Source of the DNA: Deltaproteobacteria bacterium
GTDB taxonomy: Bacteria; Bdellovibrionota_B; Oligoflexia; Oligoflexales; Bog-1112
DNA length: 32,666 bases
NCBI GenBank assembly: GCA_947466225.1
Contig: CANIBL010000026.1
Coordinates: 1-32,666, forward strand
Direction: 5' to 3'
Shown: in pieces, positions 1 through 32,666 of the stretch
How the letters are laid out: each line of letters begins with the position of its first letter
How positions within the stretch are numbered: position 1 is the first letter of the stretch
Notes under the pieces: generated by a model
What the model saw: only the letters and a program-made list of their open reading frames with translations
What the model was told of the DNA's origin: nothing
Databases searched by the model: none
Position numbers and translations under genes: made by a program

Positions 1-1
1 A

Positions 2-748
2 GCGGAGAGTCTGCAAACAACCTATCTAGGATTTAACTTTCAAGACTCGGTGCTCAAGCATGTACAGGTGCGCCAAGCTATTGCCCATGCCATCCATCGA
101 GAAGCCATCATTCAACATTTGTTTCATGGGTTTGCCACTCCAGCTCGGACCCTGTTGCCGGCTTCTCACGTCTTTTATCACGCTGGCCTTTCAGATGTTC
201 GCTATGATCCAGAGCAAGCAAAAAAGCTATTAGATGCTGCGGGATTTCCCCAAAAAGGAAAGTCTCCCCGTTTTACCCTCACCTACAAAACCACGGCGAA
301 TGTCATACGGCTCTCCATTGCGAAAGCCATTGCCTCTGATTTGCAAAAGGTAGGGATCGAAGTCTCGGTTCAATCTTTGGAGTGGGGGGCGCTCAAAGGA
401 GAAATTGACAAGGGCAACGTACAGATGTGGAGTCTGAGCTGGATTGGATTTAAGGGTCCCGGTATCTACCAGTATGCTTTTGGTGGGGAAAATTTCCCGC
501 CTGCAGGAGCGAATCGAGGGCGATACCTAAATCCAAAATTGGATGCGTTGCTGAAAGAGGGAAAATCAGTAACAGAGTTTGCTGCACGTAAGAAAATCTA
601 TGATCAGGTGCAAGAAATTGTGCAAGCAGATCAACCCTATGTATTCCTGTGGCATGAAGCTGCTTATGCTGTGATGCGAAAATCTGTGATGGGATTTGAA
701 GTCTATGCAGATGGGCGCTATAGCTCACTGCCCGCTGTGACAAAATAA
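2..748 (+). CDS. Peptide ABC transporter substrate-binding protein, C-terminal part (SBP_bac_5 family)
   Basis: The reading frame is open at the left edge, so only the last 248 residues are visible. They match the C-terminal lobe of OppA/DppA-type periplasmic binding proteins: a stretch like VRQAIAHAIHREAII, then DPEQAKKLLDAAGFP, then a Trp-rich ligand-lobe segment (MWSLSWIGFKGPG), and near the end the usual YDQVQEIVQADQPYVFLWH. It would bind peptides, nickel or another small ligand in the periplasm and hand it to a membrane permease. No permease or ATPase gene follows; a convergent gene does. The complete oppA at 17726 is a different, only distantly similar copy. An internal GTG at 50 can be read as a start, but similarity continues upstream of it, so it is not the true start. 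Confidence 0.9.
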   Translation, partial: AESLQTTYLGFNFQDSVLKHVQVRQAIAHAIHREAIIQHLFHGFATPARTLLPASHVFYHAGLSDVRYDPEQAKKLLDAAGFPQKGKSPRFTLTYKTTANVIRLSIAKAIASDLQKVGIEVSVQSLEWGALKGEIDKGNVQMWSLSWIGFKGPGIYQYAFGGENFPPAGANRGRYLNPKLDALLKEGKSVTEFAARKKIYDQVQEIVQADQPYVFLWHEAAYAVMRKSVMGFEVYADGRYSSLPAVTK

Positions 749-761
749 TACTCTCAAGGGT

Positions 762-800
762 TTTTACTGGGGCACTTGTGCAGCAGGTCCCCCAGTAAAA
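762..800. repeat. Dispersed hairpin repeat, copy 1, between convergent genes
   Basis: An 11-bp perfect stem (TTTTACTGGGG at 762-772 with CCCCAGTAAAA at 790-800) closes a 17-nt loop. It sits exactly between the convergent stops at 748 and 801, where a bidirectional terminator is expected. No U-tract follows on either strand, so intrinsic termination is uncertain. The reverse complement of 29802-29839 is closely similar, which makes this one of two copies of a small repeat. Confidence 0.6.
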
Positions 801-1556
801 TCACGAGTCAACCATCGTTACCATTTCGAACCTCGATCTCGACTGTTCATCCAACCACTCCAAGGTCGGTCGACTCTTCGCCTGATTCAAAATCTGATCT
901 ACAGCAGCACTGCGCCGTCGCAGCAGCGGTGACATTGTCGGTGCTGGATGTAGCTCCGCCCAAAGCGGAATCGCAGCTGCATCACACCATCGAATCACTG
1001 CGGCAAAGTCTTCTCGAACTTGGCGTTGCCACATGGGTTTGCGTTGTTCCACCCAACATACATCCGGGGTCTCCTGGCGGGAAAGCCAGATGGGCAAGGT
1101 CTCCCCTAGATCTTCTCCCAAGGGAATCCACAGAGCCGAGAGACCCAGTTGCCACGTGCAAGCGGCAGCAAAGCCAAAACCGAGAGACGGGGTCGATCGA
1201 ACCGGGGCAGGTTTGCGTGCGGAATGAAAGGAAAGCGGGACCTTCTTCCACAACAATTTCCCACGAGGAGAGATGGCAAGTTGTTGCTCTCGTGTGAAAC
1301 GCAAAAATCCAAGCAAAGCTTCACTTTTGGGCAGTGAGGTAGGGGCAAAGGGATGGGATAATAGGTGATGTACCTTACCAATTCGCTCCTGCAAGGCGCA
1401 TTGCTGTACAGCATCTGCCTCTAAACAGTAACGCCAGCCTTTTCCCTCGCAACAAGGATAATAGGTGGGGTCGGCTTGCAGGGTATCTCCGGTTTCTGGC
1501 AGCAAACCATAAAGAGGGTCTGCAGAGAGATAGGTAGTGGAGAGGCAGCAGCTCAC
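801..1556 (-). CDS. Unknown Cys-rich protein, third gene of the rpsD operon
   Basis: I do not recognise the family of this 251-residue protein. Its N-terminus has a PCCEGKGWRYC segment (residues 34-44) with another Cys at 53. The spacing resembles the small zinc ribbons of DnaC-like ATPases, including the one encoded just upstream. The rest is a Trp-rich, apparently soluble domain with no membrane segment. The GTG start overlaps the TGA of the ATPase gene by 4 nt (1553-1556), so the two are probably translationally coupled. No clear Shine-Dalgarno sequence precedes it. From context I infer a partner of the ATPase, possibly in replication, but this is not shown by the sequence. The alternative is an unrelated protein. 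The open frame and tight coupling make it a credible gene. Confidence 0.65.
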   Translation of the reverse strand: MSCCLSTTYLSADPLYGLLPETGDTLQADPTYYPCCEGKGWRYCLEADAVQQCALQERIGKVHHLLSHPFAPTSLPKSEALLGFLRFTREQQLAISPRGKLLWKKVPLSFHSARKPAPVRSTPSLGFGFAAACTWQLGLSALWIPLGEDLGETLPIWLSRQETPDVCWVEQRKPMWQRQVREDFAAVIRWCDAAAIPLWAELHPAPTMSPLLRRRSAAVDQILNQAKSRPTLEWLDEQSRSRFEMVTMVDS

Positions 1557-2458
1557 AACACGTTATCTCGTCGTCGATAATCTCGTCCGAGCATCTCTAC
1601 AAATTGGGTGGTTTCTACCAACCGCGAGAAAATCCGTTTGCCCACGCGATACTCCAAAGAGCCTTGAATGTCTGAGGCAAAGAGACCGAATTTATCTGTG
1701 GGATCTCCCTCATCCAACGCCTTATTGGAGTAGATATGCTTGGGGTGCTGGATTTCTTTAAAGGTACAGTTGGTGGAGGCCACGATGGTTTTGTTCTGGT
1801 TATAGCGCCCCATAATGAGCTGATCGAGGATGGTGAGCTCAAAGTCCGTGTTGCGCCCCTTGCCAAGCTCGTCGATAAAGAGCACCTCGACTTGCAGCAG
1901 GGGCGCAAGCACATCCATCTCCGAGGTATTCTTTGAGTAGGTGGCTTTCACCTCTGCCAGTAGCTGGAAGAAATCCACAAACCGCACCCCAACCCCTTGC
2001 CTCGCCAACTGCTTCGCCAAGCATACGAGCAGATAGGTTTTCCCAACCCCCACAGGTCCGCTGATCACCAGCCCCTGCGAGCCATGGGAGAAAGAGGTCG
2101 CCCAAGTGTGTAGCTTTTCCGCCACTTGCATACAAGAGCCGCTGGTATTTTGGAACTGGGAGAAATCCGCAGCAGTATAGCGAGAGGGAATCTGAGCGTC
2201 ATTGAGAATGTGCACTACACGGGTCGGTGATGGCGTACGACAGAATTGGGATTGGCGATCCACGGAGCGCTGGGTCAGTCCTTGACACGCCGCACAGGTA
2301 CGCACGCAGGAACAAAGCTCGGCTCGCAGCGTCGCGCCGCTTTTTTGCAGCAAGATGCCACTTCCCCCACAACAAGGCCGCTCGCTAGCGAGGGCACAAG
2401 GTGCAGGGGGTAAGGGGGGGAGATTCTGATTTTGAAGAGATTGGAGGAGCTTACCCAC
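1553..2458 (-). CDS. DnaC/IstB-like AAA+ ATPase
   Basis: The 301-residue protein has an N-terminal Cys cluster (CC at 29-30, then C49, C51, C55, C58), probably a zinc ribbon, followed by an AAA+ core. Walker A is GPVGVGKT at 134-141, Walker B is VLFIDE at 192-197, and sensor I is STN at 228-230. The segment AQIPSRYTAADFSQF before the ATPase core is typical of the DnaC-like helicase loaders of deltaproteobacteria-type genomes. The family loads the replicative helicase onto DNA; IstB transposition helpers are related, but no istA or IS end lies nearby. The GTG start at 2458 is 32 nt after the rpsD stop on the same strand. The gene overlaps the unknown 251-residue gene by 4 nt. A role in replication is inferred. 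Confidence 0.85.
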   Translation of the reverse strand: MGKLLQSLQNQNLPPLPPAPCALASERPCCGGSGILLQKSGATLRAELCSCVRTCAACQGLTQRSVDRQSQFCRTPSPTRVVHILNDAQIPSRYTAADFSQFQNTSGSCMQVAEKLHTWATSFSHGSQGLVISGPVGVGKTYLLVCLAKQLARQGVGVRFVDFFQLLAEVKATYSKNTSEMDVLAPLLQVEVLFIDELGKGRNTDFELTILDQLIMGRYNQNKTIVASTNCTFKEIQHPKHIYSNKALDEGDPTDKFGLFASDIQGSLEYRVGKRIFSRLVETTQFVEMLGRDYRRRDNVL

Positions 2459-2490
2459 GCGGAGACTTCCTCTATACGGTAGAGCGCCGG

Positions 2491-3111
2491 TTACTTGCTG
2501 ACGCGTCGTGCGTAGTACTCAATGACGAGAGAGATCTCGATTGGGAACGGAAAGGAATCACGATCTGGCATGGTGATCATCTTTGCCGTGCTCTGCTCTG
2601 CATCGAAGGACAACCAAGCTGGACGTGCCAAGGCAGGCTGCTCTAAGCTGCCGATTACGGTCGCAAATTTTGCGCCCTTTAGGCTCACTTGAATTTGCTG
2701 ACCAGGACGCACGCGATAAGAAGGAATGTTCACCTTCTTACCATCTACGAGAACGTGGCAGTGACCAACCAATTGACGAGCAGCTGGAATACTAGATGCG
2801 AAGCCTGCGCGGAATACCACGTTGTCCAAGCGAGATTCTAGCATCTCCATCAACTTGTTACCGGAGTGCTCACGGGAACGGAATGCACGTTGTACAACGG
2901 TACGAAGGTGACGCTCCGTGATGCCGTAGTTGAAACGAATCTTTTGTTTTTCCAACAGTTGCAAGCCGAAGTCGCTCTTTTTCTTCTTGAACTGCCCTTC
3001 GCGCATACCCGGTGGGTTTGGCTTGCGCTCGATGGTTTTACGGGAAAGACCGGGGAGATCCACTCCAACAGCACGCATCAATTTTACTCGCGGTCCGCGA
3101 TATCGTGACAT
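2491..3111 (-). CDS. rpsD: 30S ribosomal protein S4
   Basis: S4 binds 16S rRNA early in assembly of the small subunit and helps keep decoding accurate. The 206-residue product begins MSRYRGPRVKLMRAVG and contains an S4 RNA-binding domain around residues 93-155 (ESRLDNVVFRAGF, then AARQLVGHCHVLVDGKKV). It ends in the usual EISLVIEYYARR. The frame stays open 33 codons upstream, but ATG 3111 is chosen because family similarity starts there, GAGG lies 9 nt before it, and a sigma-70-like promoter lies within the extension. The MSRYRGP, PGLSRKT and IPAARQLV segments look more like cyanobacterial or plastid S4 than most bacterial S4. The gene is not beside other ribosomal genes, which raises the possibility of a second S4 copy. 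It heads the operon with the DnaC-like ATPase. Confidence 0.97.
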   Translation of the reverse strand: MSRYRGPRVKLMRAVGVDLPGLSRKTIERKPNPPGMREGQFKKKKSDFGLQLLEKQKIRFNYGITERHLRTVVQRAFRSREHSGNKLMEMLESRLDNVVFRAGFASSIPAARQLVGHCHVLVDGKKVNIPSYRVRPGQQIQVSLKGAKFATVIGSLEQPALARPAWLSFDAEQSTAKMITMPDRDSFPFPIEISLVIEYYARRVSK

Positions 3112-3181
3112 AGACCCTAACCTCTTAAAATCCGATTCAAATTCCTGGGAATCTTGATTGATAAAGCCAAATAGAAGCCGC

Positions 3182-3210
3182 ATTATCTGCGATACAACCG
3201 TAAAAATCAA
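3182..3210 (-). promoter_or_regulatory. Sigma-70-type promoter of rpsD operon
   Basis: Read on the minus strand, TTGATT (3205-3210) and GATAAT (3182-3187) are separated by exactly 17 nt. The -10 is about 70 nt upstream of the S4 ATG at 3111. Confidence 0.6.
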
Positions 3211-3241
3211 GGTATTTCGTGCGATGCAACGGTTTGCTTCC

Positions 3242-4129
3242 TTACCTCTTGATGGCTACCACATCCAGCCGATGACCCGGAAACCGCAGGGGTTGGTTTT
3301 TATCCAGTTTGTCTTGACCGGTATGTACAAGAAACCGCTGGATGAAATAAAGACACGCCGCCTCCTGTAGGTTCTCTGGAATGCGCCAGTTGGCAGGCAG
3401 CGTGCCCAGACACCAGTCCAAGAACGCCTGATGGGTCGGAAAAATGTTCAGGGGCTCCACATGTTGGACTATATCGGGAATAAATCCTGCTTTGGTTAGA
3501 AGGAGCCTCATCACATGCGGATCAGATACATTGAAAGTTTTGGGGGTTGGCTTTTTAAGGTCAAATTGTGCGACGGTCTCTTCGTAGGCATTCTTGAAAG
3601 GGCCCGGCTGGCGAATGGGGTAGCTGATGATGATTTTCCCTCCCGACCTCAGGGCAGCAAACATATTTTTTAGAATGACATCGGGCTGCTCCACCAAGTG
3701 GAATACACAAAACGAGGCGATCAAATCTGCGTTTTCAATCCCAGTATGGGAAAACGTAGGGTTATCGAGGGGGAAAAACGCAAGATTGGCATTTTCATGG
3801 GATGGGTAATGCCGCTCTGCATATGCAACCATATCCGGAGAAATATCATACCCGCGTACATGCCCCCCTTTGAGGCGAGTGAGAGCGGCCATGCGAAAGG
3901 CAGCCGCTCCGTTACCAGAACCAAACTCGATAATGGACTCACGAGGCTGAAAGACGTGATAGGCCCCCAGCACTTCCAGTTGCCACTCTTCTTGCAATTG
4001 AGAATGTGCGGCATATTGGCTCACAATTTTAGGTGTGTTCCATCCCAATTTGGGGGCTTCAGCAGCATGCGTAAGGAAAGGGAAGAGGCTGAGTAAGCGG
4101 GTGAACCAACGGAAAGGGGATATTTGCAT
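3242..4129 (-). CDS. Class I SAM methyltransferase with N-terminal signal peptide
   Basis: This 295-residue protein has a methyltransferase domain: motif I EFGSGNG at 68-74, the acidic residue after strand 2 in GYDIS at 93-97, and a later ADLIASFCVFHLVEQP segment. The domain looks like the small-molecule or lipid methyltransferases of the Methyltransf_11/25 type. The substrate cannot be read. The first 24 residues look like a Sec signal: Arg and Lys-type charge, a hydrophobic core (LLSLFPFL), and a cleavage-like THAAEA. Export would be odd for an enzyme that needs cytoplasmic SAM, unless it acts in a host cell. RBS AGGAGA lies 7 nt before the ATG. The lipoprotein gene ends 111 nt upstream on the same strand, so co-transcription is possible. 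An N-terminal membrane anchor is the alternative reading. Confidence 0.82.
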   Translation of the reverse strand: MQISPFRWFTRLLSLFPFLTHAAEAPKLGWNTPKIVSQYAAHSQLQEEWQLEVLGAYHVFQPRESIIEFGSGNGAAAFRMAALTRLKGGHVRGYDISPDMVAYAERHYPSHENANLAFFPLDNPTFSHTGIENADLIASFCVFHLVEQPDVILKNMFAALRSGGKIIISYPIRQPGPFKNAYEETVAQFDLKKPTPKTFNVSDPHVMRLLLTKAGFIPDIVQHVEPLNIFPTHQAFLDWCLGTLPANWRIPENLQEAACLYFIQRFLVHTGQDKLDKNQPLRFPGHRLDVVAIKR

Positions 4130-4240
4130 AGAAATTCTCCTGGCGCAGTGCTCTGTATAAAGACGCTCTCCTTGTACGCCCTTCCCGCAGCCCTGTAAAT
4201 ATCTGGCAAGAGTATTTCGTTCGCAGGGATCTATTTTATT

Positions 4241-5254
4241 TTATGATTTCGGGATGAAAGGCATGTCCCATCTCTCCCAGGCGCGGGGCTGCCAGTCCCG
4301 GTAAATGCTGGTATGGGTGAGATACAACGCCGACTGGTCTTTCAGGAGGGTATAAATTGCGCGAGTTTTTAACGTATCTCTGAGTTTGGACGGCGTGGTA
4401 AACAATGCATGAAAATGCAGGGGATCGATGGCATCGGCCTCATACCCACCCGGCAATCTTTTCTCATAAAAGTAATGTTTCTTATGGTAGTAATACTCTC
4501 CAGACGGCAAGTGGAGATTGCCAGCAATCACAAGGATTTGAGCAAATTCCCCCTCTTTTTGATGCTGCCGAACAACCTCTACAAGGCTTTGGTTTCGCTC
4601 CAGCATGGTCGCCCCTTCATCCCATCCCATATAGGTAGCTTGATCCAGAACAAGACGAGTGGCATCGATATGATGACGAGTTGCATAGTACGTCGTAACA
4701 TGTCCTGCATTGTTGATGTCCCATCGAGTTGGATTATACGTGGGCTCTTTTCTTGCATTCTCCCAGGTAGCATATAGTTGTTGTAGAAGAATGTTTTCTC
4801 CTGATAGGGCTTGATTTGGCTTATAGCCTTCCAATAACACCAAGGTTTTCAATTGATTTTGCTGGTTGTGCTCGATCACAGCATTGATCATGGCTGCGGT
4901 GTCAAATATTGCCACGAAGTTGGTATGGGTTTCACCAAAAAGCACCACCTTGGCTTTCTCCACCTCTACAGGCATACCCACAGAATCAGAGGCAGTATGA
5001 GAAAATTCTTCTTTTAATGCGGTAAGGTCCTTCAGCGCGTCCAGACGTTCCACGAAATAGTTCATGGTATTGATATACAGCTGTTCTTTTTTAGAGCAAG
5101 GCGTTGTGGAAGTGGCTCCAAGTAGACCACAGGTACGGGATTTCGAATCTGCGGGAGTCGCAGCAGCGGGAGTCGCAGCAGTAGGAGTATCAGAAGAGTC
5201 AGGTCTGCATCCCACGATAAAAGAGAAGACAAAAAGCCAAAAAATTGCGGGCAT
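4241..5254 (-). CDS. Lipoprotein with Tiki/TraB/ChaN-like GETH domain
   Basis: The 337-residue product starts with a lipoprotein signal: MPAIFWLFVF, then SFIVGC with the lipidated Cys at 16. A Thr/Ala/Pro-rich linker follows (residues 20-40). The globular part has FGETHTN (GETH at 107-110), an ERNQSL segment near 219-224 and IAGNLHL (GNLHL at 245-249). Paired GxxH motifs plus an R-N motif are the signature of the ChaN/TraB/Tiki/erythromycin-esterase superfamily, which includes heme-binding lipoproteins and metalloproteases. The exact activity is unknown. The frame extends upstream to a TTG at 5461. ATG 5254 is preferred because it gives the lipobox at the right place and has GGGGAT 8 nt upstream. 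It probably sits on the periplasmic face of a membrane. Confidence 0.75.
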   Translation of the reverse strand: MPAIFWLFVFSFIVGCRPDSSDTPTAATPAAATPADSKSRTCGLLGATSTTPCSKKEQLYINTMNYFVERLDALKDLTALKEEFSHTASDSVGMPVEVEKAKVVLFGETHTNFVAIFDTAAMINAVIEHNQQNQLKTLVLLEGYKPNQALSGENILLQQLYATWENARKEPTYNPTRWDINNAGHVTTYYATRHHIDATRLVLDQATYMGWDEGATMLERNQSLVEVVRQHQKEGEFAQILVIAGNLHLPSGEYYYHKKHYFYEKRLPGGYEADAIDPLHFHALFTTPSKLRDTLKTRAIYTLLKDQSALYLTHTSIYRDWQPRAWERWDMPFIPKS

Positions 5255-5512
5255 GGAACAAATCCCCAGATTAAATAAAATGGCATGGGGCGAAGAATGT
5301 ACGCAAGGCCGTGCCATACCGTCAAGCCTCATCCGCCAATGAACTAAAAAACCAGATGAAAAGAATTTCTTGTATGGTATGATGACCGGGTAGGGTTGCT
5401 GCGGATTTGCGTAGAACCGATGCTTATAGATAAGGGAACCTGATCGCCTCGTGGTGTGCAAGCCCTCCTTCTCTCGTAGAATGTAGAGGGACGCCTAATC
5501 GGGGGTGTGGTG

Positions 5513-5530
5513 CCCACCTCGCCAGGTGGG
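5513..5530. terminator. Hairpin downstream of tlyA
   Basis: CCCACCT (5513-5519) pairs perfectly with AGGTGGG (5524-5530) across a 4-nt loop, 26 nt after the tlyA stop. There is no U-tract, so a terminator role is plausible but unproven. The rest of the roughly 300-nt gap 5255-5555 shows no gene. Confidence 0.4.
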
Positions 5531-5555
5531 TTCTTACCGACTTTCCCCGGCAATC

Positions 5556-6302
5556 CTACCCTGCCTTACGTATCCACAAGAAAACCTCTTGATTGCCAGT
5601 CTTGCCTTTGACCCTGGAAGGCACAGCCTGTTGAATTCGTGCCCCCAATTCCACAAAAGCTGCTTTGACCTGCCCCACTGCGCGGGCAATATCGTCGGAG
5701 TCTGTCACAACCCCCCCTGGCGGAATGGCGCTGCGCTCTAGCTCAAATTGGGGCTTGACCAAGAGCAAAAACTGGGTGTGAGCCCCCCCAACAGCAAAAA
5801 TTTCCCGGGCCAGAGAGGCAAGAGAAACAAAACTCATATCTGCGACTACCCAGTCTGGAACCGGATGCGCTGTCGTATCAAATTTGCGAATGTCCAGTTG
5901 CTCCAACGACACCACACGAGGATCTTGACGCAGCGTCCAAGCCAACTGATTATGGCCGACATCAAGCGCCAGCACAGTAGCAGCACCTGCTTCTAAGACG
6001 CACTGGGTAAATCCCCCCGTCGAAGCTCCGATGTCGAGAACGACTTTGCCGGAAAAGGCGGTCTCCAATCCCAAGTCCTGCATGGCACCGAATAGTTTAT
6101 CTCCCCCTCGTCCGACGAAAGCAGAGGGTGCTGTGCGCACCCGAATGGATACATCCTCGTGAAAACAAGCCGAAGCATCGGATACACGTTGATCTTCAAC
6201 GATGATTTTGCCCGCCATGAGTAACGCACGAGAAAGTGGTAGAGAGTCTGCCAGCCCTCGTGTGACCAGGAGGGAATCAATTCTTTTTTTCCTTTTACGC
6301 AT
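5556..6302 (-). CDS. tlyA: TlyA-family rRNA 2'-O-methyltransferase
   Basis: The 248-residue protein has the TlyA/FtsJ layout: an N-terminal S4 RNA-binding domain (about 6-65; RIDSLLVTRGLADS, RALLMAGKIIV), then a Rossmann methyltransferase with SAM motif VLDIGASTGGFTQ (88-100), LDVG (113-116), ADMSFVSL (154-161) and KPQFE (183-187). Family members methylate ribose in 16S and/or 23S rRNA; some are also called hemolysins, a side activity not implied here. The frame extends 28 codons further upstream, but MRKRKKRIDSLL at 6302 is the family start. It is divergent from the aminotransferase gene, with 48 nt between the starts. Confidence 0.9.
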   Translation of the reverse strand: MRKRKKRIDSLLVTRGLADSLPLSRALLMAGKIIVEDQRVSDASACFHEDVSIRVRTAPSAFVGRGGDKLFGAMQDLGLETAFSGKVVLDIGASTGGFTQCVLEAGAATVLALDVGHNQLAWTLRQDPRVVSLEQLDIRKFDTTAHPVPDWVVADMSFVSLASLAREIFAVGGAHTQFLLLVKPQFELERSAIPPGGVVTDSDDIARAVGQVKAAFVELGARIQQAVPSRVKGKTGNQEVFLWIRKAG

Positions 6303-6350
6303 GGTATGATGGGTCCTTATTCCCCAGACATATTTGTGAAGGAGGGTTGC

Positions 6351-7826
6351 ATGACCTATCTGGAAAAACTTTCCGAGCTTTCCCATTATGGAAAATTACG
6401 CCAAACCGTGGGTCTCCCTGTGGCTGTGGTAGGTTCCTTTATCAACCAAGACATTCGATTGCAAGTAGCCATTGAACAAGCCTATCAGCTTCATCGAAAA
6501 TTGCGAGAGACTGACGCTGATATCTTGCGTTTACCAGAGGCCGAGCAAATTGCCTCTTTACAAGCTGGGTTTGTCAATTTCTACAATGCCGCTTCCATCA
6601 ACCCCTATGTAGCGCTTTCTGCCAATGGGCCTTGGATTGTGACCAGCTATGGCGCTGTGCTCTACGATGCCGGGGGATACGGTATGTTGGGGTTTGGGCA
6701 TGTACCCGATGCGATCTGTGCTGCATTGCGTAGCAATCAAGTCATGGCCAATATCATGACTGCGAGTTTTGCCCAAAAGCGCTTTACCGAGGCGCTGCAG
6801 AAAGAAATTGGTCACACGCGTACGCATCGTCCCTTTTCTCGCTTCATTTGCATGAATTCTGGTTCAGAAGCTGTAACGGTAGCCTTGCGTATTTCCGACT
6901 TAGTGGCTACTCAAAAAGCCAAGGGACGAAAACGCAGTTTTCTCTCCATTCAAGGCAGTTTTCACGGTCGAACTGAGCGCCCGGCTCAAGCTTCAGGCTC
7001 TACCTTAGAGAAATACAAGCAGCATTTGGGTTCTTTTATGGGGCTCGATAACCTCGTTTGTGTACCTTCTAATCAGCTCGATGTATTGCGAGAGACCTTT
7101 TTGCGTGCGGATCGAGAGGGCGTGTACTTTGAAGCCATGCTCCTAGAGCCGGTGATGGGGGAGGGAAATCCCGGGGAGAGTCTTACGCCCGCGTATTATC
7201 AGCTGGCCCGGCAATTGACTGCAGAGCGGGGTTCGCTCCTGTTGGTGGACTCCATTCAAGCAGGGTTACGGGCCCACGGGGTGCTCAGCATTGTGGATTA
7301 TCCCGGCTTTCAAGATCTTGCCCCACCAGATATGGAAACTTACTCTAAAGCGCTCAATGCAGGGCAATTTCCTCTATCCGTATTGGCTTTGTCCGATGTC
7401 GTGGCGGCGGCGTACGTGGATGGTCTCTACGGCAATACCATGACCGCCAATCCTCGTGGGCTCGAAATTGGGTGTGCGGTATTGGAGCAAGTAACCCCTG
7501 TTTTACGTCAGAACATCCGTACCATGGGCAAGCAAGCCGTGGCCCGGTTTCAAGAGTTGGCCAACGCCTATCCTGATGTACTGGGAAAAATTCAAGGCAC
7601 AGGTCTGCTGTTTTCCGTTGAGATTCGGCCGGAGAAGGCTCGCGTGGTGGGAACAAATGGTGTAGAGAAGTTCATGCGCCGACATGGGGTCGGTGTGATT
7701 CACGGAGGGAAAAACGCGCTGCGCTTTACCCCCGTATTTGACATGAATCCTGCGGAGCTGGACCTCTTGGTAGAAGGGGTGCGTGCTGCCGCGGAAGCCA
7801 TTCGGAGAGGGGAGTCGTTCACGTGA
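6351..7826 (+). CDS. Class III PLP-dependent aminotransferase
   Basis: The 491-residue protein is a fold-type I aminotransferase of class III (ornithine, 4-aminobutyrate, lysine-epsilon family). Visible landmarks are NSGSEAV at 169-175 (phosphate binding), SFHGRT at 203-208, EPVMGEG at 266-272, VDSIQAG at 299-305 and a candidate Schiff-base lysine in YSKALN (K333). The usual D-E-V-Q near 300 reads D-S-I-Q, and the usual GK before the lysine reads SK, so substrate choice may differ from well-known members. About 90 residues precede the class III core, longer than in typical members. The chosen ATG has AAGGAGGG 6 nt upstream. The stop overlaps the start of the M48 protease gene, so the two form an operon. 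The substrate cannot be told from the sequence. Confidence 0.85.
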   Translation: MTYLEKLSELSHYGKLRQTVGLPVAVVGSFINQDIRLQVAIEQAYQLHRKLRETDADILRLPEAEQIASLQAGFVNFYNAASINPYVALSANGPWIVTSYGAVLYDAGGYGMLGFGHVPDAICAALRSNQVMANIMTASFAQKRFTEALQKEIGHTRTHRPFSRFICMNSGSEAVTVALRISDLVATQKAKGRKRSFLSIQGSFHGRTERPAQASGSTLEKYKQHLGSFMGLDNLVCVPSNQLDVLRETFLRADREGVYFEAMLLEPVMGEGNPGESLTPAYYQLARQLTAERGSLLLVDSIQAGLRAHGVLSIVDYPGFQDLAPPDMETYSKALNAGQFPLSVLALSDVVAAAYVDGLYGNTMTANPRGLEIGCAVLEQVTPVLRQNIRTMGKQAVARFQELANAYPDVLGKIQGTGLLFSVEIRPEKARVVGTNGVEKFMRRHGVGVIHGGKNALRFTPVFDMNPAELDLLVEGVRAAAEAIRRGESFT

Positions 7827-9070
7827 CGATATTGGGCATTTTTTTGGCACTTAAATTTGGCAAGCAGTGGGTCGAAACCTATTTGGCTGCGCTCAACAAA
7901 CGCTACTATGAAAATCGAGCCCATCAACAAGAGGCGTGTAGCATTTTGCAGATTGCGGAACCAGAGTTTCAGAAAACCTTGGCCTACTCTCAAGACAAGT
8001 ACCGTTTTTCTCTTGCTTCCAGTTGGACCCAAGGGTTGGGCGGTCTTGCTTTTCTTGGATTGGGTGGGTTGGGATTTTTGGAACGCACAGCCCAGTCCCT
8101 ATGTGAGCAAATCGGGCTTACAGGATCTTTGTTCACTGGCTTGGTTTTTTTTGGGCTTCTCGGCGGGCTATCGGTTTTGACTTCCCTCCCTTTTTCCTAC
8201 TTCTATACCTTTCGTATTGAAGAAAAACACGGGTTCAATCGACAAAGCGTGAAGGGCTTTTTTCTTGATCAAGTAAAAGGCCTTCTTGTGGGCGCCTTGC
8301 TGGGAGGACTCTTATTGGCCGGTCTTCTCACAGTAATGGATAAAATGGGGGACGCCTGGTGGCTGTGGGCCTGGGGCGTCATGAGCGGGTTTAGTCTCCT
8401 TGCCATGTGGCTCTATCCCACGTTCCTTGCACCGCTCTTCAATACGTTTTCTCCATTGGAAAAAGGCCCCTTGCAAGATGGAATTTTTGCGTTGGCCAAA
8501 AAGGTAAATTTTAAAACCGCGGGTATCTTTATCATGGATGCTTCCCGTCGCAGTAGTCATGGGAATGCGTACTTCACCGGCATATTCGGAGAAAAACGCA
8601 TCGTGCTTTTCGACACGCTGGTGAAGTCTCTCACGCCAGAGGAGCTGGTGGCTGTATTGGCGCACGAGTTGGGACATTGTAAATTGCATCACATTCGCAA
8701 TGCACTCCTGCGCTCCATCGTCATGACGGGCGGAGTTTTCTTTTTGCTCAGTCTTTGTTGGAAACTCGATATATTTTATCACGCCTTTGGCTTGCAGGGG
8801 ATCAGTCCCCATGGCGCCTTGGTAGTCTTTTCACTTTGGTTTGGCCTCATGGACTTCTTTCTTACGCCGATGGGAAGTTGGATCTCACGACGCAATGAAT
8901 TTGCCGCCGATGCATTTGCCTTGCAACACATCGAGTCTCCTGCATTGCTGCGCACGGCGCTGATCAAATTGCGAGAATCCAATCATGGTATGCCCATTGC
9001 GCATCCCCTCTTTTCTTTCTTTTACTACTCGCATCCGCCTTTACTCGAACGACTGGCTATGATTCGGTAG
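7823..9070 (+). CDS. M48 metalloprotease, Ste24/CaaX-protease type
   Basis: The 415-residue protein has several membrane segments (about 1-14, 70-90, 98-122, 152-172, 178-205, 295-315, 325-348) and the M48 zinc site: HELGH at 281-285 with third ligand Glu359 in RRNEFAADAFA. The NAYFTGIFGEKRIVLFDTL segment (248-266) and the C-terminal HPPLLERL are typical of Ste24-like enzymes. Eukaryotic Ste24 cleaves prenylated CaaX proteins inside the membrane; bacterial relatives do membrane-protein quality control or unknown jobs. The GTG start overlaps the aminotransferase stop as GTGA, and GGGGAG lies 8 nt upstream. No prenylated substrate is visible. Confidence 0.9.
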   Translation: MTILGIFLALKFGKQWVETYLAALNKRYYENRAHQQEACSILQIAEPEFQKTLAYSQDKYRFSLASSWTQGLGGLAFLGLGGLGFLERTAQSLCEQIGLTGSLFTGLVFFGLLGGLSVLTSLPFSYFYTFRIEEKHGFNRQSVKGFFLDQVKGLLVGALLGGLLLAGLLTVMDKMGDAWWLWAWGVMSGFSLLAMWLYPTFLAPLFNTFSPLEKGPLQDGIFALAKKVNFKTAGIFIMDASRRSSHGNAYFTGIFGEKRIVLFDTLVKSLTPEELVAVLAHELGHCKLHHIRNALLRSIVMTGGVFFLLSLCWKLDIFYHAFGLQGISPHGALVVFSLWFGLMDFFLTPMGSWISRRNEFAADAFALQHIESPALLRTALIKLRESNHGMPIAHPLFSFFYYSHPPLLERLAMIR

Positions 9071-9130
9071 TGTTTCTTTCTCCCCTTCCATAGCCTGTCT
9101 CTTGCCTTACACAACTTCACTTTAATCTAT

Positions 9131-9248
9131 GGAGACCCCCGACGGCCGAAGCGGCCTGGGTATGACGATATGCTTTTTCCGTCATTCGCTCCCCTCGATA
9201 TGCTTTTTTCCTTTATCCCCAGCGAACGAAGTCAGCCTCGGGGCTCCC
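9131..9248. repeat. Cluster of short dispersed intergenic repeats, copies A1 and A2
   Basis: Two short elements lie in opposite orientation: 9131-9167 (starts GGAGACCCCCGACGGCC, ends GGGTATGACG) and 9213-9248 (starts TTATCCCCAGCGAACG, ends GGGGCTCC). Between them CGATATGCTTTTT(T)CC occurs twice as a direct repeat (about 9166-9180 and 9197-9211). Related copies are at 14356-14385 and inside 31374-31484. The gap 9071-9413 holds these repeats and the promoter of the LexA-like gene, with no gene visible. Confidence 0.6.
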
Positions 9249-9299
9249 CCTCGATTCTAAAATCCAACAATGAGAAATTGATCAACCCACTAAAATATT

Positions 9300-9328
9300 T
9301 TGAGAAAAAAATAAATTTTGTAGATATT
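9300..9328 (+). promoter_or_regulatory. Probable promoter of the LexA-like gene
   Basis: TTGAGA (9300-9305) and GATATT (9323-9328) are 17 nt apart within a very A/T-rich stretch about 85 nt upstream of ATG 9414. No obvious LexA-type dyad overlaps it. Confidence 0.4.
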
Positions 9329-9413
9329 TATATTAAAATTAGGTAAACGATTCATGTGCATGCTGCTCAAGCCTTTCGATTCACTCTTCTCACTTTTGTG
9401 GAGGAACCGCGCT

Positions 9414-10079
9414 ATGACTAAGGCCCCCCCCAAGCTCACCAAGATCCAATCCAAAGCACTCGATTTCATTCGTTCCTCTTTGGAGCGTTCTGGAACCGCA
9501 CCTACATTGCGTGAGTTGTGTGCCCATATGGGCTACTCTGCAATCGGGTCGGCACAAGATTTGGTTGCAGCCTTGCGAAGAAAGGGATTTCTTCACACCC
9601 CAGATAAGCAGTCAGCGAGGTCTCTCGTTCTTACTCAAAAGGCCATCGCACTGCATGAGCCTGCACACCAAAGCACGGATACCACCTATGTGGTACACGG
9701 GTTGGATCGATTGTCTTCCGACAATCCGTTTGAAGAGAACGAAGAGCACATCGCCACGTTGCGCATCTCCATTGGGATGTTTCAACGGCCTTACCCAGCG
9801 CCAGAGAATCTCTTTGCTTTCAAAGCCTCTGATGAGAGCATGGTCGATGTTGGGATCTTGAATGGGGACTGGTTGTTGATTCATCATCAAAATGAAGCCG
9901 AGTCCGGCGATATGGTGTTGGTGCGTCTCAATAATGAAGTTTATGTGCGCAGAATGTTGCAGGACCGTAATGGGTGGTATCTACGTTCTGAGAATGTAGC
10001 TTTCCCTATTATCCGAGCCAAAGAAGAGGAGAATTTCGCGGTAATTGGAAAAATCCTCGCAGTACAACGCGTCATCTAG
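9414..10079 (+). CDS. LexA-like (S24) repressor lacking the autocleavage residues
   Basis: The 221-residue protein has the LexA layout: a winged-helix DNA-binding domain (about 5-72; LTKIQSKALDFI, APTLRELCAHMGY, LVAALRRKGFL) and a C-terminal S24 peptidase fold (about 115-220; ASDESMVDVGILNGDWLLIH). LexA represses DNA-damage genes until it cuts itself. Here the nucleophile Ser142 is kept, but the general-base lysine aligns with Arg179 (NNEVYVRRM against DDEVTVKRL in E. coli). The Ala-Gly cleavage pair is also absent: E. coli RVAAG aligns with RISIG, ending in Ile120-Gly121. The protein may therefore be a repressor that does not respond to SOS by self-cleavage. ATG 9414 is chosen over an in-frame ATG at 9354 because GGAGGAA lies 8 nt upstream. 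Confidence 0.85.
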   Translation: MTKAPPKLTKIQSKALDFIRSSLERSGTAPTLRELCAHMGYSAIGSAQDLVAALRRKGFLHTPDKQSARSLVLTQKAIALHEPAHQSTDTTYVVHGLDRLSSDNPFEENEEHIATLRISIGMFQRPYPAPENLFAFKASDESMVDVGILNGDWLLIHHQNEAESGDMVLVRLNNEVYVRRMLQDRNGWYLRSENVAFPIIRAKEEENFAVIGKILAVQRVI

Positions 10080-10121
10080 TTAACATTTCCCCCTTATCAT
10101 TTTTCTCGTGGATCCAGCTGG

Positions 10122-10147
10122 GTTTTCCAGTGGAACCATTTTTTTGT
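10122..10147 (+). terminator. Intrinsic terminator after the LexA-like gene
   Basis: GGTTTT (10122-10127) pairs with GGAACC (10133-10138), including two G-U pairs, around a short loop and is followed by an 8-nt T run. It lies 43 nt past the stop at 10079. Confidence 0.55.
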
Positions 10148-10193
10148 TGAACCAGCTGCGCAGTTTCCACTAAGCTGGAATTTCCAGCGTCGC

Positions 10194-10445
10194 TTACCCA
10201 ATTTTCAGCTGCTTTGCCGTCTTCCATTTAATCACATAATCTTGCATGGCAATTTTGATCAAAGCTTGTCGACTCACATTTAGGGAGTCGGAAATCACAT
10301 CGATATCTCTCAAAAGCTCTTGTCCAATATCAAGCGTCGTTCGATGAACCCCACCTTTTTGCGGGAGCGTCATTTGAGAGGTAACATCTGCACCTTGATC
10401 CGCCATCTCTGCAAGCTGGTCTGCTGTGAGTTTTTTCTTTTTCAT
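10194..10445 (-). CDS. brnA: BrnA-like antitoxin
   Basis: The 83-residue protein is small and charged, with a Lys-rich start (MKKKKLTADQLAEMADQG) and a C-terminal ribbon-helix-helix-like segment (RTTLDIGQELLRDIDVISDSLNVSRQALIKIAMQDYV, about residues 36-72). This fits BrnA, which binds and neutralises BrnT and represses their common promoter. ATG 10445 overlaps the BrnT stop as ATGA (10442-10445) and has AGAGAGG 8 nt upstream. A longer start at 10484 would overlap brnT by 43 nt and is less likely. Toxin first, antitoxin second is the usual brnTA order. Confidence 0.8.
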   Translation of the reverse strand: MKKKKLTADQLAEMADQGADVTSQMTLPQKGGVHRTTLDIGQELLRDIDVISDSLNVSRQALIKIAMQDYVIKWKTAKQLKIG

Positions 10446-10723
10446 ATGTGAAACCTCTCTCGTTCCTGCTTGGTTGTTTTCCATAACGTAACGAGGTGAA
10501 TATATTCACCCAGATCGTCGTGTCGAAACTCATAGACCAATGTAATGAGCTTTGCCCCGACAAAACCAATCACGTAAAATTGCTCTGGATCTAGCGTCTG
10601 TAGCTCTCCTCCCAATTGAAAGTCCAATGTTTCTACCAAAATTTTGGCCTCCTCAAAAGAGGTGCGTCTCTGTGGATTCTCTTTCAACAATCGGCTCTTT
10701 CTCGGGTCCCATTGTATGCGCAC
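10442..10723 (-). CDS. brnT: BrnT-like ribonuclease toxin
   Basis: The 93-residue protein matches the BrnT family in length and layout: an N-terminal IQWDPRKSRLLKENPQRRTSFEEA, where the family has WDxxKxxxNxxKHGxxFEEA, a central GELQTLDPEQFYVIGFVGAKLITLVYEFR, and a C-terminal IHLVTLWKTTKQERERFH where the family has IRIISARKATRKERxxY. BrnT folds like RelE and stops growth by cleaving RNA. The GTG start has AGAGGGGG about 5 nt upstream. Variations in the core, such as W-K in place of the usual A-R, may weaken catalysis. The pair lies between lpd and the LexA-like gene. Confidence 0.85.
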   Translation of the reverse strand: MRIQWDPRKSRLLKENPQRRTSFEEAKILVETLDFQLGGELQTLDPEQFYVIGFVGAKLITLVYEFRHDDLGEYIHLVTLWKTTKQERERFHI

Positions 10724-10751
10724 GACACCCCCTCTTTACACTGATCTCCCT

Positions 10752-10780
10752 ATTCTATGTGTAACGGTTACATATATCAA
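10752..10780 (-). promoter_or_regulatory. brnTA promoter with embedded operator
   Basis: On the minus strand TTGATA (10775-10780) and TAGAAT (10752-10757) are separated by 17 nt. The spacer contains a perfect dyad TGTAAC-G-GTTACA (10760-10772). A third half-site GTTACA lies at 10789-10794, 22 nt from the second, and a 12-nt palindrome CAATGGCCATTG at 10778-10789 lies between. This is where BrnA would be expected to bind for autoregulation. Confidence 0.6.
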
Positions 10781-10789
10781 TGGCCATTG

Positions 10790-12169
10790 TTACATATGAA
10801 TGGCACTGCCCAAGGCAGCGTGCGCCGCTTCCATCACTGTTTCTGAGATTGTGGGGTGGGGGTGAATGGTGTGGGCAATTTCTTCGACCGTAGTTTCCAG
10901 TATTTTCCCCAAGGCAAATTCCCCGATAAGTTCAGTAGCACGCGCCCCTACAATGTGAACCCCTAAAAGTTCTCCGTGAGTGGGTTCATGCAAAATTTTG
11001 ATGAACCCTTCGGTGGTATCTTCGATTTTGGCTTTTGCGAGCGGTGCAAAAGGAAACTGGCTCGCTTTATAGGCGATGCCGGCCTCTTTTAGTTTTTTCT
11101 CCGTTTTTCCAATGCTGGCAACCTCAGGGTAGGTGTACACTGCAGATGGGTTGGCTTCGTAGTTGATTACATGGGGGTGTTTACCTGCGATAATTTCCAC
11201 TGCATGAATGGCTTCTGCGGATGCAGTATGCGCCAATGCCGGCGTTGCAATTACATCACCCACAGCAAAAATCGAAGGTACTGTGGTGCGGTAGTGTGCA
11301 TCTACCGTGATGAACTCTCCTTGTTTTTGCACCCCGACTTTTTCCAACCCCAGTTCTCCCACCACGGGTCGACGACCGATAGCAACCAGGACCACTTCAA
11401 AGGCACGGGGTTCTTGGCCTGTTAGTTTTACCCGACAAGAGGACCCAAGATCTTCGAGGGACTCAACCTTGACCCCCGTTTCAATTTTGACTTGTTGATT
11501 GCGCTCCAAGTGACGGGTGAGTTCCTTCACACAAGCTTCATCTTCAAAGGGTAGGATCTGATTCAGGAGTTCAATTACCGTTACTTGTGCGCCAAAACGC
11601 CCAAAGAGTGAGGCAAACTCCATGCCCACCACGCCGCCACCTATCACAGCCAATGTTTTGGGGATTTTGTCGATGGACAAAATCGTATCGGAACTATGCA
11701 CTGCCTTCCCGTTTATCGTAGCAAAAGGCAAAGGTCGCACCTCAGATCCGGTTGCGATCAAGGTATGACGGGTCTCGATTTTCTGACTGGTCGTGCCTTC
11801 AGTTACTTCTAAGGTTGTAGCAGTTACAAATCGAGCTGTGCCCTTGTAAACATCGATCTTATTTTTCTTCATCAGGAACCGAAGACCCTTGCGCTGCTCA
11901 TCGACAATTTTGTCTTTGCGAGCTTGGATTTTGTCCCAGTGAAATGCCACATTATCGAGAGTAAATCCGAATTTTTCTGCATGCTGAAGTTTGGTCCACA
12001 TTTTGGCCGATTCCAGTAACGCTTTGGTAGGGATACATCCCACATTCAGACATGTACCCCCGAGATCCGCTCGCTTATCCACAAGGGCAACTTTCAGCCC
12101 TAGTTGCGCTGCTCGGATAGCCCCAGTTTCACCAGCAGGCCCAGCTCCAATTACGACGAGATCATACAT
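10790..12169 (-). CDS. lpd: Dihydrolipoamide dehydrogenase
   Basis: The 459-residue flavoprotein oxidises dihydrolipoamide on 2-oxo-acid dehydrogenase or glycine-cleavage complexes, passing electrons to NAD. It has the FAD site GAGPAG (8-13), the redox disulfide GGTCLNVGC (C40/C45), a second Rossmann motif GGGVVGMEFASLFGRFG for NAD, FAVGDV for FAD, and the C-terminal HPHPTISE with the catalytic His438/Glu443 pair. GCIPTKALL favours dihydrolipoamide dehydrogenase over glutathione reductase. ATG 12169 has AAAGGAG 7 nt upstream. It overlaps the gshA stop by 8 nt, so the two are one operon. No E1 or E2 gene is in view. The upstream extension to 12229 lies inside gshA and is rejected. Confidence 0.95.
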   Translation of the reverse strand: MYDLVVIGAGPAGETGAIRAAQLGLKVALVDKRADLGGTCLNVGCIPTKALLESAKMWTKLQHAEKFGFTLDNVAFHWDKIQARKDKIVDEQRKGLRFLMKKNKIDVYKGTARFVTATTLEVTEGTTSQKIETRHTLIATGSEVRPLPFATINGKAVHSSDTILSIDKIPKTLAVIGGGVVGMEFASLFGRFGAQVTVIELLNQILPFEDEACVKELTRHLERNQQVKIETGVKVESLEDLGSSCRVKLTGQEPRAFEVVLVAIGRRPVVGELGLEKVGVQKQGEFITVDAHYRTTVPSIFAVGDVIATPALAHTASAEAIHAVEIIAGKHPHVINYEANPSAVYTYPEVASIGKTEKKLKEAGIAYKASQFPFAPLAKAKIEDTTEGFIKILHEPTHGELLGVHIVGARATELIGEFALGKILETTVEEIAHTIHPHPTISETVMEAAHAALGSAIHM

Positions 12170-13472
12170 GAGATGCTCCTTTTGCTGCGGTTTGCTCTCT
12201 GCCTGCGGCCAAAGCCGCCAAACGAGCAATTACCCCATAGGAGTAAAAGCGATTGGCAGAGCATGCGTCGGCCCGTTGCAGATCTGGCATATTACACGAT
12301 TGTTGAAAGGCCAGGGGTCGAAAGGAAGCCCCAGGACTATTGAGATTTTCTGTTGGGGATCGATCCGCATGAACGCGATAAAATCCCCCCACAACATTCT
12401 TGCCGATCATATATACCACGGGCTCTGCAACGGCTTCTCCCACGGTTTCAAAACTATAGACACCTTCTTGTAAAATCACTTTTGTCACCGCCTCGCCTCC
12501 CTTCGTAGAGGCCATGCGTCCCCGGCGCTTGTGATTCAATCCACGTAGTTCATCCACACTGGAGGCAGACATCACGCCCATGCCATAGCTGCCAGCATCG
12601 GTTTTTACCACGATGTAGGGGCGATGGGGAATTTCGTATTCACGATACTTTTCTTCGATTTGCGCAAAGAGGAGCTCAGCTCCTGCAAGCAAACAACTTT
12701 CGCCTTTTTTGGTGAGAAAATCCACTTCATGGCATCGCTGGAAAAAAGGCGAAATCCACCAGGGATCAAATCCAAACTGGCCGCCAAATTCCTCCGCAAT
12801 GGTTTGGTAGTGCGAGAAGTGCTGAGATTTTAGCCGAGTGGCCCAGCCTAACTCTGTGGGAGGCTGCACCTGTTGCTCAAGGCCTTGTAAAATGGCTGGG
12901 ACGGCGCCGGATAAATCATGGTTGAGCAAAACCAAATCCGGGTTGAAAACGCCCCTCTGGGTATGCACCAACAGGCGATTGCCTTCGCGCACCACAGGAT
13001 ACATGGGTAGCAGCTGACCGGACTGTGAGGCGATTTCCACTCCCTCTGTCAAGTCCTCGCGCAACGAACCGATCTCCACAGCGAATCCCGATTGCAGCAA
13101 AATCTCGCGCAAAACAGACAGGCTCTCGAGATAAAAGAGATTTCGTGTGTGGTTTTCTGGTATGAGCAAAATCGTAGATACATGGGCGGGCAGCGCCTCC
13201 AGGGTGGCCTGCATGGCTTGTACGCACAGAGGGAAAAACTCTCGGTTTAGGTTGTTGAACCCAGCCGGATATAAATTGGTATCCACAGGGGCCAACTTGA
13301 ATCCCGCGTTGCGCAGATCCACGGAGCTATATAAAGGCGGCGGATCTTTGCGCCACTGCTGGCGAAGCCAACATTCGATTTTGGCTTGTTGACTCAATAG
13401 CTTGCGTTCCAGATCCTGGAGGGGGCCAGTAAGTGCGGTGGTCAGAAAAGGAACTGACAGCGGGATTTCCAT
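12162..13472 (-). CDS. gshA: Glutamate-cysteine ligase, GshA (PF08886-type)
   Basis: This 436-residue protein matches the proteobacterial single-domain glutamate-cysteine ligase family, which is unrelated in look to E. coli GshA. Typical segments are SVDLRNAGFKLAPVDTNLYPAGFNN (about 51-75), YIVVKTDAGSYGMGVMSA (about 286-303), ILQEGVYSFE and VVYMIGKNVVGGFYRVHADRS. It makes gamma-glutamylcysteine, the first step of glutathione synthesis, in the cytoplasm using ATP. A gshB gene is not in the window. The start is taken at MEIPLSVPF (13472); an upstream in-frame extension to 13529 has no similarity and runs into the divergent promoter. It is followed by lpd with an 8-nt overlap and is divergent from the SWIM gene. 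Confidence 0.92.
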   Translation of the reverse strand: MEIPLSVPFLTTALTGPLQDLERKLLSQQAKIECWLRQQWRKDPPPLYSSVDLRNAGFKLAPVDTNLYPAGFNNLNREFFPLCVQAMQATLEALPAHVSTILLIPENHTRNLFYLESLSVLREILLQSGFAVEIGSLREDLTEGVEIASQSGQLLPMYPVVREGNRLLVHTQRGVFNPDLVLLNHDLSGAVPAILQGLEQQVQPPTELGWATRLKSQHFSHYQTIAEEFGGQFGFDPWWISPFFQRCHEVDFLTKKGESCLLAGAELLFAQIEEKYREYEIPHRPYIVVKTDAGSYGMGVMSASSVDELRGLNHKRRGRMASTKGGEAVTKVILQEGVYSFETVGEAVAEPVVYMIGKNVVGGFYRVHADRSPTENLNSPGASFRPLAFQQSCNMPDLQRADACSANRFYSYGVIARLAALAAGREQTAAKGASHV

Positions 13473-13540
13473 GGAGGACGCCTTATTGCATATGGTAGTT
13501 TGCTTTCCAATGAGAAAAAAACATACCATAAAAGGTCTCT

Positions 13541-14242
13541 ATGATCTCCTCCTTTGACGACGATATCCCGTACCGATCGGCAGCCGAGCGCAAAGCTGCG
13601 GCGGAAAAAGAGTTGGCGCGCATTGTCTCTGAAAACCCCGATTTTGCGTCTGTACGGGTGACACATACTCGCAAACTGGCCCAGTCCTTTTGGGGTCAAG
13701 CGTGGAATCGCAATCTGGATACGTACCAAACCTATGATGCCCGTTTTGATCGAGGGCGGCGCCATTTGCGCGCCGGTGCTGTAGTGAACCTTCAGATCGT
13801 CGGTCCGCAGGTAGAAGCTCATGTGTGGGATCACCGTTTGTATTCAGTCTCTGCTACTTTTGCGCCTCTCAAAGCAGAAGAATGGGCGTACTTTCGCCAA
13901 GAAAGCGCAGGGGAACTCCACTCCCTGGTATCTTTGTTGCAGGGCAAAATTTCGGATGCCTTGCTTACGCGTATTATTGATCCCATACGTGGATTGTTCC
14001 CGGAGCGACGCGCATTAACCTATCGGTGTAGCTGTGTCGATGATGCAGATTTATGTGAGCACATCGCAGCAGTATTGTATGGAATCGGCGTTTGCTTCGA
14101 TGAGATGCCAGAACTATTTTTCGCTTTGCGCGGTGTTAGTCTCCACGATTGGATGCAAACCTCGAGTGAATGCTTATTGCAGGAAGTTGGGCCTCCACAA
14201 GCAGGCGAGCTAGAGACCTTGTTTGATATCGAATTACTGTGA
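13541..14242 (+). CDS. SWIM zinc-finger protein
   Basis: The 233-residue protein has an N-terminal SFWGQAWNRNL motif (49-59), then a beta-rich RGRRHLRAGAVVNLQI segment (71-86), and a SWIM zinc finger with CSC (C163, C165), C172 and H174 (C-x-C-x6-C-x-H). This layout is that of bacterial SWIM proteins often encoded near SNF2-family helicases and thought to help bind DNA or protein. No helicase gene is beside it here. It is divergent from gshA, with 68 nt between the starts, so promoters may overlap. AAAGG lies 6 nt before the ATG. Its precise function is unknown. Confidence 0.8.
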   Translation: MISSFDDDIPYRSAAERKAAAEKELARIVSENPDFASVRVTHTRKLAQSFWGQAWNRNLDTYQTYDARFDRGRRHLRAGAVVNLQIVGPQVEAHVWDHRLYSVSATFAPLKAEEWAYFRQESAGELHSLVSLLQGKISDALLTRIIDPIRGLFPERRALTYRCSCVDDADLCEHIAAVLYGIGVCFDEMPELFFALRGVSLHDWMQTSSECLLQEVGPPQAGELETLFDIELL

Positions 14243-14355
14243 AGCGTTGAGAGGTACTTTGCTGTCATGAAAATCATTCATTGTAATACAGCATGAGATG
14301 ATTTGATGCCTGTCTCCGTACATCGCCAATAAAAATATGCCTTGTTCCTCTATCT

Positions 14356-14385
14356 GGAGACCCTTCGCTTTGCTCAGGATAATGA
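14356..14385. repeat. Dispersed intergenic repeat, copy C
   Basis: GGAGACCCTTCGCTTTGCTC, then AGGATAATGA, resembles copy A1 at 9131 and the element at 31434. It lies in the gap between the SWIM gene and the LysR gene, which are convergent. Confidence 0.45.
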
Positions 14386-14403
14386 AATTAGCACCAGTTG
14401 TAT

Positions 14404-15306
14404 TCAAGCTAATTGGGTATATAACTTGAAATCCTTCATTATTGCTGCTGCAACAGGGTTTTGAATTCTTCTCTGAGCTGCAATCAGCCATAACTCTTCA
14501 TATATGTCCTGCAAATGGCCTATCAACAGCAACTCCTTATTAGTGATTAGTTCCTCGGCTGCTGGCAACGGGATGGCGATGAGTCCATCACCATGAGTTC
14601 CCATCAACTTTTGCAAACTAATATCTTGCACTTCAGCTTTAGTATGAACGTGGATACCGCGTATTTTCAAGTAGTGTTCTACATCGTGACGTAGCTTACT
14701 TTGAAGGGTAGGGAAAATGAAAGGTTGCCCATTTAAAGATTCTGGAAATTCCAGTTTCAACTTTGCAAATTTCGATCCACCGCAAACAACGATTTGCATC
14801 TTCGCGATGCTCTTTGCATAGAATCCTGCAGCGCTACCTACGGGTGGTGGATAATTCGAAACGACAAGATCAAGTCGGTGAGCACGCAATTCACGCAATA
14901 ACTCGTCGCCATTTCCTTCTGTAATTGAAACAACACAGTCATAGGCGATTTGGGCCCTATGGAAAATTCTTAAGGTCAAATGTTTTGGTACTGTATCTGT
15001 AGCGCCAATTTGAACTTGAATTTTTGTTGTGGAGTGCTGATCAAAAAGAGAATCGATCATTTCGTCGCCCAACTTAAAAATCTCGGAGGCATATCCTAAA
15101 ACAAGCCGCCCAGCATCTGTAAGTTGTAGCTGTCGTTTCGTACGGTCGAATAGGATGTGGCCCAACGTTTCCTCAAATTTTTTCATTTGTGTGGAAAGAG
15201 TCGATTGCCCAAGACGGAGTTTCTTAGCTGCTTTTGCAATTCCACCCTCCATCGCAATCACTTTGAAATAGAGCAAATGGTGATAGTTAAGCCAGGGCCG
15301 CTGCAC
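14404..15306 (-). CDS. LysR-family regulator, NhaR-like
   Basis: The 300-residue protein has an N-terminal winged helix-turn-helix (about 6-65; NYHHLLYFKVIAMEGGIAKAAKKL, then GQSTLSTQMKKFEETLG) and a LysR effector domain. The NYHHLLYF opening, the shape of the linker and the lack of a standard LysR signature at the C-terminus resemble E. coli NhaR, which senses Na+ and alkaline pH. The GTG start has AAGGAGA 6 nt upstream. It is divergent from the carbonic anhydrase-bestrophin operon, the usual arrangement of a LysR regulator and its target. Control by bicarbonate, pH or ions is inferred. The region looks more A/T-rich than the left part of the window, possibly acquired. Confidence 0.9.
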   Translation of the reverse strand: MQRPWLNYHHLLYFKVIAMEGGIAKAAKKLRLGQSTLSTQMKKFEETLGHILFDRTKRQLQLTDAGRLVLGYASEIFKLGDEMIDSLFDQHSTTKIQVQIGATDTVPKHLTLRIFHRAQIAYDCVVSITEGNGDELLRELRAHRLDLVVSNYPPPVGSAAGFYAKSIAKMQIVVCGGSKFAKLKLEFPESLNGQPFIFPTLQSKLRHDVEHYLKIRGIHVHTKAEVQDISLQKLMGTHGDGLIAIPLPAAEELITNKELLLIGHLQDIYEELWLIAAQRRIQNPVAAAIMKDFKLYTQLA

Positions 15307-15318
15307 AATATCTCCTTA

Positions 15319-15335
15319 CTTTGTTTTAAACGAAG
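15319..15335. promoter_or_regulatory. Candidate LysR operator
   Basis: A 17-nt imperfect palindrome (CTTTGTTTTAAACGAAG) contains a T-N11-A core (15321-15333) of the kind LysR proteins bind. It lies 13 nt upstream of the regulator start and upstream of the carbonic anhydrase promoter. Confidence 0.4.
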
Positions 15336-15357
15336 TGAAAGTTCTAATTTATCTATT

Positions 15358-15385
15358 TTAACAAAACAGTCTCTTATCCGATACT
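15358..15385 (+). promoter_or_regulatory. Candidate promoter of the carbonic anhydrase operon
   Basis: TTAACA (15358-15363) and GATACT (15380-15385) are 16 nt apart, about 60 nt upstream of ATG 15446. Its -35 side faces the palindrome at 15319, a fit for LysR activation. Confidence 0.35.
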
Positions 15386-15445
15386 AGAATCAATGGGTCT
15401 TTTGACCTCGTGAACAGCTTACCGATCTAGAAGAAGGAAAAAGGC

Positions 15446-16093
15446 ATGAACAATTTACTTCCTGGACTGAAAAGGTTTAGCGAGCATGTTTTCCCCCAAC
15501 AGCAGAAGCTTTTTGAGTCACTTTCTCAGGGGCAAAAGCCTCATACCTTATTGATTACCTGCTCGGATTCAAGGATAGACCCTAATTTAGTAACGCAAAC
15601 CAATCCTGGTGAGCTTTTCGTCGTAAGAAATGCAGGTAATATCGTTCCGCCATTCGGGGCTTCTAAAGGAGGAGAAGAAGCAGCTATTGAGTTTGCTGTT
15701 GACGGTCTTGGGGTTAGCAATATCGTGATCTGTGGACATTCACATTGTGGAGCAATGGCTGCACTTACAGGCAAAGTCAATCTCGATTCTCTTCCTTCCG
15801 TGAAAAATTGGCTGAGACATGCTCAATCAACTAAGAAACGTATGGAGACTAAATCTCATGCTTTTGAGCTTCATGATGTGGTGGAAGAAAATGTCCTTGT
15901 TCAGGTTGAAAACGTAAAAACACACCCATCTGTATCTGCATCACTAAGCTTAGGACGAACACGGATCTTTGCTTGGGTTTATAGCTTTGAAACCGGTTCG
16001 ATAGCCGTTTATGACCCAAAGCTCAAAAGATATCTTCCATCCATCGAAGTAAGAGAGGAGAGCGAAAAAGATGTCTCAAGATTTGCCCTTTAG
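15446..16093 (+). CDS. Beta-carbonic anhydrase
   Basis: This 215-residue enzyme interconverts CO2 and bicarbonate. The beta-class zinc site is complete: Cys39 in CSDSRIDP with the Asp41-Arg43 dyad, and His98 and Cys101 in GHSHCGAM. The FVVRNAGNIVPP (58-69) and GGEEAAIEFAVDGLGV segments are family hallmarks. There is no signal peptide, so it acts in the cytoplasm. A purine-rich AAGGAAAAAGG precedes the ATG. The 3' end overlaps the bestrophin start by 23 nt, so the two are co-translated. It lies divergent from an NhaR-like regulator. The residue after the CSDSR motif is Ile-Asp-Pro, where many have Val or Met, a minor difference. Confidence 0.95.
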   Translation: MNNLLPGLKRFSEHVFPQQQKLFESLSQGQKPHTLLITCSDSRIDPNLVTQTNPGELFVVRNAGNIVPPFGASKGGEEAAIEFAVDGLGVSNIVICGHSHCGAMAALTGKVNLDSLPSVKNWLRHAQSTKKRMETKSHAFELHDVVEENVLVQVENVKTHPSVSASLSLGRTRIFAWVYSFETGSIAVYDPKLKRYLPSIEVREESEKDVSRFAL

Positions 16094-17048
16094 CCAAAGT
16101 CTTATTGATTTATATTCAAAACCACCAAGTATCAAAAAAGCACATTTTTTTAGCCCTTTGGTGGACTTGAAGGAAAATAAATGTGTTAATATGCCTGAGT
16201 CAAAATCATTTCTTGGAACAGCTCTTGCGTGGAAAGGATCCGTGACTCCGAAGGTTTTACCACGCGTTATAGTTGCCGCAATCTATGCGCTTATAATTTG
16301 TTATATTGAGCCTTTGTTTCCTGGATTTTCTTTCTCTATTACTCCATTTGAATACTCAGGCGCTCTTCTTGCGGTAATACTTGTGCTGCGGGTGAATGCT
16401 GGGCACGACCGCTGGTGGGAGGCTCGTAAAATTTGGGGCGCTATTGTAAACCAAAGTCGAAATTTGGCCTTAGTGATATATGGGTATGGCGATCAAAGCA
16501 ATGAAATCAGACAAACACTACTCAAGTGGATTGCAGCGTGGCCCCACGTCATGCGTGGATCTTTGCGAAAGGAATTACAGTTACAAGAAGTAAGCGAGTT
16601 GCTAGGAGAGGATGAAACCGAAAAAATTAGAAAATCGGAAAATACGTCAATGTATGTGGCCCACAAAATTATATCGATGCTTCATTCACTAAGAATGCAG
16701 GGGATGGACTCATATGTATTTCAACGAGCTGAAACAGAGCGTTCTCAATTAATCGATGCAATTGGTGCGTGTGAGCGCATCCGAAATACGCGAATGCCAC
16801 TTGTCCTTGCAATTAAAACAAGGCGATTCATTTTGCTATTTTTACTTCTCCTGCCATTTGCCTTGGTTGATAGAACTGGATGGTTAACGCCACTAATTGT
16901 AGCTTTGGCGTCTTACCCGCTATTTTCTCTAGATGAGATAGGCGCAGAATTGCAAAACCCCTTTTCCCCTCGAAACCTTAGCCATCTACCCTTAGACGCC
17001 ATTTGCAAAACGATTTCAAATAACGTCATGGGGCTTACTAATCTATAA
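16071..17048 (+). CDS. Bestrophin-like anion channel (YneE type)
   Basis: The 325-residue membrane protein has hydrophobic segments near 62-80, 92-108, 273-295 and 297-307, and the bacterial bestrophin signature LRVNAGHDRWWEARKIWGAIVNQSRN (about 106-131). The C-terminal NLSHLPLDAICKTI also fits the family. Bestrophins are pentameric chloride/bicarbonate channels in animals and plants; some bacterial homologues conduct cations. GAGGAG lies about 9 nt before the ATG, inside the carbonic anhydrase gene (23-nt overlap). The pairing suggests bicarbonate passage next to its enzyme, as known for thylakoid bestrophins in algae; this is inferred for a bacterium. The protein would lie in the inner membrane. 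Confidence 0.88.
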   Translation: MSQDLPFSQSLIDLYSKPPSIKKAHFFSPLVDLKENKCVNMPESKSFLGTALAWKGSVTPKVLPRVIVAAIYALIICYIEPLFPGFSFSITPFEYSGALLAVILVLRVNAGHDRWWEARKIWGAIVNQSRNLALVIYGYGDQSNEIRQTLLKWIAAWPHVMRGSLRKELQLQEVSELLGEDETEKIRKSENTSMYVAHKIISMLHSLRMQGMDSYVFQRAETERSQLIDAIGACERIRNTRMPLVLAIKTRRFILLFLLLLPFALVDRTGWLTPLIVALASYPLFSLDEIGAELQNPFSPRNLSHLPLDAICKTISNNVMGLTNL

Positions 17049-17725
17049 GGAGAATTTTCGTGATAAGCGGTAGAGACAATTGAACTTTCTTGATAAAAAA
17101 GTCTAAAAATATAGCCGTCCTGATAGATATTTTACGTCGATGTCTATAGACTCTCGTACGTGCGAAATGGGTTCGCTCTTTATTTCTTTCGAAAAATCGC
17201 CCATTAAAGCGCGCGAACATATTTTAGCCTCTCTCGCTAGAGGTTGCATTCACTGCAATAGATGAACTAGCGAATTCAATTTCTGCAATTCGAGTATGGC
17301 TTTCCATTGGAGACATATTGAATCTAGGCACTATGGAAGGAAGTTATCATAGCCAACGAGCTGAAAAAATAGCGACAGAATCGATTCTGTTCAGCTTTGG
17401 AAAGCGTATGTTATGGACACACGAGAAACTAACACAAAGTCAGTCACAAGGGAAAGACAACATTTTGAGAACTTGTTTTAGATTAGGGAGTTTGGGATGA
17501 ACTTGTGAAATTAGCATCTAATACGATTTGATAGCCAGAGTATCCGAGCCCGATATGCTATGATCCTCATGATTCTCTCTTTTTAGTATGCCATATAAGT
17601 AATCATGCAATAAAAGAGGCCCTACGTGCGTTACAAAATTGCTCTTGCCAATTCCCTTCTGATAACGCTAGGTTTTTCCGAAAGTCGGATGTGAACTTGT
17701 ATACAAAATACTGGGAGGTGCTCCG
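17049..17725. other. Long gap without a recognisable gene
   Basis: Both strands have only short frames (60 codons at 17318-17500 plus, and 17038-17220 minus) without family resemblance or good ribosome sites. A perfect 16-nt palindrome ACAGAATCGATTCTGT lies at 17375-17390 and a weak hairpin near 17231. It may be decayed sequence at the edge of the A/T-rich segment. The promoter of oppA should lie in its last 100 nt. Confidence 0.5.
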
Positions 17726-19378
17726 GTGAAAAGACTTTTTTCGCTCTATCTGGCAAGCGGACTGCTACTAGCAGGACTCATAACAACGCCTGCCGTTGGA
17801 GATACTGCTTCCCACGAGAATTTTGTCCTCATCGGAAATGGGACAGAACCCAAGGGGCTAGATCCCTCTTTGGTTACCGGCGTTCCAGAGTCACATATTC
17901 TCGACAACATGTTTGAAGGCCTTACCAACCGAGACCCCATTACCTTGCAACCCGTACCGGGTGTAGCAGAATCTTGGTCTATCTCCGAAGACAACAAAAC
18001 TTACACCTTTCACTTGCGAAAGAACGCGCGTTGGTCCGATGGCGTAGCTCTGACAGCCGAAGATTTCAAATGGTCTTTCCTCCGAGCGCTTTCCTTTCAA
18101 CTTGCTTCTCCCTATGCGTATCAACTCTATCCCATCAAGAATGCGGAAGCGTTTAACACCCAAAAAATCAAGGACCCCACTCAAGTCGGGATCAAGGTTT
18201 TGGATGCTCATACGCTTCAGCTTGAACTGGAGCGACCTACACCGTACTTCCTGTACATCACGTCCTTTCATACACTCTACCCCACCCCACGTCATGTGAT
18301 CGAGAAGCATCCAGATCAAGAATGGACTCGGGCTGAATATATGGTCTCTAACGGTGCCTTCAAATTGGCAGAATGGAATTTGAATCAGCACATCAAAATT
18401 ATAACAAACCCGATGTACTGGGATCATGCTCGAATCAAGATTGCCGGTGCCTATTTCTATCCCATTGAAAATGCCGACACGGAAATTCGCAATTTCGAGG
18501 CCGGTTCTCTGCATATGACAGAACGGGTGCCTTCGATGAAGATCCCCTTGTTCAAGCGAGAAATTGCAAAATCTCCGAATTCGTATCACCCATTTAAAAT
18601 CACCCCATACTTGGGGACCTACTTCTTTCGATTCAACACCAAAAAACCGCCCCTCAATGATGTTCGGGTGCGTCGCGCTTTAATGCTCACGGTGGATCGA
18701 AAAATGATCGTAGAGCACATTACCCTAGGCGGACAAATCCCCTCTCGGGCATTTACCCCCCCTAATACCGCTGGTTATACATACCCCCCGACATTGCCTG
18801 AAACCGTAACTGAGGCGGAAATCAAGGAGGCACGCACCCTCTTGGCCCAAGCGGGATTTCCAGAAGGAAAAGGATTTCCTAAGTTGGACCTGCTGTACAA
18901 CAATGGGGACGATCATAAAAAAATCTGTGTTTCGGTTCAGCAAATGTGGAGGAAAAACCTGGGCGTCGAAGTGGGCCTCTTGAACCAAGAGTGGAAAGTC
19001 TTTTTAAACTCTGTTCACATGGGAGAATATGCCCTGGCCCGTGCAGGTTGGATTGGAGACTATCCAGATCCCAATACCTTCTTGGATATGTGGGTACAAA
19101 ATGGTGGAAATAATGAAACATTCTGGAGTGATCCAGAGTACGATCGTCTCATCGACTTGGCTGCTGCAGCACTGGATCCACAAGCTCGGTATGGGCACTT
19201 TCGGGAAGCCGAAAAGATTTTGCTAGATAAACTTCCGATTTTACCGATTTACACCTACACAAAAGTAGGTATGATTTCCCCGAAACTCAAGATGCTAGAT
19301 GAGCAGGGAAAAAAAATGGAATGGACCTCCAACATTACACAGCAAATTTTTCTTAAGTATTATACGCTTGTGAAGTAG
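17726..19378 (+). CDS. oppA: Oligopeptide-binding protein OppA
   Basis: The 550-residue protein begins with a Sec signal (MKRLFSLYLASGLLLAGLI, cleavage near AVGD at 24-27) without a lipobox, so it should be periplasmic and soluble. The SBP_bac_5 fold is clear: GTEPKGLDPSL, NMFEGLTNRDP, VPGVAESWSISEDNKTYTFHLR, ARWSDGVALTAEDFKWSF and, late, DYPDPNTFLDMW. These match OppA/MppA-type peptide binders, which deliver di- to pentapeptides to OppBC. The GTG start has GGGAGG 7 nt upstream. It is the first gene of oppABCDF and lies 48 nt before oppB. It may serve amino-acid supply in a peptide-rich niche. Confidence 0.95.
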   Translation: MKRLFSLYLASGLLLAGLITTPAVGDTASHENFVLIGNGTEPKGLDPSLVTGVPESHILDNMFEGLTNRDPITLQPVPGVAESWSISEDNKTYTFHLRKNARWSDGVALTAEDFKWSFLRALSFQLASPYAYQLYPIKNAEAFNTQKIKDPTQVGIKVLDAHTLQLELERPTPYFLYITSFHTLYPTPRHVIEKHPDQEWTRAEYMVSNGAFKLAEWNLNQHIKIITNPMYWDHARIKIAGAYFYPIENADTEIRNFEAGSLHMTERVPSMKIPLFKREIAKSPNSYHPFKITPYLGTYFFRFNTKKPPLNDVRVRRALMLTVDRKMIVEHITLGGQIPSRAFTPPNTAGYTYPPTLPETVTEAEIKEARTLLAQAGFPEGKGFPKLDLLYNNGDDHKKICVSVQQMWRKNLGVEVGLLNQEWKVFLNSVHMGEYALARAGWIGDYPDPNTFLDMWVQNGGNNETFWSDPEYDRLIDLAAAALDPQARYGHFREAEKILLDKLPILPIYTYTKVGMISPKLKMLDEQGKKMEWTSNITQQIFLKYYTLVK

Positions 19379-19426
19379 GATGATAGCATCAGCCAGGAGA
19401 TCCTTGACTACAGCAGGAGCCAACGC

Positions 19427-20344
19427 GTGTTGCTTTACATTTGCAAGAGAATTCTGGGCATGATCCCGGTGCTGTGGGTGATCGTAACCCTCACTTTCTT
19501 CCTGATCCGATTGGCACCAGGGGGGCCTTTCGATCAAGAAAAACACATCCCACCCGAAATTTTGCAGAACTTGGAAGCCAAATACCATATGAACGAACCC
19601 CTGTATATGCAGTATGCCCACTATCTGGGGATGCTGGCCCATGGGGATTTGGGCCCTTCTTTTCGCTACGAAAATCGCACGGTAAACGAAATTATCTTTG
19701 AGACCTTTCCCGTCTCAGCCAAAGTAGGGGGATTGGGGCTATTGTACGCACTGGTGATTGGCGTACTCGCGGGGCTTTTTGCTGCAAGTCGACCCAACAC
19801 CGTACGAGATTACATCCCCATGTTCTTTTCTTTGATCGGGATTTGTTTGCCCTCGTTTGTGATCGGACCTTTGTTGATGCTCCTCTTTGCGGTGAAGTTG
19901 CAATGGGTCAGCGTGAGTGGATGGGAAAAACCCACAGATATCATCCTCCCTGCTATCACTTTGGGTACGATGTATGCCGCCTTTTTTGCTCGACTGACAC
20001 GAGGGGGGATTTTGGATATCATTCGCCAGGATTTCATTCGAACCGCTCATGCAAAAGGGGTTCGCGGTTGGGTCATTATGTTACGTCATACCTTGAAGGG
20101 AGGTATTTTACCGGCTGTAAGTTTTCTTGGGCCAGCAGCAGCTGCCATGCTCACGGGTTCCTTGGTGGTAGAAACTATCTTTAACATCCCAGGATTGGGA
20201 CGATTCTTTGTGCAATCTGCTTTAAATCGAGACTATACCTTGGTGATGGGGTGTGTGTTATTCGTTGCTGTGCTCATTGTCGTGATGAACCTCTTGGTGG
20301 ATATTGCGTATGCCTTTTTAGATCCACGCGTGTCCTATGAGTAA
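19427..20344 (+). CDS. oppB: Oligopeptide permease OppB
   Basis: The 305-residue protein has about six membrane segments (near 9-28, 100-122, 135-155, 170-190, 232-252, 275-297) and the BPD_transp_1 coupling motif (FIRTAHAKGVRGWVIMLRH, about 204-222, EAA-type loop) that contacts the ATPases. The N-terminal LAPGGPF is the family hallmark. It forms the channel with OppC. The GTG start has CAGGAG 8 nt upstream. Its stop lies within the oppC region: the first in-frame oppC ATG (20337) overlaps it by 8 nt, a better-supported one follows at 20361. Confidence 0.95.
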   Translation: MLLYICKRILGMIPVLWVIVTLTFFLIRLAPGGPFDQEKHIPPEILQNLEAKYHMNEPLYMQYAHYLGMLAHGDLGPSFRYENRTVNEIIFETFPVSAKVGGLGLLYALVIGVLAGLFAASRPNTVRDYIPMFFSLIGICLPSFVIGPLLMLLFAVKLQWVSVSGWEKPTDIILPAITLGTMYAAFFARLTRGGILDIIRQDFIRTAHAKGVRGWVIMLRHTLKGGILPAVSFLGPAAAAMLTGSLVVETIFNIPGLGRFFVQSALNRDYTLVMGCVLFVAVLIVVMNLLVDIAYAFLDPRVSYE

Positions 20345-20360
20345 TCGGGGAGAGACCGCT

Positions 20361-21257
20361 ATGACAAGTCCAACCCACTTTCCTCGAGATGAGGTTGCCT
20401 CCATCGAGATGGGGCGGAGTCTATGGCAAGATGCAGTACAGCGCATTCGGGGCAACAAAGTTGCCATGATGAGTTTATGCTATTTGGTATTGCAAGGGTC
20501 TCTTGCATTATTGGCCCCGTATCTCACACGATTTGGATACGAGACCACCGACTTGATGCTAGGGGCTACAGCACCGGATTGGGTGCATTGGTTTGGTACA
20601 GATGATCTCGGACGAGATATGTTGACTCGGGTATTATACGGATCTCGTGTTTCTCTTATGGTAGGACTTTTGGCAACGTTTGTGAGCGTGGTAATCGGTG
20701 TGACCTATGGCGCAGTCTCTGGATACGCTGGTGGTCGTGTAGATGCACTCATGATGCGCGGGTTGGAAATTCTCTATGCGATGCCATTCACATTCTTTGT
20801 AATCATTTTGATGGTGCTGTTTGGACGCAATATTTACTTGATGTTCATTGCCTTGGGTGCTGTCCAGTGGTTGACCATGGCCCGTATTGTACGGGGGCAA
20901 GTGGTGAGCCTTAAAACCATGGAGTATGTATCTGCAGCTCGCGCCATGGGCGTACGCAATCGCGCCATTATCTTTCGACATATTTTACCCAACGTGCTGA
21001 GCCCTGTGATTATCTACAGCACACTCACCATTCCGGGGGTCATCCTCGAGGAAGCCTTTTTAAGTTTTCTCGGACTCGGAGTACAAGAGCCCATGTCCAG
21101 TTGGGGTACCCTGATTGCAGATGGGGTCACGGCCTTGGAAACCTTTCCTTGGATGATTCTATATCCATGTATCACGTTGATGCTGACACTGGTTGCCTTG
21201 AACTTTCTGGGGGATGGTCTCCGAGAAGCTTTGGACCCAAAATCCAACGGGGATTGA
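20361..21257 (+). CDS. oppC: Oligopeptide permease OppC
   Basis: The 298-residue inner-membrane protein pairs with OppB. It has the OppC N-terminal domain (DAVQRIRGNKVAMMSL), HWFGTDDLGRDMLTRVLYGSRVSLMVG (family hallmark), and the coupling loop MEYVSAARAMGVRNRAIIFRHILPN near 186-210. The start at 20361 is chosen because GGGGAGAG lies 8 nt upstream; ATG 20337, 8 codons earlier, overlaps oppB but lacks a ribosome site. The C-terminal LNFLGDGLREALDPK is standard. oppD follows 4 nt later. Confidence 0.94.
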   Translation: MTSPTHFPRDEVASIEMGRSLWQDAVQRIRGNKVAMMSLCYLVLQGSLALLAPYLTRFGYETTDLMLGATAPDWVHWFGTDDLGRDMLTRVLYGSRVSLMVGLLATFVSVVIGVTYGAVSGYAGGRVDALMMRGLEILYAMPFTFFVIILMVLFGRNIYLMFIALGAVQWLTMARIVRGQVVSLKTMEYVSAARAMGVRNRAIIFRHILPNVLSPVIIYSTLTIPGVILEEAFLSFLGLGVQEPMSSWGTLIADGVTALETFPWMILYPCITLMLTLVALNFLGDGLREALDPKSNGD

Positions 21258-21261
21258 TGGT

Positions 21262-22239
21262 ATGACGGAATCCATTCTCGAAGTCAAAGGCTTGAAAACC
21301 TACTTTCATACCCGTGCTGGGGTGGTGAAAGCCGTAGATGGTATTGATTTTACCTTGGGCAAAGGCAAAACCCTGGGGATTGTAGGCGAGTCAGGCTCCG
21401 GCAAAAGCGTATCCATGATGTCTATTCTTGGGCTTTTACCGCAGCCGCCTGCCAAGATTGAGGGTGGTACTGTATTCTTTGAAGGCCAAGATCTCTTGAC
21501 GCTCAATCGAGAGCAGTTGCGTACCCTACGAGGACGCAAGATCGGCATGATTTTTCAAGACCCCATGACGTCGCTCAATCCCTATCTCAAAGTATCAACT
21601 CAGCTCATGGAAGCGCTTACCGAGCACGATCGATCTACATCCAAAAAATCAGCCTACGAGCGCGCCCTTTGGACATTGGAGCAAGTGGGTATCCCCGATC
21701 CAAAGCAACGCATCGAGCAGTACCCGCATCAATTCTCCGGAGGAATGCGACAACGGGTCATGATTGCCATGACGCTGATGATGGCTCCGGAAATCATCAT
21801 CGCTGATGAACCTACCACCGCACTGGATGTCACCATCCAAGCCCAGATTTTGGATATTTTGCGCAACTTACAAGTAAAGCGTGGATTGTCCATGATCCTG
21901 ATTACCCACGACTTGGGTGTTGTAGCAGGTATGAGCGATGATGTGTTGGTAATGTATGCCGGGCGCCCTGTAGAGCAAGGAACCGTGGAAGAAATATTTT
22001 ATCGACCTCATCATCCCTATACCTCCGCCTTGCTGCGTTCCATTCCCTCTGTGCTGCGAGAAGACCAAGAACTCTACTCCATCCGAGGGCTACCGCCGGA
22101 TCCAGCTCGGTTGCCACCCGGTTGTCCCTTTGCCCCCCGTTGTGAACGTGCCATGCCCATTTGTACCCAGGCGCCCCCTATACGTAGGCTGTCTCTGACT
22201 CACACATCGGTCTGTCACTTGGAGGTCTCCCCACCATGA
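21262..22239 (+). CDS. oppD: Oligopeptide ABC transporter ATPase OppD
   Basis: The 325-residue ATPase has Walker A GESGSGKS (42-49), the Q-loop FQDPMTSLNP, signature FSGGMRQR, Walker B IIIADEPTTALD and the H-loop THDLGV. The C-terminal oligo/HPY domain has the Cys set in PPGCPFAPRC and MPICTQAPP that in relatives binds an iron-sulfur cluster. It hydrolyses ATP with OppF to drive import through OppBC on the cytoplasmic side. The frame opens 16 codons earlier inside oppC; ATG 21262 follows the oppC stop by 4 nt and begins family similarity (MTESILEVKGLKTYF). Its stop overlaps oppF as ATGA. Confidence 0.96.
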   Translation: MTESILEVKGLKTYFHTRAGVVKAVDGIDFTLGKGKTLGIVGESGSGKSVSMMSILGLLPQPPAKIEGGTVFFEGQDLLTLNREQLRTLRGRKIGMIFQDPMTSLNPYLKVSTQLMEALTEHDRSTSKKSAYERALWTLEQVGIPDPKQRIEQYPHQFSGGMRQRVMIAMTLMMAPEIIIADEPTTALDVTIQAQILDILRNLQVKRGLSMILITHDLGVVAGMSDDVLVMYAGRPVEQGTVEEIFYRPHHPYTSALLRSIPSVLREDQELYSIRGLPPDPARLPPGCPFAPRCERAMPICTQAPPIRRLSLTHTSVCHLEVSPP

Positions 22240-23249
22240 CAACACCCTCTGTTGCACAAGCCCTTTCTGTTGATAAATTGCAAATGTATTTCCCCTTGAA
22301 GCAAGGGTGGCTAGGACAAAAGCGCGCTTGGATTCGTGCCGTAGACGGAGTTTCCTTCTCGGTTGGGTTAGGTGAAACCTTGGGTCTAGTGGGGGAGTCC
22401 GGTTGTGGGAAATCTTCTCTTGGCCGTACCTTAATTCGACTGTACCGACCCACAAGCGGTTCCATCCAGATCTGTGGGCAAGAAATTGGTGCGCTGGAGG
22501 GAGAGTCTCTGCGCAAAGCTCGGGTTAACTTTCAGATGATCTTCCAAGATCCATACGCGTCGCTCAATCCTCGAATGACGGTGTTTGATAGCATTGCAGA
22601 GCCCTTACGCACCCATGGGATGGCGAAAAATAAACAAGAGTTGGCGCAAAAAATTGAATCGTTGATGCAAAAAGTGGGGCTATCGCCTCGCTTTATTCGC
22701 AAGTATCCCCATGAATTTTCTGGAGGGCAGCGACAACGGGTGGCCATTGCGCGAGCTTTGGCCATGAACCCCAAGGTCATCATTTGTGATGAACCCATCT
22801 CGGCTTTGGATGTTTCCATTCAAGCGCAGATTCTAAACTTGCTTGTGACGCTACAAAAAGAACTGGGTCTTTCTTATCTTTTCATTGCCCACGATTTGGC
22901 TGCGGTACGATATATTTCTTCTCGCATTGCTGTTATGTATCTGGGCCGCATTGTAGAGATTGCAAATAAGACAGATTTGTTTGCAGGTTCGCGTCATCCG
23001 TATACCCAAGCCTTGCTCAGTGCGGTACCCATTGCGGATCCAAAGAAAGAACGGATGCGCAAACGCATTCTGTTGAGTGGCGATTTACCCAGTCCTGTGA
23101 ATCCACCAAGTGGGTGTACATTTCATACCCGATGCCCCTATGCCCAGCCTCGTTGTGTGGCAGAGGTGCCCGTAGCAGAGGAAATTGGAGCAGGACATCA
23201 GGTAGTGTGCCATTTTGCCACTGGGCGACTTTTGCCTCGTTCGATATAA
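22236..23249 (+). CDS. oppF: Oligopeptide ABC transporter ATPase OppF
   Basis: The 337-residue partner ATPase has Walker A GESGCGKS, the Q-loop FQDPYASLNP, signature FSGGQRQR, Walker B VIICDEPISALD and the H-loop AHDLAAV. The N-terminal LQMYFPLKQGWLGQKRAWIRAVDGVSF is OppF/DppF-like. The C-terminal SGCTFHTRCPYAQPRC holds the Cys set of the oligo/HPY domain. GGAGG lies 10 nt upstream of the ATG, within oppD (4-nt overlap). This gene closes the operon; a hairpin follows at 23278. Confidence 0.96.
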   Translation: MTTPSVAQALSVDKLQMYFPLKQGWLGQKRAWIRAVDGVSFSVGLGETLGLVGESGCGKSSLGRTLIRLYRPTSGSIQICGQEIGALEGESLRKARVNFQMIFQDPYASLNPRMTVFDSIAEPLRTHGMAKNKQELAQKIESLMQKVGLSPRFIRKYPHEFSGGQRQRVAIARALAMNPKVIICDEPISALDVSIQAQILNLLVTLQKELGLSYLFIAHDLAAVRYISSRIAVMYLGRIVEIANKTDLFAGSRHPYTQALLSAVPIADPKKERMRKRILLSGDLPSPVNPPSGCTFHTRCPYAQPRCVAEVPVAEEIGAGHQVVCHFATGRLLPRSI

Positions 23250-23277
23250 GGTATATGAGTCTGAGGCGGGCTACGCT

Positions 23278-23310
23278 CGACTTTGACAGGTAATGTATCT
23301 GCCAAAGTCG
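23278..23310 (+). terminator. Hairpin after the opp operon
   Basis: CGACTTTGACAG (23278-23289) pairs with CTGCCAAAGTCG (23299-23310) with one mismatch, 29 nt after the oppF stop. The tract behind it is A-rich rather than U-rich, so termination may be weak. Confidence 0.5.
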
Positions 23311-23366
23311 AACTAAAAAGTAAAATATACCGCGTACTATAGGGCTGATTCTACACAACCATCGCC

Positions 23367-23395
23367 TTGACTTTAAACAACTCTTATCCTACCCT
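23367..23395 (+). promoter_or_regulatory. Promoter of the aaRS-like/pyrDEF operon
   Basis: TTGACT (23367-23372) and TACCCT (23390-23395) are 17 nt apart. The expected 5' leader of about 60 nt holds two hairpins before ATG 23461: TATGCAT/ATGCATA arms at 23405-23429 and TAGAC-TTC-GTCTA at 23428-23440. Confidence 0.45.
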
Positions 23396-23460
23396 AAATG
23401 GGTTTATGCATGGGAGCCCCCTATGCATAGACTTCGTCTAACCACTAGAGGTAGAATTTC

Positions 23461-24357
23461 ATGCAAGATCTTCTGGGTTATAATGATGTCGTACGAAAAC
23501 TCCGATATTTTTTTCAACATATGCGAGGTTTTGTGGAGGTACCTGCACAATCACGCCTCTCCATTCTAGCCGCATGTGAAGATCCAACTACGATCAGCCG
23601 TTTTGATTTTGATGGGATTTCATATCCACTACCCCAAACTGGGCAAATGTGGCTTGAAGTCGATTTATTAAAAAACCCCGGTATTCCCGGGGTTTTTTGT
23701 ATCACAACCAGCTATCGAAACGAGAAGAACCCCATCCCAGGTCGACATCAAAAAATTTTCCCCATGTTTGAGTTTGAAACCGCTGGTACCATGGAAGACC
23801 TGTATCAAATTGAAGCCGACCTTCTCGACTTTTTGGGATTCCAACCGGCAGTTCGGAAAAAGTATGAAGATCTTTGTGAAAAATATGCCACCTCAGAACT
23901 GAAAGCAGAGCATGAGTTACGGATGCAGCAAGAATATGGCAACGTGATCAGCTTAGAATATTTTCCTCAGTCTACACACCCCTTTTGGAATATGAAGCAA
24001 AACGAATCTGGCACCTATAATAAGATCGATTTGATCATTTGTGGCATTGAAACCATTGGAGCTGCCGAGCGAGAAACCGATGCAAATCGTATGCTGCATA
24101 ATTTTTATCATATTTCAAATGGGAAATATGCTGAACTTCTTTTTGAAAATTTTGGAAAAGAAAGGGTAATTCGAGAGCTTGAAGACTACTTGTCTCTCCC
24201 AATGTTTCCTCGATTCGGTGCTGGTATTGGTGTTACTCGATTGGTGAATGGGATGCAAACGGAAGGATTGCTATCCAGTCCAGAGGTTCCGATTTTTCAG
24301 CCCATTCCGCGGAGAAATACGGTTGTGCCAGGCTGGGATGCTCGTGCCTCTGTATGA
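23461..24357 (+). CDS. Class II aminoacyl-tRNA-synthetase-like protein (AsnRS/AsnA-related core)
   Basis: The 298-residue protein is a stand-alone class II catalytic core without an anticodon-binding domain. Motif 2 is seen as SYRNEKNP followed by FPMFEFE (84-107), a middle block as CGIETIGAAERETD (194-207), and motif 3 as FGAGIGVTRL (252-261). It is closest in feel to Asp/Asn/Lys-tRNA synthetases and to their free-standing relatives such as the archaeal asparagine synthetase related to AsnRS. Making asparagine from aspartate is a possible role; a tRNA-modifying or other aminoacylating role is also open. It heads an operon with pyrD, whose likely start lies 20 nt inside this gene. A perfect terminator hairpin lies inside its coding region at 23670-23698. 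AGAGG lies about 10 nt before the ATG. Confidence 0.75.
   Translation: MQDLLGYNDVVRKLRYFFQHMRGFVEVPAQSRLSILAACEDPTTISRFDFDGISYPLPQTGQMWLEVDLLKNPGIPGVFCITTSYRNEKNPIPGRHQKIFPMFEFETAGTMEDLYQIEADLLDFLGFQPAVRKKYEDLCEKYATSELKAEHELRMQQEYGNVISLEYFPQSTHPFWNMKQNESGTYNKIDLIICGIETIGAAERETDANRMLHNFYHISNGKYAELLFENFGKERVIRELEDYLSLPMFPRFGAGIGVTRLVNGMQTEGLLSSPEVPIFQPIPRRNTVVPGWDARASV
23670..23698 (+). terminator. Perfect intrinsic-terminator hairpin inside a coding sequence (possible attenuator)
   Basis: Left arm AAAAAACCCCGG (23670-23681), loop of 5 nt, right arm CCGGGGTTTTTT (23687-23698): a perfect 12-bp stem ending in six T. It lies 210 nt after ATG 23461 and encodes about residues 70-80 (KNPGIPGVF) in frame. 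The structure would terminate transcription unless a ribosome covers it, which suggests translation-coupled attenuation of the pyr genes. Confidence 0.7.
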
Positions 24358-25381
24358 TGTAAACAAGACATTTGAGGAAAATGCGGATAAAGGCCCCTTT
24401 TTTTCAGATTTGCTAGAGGTAAAAAGCCCTCGTACTCCCATTTTAACTTTCTTGGGATTGCCCTTATGCAGTCCAATTGGAGTGGCGCCATGTCCTCTTA
24501 CCCTTGGTAAGGGCATTTCGCTTCTTTCCAAATTGGAATTTGATGTTCTTATTTATAAAACCATTCGTTGCATGCAATACCCCGTACACTCTTTTCCTAA
24601 CTTGTACGTCATGGAAGATTCTCCAGGAAATATAACAGTAGCCAACTCCTTTGGGATTGGATGTGCAAAGCCTGAGGTGGTGCTTTGTGATATTGAAAAA
24701 GCCAAATCTTCCTTATCTGCTGGCCAAATTCTGATTGTTTCCATTTATGGAGAAGGAAAGACCCGAAAAGAAAGTATGCAGCAATTTTACCAAGCGGCTG
24801 CAATGGCAAAAGATGCAGGCGCCCATATTGTAGAAGCCAACCTCTCTTGTCCAAATTTGCTTCACACTACAGCATTGTATTTAGATATAGAGTATGTAGA
24901 GGCTCTCACATCCCGATTGGTGGCTATACTTGGAAATATACCGCTTACGGTCAAAGTCGGAGTTTTTCCTACTTTGACGGGATTACGTCAACTTTTATAT
25001 ACTCTAGCAAAAATCGGTGTACAAGGCATCTGCGGGATCAACTCTGTCTCACAGCCAATCTATAATAAAGCAGGGGCTCCCATATTTGGCCCAGACCGAG
25101 AGAAAGCTGGGGTATCAGGGTCTAGCATTCGACCCCTTGCACTTTCATTTGTTCAAAATGTGAAGAGCATATTAGAAAAAGAAAAACTATCACTGAAACT
25201 ACTTGCCACTGGTGGTGTTACACAAGCTCATCACTTTCGAGAGTTTTTAGAAGCTGGCGCAGACATTGCCTTATCAGCAACGGGCGCAATGTGGAATCCC
25301 TATTTGGCTATGGAATATCATCGAGGCGCCTATGACACCAAAAGAATTACTCGTAAACTTGAAAGAAATGCAGATTATTAA
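24338..25381 (+). CDS. pyrD: Dihydroorotate dehydrogenase, class 1-like
   Basis: The 347-residue FMN enzyme oxidises dihydroorotate to orotate in the fourth step of UMP synthesis. Class 1 features are visible: the FMN/substrate lysine region YKTIR (73-77), NSFGIG, NLSCPN (168-173) with the catalytic Cys171 that class 2 enzymes replace by Ser, VKVGVFP, and ATGGVTQAHHFREFLEAGAD for the phosphate loop. There is no N-terminal membrane segment, so it should be soluble and use fumarate (1A) or an electron-transfer partner (1B); no pyrK lies beside it. ATG 24338 overlaps the previous gene by 20 nt and has only a weak ribosome site. The 3' end overlaps pyrE by 50 nt. Start uncertain by a few codons. 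Confidence 0.9.
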   Translation: MLVPLYDVNKTFEENADKGPFFSDLLEVKSPRTPILTFLGLPLCSPIGVAPCPLTLGKGISLLSKLEFDVLIYKTIRCMQYPVHSFPNLYVMEDSPGNITVANSFGIGCAKPEVVLCDIEKAKSSLSAGQILIVSIYGEGKTRKESMQQFYQAAAMAKDAGAHIVEANLSCPNLLHTTALYLDIEYVEALTSRLVAILGNIPLTVKVGVFPTLTGLRQLLYTLAKIGVQGICGINSVSQPIYNKAGAPIFGPDREKAGVSGSSIRPLALSFVQNVKSILEKEKLSLKLLATGGVTQAHHFREFLEAGADIALSATGAMWNPYLAMEYHRGAYDTKRITRKLERNADY

Positions 25382-25853
25382 GCATGGAGACTTTTTGCTA
25401 AAAAGTGGGACTCGTTCTTCCATTTACGTAGATTTGCGCACGCTGATTGGATACCCAATTTTGCTACGGGAAGTTTCGCACTGTTTATGGGAAAAAACTC
25501 GGTTTATCTCTTATCAAAGAATCTGTGGTGTTCCATATACTGCACTTCCAATGGCAACCTGTATTTCAATCGATCACGCCGTGCCTATGGTTTTTGTGCG
25601 AAAAGAAGTAAAGAGTTACGGAACAAAAAAGAAAATTGAAGGTATTTTCCATGTAGGGGAACAGTGTGTGCTAATAGAAGATGTCGTAACCACGGGCACA
25701 AGCGTGCTAGAAATTGCAACATCATTGGAGACCGAAGGCCTTGTGGTAAAAGATATTGTAACCGTAGTAGAAAGAGATCCATCGGTTCGAGAACGATTTT
25801 ACTCAAAAGGATATACTCTACACTCTCTCTTTACACTAGATGACTTATTATGA
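25332..25853 (+). CDS. pyrE: Orotate phosphoribosyltransferase, eukaryotic UMP-synthase type
   Basis: The 173-residue enzyme joins orotate and PRPP to give OMP. It has KHGDFLLKSGTRSSIYVDLR (17-36), CGVPYTALPMA (65-75), RKEVKSYGTKKKIEG (90-104) and the PRPP loop IEDVVTTGTSVLE (115-127). These segments match the N-terminal half of animal and fungal UMP synthase far better than E. coli PyrE. GAGG lies 6 nt before ATG 25332, which gives the right N-terminal length. It overlaps pyrD by 50 nt and pyrF by 4 nt. In eukaryotes the same two activities are fused in the same order. Horizontal transfer from a eukaryote, or shared ancestry with the bacterial source of UMP synthase, are both possible. Confidence 0.93.
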   Translation: MTPKELLVNLKEMQIIKHGDFLLKSGTRSSIYVDLRTLIGYPILLREVSHCLWEKTRFISYQRICGVPYTALPMATCISIDHAVPMVFVRKEVKSYGTKKKIEGIFHVGEQCVLIEDVVTTGTSVLEIATSLETEGLVVKDIVTVVERDPSVRERFYSKGYTLHSLFTLDDLL

Positions 25854-26641
25854 AAATGACTTATAAAGAGCGCGCCTTGCGAGTCACACATCCTGTCACA
25901 AAAAAGCTCCTAGAGTATATGGAGTCGAAAAAAACCAATATTGGACTCGCAGCAGATTTATCCAGCCAAGAAGAAATTATTTCTTTGATTCATAAGGTTG
26001 GCGAACATATTTGTGTGCTTAAAACTCATATAGACATTATAGAGAATTTTGATCCCAGTTTCACAAAAAGGCTCCAACATCTTGCTGAACAGTTCGGTTT
26101 TCTTCTTTTTGAAGACAGAAAATTTGCGGATATTGGGCATACCGTACTGCAACAATATCAGGGGGGGATGTACCGAATTTCTGAATGGGCAGACTTGGTG
26201 AACGCCCATATTTTACCAGGACCAGGTATTGTCGAAGGTCTTAAAAAGGTTGGTATAGAAAGAGAACGCGGCTTGTTACTTTTAGCTGAAATGAGTTCAG
26301 CTGGTAATTTTATTACGCCTCAATATACCCAATCTGCTGTGGAACTGGCAATGGAGCACGCCGATTTTGTGGTGGGATTTATTTCGCAACAACAAATAAC
26401 AGAGGATCCTCGATTTGTTCATTTAACACCTGGGATTCAATTCCAAGATACACAAGACGTCTTAGGGCAACGATATATCACACCAGAGATCGCAATCCAC
26501 ATGCATAGAACAGATATTCTTTTAGTCGGTCGGGGTATTTATCGCTCCACCACGCCAAAAGAGGATGCCATACGCTATCAGCAGGCGGGATGGAATGCTT
26601 ATTTGAGCCGTATTACCCAAAGGCGTTGCATTTCTTTATAA
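25850..26641 (+). CDS. pyrF: OMP decarboxylase, eukaryotic URA3/UMPS type
   Basis: The 263-residue enzyme makes UMP from OMP. The catalytic set is intact: Lys59 in VLKTHID, and Asp89, Lys91 and Asp94 in FEDRKFADIG (87-96). WADLVNAHILPGPGIV, LLLLAEMSSAGN, HADFVVGFIS, HLTPGIQ and ILLVGRGIYRS are nearly the words of fungal and animal enzymes, whereas E. coli-type PyrF differs clearly. The ATG overlaps the pyrE TGA as ATGA. It ends the operon; no clear terminator follows. Length and motifs suggest a complete active enzyme. Confidence 0.95.
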   Translation: MKMTYKERALRVTHPVTKKLLEYMESKKTNIGLAADLSSQEEIISLIHKVGEHICVLKTHIDIIENFDPSFTKRLQHLAEQFGFLLFEDRKFADIGHTVLQQYQGGMYRISEWADLVNAHILPGPGIVEGLKKVGIERERGLLLLAEMSSAGNFITPQYTQSAVELAMEHADFVVGFISQQQITEDPRFVHLTPGIQFQDTQDVLGQRYITPEIAIHMHRTDILLVGRGIYRSTTPKEDAIRYQQAGWNAYLSRITQRRCISL

Positions 26642-26728
26642 GCTCGAACTCAACGTCCAAGTATGCGTATTACACGATGATGTTATTCATGCATTTTGCG
26701 GGAGGTTTCCCCAATAGGAATGAGGCAG

Positions 26729-27022
26729 CTATAGGGCAGCAGAAAAAAAGGCCGAGCGGATCAACTCTCGCATATGAAATACCGTTTTCTTTTGTGCCTC
26801 CACGATCTGTCGATAGTCATCGAGAGAAAAGAGGCTGCCGCTTTCGCCGCGGTTGATCTCTAAAAAACACCGGGTACGCAAAGATTCTAAATAGATCCAT
26901 TTGCTCTCATAGAGTTTCTTCACCGTATCTCGATCTAACCCAGCCTCACAGATGGGAAGTTGTAAGTCGGTGGCCACTTGCCGGTACGTCACATAATCAG
27001 TATTGGATGGGGGTGAGGTCAT
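26729..27022 (-). CDS. Small unknown protein
   Basis: I do not recognise this 97-residue protein. It reads MTSPPSNTDYVTYRQVATDL at the start, is rich in charged residues, and has a predicted helix near the C-terminus (SLDDYRQIVEAQKKTVFHMREL). No signal, membrane segment or Cys cluster is visible. ATG 27022 is preferred over a TTG at 27082, which lacks a ribosome site. The gene is convergent with pyrF and divergent from the ICMT-like gene. Confidence 0.5.
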   Translation of the reverse strand: MTSPPSNTDYVTYRQVATDLQLPICEAGLDRDTVKKLYESKWIYLESLRTRCFLEINRGESGSLFSLDDYRQIVEAQKKTVFHMRELIRSAFFSAAL

Positions 27023-27146
27023 ATAAATCCGCCACTTGGATAGGTTTTGCTTGCCTTTCCTTATATCGGTAGAATAAAACAAGAGTTAATTTCCGCCAGG
27101 CGGCGTAAATTGCGTATCCCTTATCGACTGCAACAAGGAACCCAAC

Positions 27147-27737
27147 GTGGAAACTGGAGAAAGCACCCCTGGAACCTCTCTCGGAGAGACACTCTTTCGT
27201 CTTCGAGATTACACCCCGATTCCCCTGATTATTTTGATGCTATTTGTAGGAAAGCCAACCGCTTGGAGCGCGATCTTGGGTACTTTGCTGGTGGTCGCCG
27301 GTGAATTATTCCGCATCTACAGCGTGGCATTTATTGGCAGTATCTCTCGTACCCGAAAAGGCTCCCTTGGCGGTGCGCTGATTACCTCTGGTCCATTCGC
27401 ATATATGCGGAATCCACTGTATGTAGGTAATTTTTTTATTTTATTTGGGTTTGCTGTCTTATCCGCTAGCTTTGGGCTGATTTTATTCTCTGTTTTGCTC
27501 TTTGCATTTCAGTACTACTGGATCGTGCAATACGAAGAAGGGCTTTTGGTGGCGAAGTTTGGCCAGGCTTATGTGGACTATCAAATGCAGGTACCGGCTT
27601 GGCTACCAAAAAAATGGCCTGTATTGGCTGAGATTGAATGGCCGGTTTCTTATAGTGCTGCACTGAAGAGCGAGCGCCGTACCCTTACTACGATTCTATC
27701 CCTCTTTATCGTATTGATGTTTTTGGGTTCTCGCTAG
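27147..27737 (+). CDS. ICMT/PEMT-like membrane methyltransferase
   Basis: The 196-residue protein has membrane segments near 24-35, 41-60, 93-123 and 180-194. The C-terminal motif of the isoprenylcysteine carboxyl methyltransferase and phospholipid methyltransferase family is clear: GPFAYMRNPLYVGNF (82-96), then YEEGLLVAKFGQAYVDYQMQVPAWLP (129-154). These enzymes use SAM at the membrane to methylate prenylcysteine, phospholipids or other small lipids; bacterial substrates are mostly unknown. The GTG start has AAGGAA 7 nt upstream. A second protein of CaaX-processing fold, the Ste24-like protease, is encoded at 7823, but no prenylated protein is known here. Confidence 0.85.
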   Translation: METGESTPGTSLGETLFRLRDYTPIPLIILMLFVGKPTAWSAILGTLLVVAGELFRIYSVAFIGSISRTRKGSLGGALITSGPFAYMRNPLYVGNFFILFGFAVLSASFGLILFSVLLFAFQYYWIVQYEEGLLVAKFGQAYVDYQMQVPAWLPKKWPVLAEIEWPVSYSAALKSERRTLTTILSLFIVLMFLGSR

Positions 27738-27869
27738 AGAGCTCGACTGCAACCCTGCCTAACCTGCCCTTTGACAACGACAATCTAGCCATGCAGTTCT
27801 CCAATCTTGAAGAAAGACGTCAATCGCAGATGATTATTCATGCTGAAATGGATTGTGATGGAAAAAAGC

Positions 27870-27945
27870 TGGCTCCTCAGGACGGACTCGAACCGCCGAC
27901 CAGGTGGTTAACAGCCACCTGCTCTACCAACTGAGCTACTGAGGA
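27870..27945 (-). tRNA. tRNA-Asn (GUU)
   Basis: Read on the minus strand the 76 nt fold into a standard cloverleaf: 7-bp acceptor TCCTCAG/CTGAGGA, D-arm with AGTTGGTA, anticodon stem GGTGG/CCACC with anticodon GTT, T-arm with TTCGAGT, discriminator G and an encoded CCA (27870-27872 on the plus strand as TGG). A T-run (GCTTTTTTCC) follows immediately. Confidence 0.96.
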
Positions 27946-27962
27946 TCGAAAAGGAGACTCTC

Positions 27963-27991
27963 TACATACCGAGAATCAGGCTGAAGGTCAA
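27963..27991 (-). promoter_or_regulatory. Promoter of tRNA-Asn
   Basis: On the minus strand TTGACC (27986-27991) and TATGTA (27963-27968) are 17 nt apart. The -10 ends 18 nt before the tRNA 5' end. Confidence 0.6.
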
Positions 27992-28016
27992 GACTGTATG
28001 TGTGGGAATCTATAAC

Positions 28017-28502
28017 TTATTTAGCGGCGGAAAGATGAGTATGCAGCAGCGAAAGAAGTTCTTGTACATCAAAAGGCTTGGGGAGAAAGGCTGCGGCGCC
28101 TGCTTGAAAGGCCATGTCAATTTCTCGTGGGCTTGTATGTCCTGATGTTAGAATCAAGGGCACCGCGCGAAATAGCGTCTGCTGCTTGACCAATTTGCAA
28201 AGCTCATAGCCATCTACCCAAGGTAGACGCACATCCATCAAAATGAGATCGAAAGGGGCACTTTCCAGGAGCTTGGAGAGCTCCAGCCCATCCTGCGCCA
28301 TATCTACCTGATACTGCTCGGCTTCTAGCATGCGTTTGAGGGCGTTGCGCATAATCTCGTCGTCTTCCACGATTAAAATGTGATGGGGACGGCTTTCCTC
28401 CTGTAGCTTGCGATATTCAGACAGGTCCACCACAGGCTCTGCGGTGAGCTTTTGCCGTTTGAGGGCTTCAATTTGAGCCCGCATGGAGGTTGGATTCTTC
28501 AT
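28017..28502 (-). CDS. Receiver-only response regulator
   Basis: The 161-residue protein has a helical N-terminus of about 40 residues (MRAQIEALKRQKLTA) and one CheY-like receiver domain: acidic pair Asp47-Asp48 in VEDDE, phospho-acceptor Asp90 in LILMDVRLPW, Thr119 in LTSGH and Lys142 in FLPKPFD. There is no DNA-binding or enzyme output domain, so it acts through protein contact or in a phosphorelay. No histidine kinase is next to it. The start is uncertain: the frame is open to 28607 and no candidate has a strong ribosome site; 28502 is chosen because the upstream part has no family likeness. It is divergent from the RNA methyltransferase gene. Confidence 0.85.
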   Translation of the reverse strand: MKNPTSMRAQIEALKRQKLTAEPVVDLSEYRKLQEESRPHHILIVEDDEIMRNALKRMLEAEQYQVDMAQDGLELSKLLESAPFDLILMDVRLPWVDGYELCKLVKQQTLFRAVPLILTSGHTSPREIDMAFQAGAAAFLPKPFDVQELLSLLHTHLSAAK

Positions 28503-28649
28503 ATACGAAAGAATCGGCATTTTTGGAAAAAACCTTTGCAGCCCTTTGCAAAGGACATGGCCTGTGATACACAAGGAGGCTCTCTTTTTATCGCCATACA
28601 AAGGCATTGAAAAAAGAAAAACTCAAGAAATTCAATGGGGTGAGTCGCA

Positions 28650-29786
28650 ATGACATGGAAAATGGTGGCAACATGCCCAGAGGAAAGCAAGCTTATTTTG
28701 GCCCAAGAAGGGGAAATCCTGGGTGCTAAAGTAGAAAAACTGGGATTTCGGGCCGTATATTTTGAAGTCCCCGATTTGGAAGCTTTCTATAAGTTTCATT
28801 TGCAACTCACCACAGCCAGTCACCTATTTTGGATCATAAAAGAATTTGCAGCCAAAGATGACCGCATGCTCTTTAGCCAAGTCCAGCGCATCAAATGGCG
28901 TGAGCTGTTTGACCCAGCGAAGACATTTCGCATCGATGCCTACATCAGCAATCACCCAGAGTGGACACCTCCAGAGCTCAGTAAGCGTACGCGACAGGCT
29001 ATGCAAGAGCATTTTCAACACCATGGGTTGCCGATTCCCCATGCCGATGTAGAAGATCCCGATGTCTTGATCTGCATTTGGCTTGAGAAGGGACGCGCCA
29101 CGGTAAGCATTCGCACCTCCGGGGATACCTTGCACAAGCGAGGCTATCGCCTTCCAGGGCACATGGCACCGCTCAAGGAAACTGTGGCTGCAACGCTACT
29201 ACGCGTGTTGGAGTACGATGGCTCTCGCCCGCTTTACGATCCTATGTGCGGTAGCGGTACCATTGTGATTGAAGCTGCCATGATGGCTTTGGGTAAAGCT
29301 TGTTTGATTCATCGTAAGAAAAATGGATTTGGTTTTGAACGATTGAAGAACTTTGACCGTACCTTGTGGCAACGGGTACAAACCGAACTGCGAGAAGGGA
29401 AAAAGACCGAACTTCTTCATCCGATTTATGCCTCTGATGTGTCCGAAGATTCTGTAACATTGACTCGTGAAACTGCCTTGCGCGCACGGGTGGAGCGGTA
29501 TTTGACCTGCTCAGCAGAGAATTTTTTCGATACGAAAGCGCCTTGTGAATCCGGTCTGCTGGTGAGTAATTTGCCCTATGGGGATCGATTGCAAGCAGCA
29601 GAAGAAATGCCCGTATTTTACGAAAAAATCGGAGACCATCTGAAGAAAGCCTACAAAGGCTGGACTGCAGCTCTCTTGGTATCTGCAGAATCTCCTTGGA
29701 AATCCATCGGGCTTAAACCAACGCGCAAAATTCCTTTGGTGAATGGCAGTATTCCGGTGTTGCTGTTGGTATACGAGATTTATTAG
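28650..29786 (+). CDS. THUMP-domain RNA methyltransferase, RlmL-like
   Basis: The 378-residue enzyme has an N-terminal THUMP RNA-binding region (about 45-160) and a C-terminal Rossmann methyltransferase with SAM motif DPMCGSGT (197-204) and catalytic NLPYGDR (307-313, N-x-P-Y type for base amines). This is the layout of RlmL-N/YcbY enzymes, which make m2G in 23S rRNA, and of related tRNA guanine methyltransferases. It lacks the second methyltransferase domain of the fused E. coli RlmKL. GGGGTGAG lies 6 nt before the ATG. The downstream hsp70-like gene follows after 149 nt with two hairpins between. Confidence 0.9.
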   Translation: MTWKMVATCPEESKLILAQEGEILGAKVEKLGFRAVYFEVPDLEAFYKFHLQLTTASHLFWIIKEFAAKDDRMLFSQVQRIKWRELFDPAKTFRIDAYISNHPEWTPPELSKRTRQAMQEHFQHHGLPIPHADVEDPDVLICIWLEKGRATVSIRTSGDTLHKRGYRLPGHMAPLKETVAATLLRVLEYDGSRPLYDPMCGSGTIVIEAAMMALGKACLIHRKKNGFGFERLKNFDRTLWQRVQTELREGKKTELLHPIYASDVSEDSVTLTRETALRARVERYLTCSAENFFDTKAPCESGLLVSNLPYGDRLQAAEEMPVFYEKIGDHLKKAYKGWTAALLVSAESPWKSIGLKPTRKIPLVNGSIPVLLLVYEIY

Positions 29787-29801
29787 GTATGTGATGTGAT
29801 A

Positions 29802-29839
29802 TTTTTTTACTGGAGCACCATCTGCAAATGTGCCCCAGT
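29802..29839. repeat. Dispersed hairpin repeat, copy 2
   Basis: ACTGGAGCAC (29809-29818) and GTGCCCCAGT (29830-29839) form a stem with one mismatch next to a run of seven T. In reverse complement the element aligns with 762-800 over its full length (ACTGGGGCAC, TGCAG, GGT, CCAGTAAAA shared). Confidence 0.55.
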
Positions 29840-29841
29840 CC

Positions 29842-29877
29842 CCTCCTTGCAAGAATAGGATACCTCCAGCAAGGAGG
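29842..29877 (+). promoter_or_regulatory. Perfect 9-bp hairpin in the hsp70-like leader
   Basis: CCTCCTTGC (29842-29850) pairs with GCAAGGAGG (29869-29877). The right arm is a strong Shine-Dalgarno-like sequence, but the only near start (GTG 29879) is too close; the used ATG is 29936. It could be a leader structure or terminator. Confidence 0.35.
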
Positions 29878-29935
29878 TGTGGAAGCTACCCAGTTGGCTC
29901 CACAAAAAATAAAACAAAAAAATAAAGGAACCCCC

Positions 29936-31225
29936 ATGTCATCCCCCTCTCCTTGGATGTGCGCTATCGATTTCGGTACCTCTAACTCTTTGGTTACGGT
30001 GGCCTCTCGTGAAAAGGTAGAAAATCCTTTGATTGTAGATCCAGCTGGAGAAGATCCTACGGTTATGCGAAGCGTACTCTTCACGCGTGGTAAACAATTC
30101 GGCTGGAACTTTGGCACCGAAGCCATTGAACAATACACCGAATGGGCACCAGCAGGTCGTTTGCTGCGCTCTCTCAAAAAACACTTGCCCGACAGCATGT
30201 TCCTCGGTACCCAAATCGAAGGCGTGTCCTATACCATCATCGATTTGATCGCAGTATTTTTGCGACATTTTCGCCAGCTTGCTAGTACCCACTGCGATCA
30301 AGACGTATCTCGCGTAGTTCTGGGCAGACCTGCCATTTTTTCTACCAATCCAGAGGAAGATAAACTTGCAGAGCAACGCCTTACAGCGGCTGCTCAGATG
30401 GCAGGCTTTACGGAAGTGCATTTTCTTGCAGAGCCTTTGGCTGCTGCGTATGAATTTCGACGGAGTTTGTCTTCGAAGAAAAAAGTGCTTATTGCAGACT
30501 TTGGAGGAGGTACTAGCGATTTTACCGTGCTAGAGCTGGGACCCGATCGTTTTCGCAAAGAGGATGTACTTGCCATCGGGGGTATCTCTCGCGCAGGAGA
30601 TGCCATCGATGGAAGCTTGATGCAGCATAAGATCAGCCGTCACTTTGGATCTGAAGTAACCTACCAGCATCCCTTGGGACGAAATGCGCTGCATATGCCT
30701 CGAAGCTTACTCAAAAAACTCTGTTCTCCAGCTGACATAGCCTTCTTGGCTCAACGGGAATCTCTCTCTTTTTTCCAAGATGTCGAACGATGGGCTCCCT
30801 TGCCAGAAGACAAAAAGTCCGTGCAACAACTCATGGTCTTGGTAGAAGAACGCTTGGGATACCCGATTTTTCGCGCGATTGAAGATACGAAAAAAGCATT
30901 GTCACAAACGGATACACATCTGTTTCGATTTGAATACCCTGGAATTCAAATTGCAGAGTATGTGAGTCAATCCGAATTTTTCCAGGCGAGTACAAACGTA
31001 GTTGAGGAGATTTTTTCTGCTTGCGATGCCACTATGAAGCAAGCACAATTGCAGTTTTCTGATATCGATATTGTCTGCTGTACGGGAGGAACGGCAAAAT
31101 ACCCTGCGGTGATAAGAGAACTAGCAAATCGCTTTGGAGCAGAAAAGCTCAGTGCATACCAACATTTTCATTCCATCATTCGAGGACTGGGAGATCGAGC
31201 CCAAGCGATTTTGTTTGAATCGTAA
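29936..31225 (+). CDS. Hsp70-family protein, YegD-like
   Basis: The 429-residue protein is an Hsp70-type ATPase domain: phosphate 1 IDFGTSNS (11-18), connect LAEPLAAAYEFRR (164-176), phosphate 2 ADFGGGTSD (187-195), and adenosine CTGGTAKYPA (about 382-391). It ends without the peptide-binding and lid domains of DnaK, matching the YegD branch of about 450 residues. YegD-like proteins are predicted chaperones of unknown client. ATG 29936 is chosen over the open frame from 29828, because AAAGGAA lies about 6 nt upstream and the ATPase similarity starts here. No dnaJ or grpE gene is adjacent. Confidence 0.9.
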   Translation: MSSPSPWMCAIDFGTSNSLVTVASREKVENPLIVDPAGEDPTVMRSVLFTRGKQFGWNFGTEAIEQYTEWAPAGRLLRSLKKHLPDSMFLGTQIEGVSYTIIDLIAVFLRHFRQLASTHCDQDVSRVVLGRPAIFSTNPEEDKLAEQRLTAAAQMAGFTEVHFLAEPLAAAYEFRRSLSSKKKVLIADFGGGTSDFTVLELGPDRFRKEDVLAIGGISRAGDAIDGSLMQHKISRHFGSEVTYQHPLGRNALHMPRSLLKKLCSPADIAFLAQRESLSFFQDVERWAPLPEDKKSVQQLMVLVEERLGYPIFRAIEDTKKALSQTDTHLFRFEYPGIQIAEYVSQSEFFQASTNVVEEIFSACDATMKQAQLQFSDIDIVCCTGGTAKYPAVIRELANRFGAEKLSAYQHFHSIIRGLGDRAQAILFES

Positions 31226-31234
31226 CAGTTCGAA

Positions 31235-31262
31235 GATTTTACCGCTAAAATCGAAATTTTTA
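31235..31262 (+). terminator. Intrinsic terminator after the hsp70-like gene
   Basis: GATTTTA (31235-31241) and TAAAATC (31246-31252) form a perfect stem with a 4-nt loop, followed by GAAATTTTT. It lies 10 nt past the stop. Confidence 0.7.
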
Positions 31263-31373
31263 CTCAGTAATTCCGAGAGCAATATTCTCACAACACCATG
31301 AAAATACGTCAAAAACAATATTGTACCGATTTTTACTGATTTTATCCACGCCTTCCTATACTGATCCAGCTTG

Positions 31374-31484
31374 AAGATGCCTTTGATCCGTTATCCCCAG
31401 CAAACGTAGAGAGCGTCGTTCCCTTCCATCGCAGGAGATGCCCATACGGCCAAAGCAGTCTGGGCATGACGGAATAGGCATCTT
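31374..31484. repeat. Repeat element with 9-bp terminal inverted repeats
   Basis: AAGATGCCT at 31374-31382 and AGGCATCTT at 31476-31484 are perfect inverted repeats around a 93-nt interior that contains two copies of the dispersed family (31391 onward, TTATCCCCAGCAAACG; 31434-31471, GGAGATGCCCATACGGCC to GGGCATGACG). The order of the two halves is opposite to that at 9131-9248. No open frame lies within. The remainder of the gap 31226-31551 shows only the hsp70 terminator. Confidence 0.5.
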
Positions 31485-31551
31485 GATTGGCGGAGAGTAT
31501 GTACAAGGGGCTTAGATTTAAGAAATTTTTAAATAAAGGAGGGAAATTACA

Positions 31552-32666
31552 GTGATATACAAGCTAATTTATGGATTTATGGCGTATTTTCTTTTACCAA
31601 ACGCTTATGAGGCAAGCATAAGCGCAACAGAAAGTGTAGTTGCCTCACACTCTGCGGATATTCCAGGATTAGAGGCGGCCGTACGTTTACAGCCTACAGA
31701 TCCAGAGATGTGTCTGGCTGTCTTTGACGTAGATGAAACAACTGGCGAAGTCGCTCGTGACGGATTGAAGCAGAAGCTAGACAAACAATTTCAGGCAAGC
31801 ATTCCATTGTTAGAGAAAGCGATTCGAGGTGGAAGTATAAGCAGTATGGTACATTTGGCTGATATTTATAAAGAATTTGGAGATTTCATCACCGCTTATC
31901 GTTGGTATATATTGGCTTTTGAAGAGGCGTCTTTATCTGGTCTGCGGAAGGACCATATTCAAAAGAGCTTAGCTTCGGAAGAGTTTCAATCCAAATTAAA
32001 TGCTCAATTTTCGAGAACCCAGCGTAAACAAAAACTAAAATTCTTACACGAGATAAAGAAAGGAGATTTTTTTCAACGAAAAATAACCTTCTCTTCTATA
32101 ACAGATTCTCCGTATTTGACCCTTCAAGAATTTAATCTTCGAAAACACAGGTTCGAAAAAGGAATAACTGCAAGGGAGTTGTGGTCTGTACAGGGAAACG
32201 AGTATTTTCAAAAGCGTGATTTTAAGATAGCAGCTGCCTATTATAGAAAAGTAGACACCCCAGACTCTTGGGGGAATCTAGGGTTATTATACGGCACCGG
32301 AACCATACCCGGTGGGCCAGAAAAAGCTGCTGAATGCTTTCGGATATCAGGGACTCCAGACTCTTGGAAGAATCTAGGGTTATTATACGGCAACAGAAAC
32401 ATACCTGGTGGGCCAGAAAAAGCCGCTGAATGCTTTCGAAAATCAGATACTCCAGACTCTTGGTACAATCTAGGCGTATTATACGTGAGCGGAAGGATAC
32501 CTGGTGGGCCAGAAAAAGCTGCTGAATACTTTCAGAAATCAGGCACTCCAGACTCTTGGTACAATCTAGGCGTATTATACGTGAGCGGAAGGATACCTGG
32601 TGGGCCAGAAAAAGCTGCTGAATACTTTCAGAAATCAGGCACTCCAGACTCTTGGTACAATCTAGG
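31552..32666 (+). CDS. Exported Sel1-like/TPR-like repeat protein, 5' part
   Basis: The GTG start (31552) has AAGGAGGG 9 nt upstream; 371 residues are visible and the frame runs off the right end. The N-terminus looks like a Sec signal (MIYKLIYGFMAYFLLPNAYEAS). A helical region follows, with helix-turn-helix pairs such as SISSMVHLADIYKEFGDFITAYRWYILAFEEA. From residue 236 a 32-residue unit repeats: TPDSWYNLGVLY, then IPGGPEKAAEYFQKSG. It resembles Sel1-like repeats (usually about 36 residues) by its LGxLY and KAAEYF positions but is shorter. Such proteins bind other proteins and are common in amoeba- and host-associated bacteria. The total length and end are unknown. Confidence 0.8.
   Translation, partial: MIYKLIYGFMAYFLLPNAYEASISATESVVASHSADIPGLEAAVRLQPTDPEMCLAVFDVDETTGEVARDGLKQKLDKQFQASIPLLEKAIRGGSISSMVHLADIYKEFGDFITAYRWYILAFEEASLSGLRKDHIQKSLASEEFQSKLNAQFSRTQRKQKLKFLHEIKKGDFFQRKITFSSITDSPYLTLQEFNLRKHRFEKGITARELWSVQGNEYFQKRDFKIAAAYYRKVDTPDSWGNLGLLYGTGTIPGGPEKAAECFRISGTPDSWKNLGLLYGNRNIPGGPEKAAECFRKSDTPDSWYNLGVLYVSGRIPGGPEKAAEYFQKSGTPDSWYNLGVLYVSGRIPGGPEKAAEYFQKSGTPDSWYNL
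32257..32666 (+). repeat. 96-bp in-frame tandem repeats
   Basis: Units start at 32257, 32353, 32449, 32545 and 32641 (partial). Units 3 and 4 are identical at every base, while units 1 and 2 differ at several positions. This implies recent duplication by slippage or recombination, and copy number may vary between strains. Confidence 0.95.

Follow-up and report, generated by a model that had tools for sequence, protein, structure and literature searches.

Introduction

Predicted intragenic terminators are common and are usually dismissed as cryptic. Two well-known arrangements of Escherichia coli place a terminator ahead of pyrimidine genes: (i) the pyrBI attenuator, a translated terminator in a leader-peptide ORF where pausing is UTP dependent; and (ii) rph-pyrE, where the terminator is placed after the end of rph. 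Terminators within coding regions have also been described in this organism. Those within the first 100 bp still work since the ribosome has not yet caught up (Li et al. 2015, PMC4824070). Further downstream, ribosomes repress them, how strongly depending on coupling, and the elements have been proposed to serve in surveillance (PMC4824070). The intragenic terminators of narY and rsxC were found to work in vitro, with rsxC requiring NusA (Elgamal et al. 2016, PMC5021804). Terminators furthermore share features with stem-loop-aided transcriptional slippage (Penno et al. 2015, as cited in PMC5009743).

Here we examine a perfect hairpin within an AsnRS-like gene that precedes pyrD-, pyrE-, and pyrF-like genes in a 32.7-kb window (the whole stretch of DNA that was analyzed). 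As with the E. coli intragenic terminators (PMC4824070, PMC5021804), a GC hairpin followed by a U-tract lies within a translated enzyme gene and would presumably function only behind a lagging ribosome's absence from the stem; unlike them, the element is known here from sequence alone and recurs at homologous codons in distant family members beyond codon expectation. The locus resembles pyrBI in having a terminator-like element in a translated frame upstream of pyrimidine genes; it differs in that the element (i) is in a functional enzyme gene and not a leader, (ii) has no accompanying U enrichment, and (iii) is of a type unlinked to pyr genes in relatives, with pyrB not found in the genome. 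Similar to rph-pyrE, translation of a real enzyme gene would govern a terminator that precedes pyrimidine biosynthesis genes; however, the candidate terminator of the window is about 70 codons into the gene. A literature search revealed no account of the function of the host gene or of the intragenic hairpin element.

The hairpin and its host gene

The features of the locus are collected in Table 1. The hairpin was found at the exact coordinates and with the exact sequence given in a preliminary description, which had claimed a 12-bp perfect stem with A6/T6 arms and a GC core 210 nt into an aaRS-like gene; its position in the ORF was likewise exact, with the element spanning nt 210-238. The two 12-nt arms are separated by a 5-nt loop and form 12/12 Watson-Crick pairs, six of them GC. 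Fold energy was predicted at -18.7 kcal/mol for 23660-23709 (z -4.0), and 0/200 dinucleotide shuffles were as stable. No longer perfect hairpin (loop 3-10) was detected in the window, and a search of the 2.12-Mb assembly gave a single occurrence of the exact motif. The anatomy is that of an intrinsic terminator, including a GC-rich hairpin with a short loop and a U-tract directly after the GC stem (CCGGGG-TTTTTTG), and the A6 arm makes the element readable on the opposite strand too.

Table 1. Features of the AsnRS-like gene, its hairpin, and the adjacent pyrimidine genes
Feature	Position	Strand	Basis or remark
Shine-Dalgarno-like CTAGAGGTA	23445..23453	+	ahead of ATG 23461, from sequence
AsnRS-like paralogue (298 aa) of the class II aminoacyl-tRNA synthetase catalytic domain, hairpin host	23461..24357	+	Pfam tRNA-synt_2 2.8e-15
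T-rich stretch, proposed UTP-dependent pause	23600..23625	+	not above codon expectation
Perfect hairpin	23670-23698	+	AAAAAACCCCGG-TATTC-CCGGGGTTTTTT; codons 70-80 (KNPGIPGVFC) of host ORF
5' arm AAAAAACCCCGG	23670..23681	+	from the third base of codon 70 through the second base of codon 74
Loop TATTC	23682..23686	+	fold prediction
3' arm CCGGGGTTTTTT	23687..23698	+	T6 doubles as terminator U-tract; GC core CCCCGG/CCGGGG
pyrD-like dihydroorotate dehydrogenase	24344..25381	+	Pfam DHO_dh 1.5e-15; NCBIfam matches under cut-off
pyrE, orotate phosphoribosyltransferase	25266..25853 (longest ORF)	+	TIGR00336 2.1e-36, over cut-off
pyrF, OMP decarboxylase	25850..26641	+	TIGR01740 7.8e-51, over cut-off

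When the peptide was kept and codons were re-drawn synonymously from local usage, a stem of 12 bp or more was obtained in 13/20,000 re-draws and an energy equal to or better than that observed in 0.4%; a within-gene synonymous codon shuffle gave p = 0.003. The peptide KNP...PGVF is itself palindrome-prone, with a hairpin of about -9 kcal/mol expected from the peptide alone. These single-sequence values are suggestive and not decisive, as the hairpin was chosen for being striking.

The aaRS-like label of the host gene was right, as the Pfam tRNA-synt_2 match places the protein in the Asp/Asn/Lys (D, K, N) type of class II synthetases. The N-terminal anticodon-binding domain is absent from the protein, with the catalytic domain as the sole Pfam match. 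Profile searches matched AsnRS structures, and there was a weak hit to archaeal asparagine synthetase A (3p8t, E 0.002). The protein thus described shares its catalytic core and motif similarity with class II AsnRS and archaeal asparagine synthetase A, and is like the latter in its length of about 300 aa without an anticodon domain. Unlike AsnRS/AspRS, it falls far under the NCBIfam cut-offs for these families (32.8 bits vs 414 for NF003037 and 29.1 vs 342.6 for TIGR00457, the curated AsnRS models) and belongs to a family of its own that it shares with phages (phrog_29758, 3.6e-84, a PHROG family of unknown function). The downstream pyrD, pyrE, and pyrF assignments were confirmed by Pfam/NCBIfam, and the genes overlap tightly: the start of the pyrD-like ORF overlaps the end of the host ORF, and the true start of pyrE is probably further in than that of the longest ORF, past the pyrD stop region. 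As in the window, the start codons of relatives are preceded by purine-rich sites.

Relatives of the host protein are widespread in phages, being encoded on at least 599 IMG/VR stretches; jumbo phages and the Prochlorococcus phages P-SSM2/5/7 carry the family as 'tRNA ligase'. No homologue of the host gene was detected among the plasmids searched. The patchy cellular distribution of the family suggests lateral spread. The AsnRS-like gene was also observed beside pyrD/pyrE/pyrF homologues in Gammaproteobacteria MAGs, Chlamydiota, Dependentiae, and Bacteroidota. It is conceivable that the ligase-like protein takes part in a replacement or altered version of the early pyrimidine pathway.

Recurrence of the element at homologous codons

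Homologues were gathered by peptide patterns that excluded the hairpin codons, as well as by genome searches and from IMG/VR; further searches for cellular homologues returned mostly sequences already in the set. The main cellular set comprised 81 distinct sequences, mostly of 50-66% protein identity. Sites were counted as terminator-like when a U-run followed a stem with 6 or more pairs, 4 or more of them GC, and observed values were compared with three peptide-preserving nulls based on (i) locus codon usage, (ii) codon-pair-aware re-drawing, and (iii) within-gene codon shuffling.

The fold score at the hairpin site reached p < 0.05 in 23/81 cellular homologues, and when the codon-randomized score was followed along the gene, this site was the extreme (mean z -0.95, compared with a mean z of -0.08 and sd of 0.22 for the other windows), with a value of -0.90 still found under the codon-pair-aware null. 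The fold score had another peak at residues 54-66, which was dropped after codon-pair correction changed its z from -0.61 to -0.37. Sense terminator-like sites at residues 71-79 numbered 19/81 vs 3.5 expected, compared with 4 vs 2.5 expected over the whole remainder of the gene. Outside of the clade of the window the count was 13/78, with 2.4 expected by the codon-pair null (P about 2e-7) and 2.3 by the within-gene codon shuffle; within the clade, it was 7/11 vs 0.8-0.9 expected. Phage homologues displayed no terminator-like excess at the site (1/63, chance level), with a stem signal near nil and a U-run under expectation. This excess over peptide-preserving nulls in the cellular homologues and its absence in phage argue that codon choice, and not the peptide alone, favors the element in several cellular lineages.

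Codon identity between terminator-positive sequences of different lineages was near the saturated level found elsewhere in the gene (0.37), such that inheritance of the DNA does not explain the recurrence. On the tree, presence or absence of the terminator-like site required no fewer than 17 changes, and the distribution was patchy with most homologues devoid of the element. Two of the positives are DPANN archaea (L067 and L079), whose RNA polymerase is not known to terminate at hairpins. Eight new cellular homologues provided no replication, as one carried a terminator and the mean fold signal was absent (-0.15). In the complete clade of the window, codon conservation at the hairpin site was no more than moderately high, ranking 25 of 257 windows (0.58); an earlier comparison of 0.80 vs 0.44 was set aside as biased, since possession of the hairpin had been the basis for selecting its members. 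Antisense terminator-like sites at the hairpin position were also in excess (7 vs 1.5 expected), which comes from the A/T-armed members, and intragenic terminator-like sites in 400 kb of genome stretches numbered 11 antisense vs 9 sense.

The stem and U-run were additionally taken apart. Outside of the clade of the window, departures from codon expectation were seen in the core stem (mean z -0.87) as well as in the U-run (0.44), and stronger stems accompanied longer U-runs (r -0.52). The U-run codons GTT/TTT/TGT were over-used in cellular homologues, including where the stem has no need of those Us, with GTT at codon 78 found 31 times vs 16.5 expected. The synonymous third positions 73.3 and 76.3, which face each other in the commonest stem register, could pair in 26/53 sequences vs 16.6 predicted from column make-up (permutation p 0.002), and G-C, C-G, A-T, and T-A pairs were all represented. 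Covariation was not detected for a second stem pair, 72.3-77.3. Pair counting within the 11-member clade of the window was uninformative, as most wobble positions there face fixed ones.

The preliminary description had proposed aligning homologous operons to determine whether the hairpin is kept while codons vary, and had taken the same residues with synonymous codons that destroy the stem as evidence against its reading. The adverse pattern was seen in one relative, L004/L016, which has identical residues (KNPGIPGVFC) and has lost the stem. The stem is lost in L021 as well.

Relation to pyrimidine genes

The hairpin was further examined for its relationship to pyrimidine genes, as UTP supply had been proposed to tune expression of the operon through T-rich pause sites upstream of the stem. 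In the window, a terminator-like element does lie within a translated ORF upstream of pyr genes. The T-rich stretch exists; its U content is that predicted by the codons (z -0.2, residues 44-54), and no upstream U enrichment beyond codon expectation was detected in the clade of the window (mean z 0.24 and -0.23). A U-rich pause region kept beyond coding need was thus not observed. Nor did the element travel with the genes it would control. Within the window's own family, the stem is retained in L003/L015 and L005/L018, where the 3-7 kb examined on either side of or around the gene showed no pyr homologue, and L004/L016 has pyrE-pyrF directly downstream and no stem. Four gammaproteobacterial MAGs keep the stem with pyrE-pyrF downstream. 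Over all homologues, the hairpin was not associated with pyr genes, being present at 5/18 loci that had them and 16/62 that lacked them; a close downstream gene likewise showed no association with it. Aspartate transcarbamoylase (pyrB) had no match in the genome (93% complete), and the same search found pyrB in 14/14 control genomes; end-product control of a complete pathway is therefore in doubt. UTP sensing was set aside as the leading idea based on the dissociation of stem and pyr genes in relatives and on the U content, both of which speak against the proposed tuning.

Translation-gated termination and its alternatives

Overall, the element is real, terminator-like, and probably selected, and the sequence comparisons do not support its assignment to UTP control; the preliminary interpretation is upheld in part. 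The reading we prefer, to which we give about an even chance, is that the hairpin is an intragenic intrinsic terminator of the AsnRS-like gene that is favored at the codon level, masked by the leading ribosome, and able to abort untranslated transcripts. RNA polymerase would transcribe about 240 nt of the host ORF; a closely following first ribosome would cover the 5' arm, no hairpin would form, and the operon would be read on. If translation failed to start, or was slow or aborted, the GC hairpin would form over the U-tract and the transcript would be released. The untranslated message and the genes behind it would be shut off, as a form of translation surveillance (polarity by an intrinsic terminator). 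By nt 210-238, a ribosome that started well should be close behind the polymerase, which favors a translation-gated terminator that discards untranslated transcripts. The element would act first on its own gene and, in the window, also on pyrDEF, since these genes share a transcript with it. The preliminary description had held that RNA polymerase should stop at the hairpin unless a ribosome follows; the terminator anatomy and the codon-level preference in relatives make this the leading explanation, and it is from this structure and codon bias that we infer termination in vivo, masking by a ribosome, a benefit to the cell, and that this mechanism is the reason for the biased codons. More tentatively, a translation-gated terminator at one fixed coding place, gained repeatedly and kept by synonymous codons in several bacterial phyla with phage copies devoid of it, may represent a built-in check on the gene that is imposed by the cell and exploits a peptide whose codons are able to encode a terminator.

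One alternative is a coincidence driven by the peptide. The conserved motif-2 sequence K-N-P-x-x-P-G-V-F is palindrome-prone, and chance hairpins with a T-run may be tolerated there as ribosomes mask them; such a coincidence would fit the mean energy already expected from the peptide (about -9 kcal/mol), the loss of the stem in L004 with an identical peptide, the patchy distribution, and phage copies that show no such signal. We consider it possible, though doubtful, as a large excess remains under all three peptide-keeping nulls and the two synonymous positions (73.3/76.3) covary. A role in translation or mRNA life, with the hairpin either slowing the ribosome at a boundary within the catalytic domain or acting as an RNA-processing site, is unlikely: the fold signal of the core hairpin without the U-run (mean z -0.87) and the hairpins of archaea would agree with it, but such a role has no need of the over-used U-run or of its correlation with stem strength.

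Two further explanations appear less probable still. In a UTP-sensing attenuator like that of pyrBI, low UTP would pause the polymerase, the ribosome would catch up, and termination would be prevented. The anatomy of the window, with a translated terminator ahead of pyrDEF, fits this scheme, as do the four gammaproteobacterial MAGs; we nonetheless regard it as very unlikely given that L015 and L018 keep the stem without pyr genes, L016 has pyrE-pyrF and no stem, the overall association is absent, the supposed pause region has a U content at codon expectation, and pyrB was not found in the genome. The start at nt 210 is, in addition, beyond the zone where terminators most easily escape ribosomes (PMC4824070). 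Programmed frameshifting, or transcriptional slippage stimulated by the stem-loop, is suggested by A_AAA_AAC right before the stem (TTA AAA AAC is an in-frame slippery heptamer), by the U6 behind it, and by the features that stem-loop-aided slippage shares with terminators (Penno et al. 2015, as cited in PMC5009743). This was rejected as highly improbable because relatives do not preserve the heptamer (L003 has AAG AAC, L005 has TTG AAA, and L014 has GAA AAC) and the -1 frame stops after 24 codons with no recognizable product.

If it is true that the same stem and U-run are favored by homologous codons in several phyla, this would provide direct comparative evidence of selection on intragenic terminators, and the AsnRS-like gene would be a compact system for testing intrinsic terminators as translation surveillance. 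For annotation, a conspicuous palindrome should not be read as a pyrimidine sensor simply because pyr genes follow it.

Other structures in the window

A strong leader hairpin, GGTTTATGCATGGG-AGCCC-CCTATGCATAGACT, is located at 23401-23433 directly upstream of the Shine-Dalgarno site of the host gene. A short alternative hairpin, TAGAC-TTC-GTCTA (23428-23440), overlaps the 3' arm of this leader hairpin. Conservation of this leader structure was considered and rejected, as the strong hairpin was not found in the leaders of relatives. Another TATGCAT...ATGCATA is present at G000:C1:73198 of the genome. An imperfect 16-bp inverted repeat, TCGACTTTGACAGGTA/TATCTGCCAAAGTCGA, lies at 23277-23311, 28 nt past the oppF stop codon and without a U-tract. 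On the minus strand, a terminator-like hairpin, CCTTTGCAAAGGGCTGCAAAGG-TTTTTT (28533-28554), occupies the sense strand of the ORF at 28017-28607 (-); it is 53 nt from the longest possible start of this ORF and is possibly in the true leader. An Rfam scan of the window returned one tRNA and one 6S RNA and nothing else, with the 6S RNA (RF00013) at 5385-5565 on the plus strand and over the gathering score.
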